Origin: Shewanella sp. 10N.286.48.A6 | Lineage (GTDB): Bacteria; Pseudomonadota; Gammaproteobacteria; Enterobacterales; Shewanellaceae | Direction of reading: 5' to 3' | DNA length: 64,000 bases | Assembly: GCF_002873135.1 (NCBI RefSeq) | Contig: NZ_MCVI01000003.1 | Coordinates: 62,001 to 126,000 of the forward strand | Part shown: positions 1 to 64,000 of the stretch, piece by piece | Layout of the letters: every line of letters starts with the position of its first letter | Numbering within the stretch: the stretch's first letter is position 1 | The notes under the pieces: generated by a model | What the model was told of the DNA's origin: nothing | What the model saw: only the letters and a program-made list of their open reading frames with translations | Database searches by the model: none | Made by a program: the position numbers and the translations under genes

Positions 1-403
1 CTAAAAGCTCATCCAATTTAGCCGCGGTGGCATCGCCAAAAATAGGGGTTAATGCCATGCTCACTGCATCTGTTGCCAAAATAACAGCATCATCAACTAA
101 ATCAATTACCTCTGGGATCTGTTTAGATACTTGCTCCGAATAATCAGCTAACAAAGCTGCTTGCTTATCATTTAGTGCAACTTGGTTGCCATCAATATAT
201 AACTTTCCAAGTTCGACTCGGTAAACCTCAGCGCCTTTTTCGCTAAAGGATAATTTTTGTGGCTCAACGGTAACATCATAGTTTAAGGTCACGTTGCATT
301 GATTATCTTCAAGGGACATTTTGGCCACCGCAGGCGTCATAGCCGCTGCGGTAAAAATCAAACCAGTTAGTGCAATACTTTTAAATAAACCTTGGGTATT
401 CAT
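1..403 (-). CDS. yggN: YggN-family (DUF2884) periplasmic protein, C-terminus cut by window edge
   Basis: Translating the minus strand from the ATG at 401-403 gives 134 codons with no stop before the window edge. The first 27 residues look like a signal peptide (MNTQGLFKSIALTGLIFTAAA, ending PAVA). The mature part has a single early Cys (DNQCNVTLNYDV), then a stretch on a DGNQVALNDKQAALLADY pattern typical of the YggN/DUF2884 family. The family is periplasmic and of unknown function. In enterobacteria yggN sits beside yggL and trmB, and that neighbourhood is kept here apart from the inserted glsA. About half of the protein is missing. Confidence 0.75.
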   Translation of the reverse strand, partial: MNTQGLFKSIALTGLIFTAAAMTPAVAKMSLEDNQCNVTLNYDVTVEPQKLSFSEKGAEVYRVELGKLYIDGNQVALNDKQAALLADYSEQVSKQIPEVIDLVDDAVILATDAVSMALTPIFGDATAAKLDELL

Positions 404-801
404 TAGCTCTATCCTTGCTGTTAATCGTTATGTAGATAATCAATGGGGCGAGTGGCTAAACTGCTCACTAAGCTACTGCCAACGTTTTGATATCTAGTTT
501 CAATGTTAATTAGACTGATACCAAGTTATTGCACAGGCTGTGCCAAAAACATAAATAAGCTTTTTATCAATAACTTAAAGCAGATAATAACTAATAGGTT
601 TAGCTTTTAGATTTGGATTTATATTAACTATGTGTGAAATAAGCCAAATGTTGGTAATTTTCATCATCGCTATTATATGGGTAGATTTAAGAATAGATGA
701 TTTTCAACAATCGTGGTGAGAATACGGATATGACAATAGATGACTTCAAGCTTAACATTTGAAAATGGGCATAAAAAACTTGCCCAGCAACATAACCGAG
801 T
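404..801. other. Intergenic region between glsA and yggN; only a weak terminator seen
   Basis: No reading frame or RNA gene is supported here. The left part must hold the promoter of the yggN-family gene. The only structure I see is a short inverted repeat, TGGGCA at 766-771 and TGCCCA at 781-786. On the minus strand it is followed by ATTTTC, so it may be a weak terminator after glsA. Confidence 0.4.
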
Positions 802-1716
802 TTAAAAAATTGAGCGACCTAATGATTGTGATAAATGCTCAAGCATGCGAGTGCCTGCCAGTGAGTTGCCATTTTGATCAAGTTCAGGCGACCATACGCA
901 AATAGACATGTCCCCAGGGATCACCGCAATAATGCCGCCGCCAACACCACTTTTACCTGGCATACCAACCCGATAAGCAAACTCACCTGCGCCATCATAT
1001 AAACCTGAGGTAGCAAGCAGTGCATTTAGCTGTCTGGTTTGTACTGGGGTAACGATTTGATCCCCTGCTAGGCTTTTACCGCGATTGGCTAGATAAAACA
1101 TCGCTTTTGATAAGTCAGCGCAATTCATTTTTAATGAGCAGTAATGAAAATAGCTCTTTAATACTGTATCAACATCGCCGTTAAAATTACCAAATGACTT
1201 CATTAAATAGGCAATAGAGGCATTACGGGCACTAAACTGAAATTCTGAATTAGCCACCACTTTATCAAAAAGTATGTGAGGGTTTTCGCTCAGGTTTCTA
1301 ACCACTTCAAGCAAGTGATGCTTTGGTGCACCAAGGCGCGCTTGAATTAAATCTGCTATCACTAATGCACCAGCATTAATAAATGGATTTCTTGGAATGC
1401 CTCGTTCAAGCTCAACTTGAACCAATGAGTTAAACGACTGACCTGAAGGCTCTTTACCTACCCTGCTCCAAAGTTCATCTTCGGAGTACAAACTTAGCGC
1501 TAAAGTAAGGCTGAATACTTTGGAGATAGATTGAATGGAAAACGGCTCAAGATAATCCCCAGCGCCAATGGTGTGACCATCTGCGCCAGTGACTGCTATT
1601 GCTATTTTGTTTGGATCTACGTCAGCCAATGCAGGAATATAATCTGCGACTTTCCCTAAACCAATAAGTGGCCGAACCTTGTCGACCACTTCATCAAGCA
1701 ATATTTGCTCAGGCAT
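802..1716 (-). CDS. glsA: Glutaminase A (L-glutamine amidohydrolase)
   Basis: This 304-residue protein hydrolyses L-glutamine to glutamate and ammonia in the cytoplasm. It has the usual length of the serine-dependent beta-lactamase-like glutaminase family. The catalytic Ser-x-x-Lys is visible as SISK, with S63 and K66. Other family signatures are the NPFINAGA segment and the glycine-rich [12 protein letters not shown] segment near the C-terminus. It starts with ATG 8 bp after the stop of yggL, so trmB-yggL-glsA probably form one transcript. It is not part of the E. coli yggN-yggL-trmB arrangement, so it is an insertion relative to that order. No regulatory site is visible. Confidence 0.95.
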
Positions 1717-1724
1717 TAGCTATA

Positions 1725-2051
1725 TTAGCCCCACCAGATGTCGTACAGTGCACTAACTTCAAGTTGTGGCACTTTTTTCGCTTCCCAGAAGGCTTTAACA
1801 GCAGCAACATCTTCTTCGGTACATTTACCGATCTCTTGTGTTGCAATAATGCCTTCCCACATTTTATGACCGCCGCCATGGAAACCTAGCTTACGAGGTT
1901 CAATGACTTGTTCAATGAACTCATCAACAGCTTTATCAATATCTGCTTCAGAAATTGACTCATCAAAAGTCCAGTTGATATCAAAACCAAATTCTTGGAA
2001 TTCATCAACGCGTAGTTTCTTACGTAAACGGCGAGTTCGGGTCTTAGCCAT
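1725..2051 (-). CDS. yggL: YggL family 50S ribosome-binding protein (DUF469)
   Basis: This 108-residue basic-then-acidic protein opens with MAKTRTRRLRKKLRVDEFQE and carries the FHGGGHKMWEG segment typical of the YggL family. E. coli YggL associates with the large ribosomal subunit; its precise role is unclear. The ATG is preceded by an AGGA ribosome-binding site about 8 bp upstream. It lies between trmB (gap about 55 bp) and glsA (gap 8 bp) on the same strand. The link to trmB is conserved in enterobacteria and suggests a translation-related job. Confidence 0.9.
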   Translation of the reverse strand: MAKTRTRRLRKKLRVDEFQEFGFDINWTFDESISEADIDKAVDEFIEQVIEPRKLGFHGGGHKMWEGIIATQEIGKCTEEDVAAVKAFWEAKKVPQLEVSALYDIWWG

Positions 2052-2106
2052 GGTTATTTCCTAGTTAGTTGATTAAATAGCTTATTTTAACAATATTTTA
2101 TTATAA

Positions 2107-2823
2107 TTATGCAATACGTTCGAACATTATGTCCCAAACGCCATGACCTAAACGATGGCCGCGGGCTTCGAACTTAGTTAGCGGGCGATGATCTGGACGT
2201 TCAACTACAGTATTGGTTGCTGATTGGTTTTTATAACCTTCAGCCACAGACATCACTTCTAACATGTGCTCGCTGTAGTTTTCCCAATCTGTTGCCATAT
2301 GGAAAACACCGCCAATCTTAAGCTTACGACGAATTAATTGCGCAAATTCAGCTTGCACAATACGGCGTTTGTGATGACGTTTTTTGTGCCAAGGATCTGG
2401 GAAAAATAATTGTACTCGGGCAAGTGAGCCATCAGCAATGCTGTTTTCAAGCACTTCCATCGCGTCATGATGATAAACACGTAAATTAGTAATTTCAGCT
2501 TCACCGGCATCAACTAAACATGCGCCAACACCTGGTTTATGTACTTCGATACCAATGTAGTTTAACTCAGGAGCCGCTTTAGCCATTTCAACTAAAGATG
2601 CACCCATACCAAAACCAATTTCTAATACGGTATCAGCATCACGCTTAAACACTTCAGCTAAATTAATCGCTTCTGGTGTGTAATCTAAACCCATTGCAGG
2701 CCAATGTGCTTCAATTGCGTTTGCTTGGCCTTTGGTTAAACGGCCTTCTCTTAATACAAAACTTCTGATTTTACGAATATATTTGCCATCTTCGTTAAAT
2801 TCAGCGGTGGTAACGTCGCTCAT
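2107..2823 (-). CDS. trmB: tRNA (guanine-N7-)-methyltransferase TrmB
   Basis: The enzyme makes N7-methylguanosine at position 46 of tRNA variable loops, using S-adenosylmethionine. The SAM-binding motif [13 protein letters not shown] and the family signature [15 protein letters not shown] are both present. I place the start at the ATG at 2821-2823, giving 238 residues like E. coli TrmB. It has a GAGG ribosome-binding site about 6 bp upstream. The frame stays open to a TTG at 2868, but the extra 15 residues are not family-like. It is divergent from mutY, with a gap of about 160 bp, as in E. coli. Confidence 0.95.
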
Positions 2824-2986
2824 GTATGCCTCATCATTTGAATAGCGTTTAAATTGCCGACTATTCAAAGTTTCATCTTTGTTCCAATAATAGTGGCTAA
2901 GTATATCTTAAAATCACCATGACTAAAGTATTTATCAGTTAACAGGCTCCCTTGTTTATAGAATATTCTCCATATACACTGCGCTG

Positions 2987-4123
2987 ATGAAAAAAGTTAA
3001 CTCCTTTTCTGAGCGGATCACCGCTTGGTACGATTTACACGGACGCAAGACCTTACCGTGGCAAATCAATAAAACCCCATATAGAGTGTGGATTTCAGAG
3101 ATCATGCTGCAACAAACTCAAGTTGCCACTGTTATCCCCTACTATGAAAAATTCATGCAAAGCTTTCCCGACATTAAAGCCCTTGCCAATGCCAGCGAAG
3201 ATGATGTACTGCATCATTGGACGGGGTTAGGCTATTATGCCCGCGCCCGTAATCTGCATAAAGCGGCTAAAACAGTTTGTGAGCAACATGCAGGCAAGTT
3301 TCCTGAAGCGCTAGATGAAGTCATAGCCTTACCGGGTATTGGCCGCTCGACTGCTGGGGCCATTTTGTCATTGTCCCTTGGTCAGCATCATTCAATATTA
3401 GATGGAAACGTTAAACGGGTACTTGCCCGTCACGGCGCAATTGAAGGTTGGCCAGGTCAAAAAGCAGTTGAACAACAATTATGGCACTTAACGGATAAGT
3501 TAACCCCGCAAAAAGATGTGGTTAAATTTAACCAAGCCATGATGGATATTGGCTCTGCGGTTTGCACTCGCAGTAAACCCAATTGTGCTCAATGCCCTGT
3601 TGCAATTGATTGTAAAGCGCAGCTTGCTGGCCGACAGACAGAATTCCCCGGTAAAAAGCCTAAAAAAACCATTCCAGTAAAATCTGCATGGATGCTAGTA
3701 CTGCATAAAGATGGTGAAGTCATTCTTAATAAAAGACCACCAGCAGGCATTTGGGGCGGCTTATGGTGTTTTCCTCAATTTGATACTGAGGCGGCGCTGC
3801 TTGCACATATCAGTGCTAATGGGTTTAATCACAGCAGCAATGAATATGCCGCAGCAAAAAACAACAATAATGAACAATCACAATGGCTTGCAGGATTTAG
3901 ACATACTTTTAGTCATTTTCATTTAGATATTCAGCCTATCTTAGTTAATCTCGGCGAAAATCAACAATCGCCTCAAATTGACTCAAGTGTAATGGAACAA
4001 AATCAGACACTCTGGTATAACATACATCATCCCGCGAAAGTTGGATTAGCCGCAGCAACTGAGCGGATTTTATCTAACTTAGCCGCTCTTTTAGCAGTAG
4101 ATCCCGTCAAGGAATCCCTTTAA
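2987..4123 (+). CDS. mutY: Adenine DNA glycosylase MutY
   Basis: This 378-residue enzyme removes adenine mispaired with 8-oxoguanine. Visible parts are the catalytic Glu38 in SEIMLQQTQ, the helix-hairpin-helix [11 protein letters not shown], and the catalytic Asp139 in ILDGNVKR. A 4Fe-4S cluster site has cysteines at 193, 200, 203 and 209 (C-x6-C-x2-C-x5-C). A C-terminal NUDIX-like domain, which reads 8-oxoguanine in the family, begins around residue 230. No strong ribosome-binding site precedes the ATG. yggX starts 9 bp after the stop, so the two are cotranscribed, as in E. coli. Confidence 0.97.
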
Positions 4124-4132
4124 GGAATAATC

Positions 4133-4411
4133 ATGGCTCGTAATGTTAATTGCGTATATTTAAAGAAAGAAGCTCCAGGTTTAGATTTTCAACTTTACCC
4201 TGGCGATTTAGGCAAGCGTATCTTTGATTCAATCAGTAAAGAAGCGTGGGCACTTTGGCAGAAAAAACAAACCATGCTAATCAATGAAAACAAACTTAAC
4301 ATGATGAATGTTGATGACCGTAAACTACTTGAAGAGAATATGGTTAGCTTTTTATTTGAAGGCAAAGATGTTGCCGTTGAAGGTTATGTACCTCCAAGTG
4401 AAGACGAGTAA
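4133..4411 (+). CDS. yggX: Fe(2+)-trafficking / oxidative-damage protection protein YggX
   Basis: This 92-residue protein starts [19 protein letters not shown], with the single conserved Cys7, and matches the YggX family in length and sequence. YggX protects iron-sulfur clusters from oxidative damage and is part of the SoxRS response in E. coli. It is preceded by a good ribosome-binding site (AAGGAA) inside the end of mutY. Functionally it fits its neighbour, since MutY carries an oxygen-sensitive 4Fe-4S cluster. An intrinsic terminator follows at 4450-4499, so mutY-yggX is a two-gene unit. Confidence 0.95.
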
Positions 4412-4449
4412 CTAAATAGCTAACCCCTTAGCTAGCTGAATAGCTTAAG

Positions 4450-4499
4450 AGCCTACTTTAAAACCGCTAACGGCGTGTTGATATAAAGTAGGCTTTTTT
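4450..4499 (+). terminator. Rho-independent terminator after mutY-yggX
   Basis: Perfect 11-bp stem AGCCTACTTTA (4450-4460) with TAAAGTAGGCT (4484-4494), followed directly by a T-rich tail. The loop is 23 nt. Confidence 0.85.
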
Positions 4500-4733
4500 A
4501 TTCGCATCAATTACCAATCACTTTTGAGACAATTGTAATTAACTTCCCCATAGCTTTTAAATAGTTGTTACTCCACAGCCTATTCACAAAAGTTCCCTAA
4601 ATTTAGTTAAAAATCTTATTTCGTGAGCTATTAATCAAAAGTAAAAAATTATAACACTTTCTGTTATTTACACTGCATTATTATCGATTATGCCAAGGTA
4701 TACTGCCGCTATAACTAATTTGAGAGTGTGCCC
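4500..4733. other. A/T-rich intergenic region upstream of the sulfotransferase gene
   Basis: Between the yggX terminator and the sulfotransferase start there is no reading frame or repeat that I can support. The region is very A/T-rich. Boxes resembling -10 hexamers occur (for example TATACT at 4700-4705), but none has a convincing -35 partner. Confidence 0.4.
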
Positions 4734-6536
4734 ATGCTAAAGCCAATACTTTATACAGCATTGACCTTGTCACTGCTTTATTCAATCAATAATGTTAATG
4801 CAGACCCCATGGGGATGAAGCCAATGCCAGTGGCAGATGCGCCATTGGGTTATATCATTCATAATCCCTATGAAAATGCCCCACTAACGGCTTTAGTGAC
4901 TCTTAATGGTCATAAAATTTCCAATGTGGATGTCACCATACATGCCAAAGATGAAACTGGTGTCAGCATAAACTATCAAGTTGATGATATGCGTATTATG
5001 GATGAAGGTGGCGTACCCATTTTTGGTCTCTACCCTGCCTTTATGAACACCTTTACAATTAAATGGACTGAAAACGGCAAGCAGCGCAGCCACGAGTATC
5101 AAATGCTAACCCCAGACATTGATATGGGCTTTTCAGAAAGCCAGTGGGCTAAAGCGCCCATCGTCGAAGTAGAACATGTTGACGCTGACTTTAAAGACCG
5201 CCTTTATTTTGTAAACTGGACCAATCCAGACGGAAAGTCGGGTCAGTTATCCCACAATAACCCTGATGCACCTGGGGCGTTTTCTTGGGATGGGAAACCA
5301 GGATTTTTCATTATCGATACCGCCGGTGATATTCGTTGGTATCTGAATCCTTACACCACCCATAACTCAAAAAATTATGACAGCGCAGGTTACGCCATGG
5401 GCATGAACGTCACTAAAGACGGCAACATGGTGTGGGTACAGGGCCAAGGCTGGAAAAAAATGTCATTAATGGGAAGAATGATTTCAGAGCACAATTTACC
5501 GGGAAATTTTATCGATGCATCACACGAAGGGATTGAAGCTGCCAACGGCAATATCTTTATTCGCGCCGCCGCCAAAGATTATCGCCGCGCTGATGGCATG
5601 TTAGTCAACACCATACGCGATCAAATCATTGAGGTTGATAACACAGGTAAGTTAGTGGATTACTGGGATTTAAACACTATTTTAGACCCACTGCGTGATG
5701 CGGCATTATTATCCCTTGATGCCGGTGCAGTTTGTTTAAATATCAATATTGATCAAGCTGGCCATCAAACCACCTTAGACGATTTAAAGAATGCCCCTTA
5801 TGGCGACATTCATGGGGTTGAAACTGGCCGTAACTGGGTCCATGTAAACTCAATTGATTACGACCCTAAAGATGACAGCATCATTATTAGCTCACGTCAT
5901 CAATCTGCGGTAATCAAAATTGGCCGCGATAAACAAGTTAAATGGATATTAGGCCCTGAAAAAGGCTGGAGTGACAAGTTCCAAGATAAGCTACTCTCGC
6001 CAGTTGATGCTACAGGTAACAAACTTAGCTGTAATGAAAAGGGTCGTTGCCGAGGCAGTGATTTTGACTTCTCATACACGTCCCATACCGCTTATCTTGT
6101 TCCTGAAAAGGGCACTTTAACCGTATTTGATAATGGCGATGGTAGACACCTTGGTCAGCCGATGTTTGCCAGTGAAAAATATTCCCGCGCGGTTGAATAC
6201 AAAATTGATGAGGCCAATAAAACCGTTACCCAAGTATGGCAATACGGTAAAGACGAGTTGGGTTATCAAGGCTACTCGCCAGTAACATCTATCGTTAAAT
6301 ATCAGCAAGATAAAGACAGCATGATGAGCTACTTTGCCTCAGCTGGTTTATTTGGTTTAGGTGGCGGTTATGGCAACTTAAAAATGGATGACACCACAGG
6401 TAAAGTTAAATCTATTTTAGTTGAGCATCGCTATGGTGAAACCAAACCCGCTGTGCGCATTAATATCAATAGTCACGATATGTTCGCAACGGGTTACCGC
6501 GCTCAGGTTATACGAGTAAACGAGATGCTTAAATAG
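4734..6536 (+). CDS. assT: Periplasmic arylsulfate sulfotransferase (AssT)
   Basis: This ~600-residue protein belongs to the bacterial PAPS-independent arylsulfotransferases, which move sulfate between phenolic compounds in the periplasm. A signal peptide ends at NVNA. The catalytic set known from E. coli AssT is recognisable: His264 (SHEG), His370 and Asn372 (HVNSI), Arg388 (SSRHQSAVIKI), and the sulfate-accepting His451 (SHTAYLV). Cys433 and Cys439 (C-x5-C) match the structural disulfide of the family. I chose the ATG at 4734, 7 bp after TGAGAG, over an in-frame GTG at 4728. The dsbL/dsbI helpers found beside assT in uropathogenic E. coli are absent. It appears to be a single-gene unit. Confidence 0.9.
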   Translation: MLKPILYTALTLSLLYSINNVNADPMGMKPMPVADAPLGYIIHNPYENAPLTALVTLNGHKISNVDVTIHAKDETGVSINYQVDDMRIMDEGGVPIFGLYPAFMNTFTIKWTENGKQRSHEYQMLTPDIDMGFSESQWAKAPIVEVEHVDADFKDRLYFVNWTNPDGKSGQLSHNNPDAPGAFSWDGKPGFFIIDTAGDIRWYLNPYTTHNSKNYDSAGYAMGMNVTKDGNMVWVQGQGWKKMSLMGRMISEHNLPGNFIDASHEGIEAANGNIFIRAAAKDYRRADGMLVNTIRDQIIEVDNTGKLVDYWDLNTILDPLRDAALLSLDAGAVCLNINIDQAGHQTTLDDLKNAPYGDIHGVETGRNWVHVNSIDYDPKDDSIIISSRHQSAVIKIGRDKQVKWILGPEKGWSDKFQDKLLSPVDATGNKLSCNEKGRCRGSDFDFSYTSHTAYLVPEKGTLTVFDNGDGRHLGQPMFASEKYSRAVEYKIDEANKTVTQVWQYGKDELGYQGYSPVTSIVKYQQDKDSMMSYFASAGLFGLGGGYGNLKMDDTTGKVKSILVEHRYGETKPAVRININSHDMFATGYRAQVIRVNEMLK

Positions 6537-6605
6537 TGAGTCGCTTCTTATTCAATAACAGTTACCCAGTAACAATTATCCAATAAGAATTATTTAGTAA
6601 ATGTT

Positions 6606-6635
6606 ATTCAGCCCTTTGATGGAAAAGGGCTGAAT
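6606..6635 (+). terminator. Stem-loop after the arylsulfotransferase gene
   Basis: Perfect 12-bp stem ATTCAGCCCTTT / AAAGGGCTGAAT with a 6-nt loop. No strong T-run follows, so it may act as an mRNA 3'-end or a weak terminator. Confidence 0.5.
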
Positions 6636-6720
6636 ACCTTAGCCTCTTTATCCCAGATCAATAAAACGCTTCTACCCGCCTCTTTTCAAAAAATCATATT
6701 CAGTTTATTTAAATTAATAC

Positions 6721-6749
6721 TGGTCAAAAAATGATTAATAATTTACATT
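6721..6749 (+). promoter_or_regulatory. Candidate sigma-70 promoter of the GPH/GH94 locus
   Basis: TGGTCA (6721-6726) and TACATT (6744-6749) are separated by 17 bp, each with four of six consensus bases. The LacI-type palindrome begins 10 bp downstream, where a start site would be expected. Confidence 0.4.
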
Positions 6750-6759
6750 AAAATCACAA

Positions 6760-6773
6760 TGTAAGCGCTTACA
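6760..6773. promoter_or_regulatory. Perfect LacI-family operator palindrome
   Basis: TGTAAGCGCTTACA is a perfect 14-bp palindrome with the central CG-step typical of LacI/GalR operators. It lies just after the candidate promoter and about 140 bp before the transporter start. It differs from the NagR-type boxes elsewhere in the window, so another LacI-family protein encoded outside the window probably binds it. Confidence 0.7.
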
Positions 6774-6913
6774 CTTAGGCATGCTAAATATTAAAGCCTT
6801 ACACTTTATCAGGTATCAACCCAGCGAAGATGTTGTAAATACAAGTGAATAGTGGGTTAGTTGTAAGTAATACCTTCAAGTTAGATTGCAACAATCAAGG
6901 TATAAAAACGATT

Positions 6914-8311
6914 ATGGAACAATCAGCAACCAGCGTAAAAAACACATCGGTCACATTCGATAAGTTATCCTTTAAAGAGAAAGTTGGTTACGCCCTTGGG
7001 GATGTGGCATCTAACTTTTACTGGCGTGTTTTTGATGTGTTCTTATTTATTTTCTACACCGATGTATTTGGTATATCAGCTGCAGCTGTTGGCACCATGA
7101 TGTTAGTGACTCGCATAATCGATGCGGTATCAGACCCATTAATGGGCGCCCTCGCAGATAGAACTAACACCCGCTTTGGCAAATTTCGCCCTTATCTCAT
7201 ATTAGGCATTATTCCCATTGCTGCAGCTGGAGTACTCACCTTCACAGTGCCCGATTTAGGTGATGATGGTAAATTGATTTGGGCTTATGGCACTTACATT
7301 TTTATGATGCTGGCGTACACCTTTATTAACGTGCCCTACGGCGCGCTATTAGGTGTGGTCACCAGTAATAGTCAGGAAAGAACCACATTAACCAGTTTTA
7401 GATTTATCGGTGCTTTTTCTGGCGGTACTTTAGTTGCTTATATGACGCCTGAATTAGTTACTTATCTTGGCGCAGGTAATGAGGCATTAGGCTGGCAACT
7501 GACCATGGCCTGTTATGGACTTATTTCAGCGGTGCTGTTTTGCCTTACTTTTTTTGCAACTAAAGAGCGCATAGCGCCACCAGCGAATCAACAAACCTCA
7601 ATCAAACAAGACATCATCGATTTAACCAACAACAAGCCATGGCTGATTTTATTCTCTTTAGCGTTAATCATCATGTTCACCATTACTTTACGCGCCAGTA
7701 CCGGCACCTTTTACTTTAAATACTATGTAAACCGAGAAGATCTTATAGGCACCTTTACTGCGGTTTATATGATCTCACTTGCCCTAGGCGCCGCCTCAAC
7801 CCCACTGTTAACCAAATACTTTGATAAACGCAGCTTATTGATAGGTTTGATGACTTCTGTCGCCATATTGTCAGCAGCCTTTTACTTTATTCCTGCTCAC
7901 AACCTTACCTTGATGTTTGTATTGCAGGCCTTAATTGGATTTTGCTTAGGGCCTAAATCGCCGTTGGTGTTTTCTATGTATGCCGATACTGCTGATTACT
8001 CACAATATAAAAATGGCCGCCGCGCCACCGCAATGATTTTTTCAGCAGCAGCCTTTTCGCAAAAATTAGGCGGCGCTTTTGCAGGCGCGATGATCGGTTG
8101 GATGCTGTCATCCATGGGTTATGTGGCAAATCAGCAGCAATCACCCGACTCGTTAATGGGGATTTTACTGCTCAATACCATCATCCCTGCAGGCTTTGCC
8201 TTATTAGCGGTTTGGGTTGTTAAACACTACAGCTTAGATAAACAAAAAATGCGCCAAATTAACCAGTCGATTTATCAAGCTATTGATAAATCAGAGCCTG
8301 CAAGCGAGTAG
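6914..8311 (+). CDS. GPH-family sugar:cation symporter (MelB-like MFS transporter)
   Basis: This inner-membrane protein of about 465 residues has 12 predicted membrane spans. It shows the glycoside-pentoside-hexuronide (GPH) signature after span 2: SDPLMGALADRTNTRFGKFR. Members use Na+ or H+ to import mono- and disaccharides. The reading frame opens at a GTG at 6845, but the family-like sequence starts at the ATG at 6914 (MEQSATSV), which I use. An AAGG lies 13 bp upstream, rather far. It is followed 16 bp later by a GH94 phosphorylase with a strong ribosome-binding site, so the likely cargo is a beta-linked disaccharide that the phosphorylase splits. Substrate is inferred from context only. 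Confidence 0.88.
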   Translation: MEQSATSVKNTSVTFDKLSFKEKVGYALGDVASNFYWRVFDVFLFIFYTDVFGISAAAVGTMMLVTRIIDAVSDPLMGALADRTNTRFGKFRPYLILGIIPIAAAGVLTFTVPDLGDDGKLIWAYGTYIFMMLAYTFINVPYGALLGVVTSNSQERTTLTSFRFIGAFSGGTLVAYMTPELVTYLGAGNEALGWQLTMACYGLISAVLFCLTFFATKERIAPPANQQTSIKQDIIDLTNNKPWLILFSLALIIMFTITLRASTGTFYFKYYVNREDLIGTFTAVYMISLALGAASTPLLTKYFDKRSLLIGLMTSVAILSAAFYFIPAHNLTLMFVLQALIGFCLGPKSPLVFSMYADTADYSQYKNGRRATAMIFSAAAFSQKLGGAFAGAMIGWMLSSMGYVANQQQSPDSLMGILLLNTIIPAGFALLAVWVVKHYSLDKQKMRQINQSIYQAIDKSEPASE

Positions 8312-8327
8312 TTAAGGAGTTTAAATA

Positions 8328-10727
8328 GTGATTACTTACCATCATAAAAATGGCAACGTCAGCTTGCATAGTCCAACCATTATGCCAAAAGCCTGTGGTT
8401 TTTTATGGAATAAAAACATGATGATTCAAATGAATTGTCGGGGTTTTGCGACTGCGCAATTTATGCAGCCAGAACCTGCTAAATATGCCCATGGGCCAGC
8501 ATTAGAGGCCAAAACCTTTATGCAGCCAGAACATGCCTATTTTAGCCATCATCCTGGGCGATTTTTTTATATAAAAGATAACCTCACTAACGAGCTATTC
8601 TCATTGCCCTATGAGCCAGTAAGGCAATCATTGGCATCATTTGAGTTTATCGTTAGCCAGCATCAAGTCAGTTGGCAAGTTAAGCACCTCAACCTACACT
8701 GCAAACTAAGCTTAACCTTAGCCACTGAAGATACCGCAGAGCTATGGCAGTTATCCATTGATAACCTAAGTCAAACGGCGCGAGATATCAGCGTTTATAG
8801 CTACTTTCCTGTGGGCTATATGTCGTGGATGAATCAATCAGCAAAATTTGATCGTTCACTTAATGCAATTTTATGTCACTCAATCACCCCCTATCAAAAA
8901 GTTGATCAATACTTTGTTCAACAAGACTTTAAAGACACCACGGTCTTTCTAACTGACACAACCCCTGATAGTTACGAAACCCGTCAAAGTGTTTTTGAAG
9001 GCGAAGGCGGTTTACATAACCCAACGGCTATCAGTAATAACCGCCTAGAAAACATGCCTGCTCATTACCAAACTCCTGCAGCGATAATGCAATTTAATCG
9101 TAAGCTTGCCGCTTATGATGACGCTAGCAATAACACCAAGCCAGCAGTGGCATTAAAGTTTGTTTTTGCGCCGGTAAAAGATGCTCACGAAGCCAGTGAG
9201 TTAAAACAGCGCTATTTGAGTTCAACAGCACAATTTACTCAAGCTCAAAATAAATACAAAGCGTATCTCAGTAGAGAAAATGGCTGTTTAAGCCTTTTAT
9301 CCTCAACCCCTAAGCTTGATAACTTCATCAATCATTGGCTACCTAGACAGGTTTTTTACCATGGCGATGTCAATCGATTAAGCACCGATCCACAAACCAG
9401 AAACTACCTTCAAGACGCTATGGGGATGATTTATATCAACCCTAACAAGGCCAAAGCCGCCTTCGAAGTCGCCCTCGCCCAGCAACATCGCAATGGTGAA
9501 ATGCCTGATGGCATTTTATTGCACCCAGAATCTGAGCTTAAATACATCAATCAAATCCCCCACACGGATCATTGTGTCTGGCTAGTGATTTGTATTGAGG
9601 CATATTTAAATGAAACCGCCGACTTTGATTTCTTAAATCAAACCATTGGTTTTGCCAACAGTGAAGATAAGCTTTCGGTGATGGAGCACGTCAATTTAGC
9701 GCTGGAGTTCTTATACTCTCAACGTGATAACCGCGGCCTTAACTTTATTAACCAAGGCGATTGGTGCGATCCGATGAACATGGTGGGCTATAAAGGCTTT
9801 GGTGTTTCAAGCTGGTTGACGTTAGCAAGTGCTTACAGCATGACACTGTGGGCAAAAGTCTGCCAGCAAATGGACTGTGACAATAAAGCATCAAAATTCA
9901 GCCAACTTGCTGCTGAATTAAATGATGCCGTAATTGAGCATTGCTGGGATGGTGAATGGTTTGCCCGCGGTATTACCGATGCAGGTCACTGTTTTGGCGT
10001 AAGCGATAATCATCAAGGCCGCATTTATCTTAACCCGCAAACTTTTGCCATGTTATCTGGCGCGGTTAATGATCAGCGCTGGTCACTGATGCAGCCGCAA
10101 ATCCAGCAGCAATTACAAACACCTTTTGGGATGATGATGCTAGCTCCCGCTTATACCCAAATGGATAAGCAAGTGGGCAGATTAACCCAAAAGTTTCCTG
10201 GCACCGCTGAAAATGGCTCTGTTTATAATCATGCTGGGGCATTTTATATATACGCCCTATTTGAACAAGGCGAAACAGAGCAAGCATTTGAACTATTACA
10301 AACCATGATAACTACTGAAGATGTACAAAATGAGCTCACCCGTGGTCAATTGCCCGTGTTTATTCCCAACTATTACCGCGGGGCTTATTTTCAATATCCT
10401 GACGATGCGGGTAAATCGAGCCAGTTATTTAATACTGGAACCGTCGCTTGGATTTACCGCATTATCATCGAGCAACTTTGCGGCCTAAAAGGCTGCAGCG
10501 ACGGCTTAAAAATTAAACCGCAACTACCAAAGCACTGGCCTAGCCTAAAGGTAAGCAGACGTTTTCGCGGCGCAACTGTGGATGTATCAATACAAAGGCG
10601 AGCAGACATCATATCCCAGCAGGTTTTAGTTAATGGTAAAAGCTTACAGACTAATGCTGCAGGTGAGCATATTTTAGCTATCAGCACTAATACAAGCTAT
10701 AGCATCAGCGTGTTGCTGGCTGAATAA
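8328..10727 (+). CDS. GH94 glycoside phosphorylase (cellobiose/cellobionate/chitobiose phosphorylase family)
   Basis: This 799-residue cytoplasmic enzyme has the length and layout of family GH94: an N-terminal beta-sandwich, an (alpha/alpha)6 barrel, and a C-terminal segment with GSVYNHAGAFYIYALFEQGE. The conserved DWxD motif carrying the general acid is Asp478-Trp-Cys-Asp481 in NQGDWCDPMN. GH94 enzymes split beta-linked disaccharides with phosphate, giving an alpha-sugar-1-phosphate. The N-terminus (MPKACGFLWN, NCRGFATAQFMQPEPAKY) does not resemble chitobiose phosphorylase as I remember it and may be closer to cellobionate phosphorylases. I cannot confirm that. The start is a GTG with AAGGAG 8 bp upstream. 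It is probably cotranscribed with the transporter before it. Confidence 0.85.
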   Translation: MITYHHKNGNVSLHSPTIMPKACGFLWNKNMMIQMNCRGFATAQFMQPEPAKYAHGPALEAKTFMQPEHAYFSHHPGRFFYIKDNLTNELFSLPYEPVRQSLASFEFIVSQHQVSWQVKHLNLHCKLSLTLATEDTAELWQLSIDNLSQTARDISVYSYFPVGYMSWMNQSAKFDRSLNAILCHSITPYQKVDQYFVQQDFKDTTVFLTDTTPDSYETRQSVFEGEGGLHNPTAISNNRLENMPAHYQTPAAIMQFNRKLAAYDDASNNTKPAVALKFVFAPVKDAHEASELKQRYLSSTAQFTQAQNKYKAYLSRENGCLSLLSSTPKLDNFINHWLPRQVFYHGDVNRLSTDPQTRNYLQDAMGMIYINPNKAKAAFEVALAQQHRNGEMPDGILLHPESELKYINQIPHTDHCVWLVICIEAYLNETADFDFLNQTIGFANSEDKLSVMEHVNLALEFLYSQRDNRGLNFINQGDWCDPMNMVGYKGFGVSSWLTLASAYSMTLWAKVCQQMDCDNKASKFSQLAAELNDAVIEHCWDGEWFARGITDAGHCFGVSDNHQGRIYLNPQTFAMLSGAVNDQRWSLMQPQIQQQLQTPFGMMMLAPAYTQMDKQVGRLTQKFPGTAENGSVYNHAGAFYIYALFEQGETEQAFELLQTMITTEDVQNELTRGQLPVFIPNYYRGAYFQYPDDAGKSSQLFNTGTVAWIYRIIIEQLCGLKGCSDGLKIKPQLPKHWPSLKVSRRFRGATVDVSIQRRADIISQQVLVNGKSLQTNAAGEHILAISTNTSYSISVLLAE

Positions 10728-10867
10728 CGCAAGTTGAAAAATCAGTATCCTAGCTACTGATTAAGATAACGCTTTCGACTAATGTCAAAGCGTGTGAATA
10801 TGCCCAATAATAAATGATTCTATAAGATACTGACTTTAAGACTTAAACATTAGGAGTATACTGGACA

Positions 10868-11740
10868 ATGGACTGCACTGAAAAACCAACTAATAAAGCG
10901 AGCCATAAACATAAGGCCAACGCCTCACTTAAAGGCCTAATACTGCCCTGCCTGTTGGCATTAAATTGCACCGCAATTGCTTCAATGGCGAATGCTGATA
11001 CGGCTCCAAGCACAAACAAAACATCTGCCGAATATGTGCATGCCCCTATTGAAGTTAACTACGCTAATAAAGCCATTACCCTTGATGGCATTGCTGATGA
11101 ATCTGATTGGCAACAAGCTAAGTGGCAACCGATTGATCAAATGATCATCGGCGATGCTATAACTGCCGATGATTTTAGTGGCCAATATAAACTGCTTTGG
11201 CGTGAAGATAAGCTCTATCTACTGACTGAAGTGATTGATGATGTGCTATTTGATCAAAGCGCTGATCCCACAGTGCGGTATTGGGATGATGACACCGTAG
11301 AGGTGTTTATTGATGAAGATGGCTCAGGTGGCGAGCATCAATATAGCCATAATGCTTTTGCCTATCATGTGGCATTAGATAAACAAGTGGCTGATTTTAC
11401 CACGCAAAAAAAGGCCGCCACCTTTAATGAGCATATCACCACAGCATGGTCGAGAGACCCTGTTAACCCTCAAAAAATCTATTGGGAAATGGCGATAACG
11501 GTATTCCCTGACAGTTACAATGACAGCTTAAGCGCTTTTGATAAGCAGCAGGTTGCAGCCGTTAGCTTACAAGCCAACAAACAAATGGGTTTTATGCTGG
11601 CCTATTGTGATAATGATGGCTCCAAACAAAGAGAGAACTTTATTGGCTCCCACCCGATAAAGCCGTTAAATGGCGACATGAATCGCGGCTATAAACACGC
11701 TGATGTTTTTGGCAGTATTATTCTAAAAGCGGCACAATAA
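10868..11740 (+). CDS. Secreted CBM9-like carbohydrate-binding protein
   Basis: This 290-residue protein begins with a long basic n-region, then a hydrophobic stretch and a likely signal-peptidase site at MANA-DT (about residue 43). The mature part is a single CBM9-like domain. It opens with ITLDGIADESDWQQAKW and continues with LLWREDKLYLLTEVIDD and YWDDDTVEVFIDEDGSGGEH. Those are the usual first strands and calcium-type acidic loop of this family. No catalytic domain accompanies it. AGGAG lies 11 bp before the ATG. Its place 140 bp after the GH94 gene suggests it binds the same glycan outside the inner membrane. It could be a stand-alone surface or periplasmic binding protein. Confidence 0.8.
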   Translation: MDCTEKPTNKASHKHKANASLKGLILPCLLALNCTAIASMANADTAPSTNKTSAEYVHAPIEVNYANKAITLDGIADESDWQQAKWQPIDQMIIGDAITADDFSGQYKLLWREDKLYLLTEVIDDVLFDQSADPTVRYWDDDTVEVFIDEDGSGGEHQYSHNAFAYHVALDKQVADFTTQKKAATFNEHITTAWSRDPVNPQKIYWEMAITVFPDSYNDSLSAFDKQQVAAVSLQANKQMGFMLAYCDNDGSKQRENFIGSHPIKPLNGDMNRGYKHADVFGSIILKAAQ

Positions 11741-11748
11741 TCATCATA

Positions 11749-11792
11749 AAAAGCCGCCAATGACTAATATCATTGACGGCTTTGTTGTTTTT
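11749..11792. terminator. Bidirectional terminator between the CBM9-like gene and yceI
   Basis: AAAGCCGCCAATGA (11750-11763) pairs with TCATTGACGGCTTT (11770-11783) with one mismatch. A-rich and T-rich flanks serve both convergent genes. Confidence 0.75.
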
Positions 11793-11813
11793 AGTAAACC
11801 TGTTCAATAGACG

Positions 11814-12401
11814 TTATTGCTTAATCCCTTCAATAACCAAATCTAGGCTAACATTGGCAGACGCTGGGCCTAAATCCATTTTAAAACCGAAGTCTTTCAT
11901 GGCAAATTCTGTGGTACCAATAAAGCCAGCACGATAACCACCCCAAGGATCTTGGCCTTCACCAACAAATTCAGCGGCAATAGCCACAGGCTTAGTCACC
12001 CCATTTAAGGTCAAATTACCGTTAACCAATATCTTGCCATTGCCTTGGTCTTCAACACTAGTCGAGGTGTACTGCGCCTGAGGAAACGCGCCAGTATTTA
12101 AAAAGTCAGCACTGCGTAAATGTTTATCACGCTCGGCATGGTTTGAGTCAACACTCGTTGTATTGATGGTGACATTCAAATTAGTGTCAGCAATTTTTGC
12201 CGCATCGTAACTAAAATCACCACTGAAATCATTAAAACGACCAGCTACAAAGCTATAGCCTAAATGATTTACTTTAAATTGAATTGATGCGTGGGCACCT
12301 TGAGTATCTATCTTATAATCGGCCGCATTAGCGACTGATGGTAGTAACATTGCAGCGCCGATAACGCTAGATAATACTGTGGCTAAAAGTTGCTTTTTCA
12401 T
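11814..12401 (-). CDS. yceI: YceI family periplasmic lipid-binding protein
   Basis: This 195-residue protein has a clear signal peptide ([20 protein letters not shown], ending ANA) and a lipocalin-like YceI domain. Family motifs are [33 protein letters not shown] and [13 protein letters not shown]. Related proteins bind polyisoprenoid or fatty-acid-like ligands in the periplasm; the E. coli member is induced at high pH. It lies 129 bp downstream of a cytochrome b561 gene on the same strand. This pairing is conserved (yceJ-yceI), which hints at a role with quinone-type lipids or redox. Confidence 0.92.
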
Positions 12402-12530
12402 TGGTCATTCCCTTTATTATAAATTCAATATTATTGATATGTTCAAGTACTAATAAGTGCTGCTAGCTAATAATTAGCGTTCTCAGCTCGTCGAGTTACA
12501 GGCTCGATTCAAGTGCTGTAGGTGTTAAAA

Positions 12531-13082
12531 CTATTTTGTGGCAGGTTTTATCATTCTTGATAAAGTGCCATCCTTATCAATCAATTGGTGTTTTATCGCG
12601 CCTGCTGCATGAATAATCACTAGGGCTATTAATGTATAGGCTGCATATTGATGAACTAAGCCAGCAATATCAGCTTGGTTGTTAATAAAGCTGCCCAGTG
12701 ACGGCACTTCAAACCAATCAAATACCCAAATTCCGCGGCCATCAGCCGTTGAAATTAAAAAGCCTGTCGCCATAATGGCCAACATTAATAGATAAAGCAT
12801 TCCATGAGCCCACTTAGCCGCCGTTTGCTCCCAAGCCTTGTGATTATTCTTTGCATGAGGTTTCGCAGAGCCTAAGCGCCACACTAATCGCACTAGCGTT
12901 GCCAGTAACAATAAAATGCCAACACTTTTGTGAATATCCGGCGCGGTTTTATACCAACTACTGTAATAAGTGAGATCAACCATCCAAAAACCTAAGCCGA
13001 ATAAGCCAATAACGGTTAATGCACTTAACCAATGGAGACTAATACTCACTAAACCATAGCCATTTTTTGTATTTGCTAACAT
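12531..13082 (-). CDS. Cytochrome b561 family membrane protein
   Basis: This 183-residue, four-helix dihaem cytochrome b561 (YceJ/CybB type) sits in the inner membrane and passes electrons from ubiquinol. Haem-ligand histidines are visible in ISLHWLSAL, DIHKSVGIL, KWAHGMLYL and ALVIIHAAGAIKHQ. I place the start at the ATG at 13080-13082 (MLANTKNGYG), which has AGGA about 8 bp upstream. The frame stays open to a TTG at 13133 but the extension is unlike the family. It precedes yceI on the same strand, in the conserved yceJ-yceI order. Confidence 0.9.
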   Translation of the reverse strand: MLANTKNGYGLVSISLHWLSALTVIGLFGLGFWMVDLTYYSSWYKTAPDIHKSVGILLLLATLVRLVWRLGSAKPHAKNNHKAWEQTAAKWAHGMLYLLMLAIMATGFLISTADGRGIWVFDWFEVPSLGSFINNQADIAGLVHQYAAYTLIALVIIHAAGAIKHQLIDKDGTLSRMIKPATK

Positions 13083-13358
13083 CAAGCTGTCCTTGTCAAA
13101 ATCTATGTGAATGATTATATCGACACAAAACAAAAAGAATATCGCTAAAAATCGCCAAAATCATTCGATAAAATAGAACAATAAAACTAATTGAGTCCTA
13201 ACTAAACCCAGCCAGTCTTACTCAAATAAGCATTCAATTTGAGATATCGATTAAACTCTCTAAAACCACTATCGTTAGGCTTTAAACCAATTAAAGGTAA
13301 AAAATCGCTCAGTTTGGCCATTTACTAGCCGAACGATTAAAATCATTTAAAAAAGCAC

Positions 13359-13385
13359 TTGCAGGATTAAAACCATCGCTATACT
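13359..13385 (+). promoter_or_regulatory. Candidate stable-RNA promoter of the tRNA cluster
   Basis: TTGCAG (13359-13364) and TATACT (13380-13385) are 15 bp apart. A GC-rich segment (GTGCGCAC) follows the -10, as in stringently controlled tRNA promoters. The first tRNA begins 81 bp after the -10. No other gene or repeat is seen between the cytochrome gene and the tRNAs (13083-13466). Confidence 0.5.
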
Positions 13386-13466
13386 ATGTGCGCACTCCAA
13401 ACGACACAGGCTCTAACGATTAAGTTAGCACCCAGTTTGAAGTAGTAAACTAACGCTTAGTTAGTT

Positions 13467-13542
13467 GCCCGAATAGCTCAGTCGGTAGAGCAGAGGATTG
13501 AAAATCCTCGTGTCCCTGGTTCGATTCCGGGTTCGGGCACCA
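13467..13542 (+). tRNA. tRNA-Phe (GAA), copy 1
   Basis: 76-nt cloverleaf with encoded CCA. The anticodon GAA is at 13500-13502 inside the stem GAGGA/TCCTC. The acceptor stem is GCCCGAA/TTCGGGC. It closely resembles E. coli tRNA-Phe. Confidence 0.98.
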
Positions 13543-13579
13543 TATTTAATTTAATGGTTTTTCACCGTTAAGAAAGATA

Positions 13580-13655
<76 letters not shown>

Positions 13656-13663
13656 TATACAGA

Positions 13664-13690
13664 GAAACCACTCAGTGAGTGGTTTTTTCT
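13664..13690 (+). terminator. Terminator after the first tRNA pair
   Basis: AACCACT / AGTGGTT stem-loop followed by a T-run, placed just after tRNA-Thr copy 1. It separates the two duplicated tRNA units. Confidence 0.7.
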
Positions 13691-13719
13691 TGTAAGTTAC
13701 AAGCTAACGATAGTTAGTC

Positions 13720-13795
13720 GCCCGAATAGCTCAGTCGGTAGAGCAGAGGATTGAAAATCCTCGTGTCCCTGGTTCGATTCCGGGTTCGGGCACCA
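13720..13795 (+). tRNA. tRNA-Phe (GAA), copy 2
   Basis: Identical over its 76 nt to the copy at 13467-13542. It begins 64 bp after tRNA-Thr copy 1. Confidence 0.98.
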
Positions 13796-13833
13796 TATTT
13801 AATTTAATGGTTTTTCACCGTTAAAGAAGATAA

Positions 13834-13909
<76 letters not shown>

Positions 13910-13916
13910 TAAAAAC

Positions 13917-13946
13917 AAAAAAGCCACTCAATGAGTGGCTTTTTTG
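13917..13946 (+). terminator. Terminator after the second tRNA pair
   Basis: AAGCCACTCA pairs with TGAGTGGCTT, followed by a T-run, directly after tRNA-Thr copy 2. Confidence 0.85.
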
Positions 13947-14123
13947 TATCTGAAATTTATCATCTGCGACTTATCGGCACTGGATATCACCGCAGTTTAT
14001 ATTCATCAATGCCGACGAGCTATTTATCTGCAAGCACCCTTTTAACCACCAATATAAACCCCTTTAGACTCTGGTTGAATTAAGGTCTTTCAAATATAGA
14101 ATGTTAGCTTATACAAGCCAAAC

Positions 14124-14148
14124 AAAAAGGCGACCTCAGGCCGCCTTC
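14124..14148 (-). terminator. Terminator of the porin gene
   Basis: On the minus strand AAGGCGGCC / GGTCGCCTT form a stem with one mismatch, followed by a TTTTT tail. It lies 27 bp after the porin stop. Confidence 0.75.
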
Positions 14149-14174
14149 CAATATCACAGTCTTAGTTTACCTAA

Positions 14175-15191
14175 TTAAAAGTTATAACGAACACCAACGG
14201 TAAACACATTATCATCTTCAAGATCAGTTTTTATACTGTTTGCTTTATAATCACCGTCATACATTGCATAGTGACCATAAACCATTGTCGATTTAGTCAC
14301 CTTATAGTCAGCCCCCACAACAATTGAGGTAATGTTGACATCTGTTGTGTCATCATTTTGAATACCTGAACGTTTAGCATATAGCCCTAAACCCGCTTCA
14401 TCTATACCGTATTCGGCTTTTAGGTTCACGCCATTAAGGTTATAGGCTAGGTTTACAAAGTATGAGTTCCCTTCAAGATTTGGCTTACTGGTGCTTTCAG
14501 AGTTTTGGAATAAACCGCCAATTTTAAACTCTCCAACCTTAAACTGCACCACGCCTCGATAAGCATCCATACCAGCAATGGCTTTGTTATAAGCGCCAGC
14601 AACATAATAGCTTTGTGCTTTCAGCTTCTTGTCACCTAGTGTTACACTCACAGCATACTGGCTGCCTTCAGATGCTTGATTATCTTCCATCAAGTATGTC
14701 GCGTTAATCGTCAATACGTCCGCTATTTTTGGTGAATAGTACCAAAAGCCATCCGCAGAACGAGTTTGAGCGCCAACCAAACGGTCGATATCGGCATTTG
14801 AATTACCAAACAAGTCAATGCCACCTTCAACCTGCTTGAATACCGTGTCATTACGGCCAACAAGAATAGTACCGGCATTGCCCTTAAGACCAAGAAACGT
14901 ATTACGTGCTTTAAACACATCACTGTTAGTTGAAGTATTTTCTACTTGAAACTCCATTTGGTAAATGACATCGATACCATCAGCAATCTTTTCAGTGCCT
15001 TTAACTCCTAGGTGAGAGAAATTGTTTTCCAGTACCGTACCCTCTTTGGCTTCACGAGTGGTTAGGCCGGTGTCAGAGTTGGTCAGCGATAGATCTAAGC
15101 GGCCATAAAAGCTTGGCCCTTCGGCAAACGCGCCAAATGATGTTAGTGCAATGATAGATGAAACCGATGCTGCGATTAGTGATTTTTTCAT
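14175..15191 (-). CDS. Outer-membrane general porin (OmpC/PhoE-like trimeric barrel)
   Basis: This 338-residue protein has a signal peptide ending FGAFA and mature sequence EGPSFYGRLDLSL. It has alternating beta-strand segments throughout and ends in VGVRYNF, the terminal-Phe signature read by the outer-membrane assembly machinery. I use the ATG at 15189-15191 (MKKSLIAAS), with GGAG about 8 bp upstream. The frame extends 11 codons further but with no such support. It is 180 bp downstream of the flavocytochrome c gene on the same strand. A porin beside a periplasmic reductase suggests it admits that enzyme's substrate. S. frigidimarina ifcO-ifcA is a comparable pairing. Confidence 0.88.
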   Translation of the reverse strand: MKKSLIAASVSSIIALTSFGAFAEGPSFYGRLDLSLTNSDTGLTTREAKEGTVLENNFSHLGVKGTEKIADGIDVIYQMEFQVENTSTNSDVFKARNTFLGLKGNAGTILVGRNDTVFKQVEGGIDLFGNSNADIDRLVGAQTRSADGFWYYSPKIADVLTINATYLMEDNQASEGSQYAVSVTLGDKKLKAQSYYVAGAYNKAIAGMDAYRGVVQFKVGEFKIGGLFQNSESTSKPNLEGNSYFVNLAYNLNGVNLKAEYGIDEAGLGLYAKRSGIQNDDTTDVNITSIVVGADYKVTKSTMVYGHYAMYDGDYKANSIKTDLEDDNVFTVGVRYNF

Positions 15192-15370
15192 AAGTAGTGC
15201 TCCCAATAACTTTGTTCTTTTCAATTTTTATAATTAATTGCCTAGCGTTAATCATTTGTTCAACGCCTTAATAGGTTTAATAAAACTTGTTTGAGGATTA
15301 AGGCTTAACGTCATTAACAGAATTAAGCCCTCATTTGTGAACTGAGGGCTTTTACCTCAAAAATTAAGCC

Positions 15371-17173
15371 TTACTTTTTGGTTGACTGCTGAGTTGAATA
15401 CTTAGCGGCATTTTCACCAGCCATTCTGCCGAAGGTAACGATGTCAGAAATGGCATTCCCACCTAAACGGTTAGCACCATGAACCCCACCAGTGACTTCA
15501 CCTGCACCATAAAGACCAGGAATCACTTGTTTTTTAGCGTTAAGAATTTCAGATTTAGAATCAATCATCACACCGCCCATGGTGTGATGAACACCTGGGG
15601 TAACTTCAATCGCGTAGTAGTTACCTTCATTCAATGCACGTGGAAGGTTTGGACGTTCGAAGTCAGTATCTTTGCCAGCTTTAACAAGGCTGTTATAGCG
15701 AGCAACCGTTTCGGTCAAGGCTTTGCCATCGATGTTCTCTAGCTTACCAAGTTCAACCAGTGAGTTAGCAGAAGGTGCTACACCTAGGCCGATGTATTTA
15801 TCAATTTTGCTGAGTGATTTACGCACTGAGTCATCAAAAATTAAGTAAGCTGTTTTGCCTGTTTGGTTCAAGATAGCTGCAGCAGCTTTGTCACGAGTGG
15901 TGATTTCGTTGACAAAACGTTTACCTTCGCGGTTAACTAAAATAGCGCCATTACCACGAACCGCTTCAGTTACCATTACGCCACCTTTAACCGATAACGT
16001 TGGATGAGCTTGGATATATTGCAAATCTTTCATTGCTGCGCCAGCATTACCCGCAACATCAATGCCGTCACCTGTGGCACCTGGTTGGTTAGTAGATACA
16101 AAGCCTTTTAACTTAGGATCTAGCTTGGCCACACGGTCATTATTTTTACCAAAACCGCCTGTTGCCAATACAACTGCGTCAGCTTTTATCCAGTAATAGC
16201 CTTTATACATGCCTTTAACCAGTAAGCCTTTAACATTGCCTTTATCATCTTTTAGAATTTCAATTCCGCGAGTATTTAATCGCATGTCGATATCACGTTT
16301 TACGGCATTATCGTAAAGCACTTGAATCACATGAGCACCAACACCTGCGCCACCAGTAGGACGATGTGAACGGTTTACTGACGCGCCGCCCATACGACCA
16401 ACGTCGGTCAAATCAGCGCCCATAGCGGTTAACCAATCAACTGAGCCCTTAGAGTGAGACGCTAATACATCGACTAATTCAGGGTCATTTAAATCACGGC
16501 CCCCTTTCATGGTGTCTTTTACCATCAAGTCAACGCTGTCGGTGATGTCTTTAGCTTTTTGCTGATCGGTCCAAGCTGCGTTCATACCACCAGCAGCTAA
16601 CTTAGCATTACCACCAATAACCGGCTCTTTCTCAACTAAAATGACTTTTGCACCATTGTCATGGGCAGAAACAGCTGCAGAGAAACCAGCACCACCAGAG
16701 CCAATAACCACAACGTTAACAGTATCTTTTGGCGCAGCAGCTAAAGCGGCTTGGCGATCTGATTTGTCTTTCAATAACTCTTCTATGCTTGGCTCATTAC
16801 GTTGCCATTTTTTGGTGAATGGCATATCAAAATCAAAGCTATGACAAGAGTCGCAGTAAACCATCGATTTTTCATGAGCACTGTGACAAGAAGTACAAGC
16901 TATTTCACCAGGAAAGTGGGAGGCATGAGCATTGTAGTGATCATGTTCAGTTTCTTTGGCAACCTCTTCCATTGTGCCGTGACAGGAAACACATTGCTGA
17001 TTTTCAAAGCTTAAATTATCATTTGATAACTCACCATCTGGCATATGACAACTTTCACACTCTTGGTTTTCAGCGTGTAATTCTGCTAGATTGTCCGCTG
17101 CTATCGAGTTTGTCATCACCCCTGCAGAACCCAGAAGCGTGGCTATACACACTACTTTTTTGAAATTTTTCAT
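15371..17173 (-). CDS. Periplasmic tetrahaem flavocytochrome c, fumarate reductase (FccA/IfcA type)
   Basis: This 600-residue soluble fumarate reductase reduces fumarate with electrons from quinol via CymA in the family. The signal peptide ends SIAA. Four CxxCH haem sites start at Cys39, Cys61, Cys93 and Cys107. The FAD-binding motif [14 protein letters not shown] follows near residue 155. The fumarate-site residues known from Fcc3 appear conserved: His in QAHPT, Thr-Glu and Arg in VTEAVRGNG, Arg in ITTRDKA, His in VHHTMGG, and Arg in GANRLGGNA. That argues against a urocanate- or acrylate-specific relative. GAGGG lies about 6 bp before the ATG. It is divergent from a two-component system and upstream of a porin. 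I cannot decide between the constitutive FccA and iron-induced IfcA branches. Confidence 0.93.
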
Positions 17174-17341
17174 ATCACACCCTCATTTACTTAACTGCTT
17201 TGCAGTAATGCCGACAATCAAACGTGTTGCCGTTAATTTTTAACTTCACCGTTATTTTGAGGCTTAGGTTTACCACCAACAATCAAACAACAATTACTCG
17301 CGATAAAAATCAACATTCGTTCACAAGATGTAAATTTGCTC

Positions 17342-17355
17342 ATGCACAAATGCAT
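17342..17355. promoter_or_regulatory. Inverted repeat box 1 in the flavocytochrome/kinase intergenic region
   Basis: ATGCA-CAAA-TGCAT is a perfect 5-bp inverted repeat with a 4-bp spacer. A second copy of the same architecture starts exactly 30 bp further on. It is likely a dimer-binding site for the divergent response regulator (inference). Confidence 0.55.
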
Positions 17356-17371
17356 AGCTAAATTCATGGTT

Positions 17372-17385
17372 ATGCAAAAATGCAT
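17372..17385. promoter_or_regulatory. Inverted repeat box 2 in the flavocytochrome/kinase intergenic region
   Basis: ATGCA-AAAA-TGCAT, the same palindrome arms as box 1 with a different spacer. The 30-bp centre-to-centre distance is close to three helical turns, so both dimers would face the same side. The rest of 17174-17553 shows no gene, and I found no good sigma-54 element. Confidence 0.55.
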
Positions 17386-17553
17386 GAGCGTGGGTTGCAC
17401 CGATCACAATGACGGCAATATAGGCAATGACTTGTTGAAGTAACTGTATTTGCAACCCCAAATTTAAGCCTAAATAGCCACAGTGGTAACCCGCTTGAAA
17501 AAGCGAGAAACTCAGCACAGTTAAGCTGTATAAGCACATGCTAAGATGATGTT

Positions 17554-19566
17554 ATGAAAAAACTTGTTAACATAATCTGCACATTAAGCTTATTTGGGTT
17601 TGCGTTTTTCGCACTCGCTGTTTGTGCGCAAGAAAATCAAACGATTGTTTTTGGGGTTCACTCAAAAACGGCACCACTGGAATGGCGTAATAATGGGGTT
17701 GATCAAGGTTTTAATGTTGAGTTAATGGCTAGAATTGGCCAAATCACCGGTAAACGTATCAAGGTCAGACGCAAAACATTTCAACAGTTACTTGCCGATG
17801 TACATAACCCTGACTCGCTAATTGATGTTATTGCTGTTGTCAGCCCTGTGACGGTCGAACGTGTGCTTAGTCAGTCTGATCCTATTTATGCAACCCATGC
17901 CAAGGCCTACACCCTCCAAGGCAAGTCATTTATAAATGGATGGCATGATCTTAAAGGAAAACGGGTCGCAATTAAAAAAGGCGCTTTTGTTGATATTTAC
18001 ATTTCGGGTCAAGCACAAGACTTCGAGCGTGTCGATGTTGACCTTTACGAGACAGGCTTTCAGCTATTAATAAAACAACAGGTTGATGTTGTCATTGCTG
18101 AGAACTTTGTTGCACGCCGATTAATGCCTTTATACCCTTCGGTGCGCAGCTCAAGCGATCCTTTGATGTATGGTGCATTCAATTTTGTCAGCAATCATAA
18201 AAATGCCATGTTAATGGAGCAAATAAATGCCGCAATACGACAACTAAAACTATCAGGCGAATATGATCGCCTAGTCAACAAATGGTTTGGTACAGGACGC
18301 GAAAAAGTTGACTTAAACTCGGCGCAGCAAAGGTTATTATCGCTTGCGATATTAATCAGCCTGATATCTGCGCTAGGGATGATACTAACTGGATATATCA
18401 GCCTGAGTTTACGAAAGCGCACCAAAGCACTCAAGCTTGAACTTACTCAGCGTAAAAAAGCAGAAACCGCTATTTCGGAGCTATCGAAACAGTTCCAGTC
18501 AGTATTAGATGGTATTCCTCATGGTGTGACGCTATTCAACCGTGCAGGAGAATGCTTATGGAGTAACGACAACAATAATGATCTGCTTAATAATCCTGAT
18601 TTTCATTACTTAGACGGACAGCCCTTTGACCTTAGTTCCACCTTGTTTGAAGCGATCAATAACAATAAATCCATTATTGCTGATATGGTAATTCATAAAC
18701 AATATTGGCAACTTCAACTGCATCTTATTGGTAATGAACAAGCCGTTATATTGCTTGAAGAAACGACCGAGCAACAGCAGCTTCGTCAAGCCAACGATGA
18801 AGCTAGCCGATTAGCTTCATTAGGTGAGCTATCTGCTGGTATTGCCCATGAAATAAATAATCCGACGGGTATTATCGTGCATGCTATTGCCTTTATTAAT
18901 GATGCTCTAGCTGATCTTTCTGTTGCCGCTAATCATTACCAACAACAAAATCCATTTTGGAATATAGCGGGCTTAACGCCGACTCCCGCCATGGACGAAT
19001 TAAAGTTGAGCGGCCAGTCTATTATGGACGGTGCTGAACGCATTAGTCGCATTGTCTGTGATTTAAAACGCTACGCCTTACCCACAGTGTCTGATGAGTA
19101 TCAACTTATCCAGCTTAACGAAGTCGTTCAGGCATCTTTACGTTTAACGGCAAACCAAATAAAAAACTTAAAAGTGGTGACACACTTACAAAACCCAAGT
19201 CCTACTATTAAAGGTGATGAGCAACAGCTAAATCAGGTACTGATTAACCTAATTCAAAACGCTTGCCACGCGATTGTGTTGGATGCAACGACTTATGATG
19301 ACCAGCACCTGTCAATTAGCACCAGCATTGAACAGCAGTTTGCATGCTTAACTGTAACCGATAAAGGTCAAGGCATGGACCAAGCAACTCTTCAACGAAT
19401 TACCGAACCCTTTTTTACCACTAGGCGTTCAAGTGGCGGTAGTGGCTTAGGGTTATCTGTTTGTAGTCGGATAATTAAACAACATCAAGCCAAGATGCAG
19501 ATTAAATCGCGTATTGGTCAAGGCACAACTGTTATTATTCGCTTTCCTTTGGAGTCTGAAACGTGA
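17554..19566 (+). CDS. Hybrid solute-sensing histidine kinase (SBP_bac_3 - TM - PAS - HisKA - HATPase)
   Basis: This 670-residue sensor kinase has a signal peptide (about 1-25) and then a family-3 solute-binding domain (about 29-247: TIVFGVHSKTAPLEWRNNG, VDQGFNVELMARIGQ). A membrane helix follows around 265-285, then a PAS-like linker, then the kinase. The phospho-accepting His is residue 432 in SAGIAHEINNP. The N box is LINLIQNACHAI, and the G boxes are DKGQGMD and GGSGLGLSV. The binding-protein-like domain should sense a small molecule directly in the periplasm, where the divergent fumarate reductase works. Its stop overlaps the start of the response regulator by 4 bp (GTGA), so the two are translationally coupled. 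Confidence 0.92.
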   Translation: MKKLVNIICTLSLFGFAFFALAVCAQENQTIVFGVHSKTAPLEWRNNGVDQGFNVELMARIGQITGKRIKVRRKTFQQLLADVHNPDSLIDVIAVVSPVTVERVLSQSDPIYATHAKAYTLQGKSFINGWHDLKGKRVAIKKGAFVDIYISGQAQDFERVDVDLYETGFQLLIKQQVDVVIAENFVARRLMPLYPSVRSSSDPLMYGAFNFVSNHKNAMLMEQINAAIRQLKLSGEYDRLVNKWFGTGREKVDLNSAQQRLLSLAILISLISALGMILTGYISLSLRKRTKALKLELTQRKKAETAISELSKQFQSVLDGIPHGVTLFNRAGECLWSNDNNNDLLNNPDFHYLDGQPFDLSSTLFEAINNNKSIIADMVIHKQYWQLQLHLIGNEQAVILLEETTEQQQLRQANDEASRLASLGELSAGIAHEINNPTGIIVHAIAFINDALADLSVAANHYQQQNPFWNIAGLTPTPAMDELKLSGQSIMDGAERISRIVCDLKRYALPTVSDEYQLIQLNEVVQASLRLTANQIKNLKVVTHLQNPSPTIKGDEQQLNQVLINLIQNACHAIVLDATTYDDQHLSISTSIEQQFACLTVTDKGQGMDQATLQRITEPFFTTRRSSGGSGLGLSVCSRIIKQHQAKMQIKSRIGQGTTVIIRFPLESET

Positions 19567-20942
19567 AATTAGCCAGAAACATTTTACTTGTTGATGATGA
19601 GGCACCTTGGTTACGCACTCTAGCCATTACCCTCAACCGTTTAGTACCCGAGGCAACAATTGATACCTGCATTGATAGTCGGCAAGTGATTAACCGACTT
19701 GAAGTAGGTGACTATGCATTGGTGCTATTAGATCTCACCATGCCATTTCACTCAGGTGAGGAGCTACTGGAGAGTATTCGCAACACATCGCCTTACACTC
19801 GAGTGATTATCGTTACCGGTGTTAATCAGGTTGATACGGCTGTGCGTTGCATCAAGCATGGCGCTTATGATTATTTTATTAAGACCGACAAAGTTGATGA
19901 TCTTGCTAGAACAGTACGCCAAGCATTAGAGGTTGTTGGTCTTGAGCGCAACTATCTAAGAATTAAACAAAGCTTTTTAAGTAAGACATTGAATCAACCT
20001 GAGGCGTTTGATAATTTTTTGACCTGCGAGCCTGCCTTGCTCGACCAGTTTCGATATTTTGAAGCAGTAGCACCCAGTCCTGAACCCATTCTAATTCAAG
20101 GTGAAAGCGGCACGGGTAAAGATGAATTTGCCAAATCAGCCCACTTACTTTGCTGCCCACAAGCGCCATTTATAAATATCAATCTAGCTGGGATAAGTGC
20201 ATCAGCATTTGAGTTACAACTGTTTGGCAAAATCAACACCTTGGAAGATGGCCAACTATGCGCCCAAGCGGGGGCGTTGCATCAAGTTCAATCAGGTTTA
20301 CTTTACCTGAATGAAATAGGTGATTTGCCAATAGAGGCGCAAGCAAAACTGGTGGATGTCATTGAACATAAACAATACTACCCAATTGGCAGCGACAAGG
20401 CCTACCCAGTGATGTGTAAAATCATCACTTCCACCCAACATGACTTACTCGCATTAAGCAAAGCGGGAAAATTTCGCAATGACCTTTTGTATCGTCTTCG
20501 CTCACATACCATCAAACTGCCGCCATTAAGACAACGTAAACTCGACCTATTTATGTTAATTAATCACTTTATTACCCTTGCAGCAGAAGAAATGGATCTG
20601 CCTAGACCTGAGCAACCCAATACCCTCGCCTCGCAAATAGCCGAATATGAGTTTCCCGGTAATTTACATGAACTCAGAGGAATGGTGTTTGATGCCGTCA
20701 GTCGCAGTGATGGAATTAAGCTCAATATCAGCCCCTTTATGGAAGCCAACAACTTAACCAAAGTCGCAGCAGATAATACCGCGCAACTGACGTTTCCAAA
20801 GGAGTTACCTACGTTGGCACAAATGAGTGATGCATTAATTAACGAAGCGATGAGCCGTACGGCAAATAGTCAAACTGTTGCAGCAAAAATGCTAGGAATA
20901 AGCCAAAGTGCATTAAGCCGCCGTCTTAAACATGAAAAGTAA
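19563..20942 (+). CDS. NtrC-like response regulator lacking the GAFTGA loop
   Basis: This 459-residue protein has a receiver domain (1-125) with VDDE, the phospho-acceptor Asp57 in LLDLTMP, the Thr in VTG and Lys in IKTDK. An AAA+ domain follows (about 150-385), then a Fis-type helix-turn-helix (TVAAKMLGISQSALSRRL) at the C-terminus. Walker A is intact (GESGTGKDE, about 180). The loop that should read GAFTGA is replaced by LFGKINTLEDGQLCAQAG, and Walker B reads LLYLNEIGDL with Asn in place of Asp (about 250). It therefore probably cannot remodel sigma-54 polymerase and may act as a sigma-70 regulator like TyrR. The start is a GTG overlapping the kinase stop. Confidence 0.9.
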   Translation: MKLARNILLVDDEAPWLRTLAITLNRLVPEATIDTCIDSRQVINRLEVGDYALVLLDLTMPFHSGEELLESIRNTSPYTRVIIVTGVNQVDTAVRCIKHGAYDYFIKTDKVDDLARTVRQALEVVGLERNYLRIKQSFLSKTLNQPEAFDNFLTCEPALLDQFRYFEAVAPSPEPILIQGESGTGKDEFAKSAHLLCCPQAPFININLAGISASAFELQLFGKINTLEDGQLCAQAGALHQVQSGLLYLNEIGDLPIEAQAKLVDVIEHKQYYPIGSDKAYPVMCKIITSTQHDLLALSKAGKFRNDLLYRLRSHTIKLPPLRQRKLDLFMLINHFITLAAEEMDLPRPEQPNTLASQIAEYEFPGNLHELRGMVFDAVSRSDGIKLNISPFMEANNLTKVAADNTAQLTFPKELPTLAQMSDALINEAMSRTANSQTVAAKMLGISQSALSRRLKHEK

Positions 20943-21208
20943 CCAAATTGATTTGCAAAACAGCATTACAGAGGTAGGGTGAGAGCGCAAATGCTTTTCG
21001 TTCAATTAGTGGGAGTTTATTAAGCGAATATCAACCGCATGGACGCGGATGTTAAGCCATCATGGATGATTTTACGGCGTTTCGTTTAATAAACCTTAAC
21101 AATTTGCATAAAAACCAATCGCTTATGCGGTAACCATGATTACAGAGGTGCCAAACAAGGTTAATCATATGCTCAGGTAAAATCTATTCGCTGGCTTTTA
21201 TCGGATAC
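20943..21208. other. Intergenic region with direct and inverted repeats
   Basis: No gene is supported. The 11-bp sequence ATTACAGAGGT occurs at 20965-20975 and again at 21139-21149. Between the copies lies an 80-bp inverted-repeat element (see the separate entry). Confidence 0.6.
21015..21094. repeat. 80-bp inverted-repeat element, possible extragenic repeat or MITE
   Basis: GTTTATTAAGCGAA (21015-21028) and TTCGTTTAATAAAC (21081-21094) are inverted copies with one mismatch. The interior holds the internally repetitive CATGGACGCGGATG and CATCATGGATGATT. This resembles dispersed extragenic repeats of marine gammaproteobacteria as I remember them. Only one copy is present in the window. Confidence 0.5.
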
Positions 21209-21237
21209 AAAAAAAGAGAGCCGAAGCTCTCTTTTTT
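21209..21237 (-). terminator. Terminator of nagP
   Basis: AAAAGAGAGC CGAA GCTCTCTTTT forms a long hairpin with a T-run on the minus strand, 25 bp after the nagP stop. Confidence 0.85.
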
Positions 21238-21261
21238 ACCCAAAACGAAAAGTCACTCAGT

Positions 21262-22566
21262 TTACTTCCAGCTGGTCATCTTGTGGCCTTTAACCGCATA
21301 AAATAAAATGAATAGATAACATGGGATCATCACTAAGTAGCCGCCTTGCATGCCAAGGGAGGTTGCTGAGCTGGTTAAGCCCCAGAATACTGGGCCAAAT
21401 GCGCCACCAGCAATACCCATGATGAGTAGTGCTGAACCTGTGCTGGTTAGTTTACCCATACCAGATAAGGCTAACGGCCAAACTGCTGGCCAAACAATTG
21501 CGTTAGCCAAGCCTAAAAAGGCAATTAACAGTAAGGTATCTGGCAGTTGTGCGCCGCCAAATGGCACCAATACAGTGTCAGAAATAGCCGTTGAGCTGCT
21601 ATCACCAAATACAATACCAAAGGACAACACCACCCCAAGTATGGCGCTAATAAGTAGCGCATTAGGCTGAGATATAAACCGTGGAATACAAATAATCCCT
21701 AAGGTGTAACCCACTACCATGCATATCATGGTGTATGAGGTCATCACCCCATAGTTTTCAACCCCTAAGGTGAGTGCATACGTACCAATAGTATCACCAG
21801 CGATTACCTCAACAGCCACATAAACAAACAAGGCCACCACCCCAAGGGCTAAGTTGGGTTTTGCTAGTGCCTGTTTAATTTGACCTTTACTGGTGCCCTC
21901 TTCTGCTTCGTCTTGTTCAAGCTCTGGTAGCGGTGATTTCTTAACAGCATAGGCTAAAATACCAATGAAGATTGCCATGCCTAAATACGGCAGAATTAAG
22001 CTGTTAGCCATTTCATCAATTTGAACCTGACTTAGGGTGGTGCCGACGCGATCTTTAAAGCTATCAAGGATTAATGCGGTAAACACCATAGGAGCAATAA
22101 CACCCGCGCCTTTATTCAAAATCCCCATAACACTAACGCGTGCTGCAGCAGACTCTTCAGGGCCTAAGCGAACCACATAAGGGTTAACAGCGGTTTGTAA
22201 TAATGTTTGTCCGGTGCCCATAACCAGTTGCGCGAGTAAGAACAAAGCAAACACTTGGGTTTTAGCGGCTGGAATAAAGAGTAAACCCGCCACCATCATC
22301 ACGCCCATACCCAGCGCCATACCGTTTTTATAGCCCACTTTACGGATGACCCAAGCTGAAGGTAGTGCGGTAAAAGTTACTGCAATATAAAAAGAGAATA
22401 GAATTAGTGACGCTTGAAAAGGGCTTAACTGAAGGATTTGCTTTAGATATGGCATTAACGAACCATTAAGCCAAGTCGCAAACCCTAATACGAAAAAGAG
22501 TATTGCCACAATGGCCATGGGCACTATGCTGCTTTTTTGCTGACTATTATTCATTGTTGTTTCCAT
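21262..22566 (-). CDS. nagP: N-acetylglucosamine permease NagP (FHS-family MFS transporter)
   Basis: This 434-residue, 12-span inner-membrane symporter belongs to the fucose-galactose-glucose:H+ (FucP-like) branch. Typical segments are FFVLGFATWLNGSLMPYLKQ, VMGTGQTLLQTAVNPYVV and the ILNKGAGVIAPM loop. In Shewanella NagP imports GlcNAc, replacing the phosphotransferase system of enterobacteria. Context supports this: it follows the nagX-nagA-nagB-nagK genes on the same strand and has its own NagR-type operator 159 bp upstream. Two in-frame ATGs are 12 bp apart (22566 and 22554) and I cannot separate them. The intergenic region before it (22567-22882) otherwise holds only short repeats such as AGTGACAGT. 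Confidence 0.93.
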   Translation of the reverse strand: METTMNNSQQKSSIVPMAIVAILFFVLGFATWLNGSLMPYLKQILQLSPFQASLILFSFYIAVTFTALPSAWVIRKVGYKNGMALGMGVMMVAGLLFIPAAKTQVFALFLLAQLVMGTGQTLLQTAVNPYVVRLGPEESAAARVSVMGILNKGAGVIAPMVFTALILDSFKDRVGTTLSQVQIDEMANSLILPYLGMAIFIGILAYAVKKSPLPELEQDEAEEGTSKGQIKQALAKPNLALGVVALFVYVAVEVIAGDTIGTYALTLGVENYGVMTSYTMICMVVGYTLGIICIPRFISQPNALLISAILGVVLSFGIVFGDSSSTAISDTVLVPFGGAQLPDTLLLIAFLGLANAIVWPAVWPLALSGMGKLTSTGSALLIMGIAGGAFGPVFWGLTSSATSLGMQGGYLVMIPCYLFILFYAVKGHKMTSWK

Positions 22567-22724
22567 AAACCCTGCTTCTTATTGTCATTGATATTTCAGC
22601 ACTGACTTACTACTAGTGCCCCATATGAGTCTTATTATTATTGAGTTTTTATCAACAATTTGACCTAGCAATGTTGCTGCAGATCATAATCGTTGTGCAT
22701 TTCATGTTAAAACATAAACACAGC

Positions 22725-22742
22725 AAAGACAACGCTGTCATT
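22725..22742 (-). promoter_or_regulatory. NagR-type operator upstream of nagP
   Basis: AAAGACAACGCTGTCATT differs from the perfect box upstream of hex at one outer position. It is the weakest of the four copies in the window and lies 159 bp before the nagP start. Confidence 0.75.
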
Positions 22743-22882
22743 TCATTAGCAACTAAACATCATTGATCACACCACAAGCCCCAAAATAAATCTTGCATGC
22801 AGTTCTTAGTGACAGTCCATAGTGACAGTTCTAATAAACAGCTCTCAGAGGCCGCTCTTAGAAACAGCTCAATAAACAATCA

Positions 22883-24094
22883 TTAGATGCGAATAAAAAT
22901 TTTACGTTGATAAAGCCACAATAAAATTAGCCATTGCACTGTCAGTAAGCTCAGTACAAAGAGTAATGGTTGCCAGTCTGCTGGGGTGGCGCGAATAAAG
23001 CCGCCCAATAAACTATTGGCTAAGTATTGCCAATTAACCACACTAGATGCGATATAGATGATGATGGCATTAGTGCCAATCACCACAAAAACAAAGGCCC
23101 ATTTGTGCCATTTAAGTACGTCGATAATGGCGTAAAAAATGGCGAGTAAGATAATACTCCAACCACTGGTTACCAACACAAAACTGCTGGTCCATAAGTC
23201 TTTATTGACCGGAATAATCAAGTCTAATAGCCAGCCTAATGACAATAACGCCGCACCAATAATCACCATACTCAAGACTTTTAGCCATTCACCCCTAAGC
23301 CCCCATAAGGGCGGCTTGGCTTTAACAATATAGTGACCGACAAACACACCGATTAAGCCATTTACCACCGCAGGCAGTGTGGATAGCACCCCTTCAGGAT
23401 CTACGGCTCTATTTTGATATGCGCTACCAGGTAGCAGTATTGAATCCACGTAAGCGTTAATACTATTTTCGGCGCTAAAGCGGGCAAAGGTTTGGCTTGT
23501 TTGATTAACAGCTGCTTGAGCTAATTCTGGGTTTTGAACTAGCCCAGAATATAGCTTGAGATCGGGATAAGGAAGATATAACTGAATAAGCCCATAGCCA
23601 ATTAATAGACTAATGGCGACAATAATTTGGGTTCTAAGGCTGGTATGCCACACCAACATCGCGCCTATAAACCATGCAAAACCAATACGTGCCAACACAC
23701 TGGCATAACGCACACTGTCGGGATCTGCAGGCATACCAACGCCCCAACCATGATTATAAAGTACCCCTAAAAAAATAAGTAAACCAAGGCGCTTTATAGC
23801 ATGACGATACAAGGGCAGCCGCTGCTGCATTGGTAGTTTATCTAAGCGTTTTGGTGACAGGCCTAAAGCCACACCGGAGAGGAAAATAAACAGCGGGAAT
23901 ATAACATCATAAAAGGTAAATCCATGCCATTGACTGTGATGCATTTGGCCGTCAAACCAATTCCACCCAGCCCAGCCGGTTAATATAAATAATCCAGCAA
24001 ATAGGCCCTCACCGCCAAGGATCCAAAACATGTCAAAACCGCGCAGGGCGTCCAATGACATTAATCTTGGCTTCAAAGCGGTTTTAGTCGACAT
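22883..24094 (-). CDS. nagX: NagX, DUF5009 / HGSNAT-like multispanning membrane protein
   Basis: This 403-residue protein has about 10-11 hydrophobic spans and the family opening RLMSLDALRGFDMFWILGGEG. The SLDALRGFDM motif is shared with bacterial and human heparan-alpha-glucosaminide N-acetyltransferase-like proteins. In Shewanella and Vibrio nagX lies in GlcNAc loci and is proposed to act on or transport amino sugars, but its biochemical role is not settled. Its ATG is 3 bp after the nagA stop, with AAGG 8 bp upstream inside nagA. It is therefore in the nagK-nagB-nagA-nagX transcript, with nagP downstream. Confidence 0.88.
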   Translation of the reverse strand: MSTKTALKPRLMSLDALRGFDMFWILGGEGLFAGLFILTGWAGWNWFDGQMHHSQWHGFTFYDVIFPLFIFLSGVALGLSPKRLDKLPMQQRLPLYRHAIKRLGLLIFLGVLYNHGWGVGMPADPDSVRYASVLARIGFAWFIGAMLVWHTSLRTQIIVAISLLIGYGLIQLYLPYPDLKLYSGLVQNPELAQAAVNQTSQTFARFSAENSINAYVDSILLPGSAYQNRAVDPEGVLSTLPAVVNGLIGVFVGHYIVKAKPPLWGLRGEWLKVLSMVIIGAALLSLGWLLDLIIPVNKDLWTSSFVLVTSGWSIILLAIFYAIIDVLKWHKWAFVFVVIGTNAIIIYIASSVVNWQYLANSLLGGFIRATPADWQPLLFVLSLLTVQWLILLWLYQRKIFIRI

Positions 24095-24097
24095 ACA

Positions 24098-25258
24098 TTA
24101 GCCTTTATCGCATCGGCTAAAAACCACATCGCCATTAATATAGGTTTGGTTAACTTGATAACGCGAGTTATCGTTTGCATTAGCAGCTAACAACACTAAG
24201 TCTGCGCGCTGACCTACGGCTATGGTGCCAAGCTTAGCTTGCTGTAGATACTGCGCTGGATATAACGATGCCATTCTAAGGGCTTCTTCATAACTGAGGC
24301 CAAGCATGCTAACCGTATTGTTAACTGCGCCAACCATATCAAGTACGCAACCTGCTAGCTCACCTGATTTGGCATTGAGCCTATCACCTTGACGTATGAC
24401 CTCGGTGCCAAACAGTTCAAAGCTGGCATCATCATCCAGTCCCACCGGTGGCATAGCATCGGTTACTAACATGATTTTGCCTTGGGGCTTAGCTTTAAGG
24501 GCAACTTTTGCAGTCGCACTGTGAACATGGTGGCCATCGACAATCAATCCGCACCATGCTGCATCACTTTCTAGCGCTGCGCCCACCATGCCCGGCTCAC
24601 GAGAGCCAAAGCCTGACATGGCATTAAACAAATGTGTAAAACCGTTAGCGCCAGCATTTAACGCCGCCAGCACAGTGTCATAATCGGCATTTGAGTGACC
24701 TAAGCACACCTTTACGTCGTTAGCGACTAAGGTTTTTATCACCTCAACTGAGACATTTTCAGGGGCTAAAGTGACCACTTTTATACCAAGATCTTGTCGT
24801 GAAAATATCGCCAGTTCTTCATCTGAAATACTGCGAATAAACGATTGTGGATGCACGCCTTTTTTAGGCACACTTAAATGTGGCCCTTCAAAGTGAATCC
24901 CTAACACGCCTGCAGATTGCAGCTTAATAGCCTCGGCAACGGCATCAGCGGCTTGCGCCATCACCTCAACTTTATCGGTAATGAGCGTCGGCAGAAAACC
25001 GGTCGTACCAAATTGAGCATGTGCTCGACCTATGGTCTCAATACAATCAAGGGTTGGTGCGCTATTAAACAGTGCCCCGCCGCCGCCATTAACTTGAACA
25101 TCAACAAACCCTGGCACTAACGTGCCTTGTAAACGCACTTCTTTCGCATTCGATACTGAATCTAAGGCGATGATGTGGCCGTCTTCAATAGAGATCACCG
25201 CATCTTGATGAAATTGCTGTCCATCAAAAAAACCGTCTGCTATTAGGGTTTGTCTCAT
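24098..25258 (-). CDS. nagA: N-acetylglucosamine-6-phosphate deacetylase
   Basis: This 386-residue amidohydrolase converts GlcNAc-6-phosphate to glucosamine-6-phosphate and acetate. Metal and substrate residues are visible in order: HFEGPHLSVPKKGVH (Glu and His), CLGHSNAD (His), GFTHLFNAMSG (His) and the catalytic Asp in LVTDAMPPVG. Its length matches E. coli NagA. It lies 66 bp after nagB-II and 3 bp before nagX, so it is mid-operon. The product feeds directly into the deaminase encoded upstream. Confidence 0.96.
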   Translation of the reverse strand: MRQTLIADGFFDGQQFHQDAVISIEDGHIIALDSVSNAKEVRLQGTLVPGFVDVQVNGGGGALFNSAPTLDCIETIGRAHAQFGTTGFLPTLITDKVEVMAQAADAVAEAIKLQSAGVLGIHFEGPHLSVPKKGVHPQSFIRSISDEELAIFSRQDLGIKVVTLAPENVSVEVIKTLVANDVKVCLGHSNADYDTVLAALNAGANGFTHLFNAMSGFGSREPGMVGAALESDAAWCGLIVDGHHVHSATAKVALKAKPQGKIMLVTDAMPPVGLDDDASFELFGTEVIRQGDRLNAKSGELAGCVLDMVGAVNNTVSMLGLSYEEALRMASLYPAQYLQQAKLGTIAVGQRADLVLLAANANDNSRYQVNQTYINGDVVFSRCDKG

Positions 25259-25324
25259 AATGTTCTCTTTATATTGCGTTAATCTTTAACTGCTTACTTC
25301 TTAATGCTCACAGTCGAGTCAAAC

Positions 25325-26323
25325 TTATAGTGTTTGGGTGACTTTTTTCAAACCTTCTGGCTGATCTGGGTCAATACCACGGGCAACAGCGACGGCGGCT
25401 ACATCGATATAAAAACGTTGTAGCAATGCTAATGGCGCAACACGCGGGTGTATTTCAGATGATGTTTGATTTAAATGCACCAAGTCTGCGCCACGTTGTT
25501 TTACGTTTTCTATTTGCTCGATATGGCTTTCATAAGACTCATCATTAATGCAGGCATCGACAATAGCCAGTTTCTTTTCAACTAAAGTCACCGGCCCATG
25601 TAAAAACTCAGCGCTACTGAATGATTCGGCATGAATAGAACAAACCTCTTTCATTTTAAGGGCGATTTCTTTGGTTACCGCATAACCTAAACCACGGCCA
25701 AGCACCACAAGGTTATTAACCCCAGCTAAAGACTCGGCGGTCAATTGCGGCGCTGCGTCAACGGCGGTTTGTAATGCAGCAGGCATTGAATCAACGGCTG
25801 CAGCTAACGACTCACTTTGGGTCCACTCAGCAGTTAACTGCACAATGGCTGATAAAGTCGCTAAGTAGCTTTTGGTCGCTGCGACGGCTTTTTCTTCACC
25901 CGCTCTAAGCGGTAATACCACATCGACAATATCTTTAATTGGTGCTGTTTCATCGTTGACTAATGCGACACAAAAAGCGCCGGCTTCTTTAGCCATTCTC
26001 GCTTGAGCCAATATATCTGGGCTACGGCCTGATTGTGAAATAACAATCACTAATCCGCCTTCAAGTTGTAAGCTTTTACCATAAACACTGGCAACTGATG
26101 GCGCTGCAGCAAAAGTTGGAATGCCCACTTCAATTTCAAATAAGTATTTAGCAAATACCCCTGCGTGATCTGATGAGCCTCGACCAACAATCATCACAAA
26201 CTTTGGCTTAAAACTACGTAGTTTTTCACCAAGCTCTTTGGTTAAGCCAGCATTAGCAGCCAGTTGCTCAGCGATTTTCTGCGGTGCTGAACGCGCTTCA
26301 CGTTCCATAATTGTATTTGTCAT
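25325..26323 (-). CDS. nagB-II: Glucosamine-6-phosphate deaminase, SIS-domain type (NagB-II)
   Basis: This 332-residue protein has two SIS domains, the same isomerase half found in GlmS, but no glutaminase domain. Sugar-phosphate motifs are FVMIVGRGSSDHAG and VVISQSGRSPD in the first domain. KEVCSIHAESFSSAEFLHGP is in the second. NagB-II deaminates and isomerises glucosamine-6-phosphate to fructose-6-phosphate. It is a non-homologous replacement of E. coli NagB that is typical of Shewanella. AAGG lies about 8 bp before the ATG; a second ATG five codons on is possible. Its neighbours NagK and NagA supply its substrate. Confidence 0.93.
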   Translation of the reverse strand: MTNTIMEREARSAPQKIAEQLAANAGLTKELGEKLRSFKPKFVMIVGRGSSDHAGVFAKYLFEIEVGIPTFAAAPSVASVYGKSLQLEGGLVIVISQSGRSPDILAQARMAKEAGAFCVALVNDETAPIKDIVDVVLPLRAGEEKAVAATKSYLATLSAIVQLTAEWTQSESLAAAVDSMPAALQTAVDAAPQLTAESLAGVNNLVVLGRGLGYAVTKEIALKMKEVCSIHAESFSSAEFLHGPVTLVEKKLAIVDACINDESYESHIEQIENVKQRGADLVHLNQTSSEIHPRVAPLALLQRFYIDVAAVAVARGIDPDQPEGLKKVTQTL

Positions 26324-26445
26324 CGAGTTAACCTTAATTTATGTTCAAGTTGATCCATTGAGGTATCAAGTTACTGAGCAGTGCATGGCGATGAATTTAT
26401 CGTTGACACTGAAAATTTTAAGCGAGTTCAAGATAATTTGGCGAG

Positions 26446-27357
26446 TTACAGACTCTTGCCGTTATCTGCGGCAAACTGTTGCTGCGCAAACAAGATAGCG
26501 CCGATTTCTGGTGGTGATAGCGCTTCAGCCACTTTGCTAGCCACATCAATGTCTAACCAATGTAATAATGGCTCTGCTAGGCCGCCAATCATCGAAAAAC
26601 GACTAGGATGAATGGCAAATAACTTTCTGGCCATTTCACTAATATAACCCGCTCCCTGTTGCACAATATCAATGGCAACCTCATCACCATTGTCGGCGCA
26701 TAACAGCACAATACGGGCTAATTTGGCGTAGGTGCTTGAAGACTGTCCGGCAAGATGCTCGACAATGCCCATGGCATCATCAACATTAAAGTGTGCTAGT
26801 AATAATTGTGTTAGTGCGGTGTCGGCGGCAAAGCCGTCTAAATTCAGTAATACATGCTCAGCGGCTTTTTGGCCTAACCATGCGCCACTGCCTTTGTCAC
26901 CTAATGCAAAGCCATGGCCGCCAATTAATAAACTTTGCTCGCCTACATGGGCAAAGCCACAAGAGCCAGTACCGGTAATAATCACGGCACCATCATCGCC
27001 GTTGTGGGCGCCAATACAGGCAGTATGTAAGTCTGTGGTGAGGTACATTTTGGCAAACGGGTGCTGCCAGTTGTTCACTTGGTCAAACAAACGCGGCACA
27101 TTCACGCCAGCGAGGCCGACACCGGCGATTAACTGCTGAGCGTAGCTTGGTGCTATGTTTGCATCTGCCAAGGCAAGCTTGGTTGATTCGATAATTGAAT
27201 TAAAAGTTTGTTCTAGTCCGTGAAGAGGATTAGCTCTACCTGCTACACCAGTGCCAATTACACCTTTTTGTGGGCAAAATATGCTGGCGCGGCACTTACT
27301 GCCACCACCGTCAATTCCGATATAAAGCTGTGATTCATTTTGCTGATTAACGCTCAT
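26446..27357 (-). CDS. nagK: N-acetylglucosamine kinase NagK (BadF/BadG ATPase family)
   Basis: This 303-residue actin-fold kinase has the phosphate-binding loop YIGIDGGGSKCRAS at the N-terminus, plus VIITGTGSCGFAH and GDKGSGAWLG, as in BcrA/BadF-type GlcNAc kinases. It phosphorylates GlcNAc that NagP has imported in unmodified form. I place the start at the ATG at 27355-27357 (MSVNQQN), with GAGGGA about 6 bp upstream. A TTG nine codons earlier is less likely. As first gene of the nagK-nagB-nagA-nagX unit it has a NagR operator 86 bp upstream. Confidence 0.93.
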   Translation of the reverse strand: MSVNQQNESQLYIGIDGGGSKCRASIFCPQKGVIGTGVAGRANPLHGLEQTFNSIIESTKLALADANIAPSYAQQLIAGVGLAGVNVPRLFDQVNNWQHPFAKMYLTTDLHTACIGAHNGDDGAVIITGTGSCGFAHVGEQSLLIGGHGFALGDKGSGAWLGQKAAEHVLLNLDGFAADTALTQLLLAHFNVDDAMGIVEHLAGQSSSTYAKLARIVLLCADNGDEVAIDIVQQGAGYISEMARKLFAIHPSRFSMIGGLAEPLLHWLDIDVASKVAEALSPPEIGAILFAQQQFAADNGKSL

Positions 27358-27442
27358 GACATCCCTCTTGTCTCTATTACCCAAGCCTTTTATAACTGAT
27401 TTTTATAGGCTCTTTTGTAAGTTAACTTTATGTTACACCACA

Positions 27443-27460
27443 AATGACAGCGTTGTCATT
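27443..27460 (-). promoter_or_regulatory. NagR-type operator upstream of nagK
   Basis: AATGACAGCGTTGTCATT is the perfect hex box read on the opposite strand. A -10-like TATAAA lies at 27475-27480 on the minus strand, so the operator would cover the start site. It is 86 bp before the nagK start. Confidence 0.85.
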
Positions 27461-27574
27461 TACTTTTTGTGGTGTTTATAAAACAAACAGCGAAGTAACT
27501 ATTAAAGCTCTGATTTATATTGATTTTAGCTAGGTAATTAAATTGAAAGTTTTGGATGTTTTGCTGATTTTCTT

Positions 27575-27612
27575 TTAAAAAAGGACGTTAACCATTCGAT
27601 TAACGTCCTTTG
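27575..27612 (-). terminator. Terminator of hex
   Basis: AAGGACGTTAA and TTAACGTCCTT form a perfect 11-bp stem, followed on the minus strand by a T-run. It starts 33 bp after the hex stop. Confidence 0.85.
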
Positions 27613-27644
27613 TATTTAGTTAACTGCACAGCAATAAAAGCCAG

Positions 27645-30383
27645 CTATAAAAACAACGAGCGCCCTTTGCGTTTTCCTGATGCGGAAATTGCTCTTATCT
27701 CAATATTACCTGATACCTTTACCGGAGCTTGGTATTCAAGCCATGATGCTGTTTCAGCAGCGTTATTGTCACTCTCTTCACTGAGTTGACGATACTCAAT
27801 CTTAAGCCCTGGAAAGGCAATATTGGCATAAAGCAGTCCAGCTTCAATTTTTGCCCCAACGGTTGGTACCCGATATTCAATGTTAGCCACATCTAACTTA
27901 GCCAGCTCTTTATGGCCTAAGGTATTAGCGATGTCATTCCATTGCTGTTGCTGCTGCTTACGCATATCAGCAGTAAAGTAACCTGAGTTTTGATGATAAA
28001 CCGCGCCTTGATACTGATATGGCACTTCCCACTTTGCTTTATGCCAAGCTTTTTCAGCTAGCATTAGCAGCCGTGGAAACATCATATATTCAGCGACTTC
28101 ATCACTGCGAATAGTTTCACTCCAGATTTGACCTTGAATACCACTAAAGCCTTTACCTTGTTGTAATGGCGCTGAGGTCACCTTACCTTGCTCATCTTTT
28201 TTAACGCTATCGTCGGCGGTAAAGGGGTTATTTTCGATATCATTCCATTGTTCCGCATTCGCAGGTAAGTTATCTGGCATAAAACTAAACAATTTTTGGC
28301 TGTTTAGCGCTCGGGTCGCCCAGTAGTAACCATGCTCTTTAGGATCAGCCTCATAGGGGAAATCAAAGTACAACACTTCAGGGTTTGAAAGCACAGTATC
28401 CCAACCTAAATTGGCTTGGCTGTGGGCTCTTTGATAACCATGGTGTGAAATCACATCCCAAATGTTGGTTTGTGATTTAGCCGGCATATTGTCTGCATTA
28501 GTATGGCTCATACCATCGCTCCAACCTGCAGGTTCAATACCTTTAGCGCTGACCATATTGGCGACGCGCTCAATAAAATAAGCACCTAAATCATCGATCG
28601 ATTTAACCCCTTTGTCATTGTTAGCAACAAAGTCTACGCATTGTGGTGATTGCTTCCACGCCCCTGCCGTTTCATCAGCGCCAATGTGGTAGCGTTTTAG
28701 CGGATGGCCTGCTTGTTGGTGCAATTTAGCAATTTCATCAATGACTTTATCGACAAAGTGATAGGTCGACTCCAAGCACACATTTAGGGTGTTATCGTTA
28801 TAATACTGCACCGATGAATACACTGTGGTGTCGTTAGCATCTGTCAGTAAGTACTCATTAGCAGCATTATTTTCGCCACTTGCCATAAACTTACGGTAGC
28901 GGGCATCCATAGATTTTATCGCAGCACGTGAGTGACCAGGCATATCCATTGACGGGATAACCTCTACTTGGCGGGCGCTGGCATACTGCAAAATGTCTAT
29001 ATAATCGGCTTTGCTATAAAAACCATTTACACTGGCATCAGCAAAAGGGCCACTGCCCAGCTGGGGAATTAAGCAGGTGCTTTCGGTTAAATCATGGCAA
29101 CGCTTACTACCAATATCAGTAAGCTCAGGTAAGCCATCAATTTCTAAGCGCCATGCTTCATCATCGGCCATATGTAGGTGTAATTTATTGAGCTTATAAG
29201 CTGCCATTTGATCGATTAAATCAAATATCAGTTGTTTACTGTGAAAGTTACGCGCGACATCAATGTGCATACCACGAAAATCATAACGCGGTGCATCATC
29301 AACAACCATAGTATTTATACTGAGTTCTCGAGTATCGATTAACGCTGCAAGTGACGAAAGACCATATGAAAAACCACTGTCGGTGGCGGCGGTAATGGTA
29401 ATGCCGTCAATGGCCACCTTGAGCTGATAAGCGCCATCAATCCCTTGCTCGTCTGCTGTAACCTTGCTGTTTTTAACAAACGCTAACGACAAGCCTGTAT
29501 CTGATTGCTTAACCCCAAGTCTCGCTAATCTCGACAAAGCTGCAGCAACTGCTGCTGAGTCAACTTGCTGGTAATTAACCTCAATACCTTGAGACAAATC
29601 TACCGGTGTATTACTTGATGTAACGCTAGCACTGAGCGGCGTTGGAATAATGCGATTAATGGCAGCCTCGCGATTAACTACAAGGGCATTATTGGCTTCA
29701 AATAACACCTCAGCACGGCTCCACGCTAAGTTATCGGTTGCGGTTCTGCGATATTGCCTTTTTTCATCCGTAAAGGCTTCAACATAGGGTCTAACTTCCA
29801 TGCCGGTTTCTGCGTCAATACTTAATTGAGTGCTAGCTATCACGACAGGCTCTAAACCATCCACCACAATGTAATAGTTTGGCATTGGGTCAGTTTCAGA
29901 TAATTGCCATAACTCGCCTCTAAAACCAATGCGTTGGGTTACGCCAGCGCTAAAGCCAGTGAATTGTTCGGTGGGGGCAATTTTATGTAAATCACCTTGT
30001 ACTCGAGTGATGCTAAACTGCGGATTTAACACCGCTTGTACTGGGCGCATTTGACTGAAATAAATTGCCCAGTCGGCATGGGGAATATTAACTGAACTGG
30101 TTAAATCAATTTCAGCGATAAAACATTGCTCATCAGGCTGTGTTGCTGAGCAACTTTCTTCAGGGACATTGGTCACCATGCGATAAGTGACTTTTAGATC
30201 TGCGGCAAATTGTTTTAGGCTTGCTTGAGTCCAAGCGCTATCAGCGGCTTGATTAGCCTTATGTTGCAGATCTGAACCATTAGCTGATTGAGCATCATCA
30301 GACGTAGAAGGAGCTGAAGAATACTGGCAACCCACTACGCCTATTGATAGTAATAATGCTGATGCAAGGATGGTCTTTTTCAT
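27645..30383 (-). CDS. hex: Lipoprotein beta-N-acetylhexosaminidase / chitobiase (GH20)
   Basis: This 912-residue enzyme splits terminal GlcNAc from chito-oligosaccharides. It begins with a lipoprotein signal peptide (lipobox VVGC, Cys19). A chitobiase N-terminal domain follows (about 40-210), then a GH20b domain, the GH20 barrel (about 365-780) and a C-terminal chitobiase-type domain. The catalytic Asp570-Glu571 pair is in YHIGADETAG. GAGGA precedes the ATG by 5-6 bp. The protein probably sits in the outer membrane, feeding GlcNAc to NagP. Its promoter region is unusual: a NagR operator lies 374 bp upstream, and a strong terminator lies between it and the start codon. Confidence 0.95.
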   Translation of the reverse strand: MKKTILASALLLSIGVVGCQYSSAPSTSDDAQSANGSDLQHKANQAADSAWTQASLKQFAADLKVTYRMVTNVPEESCSATQPDEQCFIAEIDLTSSVNIPHADWAIYFSQMRPVQAVLNPQFSITRVQGDLHKIAPTEQFTGFSAGVTQRIGFRGELWQLSETDPMPNYYIVVDGLEPVVIASTQLSIDAETGMEVRPYVEAFTDEKRQYRRTATDNLAWSRAEVLFEANNALVVNREAAINRIIPTPLSASVTSSNTPVDLSQGIEVNYQQVDSAAVAAALSRLARLGVKQSDTGLSLAFVKNSKVTADEQGIDGAYQLKVAIDGITITAATDSGFSYGLSSLAALIDTRELSINTMVVDDAPRYDFRGMHIDVARNFHSKQLIFDLIDQMAAYKLNKLHLHMADDEAWRLEIDGLPELTDIGSKRCHDLTESTCLIPQLGSGPFADASVNGFYSKADYIDILQYASARQVEVIPSMDMPGHSRAAIKSMDARYRKFMASGENNAANEYLLTDANDTTVYSSVQYYNDNTLNVCLESTYHFVDKVIDEIAKLHQQAGHPLKRYHIGADETAGAWKQSPQCVDFVANNDKGVKSIDDLGAYFIERVANMVSAKGIEPAGWSDGMSHTNADNMPAKSQTNIWDVISHHGYQRAHSQANLGWDTVLSNPEVLYFDFPYEADPKEHGYYWATRALNSQKLFSFMPDNLPANAEQWNDIENNPFTADDSVKKDEQGKVTSAPLQQGKGFSGIQGQIWSETIRSDEVAEYMMFPRLLMLAEKAWHKAKWEVPYQYQGAVYHQNSGYFTADMRKQQQQQWNDIANTLGHKELAKLDVANIEYRVPTVGAKIEAGLLYANIAFPGLKIEYRQLSEESDNNAAETASWLEYQAPVKVSGNIEIRAISASGKRKGRSLFL

Positions 30384-30587
30384 ATATTCCTCAATTTATC
30401 CCTAAATGATCATCTGATGAGATGCCGCGCGTTGACTGACTACTGACGTTAGCCTATTTTAGCGAAATTACCGCAGCTAATTTTTAGCGGCAACAGTATT
30501 TAATTGATTAAATTTATTAGTGTATTTAGCCTGTTCAATATCTATATCTCGTTAACTGCTAGGTTTTATCCTTACTAAGAAACCGGC

Positions 30588-30622
30588 AAAAAAATAGCTG
30601 GGAACAAAAATTGTACCCAGCT
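30588..30622 (-). terminator. Intrinsic terminator between the NagR operator and hex
   Basis: AGCTGGGTACA pairs with TGTTCCCAGCT (one T-T mismatch, seven uninterrupted pairs at the base), loop ATTTT, then A and seven T on the minus strand. It lies about 205 bp before the hex start, not after a gene. The 30384-31058 interval holds no protein-coding gene. Confidence 0.75.
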
Positions 30623-30756
30623 TATACTCGTTTCTGGGGAGAGACTAAAAGTATAAATTAATGCTATTTCGCCCGACCGAAATAGCATTAAGGCATGGAT
30701 AATAGGGACCTATAAATTATCCATGTCGACCTTAAAACAACGATTCACACACAAGC

Positions 30757-30774
30757 AATGACAACGCTGTCATT
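30757..30774 (-). promoter_or_regulatory. NagR-type operator in the hex upstream region
   Basis: AATGACAACGCTGTCATT, a box with perfect outer arms. A -10-like TATATT lies 13 bp upstream (30788-30793), the same geometry as at the TonB receptor gene. It is 374 bp from the hex start. Confidence 0.85.
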
Positions 30775-30999
30775 CAATAATCTACCGAATATAGAACGAG
30801 ATTTCTACATTTTTTTTATGTTTTGACACAGGTTTGCAACAATAGGCATTAAAAACAAATAATAACAGTGGCTTAATTGCTTAAATTAAGCTTAATTGGC
30901 TTAGTAATAACCAAGAATATTGGCATCTAGTGGTAAAGAAAGGATTGAATGAAGTAAAAAGCTTTAAGCAAAAGAATCTTATGCTAAATATGCTACTAA

Positions 31000-31040
31000 T
31001 AAAAAAGGCATTATTTCAATATATGAAATAATGCCTTAAT
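31000..31040 (-). terminator. Terminator of the SapC-family gene
   Basis: Perfect 14-bp stem AAGGCATTATTTCA / TGAAATAATGCCTT with a minus-strand T-run, 22 bp after the stop. Confidence 0.9.
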
Positions 31041-31058
31041 ACGCGCGATACAATAAGA

Positions 31059-31763
31059 TTAAGCTTTAGCCATGATCTCAGTGCGTGCTAGACGGTTAAC
31101 TTGGTTTAACGATGCTAAATGACCATAGATAGGACCTAGTAAGCCGCGCTTTCTAAGTTCTAAGTAATCTTCATCTGACAATTCATTTAATTTAGCTTCA
31201 TCAATTAAGTATAAGCCATTGATGTTGCGCTTCTCACCCGCTACATCAACCGTTAATGTTTGGGTTGTTAGTAACTCTTTTTCAGCCAAGAAACCAAGAA
31301 TGTTGCGGCTTGCTTGATCTTGCTCAAAATGCGCGATTAAGGCTTTTTTGCGGTTTTCTAAGTAAGCAGACTCTTGCTCACCTTCAAATAATGCTTGGCC
31401 TTCAGTCTTGCTGACTTCAGCAGCAGATTCGCGAATACCAATCCATACTTTGTCTTTTACTTCTGGGTTAAGTACTAATCCAAGTGGATAGTCACGGACA
31501 ACAGCAGGGATATATAGTCCTTGCCACTTGCCGTCTTTAATACTCAGGTTTTGACCAGGCTTAAGACCTAACATAGCAACAGCTTGGAATTCACCGCTAT
31601 CAGTGTTTTTAACGAATACAATTGGGTATTCTGTAGCTGCACGAGCAATCTCATGCAAAGTTACTGGAACAATATGTTGATCTGCAACGTGTGCAAAATT
31701 AGTTGCGGTAATTTTTAAATCACCGTGCTTTGCGTGTTCAAGTAACGTAATTTGGTTAGACAT
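31059..31763 (-). CDS. SapC family protein
   Basis: This 234-residue protein without signal peptide matches the SapC family, first named for a Campylobacter surface-layer-linked protein. Segments are HIVPVTLHEIARAATEYPIVFVK, MLGLKPGQNL and YIPAVVRDYPLGLV. Its biochemical role is unknown. In marine bacteria such genes repeatedly accompany TonB-dependent receptors and flavin-dependent halogenase-like genes, exactly as here. AGGAG lies 6 bp before the ATG. It is 287 bp downstream of the halogenase-like gene on the same strand; no operator or gene is seen in that gap (31764-32050). Confidence 0.85.
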   Translation of the reverse strand: MSNQITLLEHAKHGDLKITATNFAHVADQHIVPVTLHEIARAATEYPIVFVKNTDSGEFQAVAMLGLKPGQNLSIKDGKWQGLYIPAVVRDYPLGLVLNPEVKDKVWIGIRESAAEVSKTEGQALFEGEQESAYLENRKKALIAHFEQDQASRNILGFLAEKELLTTQTLTVDVAGEKRNINGLYLIDEAKLNELSDEDYLELRKRGLLGPIYGHLASLNQVNRLARTEIMAKA

Positions 31764-32050
31764 CTTGGCTCCTTCAGGCGCTTCTAATCAATAATGATAT
31801 ACATAAAAATAGGGATTCAAATCCCTTTTGTTTTAAACTTTTGCTAGTAGATTAAAATAAAAAATCCCAAAATCTTTAGCTGATGACTTATTATGAAAGC
31901 CCACTATCATTTAATCTGCAGCTTACGTTACCGTATCAAGCAATAAAGTACCACTAGCTATTCGCTGATATTTCACCTAAATCGTGCCAACTTTCATCTA
32001 AAAGTATAAATTTTATTCAACTGGGGTTTTAAGCTCATTAAAGCCAGTGG

Positions 32051-33583
32051 CTAAACCTTTTGTAAACCGTAACGGTTAATTTTATCAAGCAGCGCTCGAT
32101 GCTCTGGTAAGTCTAGCGCCAGCTTGTGGCCTATTTGCTGTATTTTATTGGCCTGCTGCTGGGCATTTTTAAGATACACAGTGTCGAGCGACGGGTTATT
32201 AGTTTGGTAATGCATCCCGTATAAAACATACAGATAATTATCAATATTAAACACTTCGTAGCGTGAGAATAGATCATCAGTTATCGGACTAAAGCTCTGC
32301 CATAATTGTAATTTTTGTTGCAATGATTCAGGTATCGTTTCAGGCTTTTGGTTATCTAACCAAAAATCACTGTCAGTCCTATCTGAGATGCAGTAATGCA
32401 ACTTGGCAAACTCTACCACCCGCTCCCACGCGTAACCTAAGGTGTGATTAAAGCGCTCAGACAATGCAGGCATTTGCGCCAGTGTCTGTGGTAGTCGCTT
32501 GGCTAAGTAACCTGCCCCAAAATCGGTTAATAATATTGAGGTTGCCTCGATTGGCTCTAAAAAGCCCTGTGCTAGGCCTAATGCAACACAGTTTTTTGCC
32601 CAAAACTGTTCACGGTATCCAACTTTCATGGGGATTTCACGGTGTTGTAACTGGTTTAGTTTTCCGCCCAAATAACGGTTAAATTTCTGCTCAGCTTGTG
32701 CGCTTGTCATGTGGTTATCGGAATACACAAAACCAGTACCGCGGCGCTCTGGCAAAGCGATATCCCAAATCCAGCCTGCTTGATGCGCTGTGGCAATAGT
32801 AAAAGGGGCAATCGCTGCGGTAATGTCTGTCGGCACTTGGGCAACAATGGCTTTATTCACCAATAACTGATGGGATTTATCCACAAAGCCGACGTTAAGC
32901 TTTTTGGCTAACAAAATGGACTCAAAGCCACTGCAGTCGATATAAAAATCAAAAGCTAACTCGCCGAGCTTATCAGTTTTTAAGCGGCTGATATTGCCTA
33001 CATCATCTATTGCCGCATCTAACACATTGGCTTTGATATGCTCAACGGCATATTTACTTGTGGCGTTAGTGGCTAATAATTTGGCAAATTTTGCCGCATT
33101 TAAATGATAAGCATAACTCACCGAGCCAGCGTATTCGGGGGTGGTGATGGATTTAGGTGCCTTTAATGCCTCACAAATATAATGCTGAGGTGAAACCATT
33201 GCACTATAAGCCATATCCTCAGTGGCGGTTTGGTTCCAAAAGGCGCTTAAGTCATCGCCTAATGGGCTTGGTACATCAAATAAGTGATGGTAGCGATTAT
33301 CTGCGCCATGTTTGGTTTTATCGAGCCAGTTTCGAAATTGGATAGACTGCTTGAAGCTCACATCACACTGCTGAATAAACTCGGTTTCGCTTATTCCAAA
33401 GCTTTGTAATGACTGCCTAATCGCAGGTACAGTGCCTTCACCAACACCAATGGGCGGAATATCAGGAGACTCGATTAACGTAACGGACACATCAGCCAAT
33501 GATTGCACCGCTTTACCAATATGATTTGCAGCAAGCCAACCTGCTGTGCCACCACCGATAATAACAATCTTCTGCACTTTCAT
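32051..33583 (-). CDS. Flavin-dependent tryptophan-halogenase-like protein
   Basis: This 510-residue FAD protein belongs to the PrnA/RebH halogenase family. The FAD motif GGGTAGW is near residue 10. The catalytic Lys is present as Lys78 (VSFKQS), as is the Glu in GFLEPIEATS. The usual WxWxIP motif is slightly altered to WIWDIALPER. True halogenases need a partner flavin reductase and a free substrate, and neither is suggested here. The gene lies between a TonB receptor and a SapC gene in a chitin locus. Relatives in this context have no established substrate, so halogenation should not be assumed. GAGG lies 7 bp before the ATG. Confidence 0.85.
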   Translation of the reverse strand: MKVQKIVIIGGGTAGWLAANHIGKAVQSLADVSVTLIESPDIPPIGVGEGTVPAIRQSLQSFGISETEFIQQCDVSFKQSIQFRNWLDKTKHGADNRYHHLFDVPSPLGDDLSAFWNQTATEDMAYSAMVSPQHYICEALKAPKSITTPEYAGSVSYAYHLNAAKFAKLLATNATSKYAVEHIKANVLDAAIDDVGNISRLKTDKLGELAFDFYIDCSGFESILLAKKLNVGFVDKSHQLLVNKAIVAQVPTDITAAIAPFTIATAHQAGWIWDIALPERRGTGFVYSDNHMTSAQAEQKFNRYLGGKLNQLQHREIPMKVGYREQFWAKNCVALGLAQGFLEPIEATSILLTDFGAGYLAKRLPQTLAQMPALSERFNHTLGYAWERVVEFAKLHYCISDRTDSDFWLDNQKPETIPESLQQKLQLWQSFSPITDDLFSRYEVFNIDNYLYVLYGMHYQTNNPSLDTVYLKNAQQQANKIQQIGHKLALDLPEHRALLDKINRYGLQKV

Positions 33584-33661
33584 ATTACGCCTCTTAACTG
33601 TTAACTGTAGATAAGTCGCTAATTGGATTTTAACCGTATTTACCAGTGGAAAGTTAAAATC

Positions 33662-33690
33662 AAAAAGCCTAGCAAGTGCTAGGCTTTTTA
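33662..33690 (-). terminator. Terminator of the TonB-dependent receptor gene
   Basis: AAAAGCCTAGCA / TGCTAGGCTTTT, perfect stem with flanking A- and T-tracts, 16 bp after the receptor stop. It separates the receptor from the halogenase-like gene, although read-through is possible. Confidence 0.85.
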
Positions 33691-33705
33691 TGCTTCTAAA
33701 TCAGA

Positions 33706-36309
33706 TTAAAAACGTAAGTTTAAACCTAACTTATAACGAGCTTCACCTTCAAAGCTCCATGCTGGGTAACCACCTTTTAGCTCAGGCTTAACGTCAGCAT
33801 CATCAGGTGCAACACCTAATTGAACACTGTCTTCTTCAAGTAAGTTAACTACTTCAAATGTGATACCTAAGTAATCAGTGATATTGTAGTTAGCACTTAA
33901 ATCAAGTGTACCGAAGTCTTGATGTTCACGGTTACCGTAGAAACCTGGTAACTCACGCATCATGTATTCACTACGCCAGTTATAAGCAACACGTGCTGAG
34001 AAGTCATCCATCTCGTAGTAACCAACTAAGTTAACAGTGTGCTTAGAAGAGTCAGAAAATACGCTAACTTGATCAGGGTAGTTCTCAGCTGCAGCATCAG
34101 AATCAGCAAAGGTATAGTTAGCAGAGTAACCAAAGCCGTTGTCAAAACCATCTTGGATTTGCAGCTCTATACCTTGGATTTGACCGCCAGTACCATTTTT
34201 CTTCGTTGAAACAGTCCAGTTATCTTCACCTGAATTAGGATCAACAATACCAATGCTTTGATCTAGCTTCTGCTCTGAGGTGATAAAAGAGCTGATATCT
34301 TTGATAAAGTAAGAAGCACTCATTAACCCGTCAGGACTGAAATACCATTCCACACCTAAATCAGCTTGAGTCGCTTTAAATGGCTCAAGGGCGATATTAC
34401 CGGTACTAACCACTTGGTTACCTGCAACGTCATCGTTGTAACCTTGCAGTGCCGAAGCTGCAAACATATCAGCATAATTAGGACGTGAAATCACTTGTGA
34501 TGCTGAAGTACGGATAATGACATCTGGCGCCACATCAAATGCAACGTTGATACTTGGCAATACGTCATTATAACTTGCATCTTTAGTGCTTAAGTTATCG
34601 GCATAAGTACCATCAGCTTGCAGCGCGAAATAATCAGATGATGCATCTGTTGATATATAACGTAAGCCGAAGTTACCGCGCATACCGTCTGACTCAAAAT
34701 TAGCCATTAAATATAACGATAGGTTTTCTTCGTTAATGGTGCCGTAGCCAGCCTTATATACGGTCCCTTCTGTCGAGAAACCATTAATTGCAGCCTTAGC
34801 ATCACGTAACATGGCATCCATATCTGGCTTAGGTAAGGTATAACCTGCACCCGATGAAATTTGACCACTGTAATATGCTGATGCATCTTTTGCTGCTATA
34901 TCAGCATTAACGATTGCAGGTAAAGTTAACATGCTAACATCATGATCTGCATAACGAACACCTGTTTTGAATGAGGTAATCGCACCTAAATCAGTCGGAA
35001 TAGTAAAGTCTAATTGTGCGTAAGTTTCTTCATCTGAGTTTGGCTGCTTTTTAAGTGCCCAACCTGCAGGGGACAATTGACCACCAAAGTCATCTGCGGT
35101 GAAGTTTTTATTAGCAACATCTATTTTGATGATCTCACCAGTCGCATCATAAGTACCAGCATAATCAGCAGCGGTACCTAACCAGAAACCATAGTTAGAA
35201 GTTAAATCAGTACCACCTTCAGACTTGGTGTTACCCACACGACCTTCTACTTTAAACATGTCATTTTCGTAATCGAAATTGAAATCGTAAGTATTTGAGT
35301 CCATGCTAGCTTGGCGCGCCCAAGTTTGTGCCCAACCTGGGTTTTCACCATTACCATCACGGCGATAGAAAGTACAAGTGCCTAAAGAGTTACGCTGTTC
35401 ACACGCTTCGTCTTTATCATCTGGGAACATCACGAATAATGAGGTATTTGCGTTGTTCGCTTTCATGTCCAGACTCATAATGTCTAAACCGAAATTTAAA
35501 TTATCTGTTGGACTGTATTGGAATGAACCGTTAATAGCAGTACGTTCACGCTCTTGTTCAAAAGTCGTCGGAACAATATCACCCCAACCAATTAATGACT
35601 CAATACCATTGCGTTGATAAGTTGTTTCTGAGCCAGCTGCAGAAATTAAGAAACCAAAGTTCTCATCTTCATTTTTCCAGCTGTATAGGCCTGATAATTC
35701 AGGATCTGTTTCTTCAGAAATTGTACCGTAGTCGCCTTTAGCACTAAGGAATACAGTATTGGCATCTAAATCTAATGGCTTGCGGGTTTTAACGATAACG
35801 GTACCGCCAACACCACCTTCAGGTAAATCAGCCTGAGACGATTTATATACTTCAATTCCACCGACCATTTCTGATGGTAGTAAACTGTAGTTAAAGCTTC
35901 TGTCAATTGACTGTTGATCGTACCAACCGGTAGATGCAACTGAATGGCCGTTTAATAATGTACGAGTCAAGCTGCTAGAAGCACCACGAATCGAAACACC
36001 TTGGCCTTGACCAAATTGACGGCTCACAGCCACACCTGGTATACGCCCTAATGACTCACCCACGTCACCATCAGGAAATTTACCGATATCTTCAGCCGTT
36101 ACCGCATCAACAACAGAGTTAGAAAAACGTTTATCATTAACTGAAGCCTTCATCGAGGCACGCATGCCTTTTACTTCAATTTTTTCGATATTTTCTTCTG
36201 TAGTTTCAGCATCTGCTGCAAACGCAGCAACTGAAACCATACTGCCAAGTAGGATAGCAATGTTAGTTGCTAAAACATTTTTCTTAAAATTAATAGGTCG
36301 CATCTTCAT
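33706..36309 (-). CDS. TonB-dependent outer-membrane receptor, probably for chito-oligosaccharides
   Basis: This 867-residue receptor has a signal peptide ending AAFA. A TonB-box-like IEKIEVKG follows near residue 42, then a plug domain (about 60-180: SVVDAVTAEDIGKFPDGDVGESLGRIPGVAV, then VSIRGASS). A 22-strand barrel ends in YKLGLNLRF with the terminal Phe. The plug type is that of the large sugar-receptor group of Xanthomonas, Caulobacter and Shewanella. A NagR operator 53 bp upstream and the nearby hex and nag genes point to chito-oligosaccharides as substrate (inference). Two in-frame ATGs are 6 bp apart (36309, 36303); AAGG precedes both. Confidence 0.92.
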   Translation of the reverse strand: MKMRPINFKKNVLATNIAILLGSMVSVAAFAADAETTEENIEKIEVKGMRASMKASVNDKRFSNSVVDAVTAEDIGKFPDGDVGESLGRIPGVAVSRQFGQGQGVSIRGASSSLTRTLLNGHSVASTGWYDQQSIDRSFNYSLLPSEMVGGIEVYKSSQADLPEGGVGGTVIVKTRKPLDLDANTVFLSAKGDYGTISEETDPELSGLYSWKNEDENFGFLISAAGSETTYQRNGIESLIGWGDIVPTTFEQERERTAINGSFQYSPTDNLNFGLDIMSLDMKANNANTSLFVMFPDDKDEACEQRNSLGTCTFYRRDGNGENPGWAQTWARQASMDSNTYDFNFDYENDMFKVEGRVGNTKSEGGTDLTSNYGFWLGTAADYAGTYDATGEIIKIDVANKNFTADDFGGQLSPAGWALKKQPNSDEETYAQLDFTIPTDLGAITSFKTGVRYADHDVSMLTLPAIVNADIAAKDASAYYSGQISSGAGYTLPKPDMDAMLRDAKAAINGFSTEGTVYKAGYGTINEENLSLYLMANFESDGMRGNFGLRYISTDASSDYFALQADGTYADNLSTKDASYNDVLPSINVAFDVAPDVIIRTSASQVISRPNYADMFAASALQGYNDDVAGNQVVSTGNIALEPFKATQADLGVEWYFSPDGLMSASYFIKDISSFITSEQKLDQSIGIVDPNSGEDNWTVSTKKNGTGGQIQGIELQIQDGFDNGFGYSANYTFADSDAAAENYPDQVSVFSDSSKHTVNLVGYYEMDDFSARVAYNWRSEYMMRELPGFYGNREHQDFGTLDLSANYNITDYLGITFEVVNLLEEDSVQLGVAPDDADVKPELKGGYPAWSFEGEARYKLGLNLRF

Positions 36310-36361
36310 TTCCCTTCCATAACTTTATTATCGTTTTTGGATACATAACCATTCCAATCGG

Positions 36362-36379
36362 AATGACAACGCTGTCATG
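36362..36379 (-). promoter_or_regulatory. NagR-type operator upstream of the TonB-dependent receptor gene
   Basis: AATGACAACGCTGTCATG, one outer base away from the perfect box. It lies 12 bp downstream of a candidate -10 and 53 bp before the receptor start, so bound repressor would block initiation. It is also in the intergenic region shared with nagR. Confidence 0.85.
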
Positions 36380-36391
36380 TCTAGAGCAAAC

Positions 36392-36421
36392 ATTACACAA
36401 TATTTAACAGTCTTGCCACAA
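36392..36421 (-). promoter_or_regulatory. Candidate sigma-70 promoter of the TonB-dependent receptor gene
   Basis: On the minus strand TTGTGG (36416-36421) and TGTAAT (36392-36397) are 18 bp apart. The NagR box starts 12 bp downstream of the -10. The rest of 36310-36741 up to nagR shows no other gene. Confidence 0.5.
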
Positions 36422-36741
36422 CAAAATAACTTTATTGCAGACAAAATGTGCAAAGCCAGCTTATATAAAACAGATGCAAACACAATTAATGACTAAAAAT
36501 CAGACACTTAAATGTTGACGATGTTTGTATCAAATTAAGAACAAATAGACTTTAAAGTGAACTCATCCAACCAGAAAAGTAATTCGAGATTGCCTATTAG
36601 GATAAAAATCAGCACTATTAGAGTTAAATCGGCTTAGCTTTTGTTTTTACCTACAATATTGATAACCTTCATTTGGGGATGATTGTTATCAATATAAATA
36701 CAATGCTAAGTTCATCGCCTGAGTTTAAGAGTTAACAAATA

Positions 36742-37752
36742 ATGAAAGTAACCATAAATGATGTTGCCAAACATGCTGGCGTATCAATTAAAACCGTTTC
36801 ACGGGTCACCAATAACGAATCGTCAGTCAGACAAACCACGGTCGACAAGGTCAATGCAGCAATTAATGAGCTAAATTATCAACCTAACTTAGCAGCAAGA
36901 AATCTAGCAAGCACAAAATCCTATGTTATTGGTTTTATTTATGATAACCCCAATGCTTATTATATTATTGATATGCAGAACGGTATTCTTTCTGCCTGCC
37001 AAGATAAAGGCTACGAGTTGTTGATCCACCCTTGTAATGCTACCTCTGACACAATTTGTGATGAACTAACCAAAATGGTCAAACACTCTCGGCTATCGGG
37101 TTTAGTGCTCACCCCGCCAATGTCAGAAGACCCGAAGATACTTGCAGCACTTGATGAAATAGATGCTAATTATGTAAGAATTATTGCAGGCGAAAGCACT
37201 GATGCAGAAAATGGGCTTACTGTACTTGTCAATGATAAACATGGCGCTTTAGAAATCACCCAACACTTAATTGATATGGGTCATAGTGATATTGGATTTT
37301 TAAGTGGCGATCAGCAGCATGAATCAACCAAAGAACGTTTAGCTGGTTTTAAAGATGCCCTTGAGCACAATAATCTTAACGTGAATAACACCTGGGTTTT
37401 AGATGGTAAATACTCTTTCGAATCTGGGGTAGAAGGTGCCAATAAATTGATTAACTTAACCAAACGGCCTACGGCAATCGTCGCCTGTAACGATGAAATA
37501 GCTGCAGGGGCTTTATTTGCTGCGCGTTTAGCTGGGCTTGATATACCAAAAGATTTATCCATTGTAGGATTTGAGGATAGCCCCTTCTCCCGACAGACGT
37601 GGCCCAAATTAACCACAGTGCATCAACCAAACGTGAAAATTGCCAAAGTCGCCACTGAACTGTTAATCGCCAATAGCAAAGAAACGACTGAGAAAAAATC
37701 GATGGTATTTACGCCTGAGCCGGTTATTCGGGACTCATCAAGCAAACCATGA
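36742..37752 (+). CDS. nagR: LacI-family transcriptional regulator of GlcNAc use (NagR)
   Basis: This 336-residue regulator has the LacI DNA-binding start TINDVAKHAGVSIKTVSRVTN with hinge region YQPNLAARNLA. A periplasmic-binding-protein-like effector domain covers about 60-330. It lies at the end of the chitin/GlcNAc locus, divergent from the TonB receptor. Four copies of an 18-bp palindrome of LacI type occur only in this locus, so it is very likely their ligand. In Shewanella NagR replaces the unrelated NagC of enterobacteria. The effector is expected to be a GlcNAc-pathway sugar phosphate (known for the family by inference). A shared terminator follows. Confidence 0.92.
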   Translation: MKVTINDVAKHAGVSIKTVSRVTNNESSVRQTTVDKVNAAINELNYQPNLAARNLASTKSYVIGFIYDNPNAYYIIDMQNGILSACQDKGYELLIHPCNATSDTICDELTKMVKHSRLSGLVLTPPMSEDPKILAALDEIDANYVRIIAGESTDAENGLTVLVNDKHGALEITQHLIDMGHSDIGFLSGDQQHESTKERLAGFKDALEHNNLNVNNTWVLDGKYSFESGVEGANKLINLTKRPTAIVACNDEIAAGALFAARLAGLDIPKDLSIVGFEDSPFSRQTWPKLTTVHQPNVKIAKVATELLIANSKETTEKKSMVFTPEPVIRDSSSKP

Positions 37753-37783
37753 TGGCAATAGTGAGCTTATAATTTATCCCCAA

Positions 37784-37822
37784 TAAAAAAGCCTCAATAA
37801 ATTATTTATTGAGGCTTTTTTA
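37784..37822. terminator. Bidirectional terminator between nagR and glnB
   Basis: AAAAAAGCCTCAATAA pairs with TTATTGAGGCTTTTTT. Poly-A and poly-T flanks serve the convergent nagR and glnB. Confidence 0.9.
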
Positions 37823-37839
37823 ATTTAATCTATTGTAAA

Positions 37840-38220
<381 letters not shown>

Positions 38221-38408
38221 TCATTCTCAAATTTAAATCTATTTATTAATAGTTTGGATACTTGAACTATCTTACTTTAAGCCAGAATAATTTGCTCATT
38301 ATTTTATAAAGTAGGTATTAATCAGTTTAAAACTAGCAGAGTCAGCAAAAGCTTCTATACTTTTTCGACTACTCAGATAATGAACCTTAAAAATCAAGGA
38401 TGATTTTT

Positions 38409-38927
38409 ATGAATACCCAGTTAAAGGGATTTAACCTAATTGAAGTTATGGTCGCTGTTTCCATTGCTTCAATTATTTCGACCATGGCAGCTCCATCACT
38501 TAATAATCTGATTAACCATGCTCGCAGTAAAAGCAATATCAGATCTATACAACAACTTATCCAGTTGGCCCGTAATCATGCCATTAGCCTAAATGCTCGG
38601 GTAACTGTTTGTCCTATCGAAAATAACCAATGTACTAACAACTGGCAACAAGGTTTCACTATATTCATTGATGGAGGAGAGTCAAATATCATCAATACTG
38701 GCGACCACATTTTACATATTGCACCAGCCTTTAATCCAAACGATATCGTTTACTACAATCGAAAAGCCATAAGATTTCAACCGGATGGGCTTGCATCTGG
38801 TACCAATGGAACCTTTAGATATTGCCCAGAAATTTATAATAGCCCTTTTTCAAAAGCTGTCATTGTAAATCAATCCGGTCGAATAAGGTTTTCACGCAAA
38901 AATAAAATAGAATGTAAACAAAACTAG
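38409..38927 (+). CDS. GspH/FimT-family type IV pseudopilin
   Basis: This 172-residue minor pilin-like protein has a short prepilin leader and the class III cleavage site at Gly-Phe (KGFNLIEVMVAVSIASI), with the essential Glu at +5. A GspH/FimT C-terminal domain follows, with four cysteines in the mature part. The ATG at 38409 has AAGG about 9 bp upstream; an in-frame ATG at 38400 touches that site and is unlikely. It is followed by a second, related gene about 100 bp downstream. Together they may fill the FimT and FimU roles that precede pilV in Pseudomonas operons. Confidence 0.85.
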   Translation: MNTQLKGFNLIEVMVAVSIASIISTMAAPSLNNLINHARSKSNIRSIQQLIQLARNHAISLNARVTVCPIENNQCTNNWQQGFTIFIDGGESNIINTGDHILHIAPAFNPNDIVYYNRKAIRFQPDGLASGTNGTFRYCPEIYNSPFSKAVIVNQSGRIRFSRKNKIECKQN

Positions 38928-39028
38928 TAGATTCGTATGTGTTTCAAGTGAACTTTAGGCTTACAAAAACACTGATTTCAAAGTCATATTGCCTTATACT
39001 TAATTAAGTATTGCAGAGGAAAATATGC

Positions 39029-39556
39029 ATGAATCAAATGAAAAACGGATTTAATAACGGGTTCACTTTAGTTGAACTAATGGTCGCACTCGTAGTTGCA
39101 GGAGTTTTAGTAGGTGTTGCTGTACCTAGATTATCAAGTCTTTATGAAAGTAGTAGAAGCAGCTCAGCCACAAGCTCTATCGAGTCAGCCTTAGTTTTCG
39201 CAAGAAATCAAGCGGTAAGCTTTGGCAGAAGAGTGACTGTTTGCCCGGGAGATGGCAGTGGTTGCACAACTGATTGGCTTGGTGGTATTGCCATCTTTAT
39301 TGATGACGATCAAAATGGTGTTAAAGATAATAACACTGATGTATTGCGCTATATAGATGGCTTTAATAGCGATGACTTTATAAAAACATCATCATCAGCA
39401 ATCATAACTTTTAATTCCGATGGCTTAGTTAGCGGCTCTAACGCTCAAACAATTACCTATTGTCCTGGAACAACCGACAGTGCCTACTCAAAACAAGTCT
39501 CTTTAAGCGCCTCTGGCAGAGTTCAGATTATTTCTGACAATGTAAACTGTACTTAA
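39029..39556 (+). CDS. GspH/FimT-family type IV pseudopilin (second copy)
   Basis: This 175-residue protein has the prepilin motif NGFTLVELMVALVVAGVL and a GspH/FimT domain. It shares with its upstream neighbour the pattern RVTVCP...C..DW..G.AIFID and the later YCP near a C-terminal SG-R. The two are clearly paralogues from a tandem duplication, although well diverged. AGAGGA lies 8 bp before the chosen ATG at 39029; a TTG at 39011 overlaps that site. It is convergent with pilE, with a shared terminator between them. Confidence 0.87.
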   Translation: MNQMKNGFNNGFTLVELMVALVVAGVLVGVAVPRLSSLYESSRSSSATSSIESALVFARNQAVSFGRRVTVCPGDGSGCTTDWLGGIAIFIDDDQNGVKDNNTDVLRYIDGFNSDDFIKTSSSAIITFNSDGLVSGSNAQTITYCPGTTDSAYSKQVSLSASGRVQIISDNVNCT

Positions 39557-39628
39557 ACTCTTCTGAGATAATCAACAGTACATTACTTATCGTTATCAAA
39601 GGCCATAAGCTACACAAAAAAACATAAT

Positions 39629-39665
39629 AAAAAAGGGTTTATGGTTAACCATAAACTCTTTTTTA
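39629..39665. terminator. Bidirectional terminator between the FimT-like genes and pilE
   Basis: Perfect palindrome GTTTATGG TTAA CCATAAAC flanked by an A-tract and a T-tract, so it works in both directions. Confidence 0.85.
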
Positions 39666-39682
39666 TCTAATGAAGAATTTAC

Positions 39683-40093
39683 TTAATTCCCCCAGCACTC
39701 CGTAGGAGTCTTAACACCGTCTGAAGTTATTTGGATAACAGGGCAAGCAGTATCACGTGTAGCTTGAGTGCCTATCGCTGTCGCCTTTAATGTATATTTG
39801 CTACCGTCACCAATTGAAAAAGCATCAACCTCATAAAAACCATTATCGACAATATATGGATCATCATCCATTCCTAGTTGTTTCATGTTCTTAGTAAATG
39901 TCTTGTGATCTAAATAAAATTGCTCTTGTCTATTCGCCAAATTCATTAAACCGGAAAGTGCATCGGCGCGAGCGCCTTTTGCAGCAAATTGTGTATAACT
40001 TGGATAGGCAATAGCAGCTAGTATTCCAACCACTGTGATGGTTATCATCAATTCGATTAGCGTAAATCCATTATTTCTATTGATACTATTCAT
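39683..40093 (-). CDS. pilE: Type IV minor pilin PilE
   Basis: This 136-residue pilin has the class III leader and motif NNGFTLIELMITITVVGILAAIA, with Glu at +5 of the mature protein. Two cysteines near the C-terminus (TACPVI and TECWGN) probably form the D-loop disulfide. It matches the PilE family of minor pilins that help prime pilus assembly. It is the last gene of pilV-pilW-pilX-pilY1-pilE, starting 12 bp after the pilY1 stop, as in Pseudomonas. Confidence 0.9.
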   Translation of the reverse strand: MNSINRNNGFTLIELMITITVVGILAAIAYPSYTQFAAKGARADALSGLMNLANRQEQFYLDHKTFTKNMKQLGMDDDPYIVDNGFYEVDAFSIGDGSKYTLKATAIGTQATRDTACPVIQITSDGVKTPTECWGN

Positions 40094-40105
40094 TTATATC
40101 TCGTT

Positions 40106-43100
40106 TTAGTTTTCATGTTGATGATAGTATATTCTGTTAACACCTAAGCCACCACCGATACACTTATCATCACCTTCAGCGCAGCCGTCATCACCAAGAA
40201 CATCATTTTTAATCATATCATTTGCTGCATCACCAATGCCTATTAAGTACATGTAACTATCTGAGTCACCATTGTGTGGAACAACAAGCGTCGGTGTATC
40301 TGGAACCTGCTCACCCATTACAAAGTAGTCTTCAGAATGGCTGTAAGTTCTCGCACCTTTGTGGAGGTCAAATCCGTAAAGCCTCCCCTGCCCAGGCACT
40401 AAACAAGCATTCTCACTAGCACCAGTTTCAGGCACATAAGAAGTAAAAAATACTCTCCCTGAAACTATGGTCGCTGCTGACAGAGACTTCTCCCCTTCAT
40501 CACTAAAATTGTAATACCAACCACGTTTAGAACCAAAAGTAATTAACTCAGTATCTGATGCAGGTGATTCAGATGTGACATTATACAAATCAGTTATATC
40601 AAGGGCATCGGGTGTCGTATTACCCGCAGCTGAACTATATGATTTAGTGACGATATTTCTATCTTGAAGAGTAAAAAACTTATCAGCTCTTTGTTTATCT
40701 AGTGGATGCGGTCTATGGCCGCTTCCAATTACTACTGCATCGTAAGGTATGCTCTGATATGTCATTGTCGTTGTTGTTGTACCACCTTCTGTATGGGTGT
40801 GTTCAGCAACATTACTGAATGTAGTTTGTGCAACGACAGGTTCAGAGAAGAAGCGAATATCTGTTGTAGTTGTTCCGCCACCTAGGCTTGCAAATTTGAA
40901 AGCACTCCAAGGGTTTGAGGAGTCTGTCGATAGACCAGGTAAATCCAACCGCCAAACATTGGCACCTGTATCAGTTGCATAAATGCGGTCTGTGAGTTGA
41001 TCATTATTCGAATCTAAAATAGCGACTTTATTAGGTATGCTGTCAGAAAGCCCAGGCATCGATGTATCACTACCTGCTAAACCAAAGCTATGAACTTTAG
41101 TGCCTTTATCAGCATCAATTATATAGACACCTACCCCAGTTGTATCAGAACTACCGACACTAGAACCATCTTTTGTTGTTGGGTTATAGCCTGCACCAAT
41201 AATTAATACTGGATTAGCATCTGCAGATGTAGTTGCCCCTGCTGGCCAATCAGGTACTTTTGTGATCACAGGCTCAGACCATGACTCCCCTTGTACTGAA
41301 AAATCACTAGTCTGCGAAATCCATTTCAGAGAAGGCGCATCAGGATCTGTAATATCCAGAGCATAATAAGATGAGCCACCACGCCTCATACCCACATATA
41401 ACCAAGCTTTTGATACTTTATCGCTTGAATCTCTTTCAATATACGCAACAGGTGAGCCATCCATACCATAAATAGAGTGAACACCAGTTTGAGGGTTGTC
41501 CCTTAATCCTTTAATGTTTTTTAATAATTCAACCGGCATAAATGCCCAAGACTCTGAAACACTACTTGTGTCACCAGATACTTCATCTTTAAACATGTGC
41601 AGAAAGCCATGATTGGTACCCATGATGATTCGATTATCAGGGGAGGACTCATTGCCATAATTGATAACCAATGGTCTTGAGTGCAGTGGGTCCCCCATTA
41701 TATCTTGACGTAAATATAACGGTGCAGTCGAACTATCATCATCATTGTCTTCATTATCTACATTGATTCCTTTAGCCCAGTCAAAGCTATCACTGATATC
41801 ACTTTCATCTACTCCCATATATGAAGCTAATTTGGCATCTGTAGACAAAAAACCGTTAAGTTTGGCATTTGAAGGGGTAAAACTAATCAAGTCTCCGCTT
41901 GAACCATTATTAAGTAAAACGTTACGTGAACTAATAGATGAACTGTAAGCACTTCTCATAACTGCGGCAACGCCACCATCTGAAACATGATAGCCCTTAT
42001 AACTCGTAGAATTACATTCGGCAGTAGATGTCCAAAATGAACATGCCTCTTCAGCTATTGCACCATTGCTATCAAAGGCATCATTACCATCTTTATCTAC
42101 AACATTCCCATCTGCAGTTACTTTAAACTTTTTCAAATTACCAGACCAACGAGGTCCTTTATCAGGTAAAAACATCGCGAAGTAAGCAGCATCACCGGTT
42201 TGTGTTTTATCTAAAACAACAGAAGGAGAGGTAAAACTAGAATCTGTTCCTTGAATGGCTGTAACTGCCTGTAAAAGTGATGCCTTTAACGCTTCTGCTG
42301 AATTAGCTTTATAATACACACCACCGGCATTTTCAGCCGTTTTCTTCAGTAGTGTTTCAGCATCATCCGCACCAGAACTAAAGCCGATTGTATATGTTGA
42401 AACAGTTTGATCTAATGGCGCGTTAGGGTTTACATCATTTTTGTACATCCAATTTGCTAAAGGAGCCAATAAGTTTGTTGTTGTATTCCCACTCCACACA
42501 ACATCGACGCCTAACGTTAAATCTATTCCAGGCAATAGGCCGATAGCAGTATCTGCACTAACATCATTGTTTGGAATGCCATCAGTCACATAGATGATTG
42601 ATGCGCTTGATTGGCAATCCTTACCTTCAAAAGGTGAAATATAGTTACCGTCAGACTCAATGTTCTCATCATAGCTAGGGTTAGAAGTAGAGCCATTAGT
42701 TTTGTGACCAAACTTAACCGGTTTACCATAAAGGTAACTGTATGCTTCAAATAATGTTTCACATAGCGGAGTGTAGTTACCGTTAATGGAGTCTGAATCA
42801 TCTATAGAAGTAATAATGCTATTTTTATTGTTAACCGACGCCTCTTTCATTCCTGATATTATTCGGCCACCATCTCTAGATGTACTGTTGTTCTTATTAA
42901 ATATGGCAAGTCCAAAGTCAATCCCGGGAGTTGAAACAATCAACTCCTCCAAAATTCTTTTGGCAACGTCCATACGAGTATAAGAATCACCATTTGATTT
43001 ACCATTTGGTTTGCTCGCATTATGAAACCAAGTCACATATTCCTGAGTATAAATATGGATTGGATCTCCTAACCCAAACTCTGTTAACTTAGCTTTTTCA

Positions 43101-43615
43101 ATATCAGAATCATAAGGTGAAGCTAAACCATCAACCGGATAACCTGATACTCCACCGGCATTTGATGTATCTTGTTCATATATATCTTCATAACAGTCAA
43201 CAGTTGCAATACTGCTTCCGTCAGTCAGAGGAAATTTAGACCAAGTAGATTCTTGATACTCCCTGAAATAACCAGTATACAAGCCATACTCATTTAAAAA
43301 TGCTTTAGAACTTGCACAACCATTCAGACCACTTAAAAAATACTGGTTACTGCTTGCCTCAGGTACAACTGCACCATCATTAGAAAAGTATAGTTTTGTA
43401 CTATTGCTTATCGTTGATTGCTCATGAAATCTTGGAGCAGTAAATGAGTTATCCCCCATACTGCCAGAAGTGTCCATAATCAATAAGACTTGAGGATTAT
43501 CATTACTTCGAGCTGAAGACTCTAGTACATATAATTCTGTGTCATCGGCGAAACTATTAGCAATTAAACCTAATCCAATAAAACCTAATGCAATTGTCGT
43601 TATTTTAGTAATCAT
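40106..43615 (-). CDS. pilY1: Type IV pilus biogenesis / tip adhesin protein PilY1
   Basis: This 1169-residue secreted protein has a signal peptide ending SFA and a von Willebrand A-like N-terminal part (VLLIMDTSGSMGDNS, a MIDAS DxSxS). The C-terminal half is a PilY1 beta-propeller. The calcium-binding loop DSNNDQLTD, needed for pilus extension and retraction control in P. aeruginosa, is near residue 868. The family sits at the pilus tip with the minor pilins. It lies 2 bp after the pilX stop and 12 bp before pilE. Composition is rich in Ser, Asp and Thr, as usual. Confidence 0.93.
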   Translation of the reverse strand: MITKITTIALGFIGLGLIANSFADDTELYVLESSARSNDNPQVLLIMDTSGSMGDNSFTAPRFHEQSTISNSTKLYFSNDGAVVPEASSNQYFLSGLNGCASSKAFLNEYGLYTGYFREYQESTWSKFPLTDGSSIATVDCYEDIYEQDTSNAGGVSGYPVDGLASPYDSDIEKAKLTEFGLGDPIHIYTQEYVTWFHNASKPNGKSNGDSYTRMDVAKRILEELIVSTPGIDFGLAIFNKNNSTSRDGGRIISGMKEASVNNKNSIITSIDDSDSINGNYTPLCETLFEAYSYLYGKPVKFGHKTNGSTSNPSYDENIESDGNYISPFEGKDCQSSASIIYVTDGIPNNDVSADTAIGLLPGIDLTLGVDVVWSGNTTTNLLAPLANWMYKNDVNPNAPLDQTVSTYTIGFSSGADDAETLLKKTAENAGGVYYKANSAEALKASLLQAVTAIQGTDSSFTSPSVVLDKTQTGDAAYFAMFLPDKGPRWSGNLKKFKVTADGNVVDKDGNDAFDSNGAIAEEACSFWTSTAECNSTSYKGYHVSDGGVAAVMRSAYSSSISSRNVLLNNGSSGDLISFTPSNAKLNGFLSTDAKLASYMGVDESDISDSFDWAKGINVDNEDNDDDSSTAPLYLRQDIMGDPLHSRPLVINYGNESSPDNRIIMGTNHGFLHMFKDEVSGDTSSVSESWAFMPVELLKNIKGLRDNPQTGVHSIYGMDGSPVAYIERDSSDKVSKAWLYVGMRRGGSSYYALDITDPDAPSLKWISQTSDFSVQGESWSEPVITKVPDWPAGATTSADANPVLIIGAGYNPTTKDGSSVGSSDTTGVGVYIIDADKGTKVHSFGLAGSDTSMPGLSDSIPNKVAILDSNNDQLTDRIYATDTGANVWRLDLPGLSTDSSNPWSAFKFASLGGGTTTTDIRFFSEPVVAQTTFSNVAEHTHTEGGTTTTTMTYQSIPYDAVVIGSGHRPHPLDKQRADKFFTLQDRNIVTKSYSSAAGNTTPDALDITDLYNVTSESPASDTELITFGSKRGWYYNFSDEGEKSLSAATIVSGRVFFTSYVPETGASENACLVPGQGRLYGFDLHKGARTYSHSEDYFVMGEQVPDTPTLVVPHNGDSDSYMYLIGIGDAANDMIKNDVLGDDGCAEGDDKCIGGGLGVNRIYYHQHEN

Positions 43616-43617
43616 GT

Positions 43618-44067
43618 TTAACTCCCGGAGAGCACTTCTTGCTCAATGCCAGTTGTAACGGTTAGTTGACCGACACCGGCTCTACCAAATGTAGCAGAAC
43701 TCGAAACTTCTAAACGTCTGCAGCTAATCAAATTTGCAGCGTTGGCTTTTTCCGTTCGCTGGCAATTCACATCAATCCCTGGGTTATCTGCAGGCATCAA
43801 TTTAATATTTTGTGTTCCATCCATTTCTGCGGCAACTCCATCTGCTGTTCTTGTACTAAAACTATGGGTAACATTATCATTAACAACTAAATTAAGTCCG
43901 CCTTGAGCTTTTGAAAGTGCGGATATTCTATCCCCACCAGCACCGGCCATTCTTAAAGATTGGCTTGAATTAACAGCAAGCGCGACACCAATAATCGTCA
44001 TGACAATGAGAACAACCAAGGAAAAAAATAACACCATTCCTTGTTGTTTCTTAATTGGATTAATCAT
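43618..44067 (-). CDS. pilX: Type IV pilus minor pilin PilX
   Basis: This 149-residue protein starts KKQQGMVLFFSLVVLIVMTIIGVALAVNSS, the PilX N-terminal helix with a Gly-Met processing site. It lacks the usual Glu at +5, as is normal for PilX. In Pseudomonas it forms part of the priming complex with PilV, PilW, PilE and PilY1. It is 15 bp after pilW and 2 bp before pilY1. Confidence 0.88.
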   Translation of the reverse strand: MINPIKKQQGMVLFFSLVVLIVMTIIGVALAVNSSQSLRMAGAGGDRISALSKAQGGLNLVVNDNVTHSFSTRTADGVAAEMDGTQNIKLMPADNPGIDVNCQRTEKANAANLISCRRLEVSSSATFGRAGVGQLTVTTGIEQEVLSGS

Positions 44068-44082
44068 TGAAATACCTAATTT

Positions 44083-45054
44083 TTAATTTCTAATCAGTAC
44101 TGGATTATCAAGTACTACTGTCGTTGACATCACTTTTCTTCTATATTTATCGTTTGTTGCAGCAATCGTTTTATCACCAAGTTGATAAACGATTTCATTT
44201 TCATAACTGTCATCTTCTTGAATAGAGCGTACAAGTACATAGATTTTAATAGCCACTAAACGTTGAAATCCTTGATTGTCCCACATCATGGTAGAAACTT
44301 GATCAGCAGGCATAAAAGAGTCTGGGGTAGAGTCACCATCATCATCGAACCCGTATAAAAACCTCATATTTTCAATACCTTCAACAAGTTGATCTTCATT
44401 TTTCATTCCATTAGAAATATTCAATGTTTTTCTACTCAGAATAGGAATACCACTATCATCTTTAATAAAATAAACATGATGCTGGTACTCCCATACTCGA
44501 CTATTCAACGTCGTTGGAGCCGCACTACTGCCATTAAAAAATTCGAGTTCATTAGAAGTTACAGAGGCATAATAGCGATTTGAATCTTGAACTGTAGCTT
44601 CTGGCCCTACAAGCCTTTTAATTTGAATAACATCAGTGCCACTATTCGGAGAAATTGCAGAATCACAGTTTAATGTAATCAAACTGCTTCCCTGTTCATA
44701 TCCCCATAAACGTCTAAAATGTGCAGGTACATTTGTTGGAAAAGTTGCATTATTGAACCCATCACCAACACAATCACTGGTTGCCGCAGTTGCAGAAACG
44801 GATGTATTGGTGCCTAGTAATAAATCTGTTCCTGTAATATCACCAAAAAAACCTAATTGACTGATGTCACGCTCCATTATCGCAAGTGCAATACGCCCAT
44901 TTTCTTGTAATTGAGTGAATTGACTAGTTGTAGTGACATTACTTGAAGACATACTGAACATTGAGAATAAACCAGCAGAAATAAACAAACTAATGAGCAT
45001 TGCGATCATTAGTTCTACCAGTGACATACCTTGTTGTTTATATAAAGTGTTCAT
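44083..45054 (-). CDS. pilW: Type IV pilus minor pilin PilW
   Basis: This 323-residue pseudopilin has the leader and motif KQQGMSLVELMIAMLISLFISAGLF, with Glu at +5 and a large PilW globular domain. It is longer than the other minor pilins, as in the family. It begins 9 bp after the pilV stop and is followed 15 bp later by pilX, so all five minus-strand pilus genes are one operon. Confidence 0.9.
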   Translation of the reverse strand: MNTLYKQQGMSLVELMIAMLISLFISAGLFSMFSMSSSNVTTTSQFTQLQENGRIALAIMERDISQLGFFGDITGTDLLLGTNTSVSATAATSDCVGDGFNNATFPTNVPAHFRRLWGYEQGSSLITLNCDSAISPNSGTDVIQIKRLVGPEATVQDSNRYYASVTSNELEFFNGSSAAPTTLNSRVWEYQHHVYFIKDDSGIPILSRKTLNISNGMKNEDQLVEGIENMRFLYGFDDDGDSTPDSFMPADQVSTMMWDNQGFQRLVAIKIYVLVRSIQEDDSYENEIVYQLGDKTIAATNDKYRRKVMSTTVVLDNPVLIRN

Positions 45055-45063
45055 TAAAAAAAC

Positions 45064-45615
45064 CTAAAGAATTGCTGTTTCGATTTCGAAAATTCGTTTT
45101 TTATTATTTTTGGTGCCACAGTTGATAACATAATTTGAATACCCTTTTTCTGTATTCGAAGATTTTCTAATACCAGTCCAACTCATCACCACTACAACTT
45201 TATTTGGCTCGACATAAATGCAGCCATTGGGAGTTGGTAAACCACCAACATTATTACCACCATCACTTTCAGCTTCACCAATAAAAGCAGATTGCCATTC
45301 ATATACATCCCAAAGCTGTAACTCAGCGGGTGTGCAAATTGCTGCACCCGAGCATGCTTTGTAGGGCGCAGTTAAAGAAGCGCCGGTGTAGGTAATACCT
45401 GTGGCTGAGCCATATGAATCTAACACCGATGGATTTAATCGCATGCGGTTTATAATATCGTTGGCGTAGTAAGAAGCTTGGGTTTGCTGAAATGATTCAA
45501 AACTACCTCGTTTAGAAACAATATGAAGATTAAAAATCCCAATTAACCCTACAGTCAGAATCACCAGAGAAACCATAACTTCTATTAAAGAAAATCCATT
45601 CCTTTTAACAGGCAT
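45064..45615 (-). CDS. pilV: Type IV pilus minor pilin PilV
   Basis: This 183-residue pseudopilin carries KRNGFSLIEVMVSLVILTVGLIGI with Glu at +5, and PilV-type downstream sequence (YYANDIINRMRLNP). I use the ATG at 45613-45615 (MPVKRNGF). The frame is open to a TTG at 45642 but that adds nine residues before the leader. GGAG lies 11 bp before the chosen ATG, rather far. It is first in the pilV-pilW-pilX-pilY1-pilE operon, whose promoter must lie in 45616-45817. Confidence 0.88.
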   Translation of the reverse strand: MPVKRNGFSLIEVMVSLVILTVGLIGIFNLHIVSKRGSFESFQQTQASYYANDIINRMRLNPSVLDSYGSATGITYTGASLTAPYKACSGAAICTPAELQLWDVYEWQSAFIGEAESDGGNNVGGLPTPNGCIYVEPNKVVVVMSWTGIRKSSNTEKGYSNYVINCGTKNNKKRIFEIETAIL

Positions 45616-45817
45616 GAGTGTCAAATCTCCATTATTTGCCAATACATTGACGAATGTTAAATCACTATCTTTTTATAAATCCATCACTTAGCGGTTAATA
45701 ATATCTGTTTACCTACACTTGAGCAAGATGTAACCGAAAGGTGTCTAGTTGTTTGCCAAATATAAGTAAATCGTTAACTTAGACTGTTTCAAGAGTATAG
45801 TCTATTAGTTGCAGATA

Positions 45818-45856
45818 TAAAAAAACCGTAAACCTTTACAGATTTACGGTTTTTTA
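45818..45856 (-). terminator. Terminator of the murJ/ileS/ispH gene cluster
   Basis: AAAAAACCGTAAA / TTTACGGTTTTTT perfect stem with a T-run on the minus strand, 32 bp after the ispH stop. Confidence 0.88.
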
Positions 45857-45887
45857 GCTTTTAGTTAGTTTGCGTGTTTATTTAGTG

Positions 45888-46847
45888 CTAGCGCAATTCA
45901 GCGGGTACAGCGAAGACAGTATCTTCTTTACGACCTTCAACCTCAGTGATTACCGATGGCTCAAATTTAGCTATCGCGTCAACAACTTGTTGAACCAGCA
46001 CTTCAGGCGCTGAAGCGCCAGCAGTCACTGCTACTTTTTTTACATCTTTAAACCAAGCTTCATCAACATCGGCAGCGGTATCAACTAAATAGGCTTCTGT
46101 ACCAGTTTTCTCAGCGAGTTCACGCAGTCGATTGGAGTTAGAGCTATTTTTTGAGCCTACAACAATCATTAAGTCTGCATCTGATGACATATTGCGCACT
46201 GCATCTTGACGATTTTGAGTGGCATAACAAATATCATCTTTACGCGGCCCTTCAATGGAAGGAAAACGTTGTTGCAAGGCCGCAATAATATCTAGCGTGT
46301 CATCAACTGATAATGTGGTCTGCGTGACGAAACATAGGTTATCTGGGTTATTAACCTTTAAAGACGCTACATCTTCCGGGGATTCAATCAAATAAACCCC
46401 ACCTTCAGTGTTATCGTATTGACCCATAGTGCCTTCAACCTCTGGATGGCCTTCATGGCCAATCAGAATACACTCCACGCCTTTACGGCTTGCACGAGTA
46501 ACTTGAAGATGCACTTTAGTGACCAAAGGACACGTGGCATCAAATACTTTTAAACCACGCACTTTTGCTTCTTTGCGAACAGCCTGAGAAACACCATGAG
46601 CACTAAAAATCACAATACTGTTATCAGGCACTTGCTCTAACTCATCAACAAATATAGCGCCGCGGTCTTTTAGGTTTTGTACCACGTAACGGTTATGTAC
46701 GACTTCATGGCGGACATAAATCGGTGGTTCAAATAACTCTAAAGCACGTTCGACAATGCTAATCGCCCGATCAACACCAGCACAAAAACCGCGCGGATTT
46801 GCCAGTAAGATGTTCAGTTCTGGCGATGTAGGATCAACTTTAAGCAT
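45888..46847 (-). CDS. ispH: 4-hydroxy-3-methylbut-2-enyl diphosphate reductase IspH (LytB)
   Basis: This 319-residue iron-sulfur enzyme is the last step of the non-mevalonate isoprenoid pathway, making IPP and DMAPP. The three cluster cysteines are visible: Cys22 in [12 protein letters not shown], one in [10 protein letters not shown] and one in [11 protein letters not shown]. The catalytic Glu is in [14 protein letters not shown] lies 9 bp before the ATG, within the end of fkpB, whose stop is 1 bp upstream. It is last in the murJ-ribF-ileS-lspA-fkpB-ispH series. Confidence 0.97.
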
Positions 46848-46848
46848 T

Positions 46849-47280
46849 TTAAAGTACCTCTACCACTTCAAGTTCGAAAGTTAATTTCTGACCAGCTAGA
46901 GGATGATTCAAGTCTATAGTAACTGAATCACCAGCAACTTCACGAACCATACCTGGGATTTCACTGCCGCCTGGACCACCGAAACTAACAATGACACCAG
47001 GTTCTAATGCCATATCAGCAGGGAATTTACTTCTGTCCATATGATGCACAGCATCCGGATTAGACTCACCAAAAGTATCAATCGCATCTAAGGTAAAGCT
47101 GTGCTTATCACCTTTATTCAGGCTTGAAATTTCTAATTCAAATGCAGGGCTTAAGCTCTCATCACCAACATTAAAACGCGCTGGTTTTCCTGATGCTTTG
47201 GTGCTTTCTGCCGTTGAGCCATCTTCTAAAATGATATTCATATGACACACTATGGAACGTGCAAGTTGTTGCTCAGACAA
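46849..47280 (-). CDS. fkpB: FKBP-type peptidyl-prolyl isomerase FkpB (SlpA)
   Basis: This 143-residue protein of the SlyD-like FKBP group has the short FKBP core and inserted flap. Motifs are [21 protein letters not shown] and the C-terminal [17 protein letters not shown]. It has PPIase and chaperone activity in the family. The start is a TTG (MSEQQLA), supported by GGGAG about 7 bp upstream; the first in-frame ATG would remove 13 residues. It sits between lspA (gap 10 bp) and ispH (gap 1 bp), the standard order. Confidence 0.93.
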
Positions 47281-47290
47281 AATAGACTCC

Positions 47291-47788
47291 CTAACTTTCT
47301 GCCGCTTGGGTTTCGGGTTTAAACGCTTCCCAAATAATCAATGCTGCACCGATAAAAATAGCTGAATCAGCAATATTAAATGCTGGATAGTGGCTGGTTT
47401 TCCAATAGAAATCGATAAAGTCCACTACGTAACCATGCATTAAACGATCAACTAAATTACCAATGGCGCCACCAATAATGAGCGTATACGCAAGGTTGGT
47501 GCGCCACAGCGACGCTGACTGTTTACGCAGCCATATCGTCAGCAGTGTGCTAAAACCAACGGCTATGATGGTAAAAAACCACCTCTGCCAGCCACCGGCT
47601 TCACTTAAAAAGCTAAACGCGGCGCCGTAATTACGCACATAGGTGAAATTAAAAATAGGTAACAGCTGTATTGATTCATACAGCTCAAAATTGGCTAACA
47701 CCCATTGCTTAGATAGCTGATCGGCAATAAATACCAATACAGCTACCCAATACCAACGAATGCCGCTTTCTTTCCATGTTAGTGGCAT
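47291..47788 (-). CDS. lspA: Lipoprotein signal peptidase (signal peptidase II)
   Basis: This 165-residue inner-membrane aspartic protease has four spans and removes signal peptides from prolipoproteins. The catalytic aspartates lie in GNLVDRLMHG and FNIADSAIFIG. The ATG at 47786-47788 has AGGA 8 bp upstream; a TTG immediately before it is less likely. It is 12 bp downstream of ileS and 10 bp before fkpB, in the ileS-lspA-fkpB-ispH order conserved in gammaproteobacteria. Lipoproteins in this window such as Hex would depend on it. Confidence 0.95.
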   Translation of the reverse strand: MPLTWKESGIRWYWVAVLVFIADQLSKQWVLANFELYESIQLLPIFNFTYVRNYGAAFSFLSEAGGWQRWFFTIIAVGFSTLLTIWLRKQSASLWRTNLAYTLIIGGAIGNLVDRLMHGYVVDFIDFYWKTSHYPAFNIADSAIFIGAALIIWEAFKPETQAAES

Positions 47789-47800
47789 CAAGCAAGTCCT

Positions 47801-50623
47801 TTATGCAAAGTCGCGATGTTCGCCATCGCCTTCGATGTTAGTTACGCAGCGGCCACATAATGTCGCATGAGACTCGACAGTGCCAACATCTTCGCTGTAG
47901 TGCCAGCAACGCTCACACTTCTGGGCTTCACTTGCTGCAACAACAAGCTTTAATGCAGCAAGCTCTGTTTCAATTGCATCAGCTGGCGCATCACTTAATG
48001 GGGCAACAATCGCTTTAGATGTTAACAATACAAAACGTAGCTCATCATTCACTTGAGCCAGTTTTGCCGCTAACTCTTCATCAGCATATAAAGTCGCTTC
48101 AGCTTGCAGTGAGCCACCAATACGCTTATCACGACGGGCTTGCTCTAATACTTTATTGACTTCGTTACGAACAGCTAAAAGTTGCTGCCAGTATTCATCA
48201 TTTAAATCGTCAGCTAAGGTCACTGACTCTAGGCCTTGGTACCATTCTTGAGTAAACACGTATTGCTCACGTTCACCAGGAAGTAGCTGCCAGATTTCAT
48301 CAGCGGTAAAGCTTAAGATTGGTGCAATCCATCGTACCATTGCTTCAGCAATATGGTATAAAGCAGTTTGGCAACTACGACGAGCGTGACCATCTGATTT
48401 AGCAGTATACTGGCGATCTTTAATGATATCTAAGTAGAAGCTACCAAGCTCAACAGAACAGAACTGCATTAGTTTTTGGGTCACTAAGTGGAAATTATAT
48501 TGCTCGTAAGCTTCAATGATTTCTTCTTGTAGTGCTGCAGCGCGGCGTACTGCCCAGCGATCCAGTGACACCATATCTTCAGTAGCAATCATATCCGTTT
48601 CTGGATTAAAGCCACTTAAGTTAGCAAGTAAAAAGCGCGCGGTGTTACGAATACGGCGATATGAATCAGCGCTGCGATTTAAGATTTCATCAGAAACCGT
48701 CATCTCACCACTGTAATCAGTTGCTGCAACCCATAAGCGTAAGATGTCAGCGCCAAGCTTATTAATAACTTGTAGCGGTGCAATCACGTTACCTACTGAT
48801 TTAGACATCTTACGGCCTTTACCATCAACGGTGAAACCGTGTGTTAGTACTTGCTTGTAAGGTGCTTTACCATTCATTGCCGTTGAAATCATCAATGAAG
48901 ACATGAACCAGCCGCGATGCTGATCGCTACCTTCAAGGTATAAGTCAATCTCGTGGCCTTGGAATTCAGGGCGTGATGCAACAACTGATGAGAAAGTAGA
49001 ACCTGAGTCATACCAAACATCTAAAGTATCAGTCACTTTACGGTATTGATCGGCTTCATCGCCAATCAGTTCACTGATCTCAAGATCCCACCAAGCTTGA
49101 ATACCTTGTTGCTCGATACGGTGCGCAACGCGCTCCATGATAGAAACGCTATCAGGGTGTAATTCTTCAGTTTCACGGTTAACTAATAACGTGATTGGTA
49201 CGCCCCAGGTACGTTGGCGTGAAATACACCAGTCAGGACGGTTCTCAACCATTTTTTCAATACGGCTTTGGCCCCAGTCAGGGATCCACTGCGTTTGTTC
49301 AATTTCAGATAACGCCTGCTTACGCAAGCCATGGTTATCCATTGAGATAAACCATTGTGGCGTTGCACGGAAGATAATGGGCGTTTTGTGTCTCCAGCAA
49401 TGTGGGTAGCTGTGACGATATGCCACATGACACAACAGCTGGCCTTTCTCTTCTAATAAATCAACAACACTCTTATTGGCTTTGAATACGTGTTGACCAG
49501 CAAAAAACTCAGTGTCAGCTTTATAGACACCATTGTCACCAACAGGGTTTGCGACTTCTAAGCCGTACTTTTGACCAACCACGAAATCGTCTTGACCATG
49601 ACCTGGTGCAGTATGAACTACGCCAGTTCCAGCTTCAGTTGTTACGTGGTCACCAAGAATGGCAGGCACATCAAATGCAGAAAGAGGATGCTTGAAACGC
49701 ATTAGCTCAAGCTCAGCGCCTTTTGTAGTACCGATAACCTGATGTGACTCAGCTTCAAAGCGGGTTAAACAGCCTTCAACTAGCACTTCAGCTAAAATAA
49801 CGGTTTTAGTTCCGCCATCTTTAACGAGCTCAACTAGGCTGTAATCAAGCTCTGGGCTTAATGATAATGCACGGTTAGCAGGGATGGTCCAAGGCGTCGT
49901 GGTCCAAATAACCGCTGAAACCGTGTTCGTGTAACCTTCAACGCCAAATTTCGCTGCAACCGCTGCGCTATCAACGGCATTAAATGCCACATCAATAGCG
50001 GGTGAGGTTTTATCTTCGTATTCAACTTCTGCTTCTGCTAACGCTGAACCACAGTCAGTACACCAATGAACAGGTTTAACACCTTTGTGCAGGTGACCGC
50101 TTTCAATCACTTTAGATAAAGAACGTACGATGTTAGCTTCAGTGCTGTAATCCATGGTTAAGTAAGGATTATGCCAATCACCAAATACACCTAAACGAAT
50201 AAAGTCTTCACGTTGACCGTCAACTTGCTTAGCGGCGTATTTACGGCATTCTTCGCGAAAATCAGCAGCTGAAATCTTTTGACCTGGTTTGCCAACTTTT
50301 TTCTCTACCATTAATTCAATTGGTAAGCCGTGACAATCCCATCCAGGAATATAAGGCGCATCAAAACCTGCCATTGTTTTAGACTTAACAATGATATCTT
50401 TTAATATTTTGTTTACCGAGTGACCAATATGGATATTGCCATTCGCATACGGGGGGCCGTCATGCAAAATAAACGGTTTGCGACCAATTCGACTGTCACG
50501 AATTTTTTGATAAAGTTCGTCTTGAGTCCAACGGTCTAACATAGCTGGCTCACGATTAGCCAGATTACCGCGCATCGGAAAATCGGTTTCCGGCAAATTC
50601 AAAGTAGATTTATAGTCGGTCAT
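47801..50623 (-). CDS. ileS: Isoleucyl-tRNA synthetase
   Basis: This 940-residue class I synthetase has HIGH as HIGH at 65-68 and KMSKS at 605-609. An editing domain lies between them ([13 protein letters not shown]), and a C-terminal zinc-binding site reads CERCWHY and CGRCVTN. I set the start at the ATG at 50621-50623 ([10 protein letters not shown]), with AGGA about 4 bp upstream. The frame extends 12 codons further and would overlap ribF by 4 bp, but those residues are not family-like. It belongs to the bacterial type of IleRS and is preceded by ribF. Confidence 0.97.
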
Positions 50624-50655
50624 TGATCCTATACCATTATTTGGGCTGATTAATC

Positions 50656-51591
50656 TCAACCTGCATCATTGCTAAATAAAGCTTTTGCTTCATTTACATC
50701 ATTCAAAATTTGTTTTTTTAACGCATCCAGTGACTCGAACGGATGTTCATCACGGATTTTTGCCACTAATTCAACTTCCACTCTTTTACCGTATAAGTCA
50801 CCAGAGTAGTCGAATAAGTGCACTTCTAATTGACAGACTTGCCCTTCAACAGTTGGCCTAAAACCAACATTAGCAACGCCTTCATAAATATCACTGCCAT
50901 CCCAATACATTTTTACCGCAAACACCCCTCTAACAGGTGATACTTTGCGCTTTAATGCAATGTTGGCAGTTGGAAAACCAATGGTTCGCCCAATTTTTTG
51001 GCCGTGGGCCACTTTACCTGACAGTAACACTGGGTGCCCGAGTAAACGCCTTGCTTGCTCTAAGTTCCCTAATGCTAACTGCTCACGAACCGCAGTGGAG
51101 CTCACTCTGGTCGAACCTAAGATAAAGCTTTGGGTACTGACCACAGTAAAACCGAACTTTTTACCCGCTTCAAGTAACATATCAAAGGTGCCAGTTCTGT
51201 TTTTACCAAAACAAAAATCATCACCAACCACTAGATACTTCACCCCTAATTTATTGACTAATAAATCTTCAATAAATTGCTCTGCCGGTTGATTAGCAAA
51301 ACGAGTATTAAAATTAGCACACAGAAGACGATCAATATTGAGCTCTTCTAGCAAACTAATTTTATCTCTTAATAAGCTAATTCTTGCAGGGGCATCTTGT
51401 TGGCGAAATAACTCTTGCGGTTGTGGCTCAAAGGTCATTACTACAGCAGGTAGCTGAAAGTGTTTAGCTTTATTAACTAAATTATTAATCACTTGCGCAT
51501 GACCACGATGCACACCATCAAAGTTACCAATAGTGAGCACGCATCCATTATGCGAAGGTAAAATATTATGTATACCGCGAATTAGTTCCAT
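50656..51591 (-). CDS. ribF: Bifunctional riboflavin kinase / FAD synthetase
   Basis: This 311-residue enzyme makes FMN and then FAD from riboflavin. The N-terminal adenylyltransferase domain shows [12 protein letters not shown] and [14 protein letters not shown]. The C-terminal kinase domain shows [12 protein letters not shown] use the ATG at 51589-51591 (MELIRGIHN), the usual family start. No good ribosome-binding site precedes it. A TTG four codons upstream is possible. It is followed 32 bp later by ileS and preceded by murJ, the conserved order. Confidence 0.96.
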
Positions 51592-51655
51592 TACGCCAAA
51601 CAACTGCTACTGTAAATCGGCTGATTATATACTAGATAGAATGGATAATCAGCAT

Positions 51656-53215
51656 TCATGATCGACGTTTCATTGTCCAAGGCTTTAGCCCCATTAGCAC
51701 TAAGCTCAATAAATAGGCTAATGCACCTAATATGATGAGTTTTAACAGGCTGTAAACCTTAACTTGCATTGCCATATCTAACCACATTTGCTGCTCTGGT
51801 AATAAGTAAACTAATAGCGCTGACATCACGAGTGTCGCAATGACCACTTTAGCGAAAAATACCATGGTTGAACGATTGACTTTATAGACACCAGCTAGGT
51901 GTAAGCCTCGATATAACAGGCCGGCATTAAGAAAGGCTGACATAGAAGTGGCAATTGCAAGTCCTACGTAGCCAAATGGAATGGCAAAAATGATATTGAA
52001 CACCATATTGCTTACCATGGCGATAATACCGAATTTAACTGGGGTTTTAGTATCTTGGCGTGAGTAATAGCCCGGCGCCAATACTTTAATCATCATAAAA
52101 CTCAGTAAGCCACAACCATAAGCCACTAAACTGTACGATGCCATCTCAACATCAGATACTGTAAATGCGCCGCGCATAAACAGCACCATTAACATCGGCT
52201 GGGCAAGAATGATTAATCCCAGCATGGCTGGCATGCCCAATAATAAAATGGCTCTTACTCCCCAGTCCATAGTGTCACTAAAACCACTGCCTTTATCATC
52301 AATATGCTTTCTAGATAAAGCTGGCAAAATAACCGTCGCAATGGCAATACCAAACAATCCTAAAGGGAACTCAAGTAAGCGGTCTGAGTAGTAAAGCCAA
52401 CTAATAGAGCCTGTCATTAAAAAACTGGCAATAAAGGTATCGAACAGTAAATTGATTTGCGAAACAGAAACGCCAAATAATGCAGGGATCATTAAGGTTC
52501 TGATTTTCACGACCCCACTGTGGTTCCAGCCCCATGACGGTTTTACTAAGGCATTTTCACGTAGTAAAAACGGAATTTGAAACAAAAACTGCACTAAACC
52601 ACCAAAAAACACCCCTAAAGCTAAAGCGATTTCAGGTTGTTCCATCTTGGGGGCAAACACTAAAGCGGCAATAATAATGGTAATATTCAAAAATACCGGC
52701 GTAAAGGCAGAAACTGCAAACTTACCGCGGGTATTTAATATTGAGCCAGCCAGTGCGGTTAAGGTAATAAACCATAAATAAGGGAAGGTAATTTTGAGCA
52801 TCATAGAGGCAAGTTCAAACTTTGCCGCATCCGGCCCATCGTTCATCCAATCATAAAACCAGCCACCAGCAAATAATGCAGCAAGTATCGGTGAGCCGAT
52901 AACACCAATTAAGGTTACAACGCTCACTATGCCGCCCAAAGTACCGGCCACTTTACCTATAAGCTCACGGGTTTCAGCTGGGGTTTTGTTTTGTTGGTAT
53001 TCTGTCAACACCGGCACGAATGCCTGTGCGAAAGCACCTTCAGCAAATAATCGACGTAAAAAATTGGGAATTTTATTGGCAAAGATAAACACATCGGCAC
53101 TACTACCTGCACCCATTAAGTTGGCAATGACTACATCTCTAACCAAGCCAAGCACCCGAGATATCAAGGTCATAACACTGACGATAGCACCTGATTTTAA
53201 TAACGATTTACTCAA
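51656..53215 (-). CDS. murJ: Lipid II flippase MurJ (MviN)
   Basis: This 519-residue, 14-span inner-membrane protein of the MOP superfamily flips the peptidoglycan precursor lipid II. The family start SGAIVSVMTLISRVLGLVRD and the GAGSSADVFIFANKIPN loop are present. The start is a TTG with GGAG about 6 bp upstream. An out-of-frame ATG CTT GAG TAA mini-frame overlaps that TTG. It is divergent from rpsT, with about 255 bp between them, as in E. coli and most Shewanella. Confidence 0.95.
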   Translation of the reverse strand: MSKSLLKSGAIVSVMTLISRVLGLVRDVVIANLMGAGSSADVFIFANKIPNFLRRLFAEGAFAQAFVPVLTEYQQNKTPAETRELIGKVAGTLGGIVSVVTLIGVIGSPILAALFAGGWFYDWMNDGPDAAKFELASMMLKITFPYLWFITLTALAGSILNTRGKFAVSAFTPVFLNITIIIAALVFAPKMEQPEIALALGVFFGGLVQFLFQIPFLLRENALVKPSWGWNHSGVVKIRTLMIPALFGVSVSQINLLFDTFIASFLMTGSISWLYYSDRLLEFPLGLFGIAIATVILPALSRKHIDDKGSGFSDTMDWGVRAILLLGMPAMLGLIILAQPMLMVLFMRGAFTVSDVEMASYSLVAYGCGLLSFMMIKVLAPGYYSRQDTKTPVKFGIIAMVSNMVFNIIFAIPFGYVGLAIATSMSAFLNAGLLYRGLHLAGVYKVNRSTMVFFAKVVIATLVMSALLVYLLPEQQMWLDMAMQVKVYSLLKLIILGALAYLLSLVLMGLKPWTMKRRS

Positions 53216-53471
53216 GCATCACTCCAAAGCCGCACACAAGCGTTTAAATTAAGTCTGATATATCTCAAATTTTCGATTCTAATGCTGTCTATGGGGTATA
53301 AGAACTGATAGAATTGCGCCACATCTTACACGAGTTGGGTTGAAGATAACCGAGCCAGGTAGTTTTATTTGTCTTTTCGACGTTATTTCTATCATATTCA
53401 TTGACAAAATGAATAAAAGCAGGCATATTCCTCGCCCTCAAAGTATTAAACCCAGTTTTAGGAGTTGCACC

Positions 53472-53738
53472 TTGGCTAATAGCAAGTCTGCAAAGAAGCG
53501 CGCGCTTCAGTCTGAAAAACGTCGTCAGCATAACGCTAGTCGTCGTTCAATGTTACGTACATACGTTAAAAGAGTTATCGCTGCTATCCAGAGCGGTGAC
53601 CACAAAGCGGCTACCGAAGCATTCGCAGCAGCACAACCAATTGTTGACCGTATGGCGACTAAAGGCCTTATTCACAAGAATAAAGCTGCTCGTCAAAAGG
53701 CACGTATAAACGCAAAAATCAAAGCACTAGCTGCTTAA
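53472..53738 (+). CDS. rpsT: Ribosomal protein S20
   Basis: This 88-residue, strongly basic protein reads [20 protein letters not shown] after the initiator, the S20 family start. The start is TTG, with GGAG 7 bp upstream. E. coli rpsT also starts with UUG, where it is linked to autoregulation. The reading frame continues 44 codons upstream, but that part is not S20-like. It is the usual divergent partner of murJ. A terminator follows 20 bp after the stop. Confidence 0.97.
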
Positions 53739-53757
53739 TTTTAGCGATTTATATTAC

Positions 53758-53784
53758 AAAAACCGACTTAGGTCGGTTTTTTTA
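53758..53784 (+). terminator. Terminator of rpsT
   Basis: AAAACCGAC TTA GGTCGGTTTTTTT, compact stem-loop with a strong T-run. Confidence 0.92.
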
Positions 53785-53887
53785 TACCTGCAATAAAATA
53801 ACTCACAAAAAATACTCTCTCCACTTGCCCTGCCTTCAAGCTTTTACGGACATTTTTGCGCTAAATATCAAATCCATATTTAAGACA

Positions 53888-53945
53888 TAAAAAAACGCCT
53901 TAACTCGATCTTACTGTCATCAGTAGCAAGATATTGTTAAGACGT
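53888..53945 (-). terminator. Terminator of the HlyU-like regulator gene
   Basis: Long imperfect hairpin (outer arms AACGCCTTAAC / GTTAAGACGTT) with a poly-T tail on the minus strand, 24 bp after the stop. Confidence 0.65.
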
Positions 53946-53968
53946 TATAGGTATCAAAATTATTGCCA

Positions 53969-54268
53969 TTAATGGCAGTATAAATTATCCAATACTTTTA
54001 TTAGCTCACGAACTTCATCACTTTTAAGTGAATAAAACACAGTTTGCGCTTCTTTACGTGTACAAACGAGATTGTCTTTTCTCAGCCAAGCTAAATGCTG
54101 CGATAACGCAGATTGACTTAGGCCTAGTTTTTTATTCATCTCACCGACACACATTTCGCCTTCATTCAGCAAATGGCACAAAATAAATAAACGGCGTTCA
54201 TTTGCCAGTGCCTTTAGCATTACCACAGCATGATCTGCTCGCTGCTGCATCATTTCTATATTCATCAC
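53969..54268 (-). CDS. hlyU: HlyU-like ArsR-family transcriptional regulator
   Basis: This 99-residue winged-helix protein has the ArsR fold and closely follows Vibrio HlyU in KALANERRLFILCHLL, LGLSQSALSQHLAWLRKD and the C-terminal VLDNLYCH. It lacks the metal-binding ELCVCDL motif of ArsR metal sensors. Cysteines occur in ILCHLL, EMCVGEM, LVCTRKE and YCH, so redox sensing is possible. HlyU is an activator of virulence genes in Vibrio by displacing H-NS; the target in Shewanella is unknown. It starts at GTG or the ATG right after it (GTGATG), with AGGAG 9-12 bp upstream. It is divergent from a peptidase gene. Confidence 0.88.
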   Translation of the reverse strand: MMNIEMMQQRADHAVVMLKALANERRLFILCHLLNEGEMCVGEMNKKLGLSQSALSQHLAWLRKDNLVCTRKEAQTVFYSLKSDEVRELIKVLDNLYCH

Positions 54269-54399
54269 GCGTTAGCTCTCCTTAATCATCACTGAGACTA
54301 ATATAGCCTTCCCTAACAAATCGGGCAGCGACATGAAGCACACTTTTTGGTAGATTGTTTTTAAAAATGAGACGTAGCTAATAAAAATGAAGGAAACTC

Positions 54400-55824
54400 A
54401 TGAAAAACTATAAGAAACCAATTTTTACAGGGATAGTTTTAGCCGCTATATTGGGCTGTCAAAGCCAGACAAATGATACCCAAGTAACACAAATACCACA
54501 GTCTGCTAACGATATGATTAGCAATCAACTTGCTTCAAAGGCTTTATCATCGACTTTAGGTTATGAAATTGTCGAATCATTAACTGTGGAAGTAGGTCCT
54601 CGACTTGCCGGTTCTGAAAAAGATCTCATCGCCGTTGAATGGGCGATGAATAAACTCAAAAGCTTAGGTTTTGATAAGGTCTATAAGGAGTCAGTTCAGG
54701 TGCCTGCTTGGTCGCGAGGTCATGCTCAGGCATCAATCGTCTCACCGTTTGAGCAACCGCTGGTCATTAGCGCTCTAGGTGGCAGCGTGGCAACGCCTGA
54801 GTCAGGTTTACAAGCCCAGATAGTCCGCTTTGACACCCTTGCTGCACTACAAGTCGCCGATCCAGCATTAGTCGAAGGCAAAATTGTATTTATTGATCAT
54901 AAAACCGAGCGCCATATTAGTGGTAAAGGCTATGGTCAGTCTGTTGGCGGCCGCTCAAGAGGCGCGGTTGCTGCAGCAGAAAAAGGCGCTGTCGCTGTGG
55001 TCATTCGCTCAATAGGTACCGATCATGACCGCATGGCCCATACCGGCATGATGCGTTACAAAGATGGAGTGGCAAAAATTCCAGCTGCTGCATTGTCTGC
55101 ACCAGATGCTGATATGATTAATGCCATGTTAAAAAGAGATAAGAACATCAGCTTATCACTTAACCTATCTTCAAAGAATTTAGGGGTCGCAACATCCTAC
55201 AATGTTATTGCCGAGGTAACTGGCAGTAGTAAGGCTGAAGAAGTGGTGCTGATTGGCGCTCACCTTGACTCTTGGGATGAAGGCACGGGTGCAATTGATG
55301 ATGGTGCAGGCGTTGCGATTGTGACTGCAGCGGCGAAATTGATTCAAGATTTACCTCAAAAACCAGCGAGAACCATTCGAGTGGTATTATATGCCGCAGA
55401 AGAAGTGGGATTAGTTGGCGGTAAGGCTTATGCAAAGCAACATGCTGACGAGCTGATAAATCATTATATTGCCGCAGAATCTGATTTTGGCGCAGGCAAG
55501 ATTTACCAAATTGATTTCAACGTTAATCCACACGTATTTGAGCAAGTTAAAACTGAGCACAGTTCAATGATTAAGTTAGGGAACAATAACGCTTCTGGTG
55601 GCCCTGACGTGTCTATGATGCCCTCTCTAGGTGTCCCTGTGGCGTCCCTTCGACAAGATGGTACTGATTACTTTGATTATCACCACACCCCTAACGACAC
55701 TTTAGATAAAATCGACCCTACCGCATTAGCGCAAAATGTCGCTGCTTATGCGCAATTTGCTTATATCATGGCGCAATCAGAACTTAACTTACGCCCATTA
55801 GCTAAAAAGGCCGATAAGAAATAA
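54400..55824 (+). CDS. Secreted lipoprotein M28-family zinc aminopeptidase
   Basis: This 474-residue protein has a lipoprotein signal peptide (lipobox AILGC, Cys20). A PA-like insert lies around 110-260, and the M28 catalytic domain holds the metal and catalytic residues in order. These are His-Leu-Asp in GAHLDSWDEG, the Asp in GAIDDGAG, Glu-Glu in AAEEVGLVG, the Asp in AAESDFG and the His in DYHHTPNDT. The layout is that of the carboxypeptidase Q/PGCP-like group. It would act on peptides at the outer membrane or periplasm. AAGGAA lies 5 bp before the ATG. It is a single-gene unit with its own terminator. Confidence 0.92.
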   Translation: MKNYKKPIFTGIVLAAILGCQSQTNDTQVTQIPQSANDMISNQLASKALSSTLGYEIVESLTVEVGPRLAGSEKDLIAVEWAMNKLKSLGFDKVYKESVQVPAWSRGHAQASIVSPFEQPLVISALGGSVATPESGLQAQIVRFDTLAALQVADPALVEGKIVFIDHKTERHISGKGYGQSVGGRSRGAVAAAEKGAVAVVIRSIGTDHDRMAHTGMMRYKDGVAKIPAAALSAPDADMINAMLKRDKNISLSLNLSSKNLGVATSYNVIAEVTGSSKAEEVVLIGAHLDSWDEGTGAIDDGAGVAIVTAAAKLIQDLPQKPARTIRVVLYAAEEVGLVGGKAYAKQHADELINHYIAAESDFGAGKIYQIDFNVNPHVFEQVKTEHSSMIKLGNNNASGGPDVSMMPSLGVPVASLRQDGTDYFDYHHTPNDTLDKIDPTALAQNVAAYAQFAYIMAQSELNLRPLAKKADKK

Positions 55825-55842
55825 TCTATCAGCCTTTTATCG

Positions 55843-55886
55843 CAAAAAAGCAGTTAAGGAGTTCAAACCTTAGCTGCTTTTTTATT
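55843..55886. terminator. Bidirectional terminator between the M28 peptidase and yaaA genes
   Basis: AAAAAAGCAGTTAAGG pairs with CCTTAGCTGCTTTTTT with one mismatch, with A- and T-runs on both sides. Confidence 0.85.
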
Positions 55887-55929
55887 AAGTATTTTTTTAC
55901 CCGTTACATTACACTGAAACTTGTAGTGG

Positions 55930-56709
55930 TTACTTAATTTGCTCTTCTCTTAAAAACACTGGCGCTGCAGGTGTCGATAAGTCTTCACTGTAATAATAGC
56001 CATCTAAGTCAAATTGCTGCAATTGTGCCAATGACGTCACATCGTTTTGGATAATGTAACGCGCCATCAAGCCGCGGGCTCTTTTGGCATAAAAACTGAT
56101 CACCTTGTATTGACCATTTTTGCAGTCTTTAAATACCGGGGTGATTAAAGTGGCCTTAAGTAGTTTGGGTTTAACCGCTTTAAAATACTCATTTGAGGCT
56201 AAATTAATGACGATATCATCGCTTTGATTAGCAACAGCTGCGTTAACTTCATTGGTGATTGTCTCGCCCCAAAATGCATAAAGACTTTTACCTGCGGGGT
56301 TTACCAAGCTGGTGCCCATTTCTAAACGGTAGGCTTGCATCAAATCCAGCGGCTTCAGTAAGCCATACAAACCAGATAAAATTCGTAGGTGCTTTTGAGC
56401 CTTATCGATTTCCATATCAGACAGTGAGTCAGCATCAAGGCCGGTATATACATCGCCCCTAAAGGCAAACATAGCTTGCTTGGCATTATCTAGAGTAAAA
56501 CGTGGTTGCCACTGTGCAAATCGAGCCGCATTCAAACCTGCTATTTTATCGCTCACTTTCATTAAAGAGGCAATATCCATTGGCGTCAATTCACGACATA
56601 CGTCAATCAATTGTTGGCTGTAATCTAGCAAAGTCGGTTGAGTAAACTTCTTGGTTGATGCAGGCGTTTCAAAATCAAGTGTTTTGGCAGGAGAAACTAA
56701 TACTAGCAT
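55930..56709 (-). CDS. yaaA: Peroxide stress protein YaaA (DUF328)
   Basis: This 259-residue protein matches the YaaA/UPF0246 family from its start [16 protein letters not shown] to the conserved YSEDLSTP near the C-terminus. [13 protein letters not shown] and [15 protein letters not shown] lie between. E. coli YaaA lowers free iron during peroxide stress and binds DNA; the family is cytoplasmic. AGGA lies 9 bp before the ATG. It follows the AGCS symporter gene on the same strand but a terminator lies between them. Confidence 0.95.
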
Positions 56710-56769
56710 TGCTGATAATCCTATTTTATAAAATGGACTCTAATTCATGCTATCTATCATACTGAGCTT

Positions 56770-56807
56770 CATAAAAAAAACCATGCAATTACTGCATGGT
56801 TTTTTAG
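56770..56807 (-). terminator. Terminator of the AGCS symporter gene
   Basis: AAAAACCATGCA ATTAC TGCATGGTTTTT, strong stem with a T-run on the minus strand, about 70 bp after the symporter stop. Confidence 0.85.
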
Positions 56808-56874
56808 ATTGTGCTAAATGCTTTTTTCAGATTTGATTAATCTGCAATTAACATTCGCGATTAAGTAAAGTGAG

Positions 56875-58317
56875 TTACTTGGTCACTTCAACTTCTTTAT
56901 TGATCCAAATCCCATCTTCTATCTGACCTTCAAGCTCTGGGAACTTAGTCGTATCAAATACAGGATCTTCACCCTTATTAACTTGTTGGCGGTAATCATT
57001 AATAATTCTCACCGCTAAACCTGACAATAACAGCAGGGCAATCATATTAACTAACGCCATCAAGCCCATAGAAACGTCGGCTAAATCCCAAACGATGCCA
57101 ATCTTAGCCACTGCGCCAAACATAACCATACCTAATACTGCGATACGGAAGATTGGTAGTGCACCTTTTTTATTGCCAGATAGAAACATCACGTTAGTTT
57201 CTGCATACGAATAGTTAGCAATAATTGACGTGAAACAGAAAAGTAAAATAGCAAAGGCAATAAATGCCCCACCCCAGTCACCCACATGATGCGTTAATGC
57301 ATTAATGGTTCTTGCAATACCATCACCAGAGCCGCCACCATCACCAGACAATAAGATAATTGCCGCAGTAGCAGTACAGATAACAATAGTGTCCACAAAC
57401 ACACCCATCATTTGCACAAAACCTTGTGACGCTGGGTGATTAGGATTCGGTGAAGCACTTGCTGCAATATTGGCGGCACTACCCATACCTGCTTCATTAG
57501 AGAACAAGCCGCGAGCAATACCCGCCTGCATTGCTTGAGCAACACTGTATGCTACACCACCAGCAGCGGCCTCTTGCCAGCCAAATGCACTGTTAATCAC
57601 CAACATAAATACGGCAGGCAATTGCTCAACATTCATTAAAACAACAACCAAGGCAATCGCAATGTAGGCTAATGCCATAATCGGAACGATAATTTCTGAC
57701 ACTCTAGCGACCTTTTTAAGACCGCCCATAATCACGAGGCCACTCAATAGCGCAATCCCAAGACCGACATAAATTGGATTTAAATCAAATACGGCAGTCA
57801 TTGCACCAGAGATAGTATTTGCTTGAACAGCATTAAACACTAAGCCAAAACAAATAATCAGTAGGATTGAAAATAGAATCCCCATCCAGCGTTGGCCAAG
57901 GCCTTTTTCCATATAATATGAAGGGCCACCACGATACTGCCCGTCAACGTCTTTAACTTTATAAACTTGCGCTAACGTTGACTCGATCATTGCCGTCGCC
58001 ATACCGAGCATGGCAATGGCCCACATCCAAAATACTGCCCCAGGACCTGCGGCACCGATTGCAACCGCAACACCAGCCATATTTCCGGCTCCGACACGGG
58101 CAGCCATACTGGTACAAAAAACTTGAAATGAAGATAAGCCATGCTTACCAGGGCGGCGGCTAATCGCTAATACTTTAACGCCGTGTACGAAATGAGTAAT
58201 TTGAATACAGCCAAGACGAACAGTAAAAAAGATACCTGCGCCTACCAGCCCATAAACTAACAATTTACCCCAGAGTAAATTGTTCATGAAACCAACAATT
58301 GTTTCTAACATTGCCAT
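56875..58317 (-). CDS. AGCS-family sodium:alanine/glycine symporter
   Basis: This 480-residue inner-membrane protein with about 11 spans is of the alanine or glycine:cation symporter family (DagA/AlsT type). Family signatures are CTSMAARVGAGNMAGVAVAIG near residue 70 and GLFSNEAGMGSAAN near residue 270. It imports small neutral amino acids with Na+. Two ATGs, 6 bp apart, are possible (MAMLET); the ribosome-binding site is weak. It is divergent from the phosphoketolase gene across a 569-bp region. Confidence 0.93.
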   Translation of the reverse strand: MAMLETIVGFMNNLLWGKLLVYGLVGAGIFFTVRLGCIQITHFVHGVKVLAISRRPGKHGLSSFQVFCTSMAARVGAGNMAGVAVAIGAAGPGAVFWMWAIAMLGMATAMIESTLAQVYKVKDVDGQYRGGPSYYMEKGLGQRWMGILFSILLIICFGLVFNAVQANTISGAMTAVFDLNPIYVGLGIALLSGLVIMGGLKKVARVSEIIVPIMALAYIAIALVVVLMNVEQLPAVFMLVINSAFGWQEAAAGGVAYSVAQAMQAGIARGLFSNEAGMGSAANIAASASPNPNHPASQGFVQMMGVFVDTIVICTATAAIILLSGDGGGSGDGIARTINALTHHVGDWGGAFIAFAILLFCFTSIIANYSYAETNVMFLSGNKKGALPIFRIAVLGMVMFGAVAKIGIVWDLADVSMGLMALVNMIALLLLSGLAVRIINDYRQQVNKGEDPVFDTTKFPELEGQIEDGIWINKEVEVTK

Positions 58318-58886
58318 TTGCTTAATCTATTCCTTGGAATAACTTTATTTTGTAAAAATATGCTTAAACCGAGCAACACCTTCAGACAAAATAAAATTAT
58401 CGAATTATTATAATGAGCTCATCAAAATCTAAGTTCGCAGCCTCAGCATGTATTCGTAAATAGCCAAGCTGTTACTGTTTATTAAATTCAGTGAGCGAAT
58501 ATATTAGTTAATTATTATTTAGCATTATTCAAGTTAACTTTACTGACTTTAACCAGTAAAGCCCAGCAAACATTACCACTCTTTACCACTTATCGCTTAG
58601 TTATAGGTGTTCTCAAAAAAATGCGAGAAAAAACTAGCATAGAAAAACTTCAAACATAGGTGACAGTGATCACATTTATTTAAATAGCCGCCTAAAGCCC
58701 CATCTAGAATAACAATTGCAAATCGCCTAACACCAAGTGACTCAACAATTTCTTAACCTAACATCATTTTATTAATGATTTTTTTTAATACAAAGTTAGA
58801 TCAATAACACATTATTGGTTCAATTTAGGGAATACAGTGTTCCCATTAAAAGCTAAATCAATCTTATCTTTCATAATGAGGTCACT
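58318..58886. other. Long regulatory intergenic region between the symporter and phosphoketolase genes
   Basis: No gene is supported in these 569 bp, which are A/T-rich. They hold a good CRP-like site (58659-58674). A small hairpin ATCATT/AATGAT (58763-58779) is followed by seven T. Both may act on the phosphoketolase gene, 100-230 bp downstream. Confidence 0.5.
58659..58674. promoter_or_regulatory. Candidate CRP-binding site
   Basis: GTGA-CAGTGA-TCAC is a perfect core match to GTGA-N6-TCAC, with an A after the right arm as in the consensus TGTGA-N6-TCACA. It is 213 bp before the phosphoketolase start and 342 bp before the symporter start, so either gene could be the target. Confidence 0.55.
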
Positions 58887-61253
58887 ATGACACAGCAAAA
58901 TGAAATCACTGCTCTTAAAAAATATGTTAGAGCAACTAACTTCCTCGCTACCTCACAAATCTATCTTAAGCAAAATGTGCTTTTTAAAAGAGAGCTACAA
59001 CATACAGACATTAAACCTCGACTTTTAGGTCATTGGGGTACCTGTCCAGGTATCAATTTTGTGTATGCAAACGTTAATCGCTTAATCGTTAAGCATGAAA
59101 GAGAATTCATTTATTTAGTCGGTCCTGGTCACGGCTTCCCAGCAGTTCAAGCTAACCTGTTTGTTGAAGGTTCTTTAAGCCATTTTTATCCAGAAACCAT
59201 CCCCTATAACGAATCAGGTATTGAAGATATCTGTAAAAAGTTCTCAGCAGCATATGGCTACCCTTCTCATGCAAACCCTGAAGCCCCCGGCCAAATTTTA
59301 GAAGGTGGCGAATTAGGTTATTCATTATCCGTTGCTTGGGGCGCCGTTCTTGATAATCCAAACTTAATCGCAGCTTGTTTAGTTGGTGATGGTGAGTCTG
59401 AAACAGGGCCATTAGCTGCATCATGGTATGCCAACCGGTTAGTCGACCCTGCAACCAATGGTGCGGTACTGCCCATTGTGCATATTAATGGCTATAAAAT
59501 CTCAGGCCCGACTCGTATGGGACGCATGAGTCATGAAGAGTTAGATCTTGAATTTCGTGGTTTAGGTTATCATCCCATTATTGTTGATGATCAACTTGAA
59601 GAGGATGTGTTTGTTCAAATGAAAGAGGCTATGGACTTAGCTTACGAGATGATCAATGATATCCAAACTCGTGCCCGTCGCGGCGAAGATGTTTGTAAGC
59701 CTCGCTGGCCGGTTATTCTTATGCGAACAGCTAAAGGCTGGACAGGTACATCTGAGTTTGGCGGTAAGAAGCTAGCTGGCAACTGCGAATCTCATCAAGT
59801 CATCGTCAATAAGTGTGCAACAGATGCAGGTCACCTAAAAGCGCTTAATGACTGGTTAGCAAGTTACAAATTTGATGAACTGTGCAGTATCAATGCGCAA
59901 GGTGAAATTACCTTTGATGAAGAAATTCAATCTTTGATTCCACCTAAGCAGTTATGTTGTGGTCGCCAACACTTAAGTTATGGCGGTGAAGTAGTCCGTG
60001 CACTTGCTCAACCAGATCTTAAAAAACTAAGTTATGGTCCAGAAACCCCACGTGGTACTCGCGGCGTATCAATGTACAAAATGGGCGAGTGGATGCGTGA
60101 CGCATTCAAATTAAATCGAGATCAACGTAACTTACGTATCTTCAGCCCAGATGAAACATACTCAAATCAACTGCAAGCGGTATTTGAAGAAACAGATCGT
60201 GCATGGCAATGGCCGATTGAAAGCTGGGATCAAGATATGGCGCGTGATGGCCGTGTTATTGAACTGCTATCGGAAAACTTACTTTTCGGTATGATGCACG
60301 GTTACACAGTAACAGGTCGGCATGCCATGTTCCCAACCTATGAAGCCTTCTCTCAAGTAGTTTCATCAATGGCTGATCAGTACTGTAAATATGTGTATGC
60401 CAGTCAAGGGGTTCACTTCCGTAAACCTGTACCTTCTTGTAATGTTGTTTTGTCTTCTTTATTAGAGCGTCAAGATCATAATGGTTATTCGCATCAAAAC
60501 CCTTCATTTCTAGGTGCTATGTTAGAAAAGCATCCAGATATTATTTCTGCATATTTACCTGCTGATGGTAACAGTACACTCACTTATACAGAGCGTGCAT
60601 ATGAAGACCGCGACAAACTCAACATTTTAGTTGCAGGTAAAAAAGAGTTACCTCAATGGCTATCACTAGATGAAGCCCGTAAGCAAACTAAAGATGGCGT
60701 GATGGTATGGGATTTTGCATCAGATGATAATCCTGATGTAGTACTTGCAGGTTGTGGTGATTATGTCACTCAAGAATGTATGGCGTCATTAGTACTCATT
60801 AGAGAACTACTGCCAAGAGTGCGTATTCGTTATGTCAGTGTAACTGAACTTAATAGTAACGGTTTAGGTAGTCGTAAATTCCAAAATAAGCCTTGGTTAA
60901 TGGATGAAATATTTACTGAAGATAAAGGCGTGGTATTTAACTACCATGGTTATCCAAATACCATCAAGAAATTGGTATTTGATTATAAAGGCAGTAAACG
61001 TTTCCGCATTAAAGGCTATGAAGAAGAAGGTTCAACTACAACACCATTTGATATGGGCGTTCGTAATGGCACATCACGTTATCACCTTGTGATTGATATG
61101 GCATACAAACTATTCCAACAAGGTGTTATTGATGAAACTCAGCATGTTCAAATCACAACGGATATGCTCCAAAGATTAGTAGAACACCGTAACTACATTA
61201 AGGCCAACGGTGTTGACCCAGTAGACATTGAAAATTGGGTTTGGACTCGGTAA
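58887..61253 (+). CDS. xfp: Xylulose-5-phosphate / fructose-6-phosphate phosphoketolase
   Basis: This 788-residue thiamine-diphosphate enzyme splits xylulose-5-phosphate or fructose-6-phosphate to acetyl phosphate plus a shorter sugar phosphate. Family signatures are LGHWGTCPGINFVYANVNR and the thiamine/substrate segment LEGGELGYSLSVAWGA. GDGESETGPLAASW holds the metal site, and QDHNGYSHQNPSF lies in the second domain. Length is normal. GAGG lies 6 bp before the ATG. No acetate kinase gene is beside it, unlike many phosphoketolase operons, so the acetyl phosphate must be used by enzymes encoded elsewhere. It is a single-gene unit with a possible CRP site. Confidence 0.95.
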   Translation: MTQQNEITALKKYVRATNFLATSQIYLKQNVLFKRELQHTDIKPRLLGHWGTCPGINFVYANVNRLIVKHEREFIYLVGPGHGFPAVQANLFVEGSLSHFYPETIPYNESGIEDICKKFSAAYGYPSHANPEAPGQILEGGELGYSLSVAWGAVLDNPNLIAACLVGDGESETGPLAASWYANRLVDPATNGAVLPIVHINGYKISGPTRMGRMSHEELDLEFRGLGYHPIIVDDQLEEDVFVQMKEAMDLAYEMINDIQTRARRGEDVCKPRWPVILMRTAKGWTGTSEFGGKKLAGNCESHQVIVNKCATDAGHLKALNDWLASYKFDELCSINAQGEITFDEEIQSLIPPKQLCCGRQHLSYGGEVVRALAQPDLKKLSYGPETPRGTRGVSMYKMGEWMRDAFKLNRDQRNLRIFSPDETYSNQLQAVFEETDRAWQWPIESWDQDMARDGRVIELLSENLLFGMMHGYTVTGRHAMFPTYEAFSQVVSSMADQYCKYVYASQGVHFRKPVPSCNVVLSSLLERQDHNGYSHQNPSFLGAMLEKHPDIISAYLPADGNSTLTYTERAYEDRDKLNILVAGKKELPQWLSLDEARKQTKDGVMVWDFASDDNPDVVLAGCGDYVTQECMASLVLIRELLPRVRIRYVSVTELNSNGLGSRKFQNKPWLMDEIFTEDKGVVFNYHGYPNTIKKLVFDYKGSKRFRIKGYEEEGSTTTPFDMGVRNGTSRYHLVIDMAYKLFQQGVIDETQHVQITTDMLQRLVEHRNYIKANGVDPVDIENWVWTR

Positions 61254-61298
61254 TTAGATTAGAGTTCAAAAAACAAACTACAATCGTTTATAACGAGT

Positions 61299-61324
61299 TA
61301 AAGCGCCTTTGGGCGCTTTTTCTT
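61299..61324 (+). terminator. Terminator of the phosphoketolase gene
   Basis: AAAGCGCC TTT GGGCGCTTTTTC, compact GC-rich hairpin with a T-run, 46 bp after the stop. Confidence 0.92.
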
Positions 61325-61512
61325 TATACCACGGACAACAAAGCCCATCGTCAATTCATTAGAAAAAACCAACACTGCAACATCTTGCGGGGATTCGTTA
61401 GGTATTTGTTGGTAATATTTTAAAAATATTCGTAACTACTATGGAAAACCATTGAATTTAAGACGATAATTAGCTTGCCAGCTAAATCATAATAGGAACG
61501 CCAAATAAGTGC

Positions 61513-61559
61513 TGGTGACACTTAAGGTAAACAATCGGTTTACATGTGTTTTGGTGACA
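61513..61559. promoter_or_regulatory. Direct TGGTGACA repeats flanking an inverted repeat, upstream of the OmpA-family gene
   Basis: TGGTGACA occurs at 61513-61520 and 61552-61559, 39 bp apart. Between them is GTAAAC-N5-GTTTAC (61527-61543). The block ends 22 bp before the start codon, so it could be an operator or a 5'-leader structure. Nothing else is seen in 61325-61580. Confidence 0.4.
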
Positions 61560-61580
61560 TAAAATAACAATGGACTATAT

Positions 61581-62684
61581 ATGATGAAAAACACCTTAAA
61601 AGTAGTATTACTCACCTCAATGTTGCCTTTTGCCGCTGTCGCAGAACAAGAGTTAACGCCATGGTATGTCGGTGGTGGTTTAGGGATTAATAATTACGAA
61701 CCACATTGCGACCTTAAAACAATGACCCAATGTGAAGATGATGACCCTTATGCTTGGGATGTCTTCGGTGGTTACTTATTTAATGACTATTTTGGTATTG
61801 AACTCGGTTATAGAGACTTAGGTCGTATTCAATGGACAGATTTCAGTAATAAACGTAATGATGTCGGCGCTAGAGGCATGGCATTAGGTTTAGTCGGTTT
61901 TTATCCTTTCGCTGACAAGTGGAGTTTGTCTGCTGAGGCTGGCGGAATGAACTACCTTTTAAAGAACATAAAAAATTATGGCACTGAGTATTACAGTGAC
62001 AGCGGTATTGCGCCCTATATCGGTGCTGGTATCGGTTATAATTTTACCGAAAACTTAAAGCTGCAGGCTAAATATCGTCGCTACGAAAACTTAGACGATG
62101 ATAAATATAATACCCTTGAAATGGAAAGTAACTATTGGGGCTTAGAATTAAGCTACCGCTTTGGTAAAGCTAAAGCAGCAGCCCCTGTTGTTGCAGCTGC
62201 TGTTGCACCAATTGATTCCGACAACGATGGCGTAATGGATGATCAAGATAGCTGTCCAGATACACCAGCAACTCACAAAGTTGATGCCAATGGTTGTACT
62301 GTCTACGAATTTGTAACAGACAATCATGACTTAGGTGGTATTTTATTTGATAACAACTCTTCTGTTATTAAGTCAGCTTCTTATGCTGACATTGAAAAAT
62401 TAGCTAATTACTTGAAGAAAAATCCTGAGCATACCGTATCAATCGAAGGTCACGCTTCTAATGTTGGCAAGCCTGCATATAATATGACCCTTTCTGAGAG
62501 TCGTGCTAAATCAGTCGCTGAAGCTTTAGCAGCTAAATATGATATTGAAGCAAGTCGTATTCAAGCTATTGGCTATGGTATTACTAAACCTATTATGGAA
62601 GGCAATACCGCTGAAGCCCATAAGCAAAATCGTCGTATTGAAGCTATCGTAACCGGCACAGAAAAACGTGCGGTTCTAAAATAA
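61581..62684 (+). CDS. OmpA-family outer-membrane porin / peptidoglycan-anchoring protein
   Basis: This 367-residue protein has a signal peptide ending AVA, then an eight-strand OmpA-like barrel (about 25-200). An Ala/Val-rich hinge and one thrombospondin type-3 calcium repeat follow (DSDNDGVMDDQDSCPD, about 212-228). The C-terminal OmpA domain (about 250-365) has VSIEGHASNVG and NMTLSESRAKSVAEAL, which bind diaminopimelate in peptidoglycan. Note SIEGHAS where many members have GHTD. The ATG follows GGA by 6 bp; a second ATG is adjacent. It is a single-gene unit. Confidence 0.92.
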   Translation: MMKNTLKVVLLTSMLPFAAVAEQELTPWYVGGGLGINNYEPHCDLKTMTQCEDDDPYAWDVFGGYLFNDYFGIELGYRDLGRIQWTDFSNKRNDVGARGMALGLVGFYPFADKWSLSAEAGGMNYLLKNIKNYGTEYYSDSGIAPYIGAGIGYNFTENLKLQAKYRRYENLDDDKYNTLEMESNYWGLELSYRFGKAKAAAPVVAAAVAPIDSDNDGVMDDQDSCPDTPATHKVDANGCTVYEFVTDNHDLGGILFDNNSSVIKSASYADIEKLANYLKKNPEHTVSIEGHASNVGKPAYNMTLSESRAKSVAEALAAKYDIEASRIQAIGYGITKPIMEGNTAEAHKQNRRIEAIVTGTEKRAVLK

Positions 62685-62704
62685 TCAACTAATTAAGCTG
62701 GTAA

Positions 62705-62735
62705 TAAAAAGTCGCTGCTTGCAGCGACTTTTTTG
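62705..62735 (+). terminator. Terminator of the OmpA-family gene
   Basis: AAAAGTCGCTG CTT GCAGCGACTTTTTT, strong hairpin with a T-run 20 bp after the stop. The remaining interval up to tal shows no other feature. Confidence 0.92.
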
Positions 62736-62989
62736 TTTTTGTAGCCATCAGCTAAAAAATAAAAACCCTTACCAATAAAGAGATGTTATCGGTAACACTT
62801 TTATTTCAACGATAAAAACAACTTAAACAACTAATAAATCAGGCATTAAATTACACAATTAGTTGCTTATGAGCTCATTTCACGTTTATTTGCGTTATTT
62901 TTTTACAAATGTTGTTGGAAAATACAGTAAGATCGCATTTAATAACTGTATTGAACAAAATAACTTTGTTACTTGAGAGGGAAATTTCC

Positions 62990-63943
62990 ATGGCGAACAC
63001 GTTAGCTCAACTAAAAGCACTAACCACAATCGTTGCTGATACCGGCGACATTGAAGCAATTAAACGCTACCAACCAGAAGACGCAACCACCAACCCTTCT
63101 CTAATTTTAAAAGCGGCGCAAATTCCTGAATATGCCCCATTAATTGATGATGCTATTGCTTGGGCAAAACAGCAGTCAAATGACACAGCTCAGCAAGTTG
63201 AAGACGCAGGTGATAAATTAGCCGTCAACATCGGTGTAGAAATTCTTAAGATTGTTCCAGGCCGCATCTCAACAGAAGTCGATGCCAGACTTTCTTTTGA
63301 TAAAGCAGGCTCTATCGAAAAAGCCCATAAGCTAATTAACCTATATCAAGCAGCCGGTATTGATAAATCTCGCATTCTGATCAAGTTAGCATCTACTTGG
63401 GAAGGGATCTGCGCAGCAAAAGAGCTTGAGCAACAAGGCATCAACTGTAACCTAACGCTATTATTTAGCTTTGCTCAAGCCCGAGCTTGTGCTGAAGCAG
63501 GTGTTTACCTTATTTCGCCATTTGTTGGTCGTATTTTAGATTGGTATAAGAAAGACACAGGTCTTGATTACACCGCTGAAACCGATCCTGGTGTGGTATC
63601 AGTAACCGATATCTATAACTACTATAAGCTTCACGGCTATAACACTGTGGTAATGGGTGCAAGTTTCCGTAACACTGGCGAAATTATCGAGCTTGCGGGC
63701 TGTGACCGCCTAACGATAGGCCCTGCGCTATTAGAAGAGTTAGCCAATAGCGATACTGTTATTAGCCAAAAGCTAAAACCTGCAACAACAACGGTTGCCG
63801 CGCCAGCACCATTAACCGAAGCACAGTTCCGTTGGGAATATAACCAAGACCCAATGGCTGTTGATAAACTTGCTGAAGGCATTCGCAACTTTGCCATCGA
63901 CCAAGGTAAACTTGAGGTTATGCTAAACGCAAAACTTAGCTAA
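62990..63943 (+). CDS. tal: Transaldolase
   Basis: This 317-residue (beta/alpha)8 enzyme moves a dihydroxyacetone unit between sugar phosphates in the pentose phosphate pathway. The Schiff-base Lys132 lies in [11 protein letters not shown], at the same number as in E. coli TalB. The N-terminal active-site segment [13 protein letters not shown] is present. I use the ATG at 62990 ([11 protein letters not shown]), with GAGAGGGA about 8 bp upstream. The frame is open 27 codons further but that part is not family-like. The stop is 17 bp before pgi, so tal-pgi are likely cotranscribed. Confidence 0.97.
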
Positions 63944-63960
63944 TCAACGGAGTGATTTGC

Positions 63961-64000
63961 ATGACTAATTTAACTCAGAGTAATACTTGGCAGCAGCTAA
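63961..64000 (+). CDS. pgi: Glucose-6-phosphate isomerase, N-terminal fragment cut by window edge
   Basis: Only the first 13 codons are present (MTNLTQSNTWQQL), with CGGAG 9 bp upstream. The start resembles bacterial PGI (LTQS..W..L). The position just after tal is where pgi is found in Shewanella. The call rests mainly on context. Confidence 0.7.
   Translation, partial: MTNLTQSNTWQQL

Follow-up and report, generated by a model that had tools for sequence, protein, structure and literature searches.

The enterobacterial non-coding RNA ChiX (also MicM or RybC) is about 80 nt long, is made from its own gene and silences chiP, and a segment of the RNA pairs with a ribosome site. Attenuators and riboswitches are structured leaders ending in a terminator before a regulated operon. 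In the leader of Escherichia coli greA, about two thirds of transcripts stop to give the sRNA GraL and about one third read through, and the available portion of that study reports the product to be active both in cis and in trans (PMC6829880). In Shewanella oneidensis MR-1, a 64-bp fragment from the region ahead of mcpNag (SO3510) is bound by purified NagR, GlcNAc abolishes binding as assayed with a nagK fragment, and deletion of nagR raises mcpNag mRNA 16-fold and nagK mRNA 50-fold on lactate, according to the excerpts available of the regulon study (PMC3223726). A hexB promoter fusion is 6- to 12-fold higher in nagR mutants, as given in the accessible part of a further study (PMC5424254).

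The locus described here lies in a window of 64,000 nt, the whole stretch of Shewanella sp. 10N.286.48.A6 DNA that was analysed. Like ChiX, it specifies a predicted non-coding RNA linked to chitin-sugar genes; unlike ChiX, this RNA is a NagR-controlled leader of the hex operon and has no match in Rfam 15, and the comparison with ChiX drawn in the original prediction stands as an analogy only. It resembles attenuators and riboswitches in being a structured leader closed by a predicted terminator, and differs from them in having no conserved antiterminator pairing and an H2 loop motif (TCGGGC) kept in only 41 of 97 loci. With GraL it shares an intrinsic terminator in the 5' leader, and a short sRNA product and partial read-through would be further points in common; sequence and conservation both place an intrinsic terminator inside the leader of the downstream gene. 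GraL as described in the accessible text is 37–59 nt long and tied to GreA (PMC6829880), whereas the Shewanella RNA has a predicted length of approximately 186 nt, should fold into five stem-loops and is controlled by a sugar repressor. Regulator type, operator and operon (mcpNag-hex) are common to the published NagR regulon, an account that in the sections available treats protein-coding operons, without this RNA or terminator, and used Rfam patterns for its RNA scan (PMC3223726). The RNA family was not described in titles or abstracts of the open-licence literature searched, and the table of 16 cis RNAs in the available part of an sRNA screen of S. piezotolerans WP3 contains neither a hex nor an mcp gene (PMC5471319). 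As a leader-derived sRNA the element is of a kind already known; the family itself is new to Rfam 15.

Architecture of the leader in the window

The leader-encoded RNA (30588..30773, minus strand; approximately 186 nt predicted) was delimited by covariance model R1 and by conservation ending at the U-tract, its 5' end being placed from a -10-like box and probably correct to within a few nt. An exact TGACARCGYTGTCA palindrome at 30759..30772, a NagR (LacI-type) operator, overlaps the predicted transcription start, and the -10-like box TAGATT lies at 30779..30784 on the minus strand; both elements had been named in the original prediction and both are present. Across 95 distinct upstream sequences the consensus of the box is TAa.tT, with the final T alone near-invariant. 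A TGTAGA block after an A-tract (30804..30809, minus strand) is a majority consensus and a poor match to a -35 element.

Folding of the window RNA predicted five stem-loops, all on the minus strand. In the first, P0 (30736..30771), one half of the operator pairs with CGUUGUU around the loop region UGCUUGUGU. H1 (30694..30725) has a 10-bp stem and the loop AUAGGUCC in the window species, the common loop being GGAnGAGGUCUCC. The variable H2 (30658..30691; loop CGGUCGGGCG) has a stem of 11 bp in the minimum free energy (MFE) fold, 13 bp in the centroid and 14 bp in the terminator scan. H3 (30623..30655) displays a C/U-rich segment, UCUCUCCCC at 30636..30644, within its loop. The last element is an intrinsic terminator hairpin with covarying arms (30588..30622; 7+4 bp) and a tail of seven T's. 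Three hairpins had been proposed originally; their stems are real, including H1 at 10 bp and H2 at 11–14 bp, and the count was wrong, P0 and H3 bringing the predicted number to five. The C-rich linker that had been taken as unpaired is instead the loop of the 7-bp hairpin at 30623..30655, and the mean unpaired probability of the C-rich segment is just 0.60. The description of the last hairpin, with seven base pairs and a seven-T tail 205 nt before the hex start, holds, the U-tract ending at 30588 and the hex ATG lying at 30383.

The window RNA folds with a z-score of -4.6, and none of 200 shuffled sequences folded equally well. For the 89 distinct homologues (25 shuffles each) the median z-score was -3.6, with 81 below -2 and the weakest at -0.6. 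Of the distinct sequences, 88 have a proximal operator; the MFE structure contained P0 in 80 of these, and a hairpin enclosed the C-rich segment in 82. In a generic consensus scan the RNA's own promoter was absent from the three promoter-like sites listed (shuffles gave 3.3), and the last hairpin was not listed, the terminator-like calls being H2 and a hairpin near sapC. Both the promoter and the terminator call rest, therefore, on conservation, and the last hairpin is a predicted terminator by virtue of its U-tract and its conservation. A 14-bp hairpin followed by a T-run lies after the sapC-like gene at 31005..31037 and is likely the terminator separating that gene from the RNA promoter. The sapC-like gene near the RNA occurs in both orientations across genomes.

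Distribution and conservation of the RNA family

A blastn search with the region gave matches in 95 of the 152 genomes of the family Shewanellaceae. Covariance model R1 was built from 20 sequences, the window and 19 of the 31 loci then available, with window copies, near-duplicates and the odd loci L017, L019 and L020 excluded. R1 matched 97 of the 152 family genomes, searched with stricter filters, and 23 of 394 genomes in an order-wide sample; all matches were in Shewanella, and each of the 97 genomes carried a single copy. The 97 rows comprise 89 distinct sequences, 88 of which have a proximal operator. No copy was found on a plasmid, and none away from the hex operon, to which all 97 are linked. 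A search of Rfam 15 yielded four tRNAs in the window and no family matching the RNA, the best score in the region being 23.1 bits (E 0.089) against a cut-off of 80. The sRNA family VrrA was considered and set aside as a chance match (20.3 bits against a cut-off of 50). The original observation is confirmed and reaches further than first claimed: the element belongs to a family of NagR-controlled leader RNAs that extends across Shewanella and lies outside Rfam 15.

The RNA is carried by 97 of the 109 family genomes having a hex-type gene. The RNA is missing from 55 family genomes. A hex-type gene is missing as well from 43 of them, and 40 of the 43 also give no nagK match, the exceptions being G032, G130 and G136. 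Since the RNA is mostly missing together with hex, its absence does not separate a role in cis from one in trans.

Covariation was assessed in the 97-row alignment (89 distinct sequences), which was fitted to the R1 structure, so that pair counts lean towards that structure, although by margins that are wide nonetheless. Paired cells made up 90.4% of the total compared with 77.7% in shuffles, and 248 cells were changed on both sides, compared with 83.8 +/- 8.4 in shuffles and 8–59 in slid controls; 16 of the 20 pairs were changed on both sides. H1 was paired in 97.0% of cells, with covariation, H2 in 85.2% (three pairs, many gaps) and H3 in 74.6%. The terminator was paired in 98.2% of cells, its arms covarying while the C-rich loop of H3 is constant; the 5' arm occurs as GGCTGGG, GGCCGAG, GGCTAGG, GGCCAGG or GGCTAAG, each with a matching partner. 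The RNA structure is under selection, and the conservation of stems across Shewanella that had been proposed as a check is borne out by the 97 of 152 genomes and by the excess of double changes.

Sequence conservation was found in the loops also. Of the 97 loci, 92 have UCUCUCCCC, 90 have GAGGTC within the region of H1, whose loop in the window is an exception, and 81 have TGCTTGT, a motif of the P0 hairpin. Every one of the 89 distinct sequences ends in a T-rich stretch, with six or more T's within 8 nt. Median pairwise identity over 1347 random pairs was 0.64 within the RNA and 0.45 across the 60 nt that follow it, compared with 0.44 for shuffled sequence, indicating that conservation ends at the U-tract; in the 42 pairs with RNA identity above 90%, the downstream median was 0.74. 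Operator, R1 matches and conservation up to the U-tract together support the proposal of a NagR-controlled structured RNA of about 190 nt ending in a terminator.

The operon behind the RNA and its control by NagR

In the window the first gene past the terminator is hex, encoding a GH20 chitobiase/beta-N-acetylhexosaminidase (27645..30383, minus strand; Pfam PF00728, PF03173, PF03174 and PF02838). A hex gene lies downstream of the RNA on the same strand at all 97 loci, as fragments in one (G045). At many loci a gene without a Pfam match (about 285–361 aa) and an MCP gene are inserted before hex. At the locus taken as that of MR-1 (L259, genome G086) the first gene starts at +93 and encodes 324 aa without a Pfam match; by eye its C-terminus looks like the end of an MCP, as in a fusion. 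The RNA of this genome spans G086:C1:3663698-3663879 on the minus strand. This locus has one operator at the RNA start and a copy with one mismatch 147 bp upstream. The gene pair between RNA and hex looks eroded by eye at L181, L197, L221, L239 and L259. That the RNA is constant while the first gene varies (hex, another gene plus MCP, or remnants) was counted in favour of a leader-encoded sRNA. Only 25–56 nt separate the terminator from the start of the following gene at five loci (L252, L246, L219, L203 and L216), and read-through of the terminator is the simplest account of operon transcription there.

The window contains four NagR sites with two or fewer mismatches compared with 0.63 expected, among them one before nagK (27445..27458) and one before a TonB-dependent receptor gene (36364..36377). 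A LacI-family regulator (36742..37752, plus strand; Pfam LacI) is the candidate NagR, a name given by analogy with the described regulon (PMC3223726). An exact operator lies 168–232 nt ahead of the RNA 3' end at 96 of 97 loci, the exception being L252 (G079), where the operator is at -385 from the RNA end and other sequence stands in place of the RNA's 5' half. At this locus H3 and the terminator alone are kept, 25 nt before hex. A second operator with two or fewer mismatches occurs 143–156 bp upstream of the proximal one at 46 of 96 loci and is absent from the window; such paired operators suggest looping repression of the LacI type. Between RNA and hex there is no NagR operator with two or fewer mismatches at any of the 97 loci.

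This arrangement is also what would be seen if the terminator gated the hex operon in cis, a signal or RNA-binding factor reading the H1 and H3 loops and the short RNA being waste. Such conditional attenuation by some factor is the main rival explanation, possible in our view though rather unlikely. It accounts for the same-strand position before hex at every locus with no operator between, and for next genes 25–56 nt past the U-tract, which leave scant room for a second promoter. The RNA's conserved bases are lost in G045, where hex has decayed, suggesting that use of the RNA depends on hex, and this too is as attenuation would have it. Hex is however retained as an open frame in G143 and G116, whose RNAs are degenerate (60.8 and 31.4 bits). 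In G097 (L263), a natural case of leader loss, hex immediately follows the TonB-dependent receptor gene and is preceded by neither RNA nor operator; from these three genomes the RNA is dispensable for hex retention. Attenuation is further opposed by the want of any antiterminator that is conserved: in 18 of 89 sequences the C-rich region accounts for over half of the pairing of the terminator 5' arm, and changes in that arm are not matched by changes in the region. The arm pairs with some upstream partner at a mean probability of 0.60, the C-rich region being the only fixed partner tried. Pairing of the C-rich loop with this arm to form an antiterminator was rejected, as no conserved, covarying pairing was found among the 89 sequences.

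Published expression data bear on the same question. The mcpNag-hex order suggests that SO3510 (mcpNag) is the first gene past the terminator; in the available excerpts its mRNA rises 16-fold on lactate when nagR is deleted (PMC3223726), so that expression past the terminator seems to need the loss of NagR and not GlcNAc. GlcNAc thus seems not to be the gate, and the conditional terminator offered as an alternative in the original prediction is so far unsupported. The smaller rise of mcpNag compared with nagK (16-fold versus 50-fold in those excerpts; PMC3223726) would fit a constitutive terminator of fixed strength that lowers the output of the hex operon, the structure serving folding or stability, with neither switching nor a role in trans. 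Strong stems and a strong terminator agree with this reading, which we nevertheless hold to be improbable, as loop sequences that serve no evident purpose in termination persist (92 of 97 loci for UCUCUCCCC, 90 for the H1 GAGGTC) while stems vary.

Candidate functions of the short RNA

The explanation we prefer, with moderate confidence, is a leader-encoded sRNA with a leaky terminator, acting in trans by base pairing. NagR would leave its operator and transcription would start at about 30773; many transcripts would stop at 30588 and accumulate as a folded RNA of about 186 nt, and a fixed fraction would read through into hex mRNA, in many relatives with two further genes as well as hex. The short RNA would base-pair in trans through its conserved loops, chiefly UCUCUCCCC in H3, and induction by chitin sugars would thereby also emit a regulatory RNA. 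A fixed leaky terminator is preferred over a switch because neither an antiterminator with the C-rich loop nor a leader peptide is conserved, and because read-through in MR-1 seems not to require GlcNAc. Loops rich in C and U would be retained by an sRNA that works through base pairing, and a role in trans is likely, although the mean unpaired probability of 0.60 for the segment is modest. Should the short RNA accumulate, it would add an RNA product to the NagR regulon in 97 of 109 hex-bearing family genomes, presumably MR-1 included. Reporter fusions or knockdowns upstream of mcpNag or hex may unknowingly have included or cut the RNA and its terminator.

A more elaborate form of the leader-encoded sRNA would be a self-gating, GlcNAc-induced and genus-wide trans RNA arm of the NagR (chitin) regulon, in which the H3 seed GUCUCUCC is held by pairing with the H1 loop GGAnGAGGUCUCC, which itself copies a ribosome site, until a target or factor binds and sets the seed free. 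This we regard as speculative and unlikely. Pairing between the H1 and H3 loops is worth approximately -7.5 kcal/mol in most loci read and is lost in L001, L003 and L009; elsewhere it is invariant, and covariation for that reason cannot test it.

Pairing of the C-rich segment with Shine-Dalgarno sequences, as first suggested, is possible in terms of base pairing by UCUCUCCCC, but the searches gave no target. GGGGAGAG shortly before ATG gave 18 hits in four genomes compared with 17 for the reversed control, and by eye no gene was common to two genomes; one hit was the RNA gene read antisense and several lay off gene starts. When start regions of the nag cluster were paired with the H3 loop, no gene present in many genomes stood out, mean energies for genes found in at least 20 genomes being -6.0 to -10.0 kcal/mol and the lowest value, -11.0 kcal/mol, belonging to nagX in five genomes. 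Several start codons in this screen were misplaced, that of nagK above all, and most omp and TonB-dependent receptor starts were lost. The sRNA reading is weakened further by the confinement of all 97 copies to this operon, by the loss of conserved RNA bases in G045 and by the retention of hex in G143, G116 and G097 with a degenerate or missing RNA.

The foot of H1 carries UAAGG and AUG, which could be read as the ribosome binding site of a regulatory leader peptide, and 92 of 97 loci indeed have AAGG(T/C) within the 5' portion of the RNA, with ATG at the expected place in 77 and GTG in 2. At 11 loci the codon is instead ATA, ATT or AGA (7 more were unread or misread by the pattern), its change in L207 and L208 preserves the H1 stem, and by eye the in-frame readings share neither length nor sequence. 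Neither start codon nor short ORF being conserved, leader-peptide attenuation was disfavoured and appears extremely unlikely.

The H1 loop (nGAGGUCU) might alternatively mimic a target, copying the ribosome site of nagK (nGAGGUCUGUCAUG in some genomes) and so titrating a factor or sRNA directed at nagK. The string (A/U)GAGGUCU is common to the H1 loop and nagK in a number of genomes, yet in both the window and MR-1 nagK reads AAGAGGGAUGUCAUG, the H1 loop of the window deviates too and GAGG is a plain Shine-Dalgarno core, making such mimicry very unlikely. At the nagK start (about 27365..27380 of the window, minus strand), some other Shewanella genomes read (A/U)GAGGUCUGUCAUG, matching the nGAGGUCU of the H1 loop.
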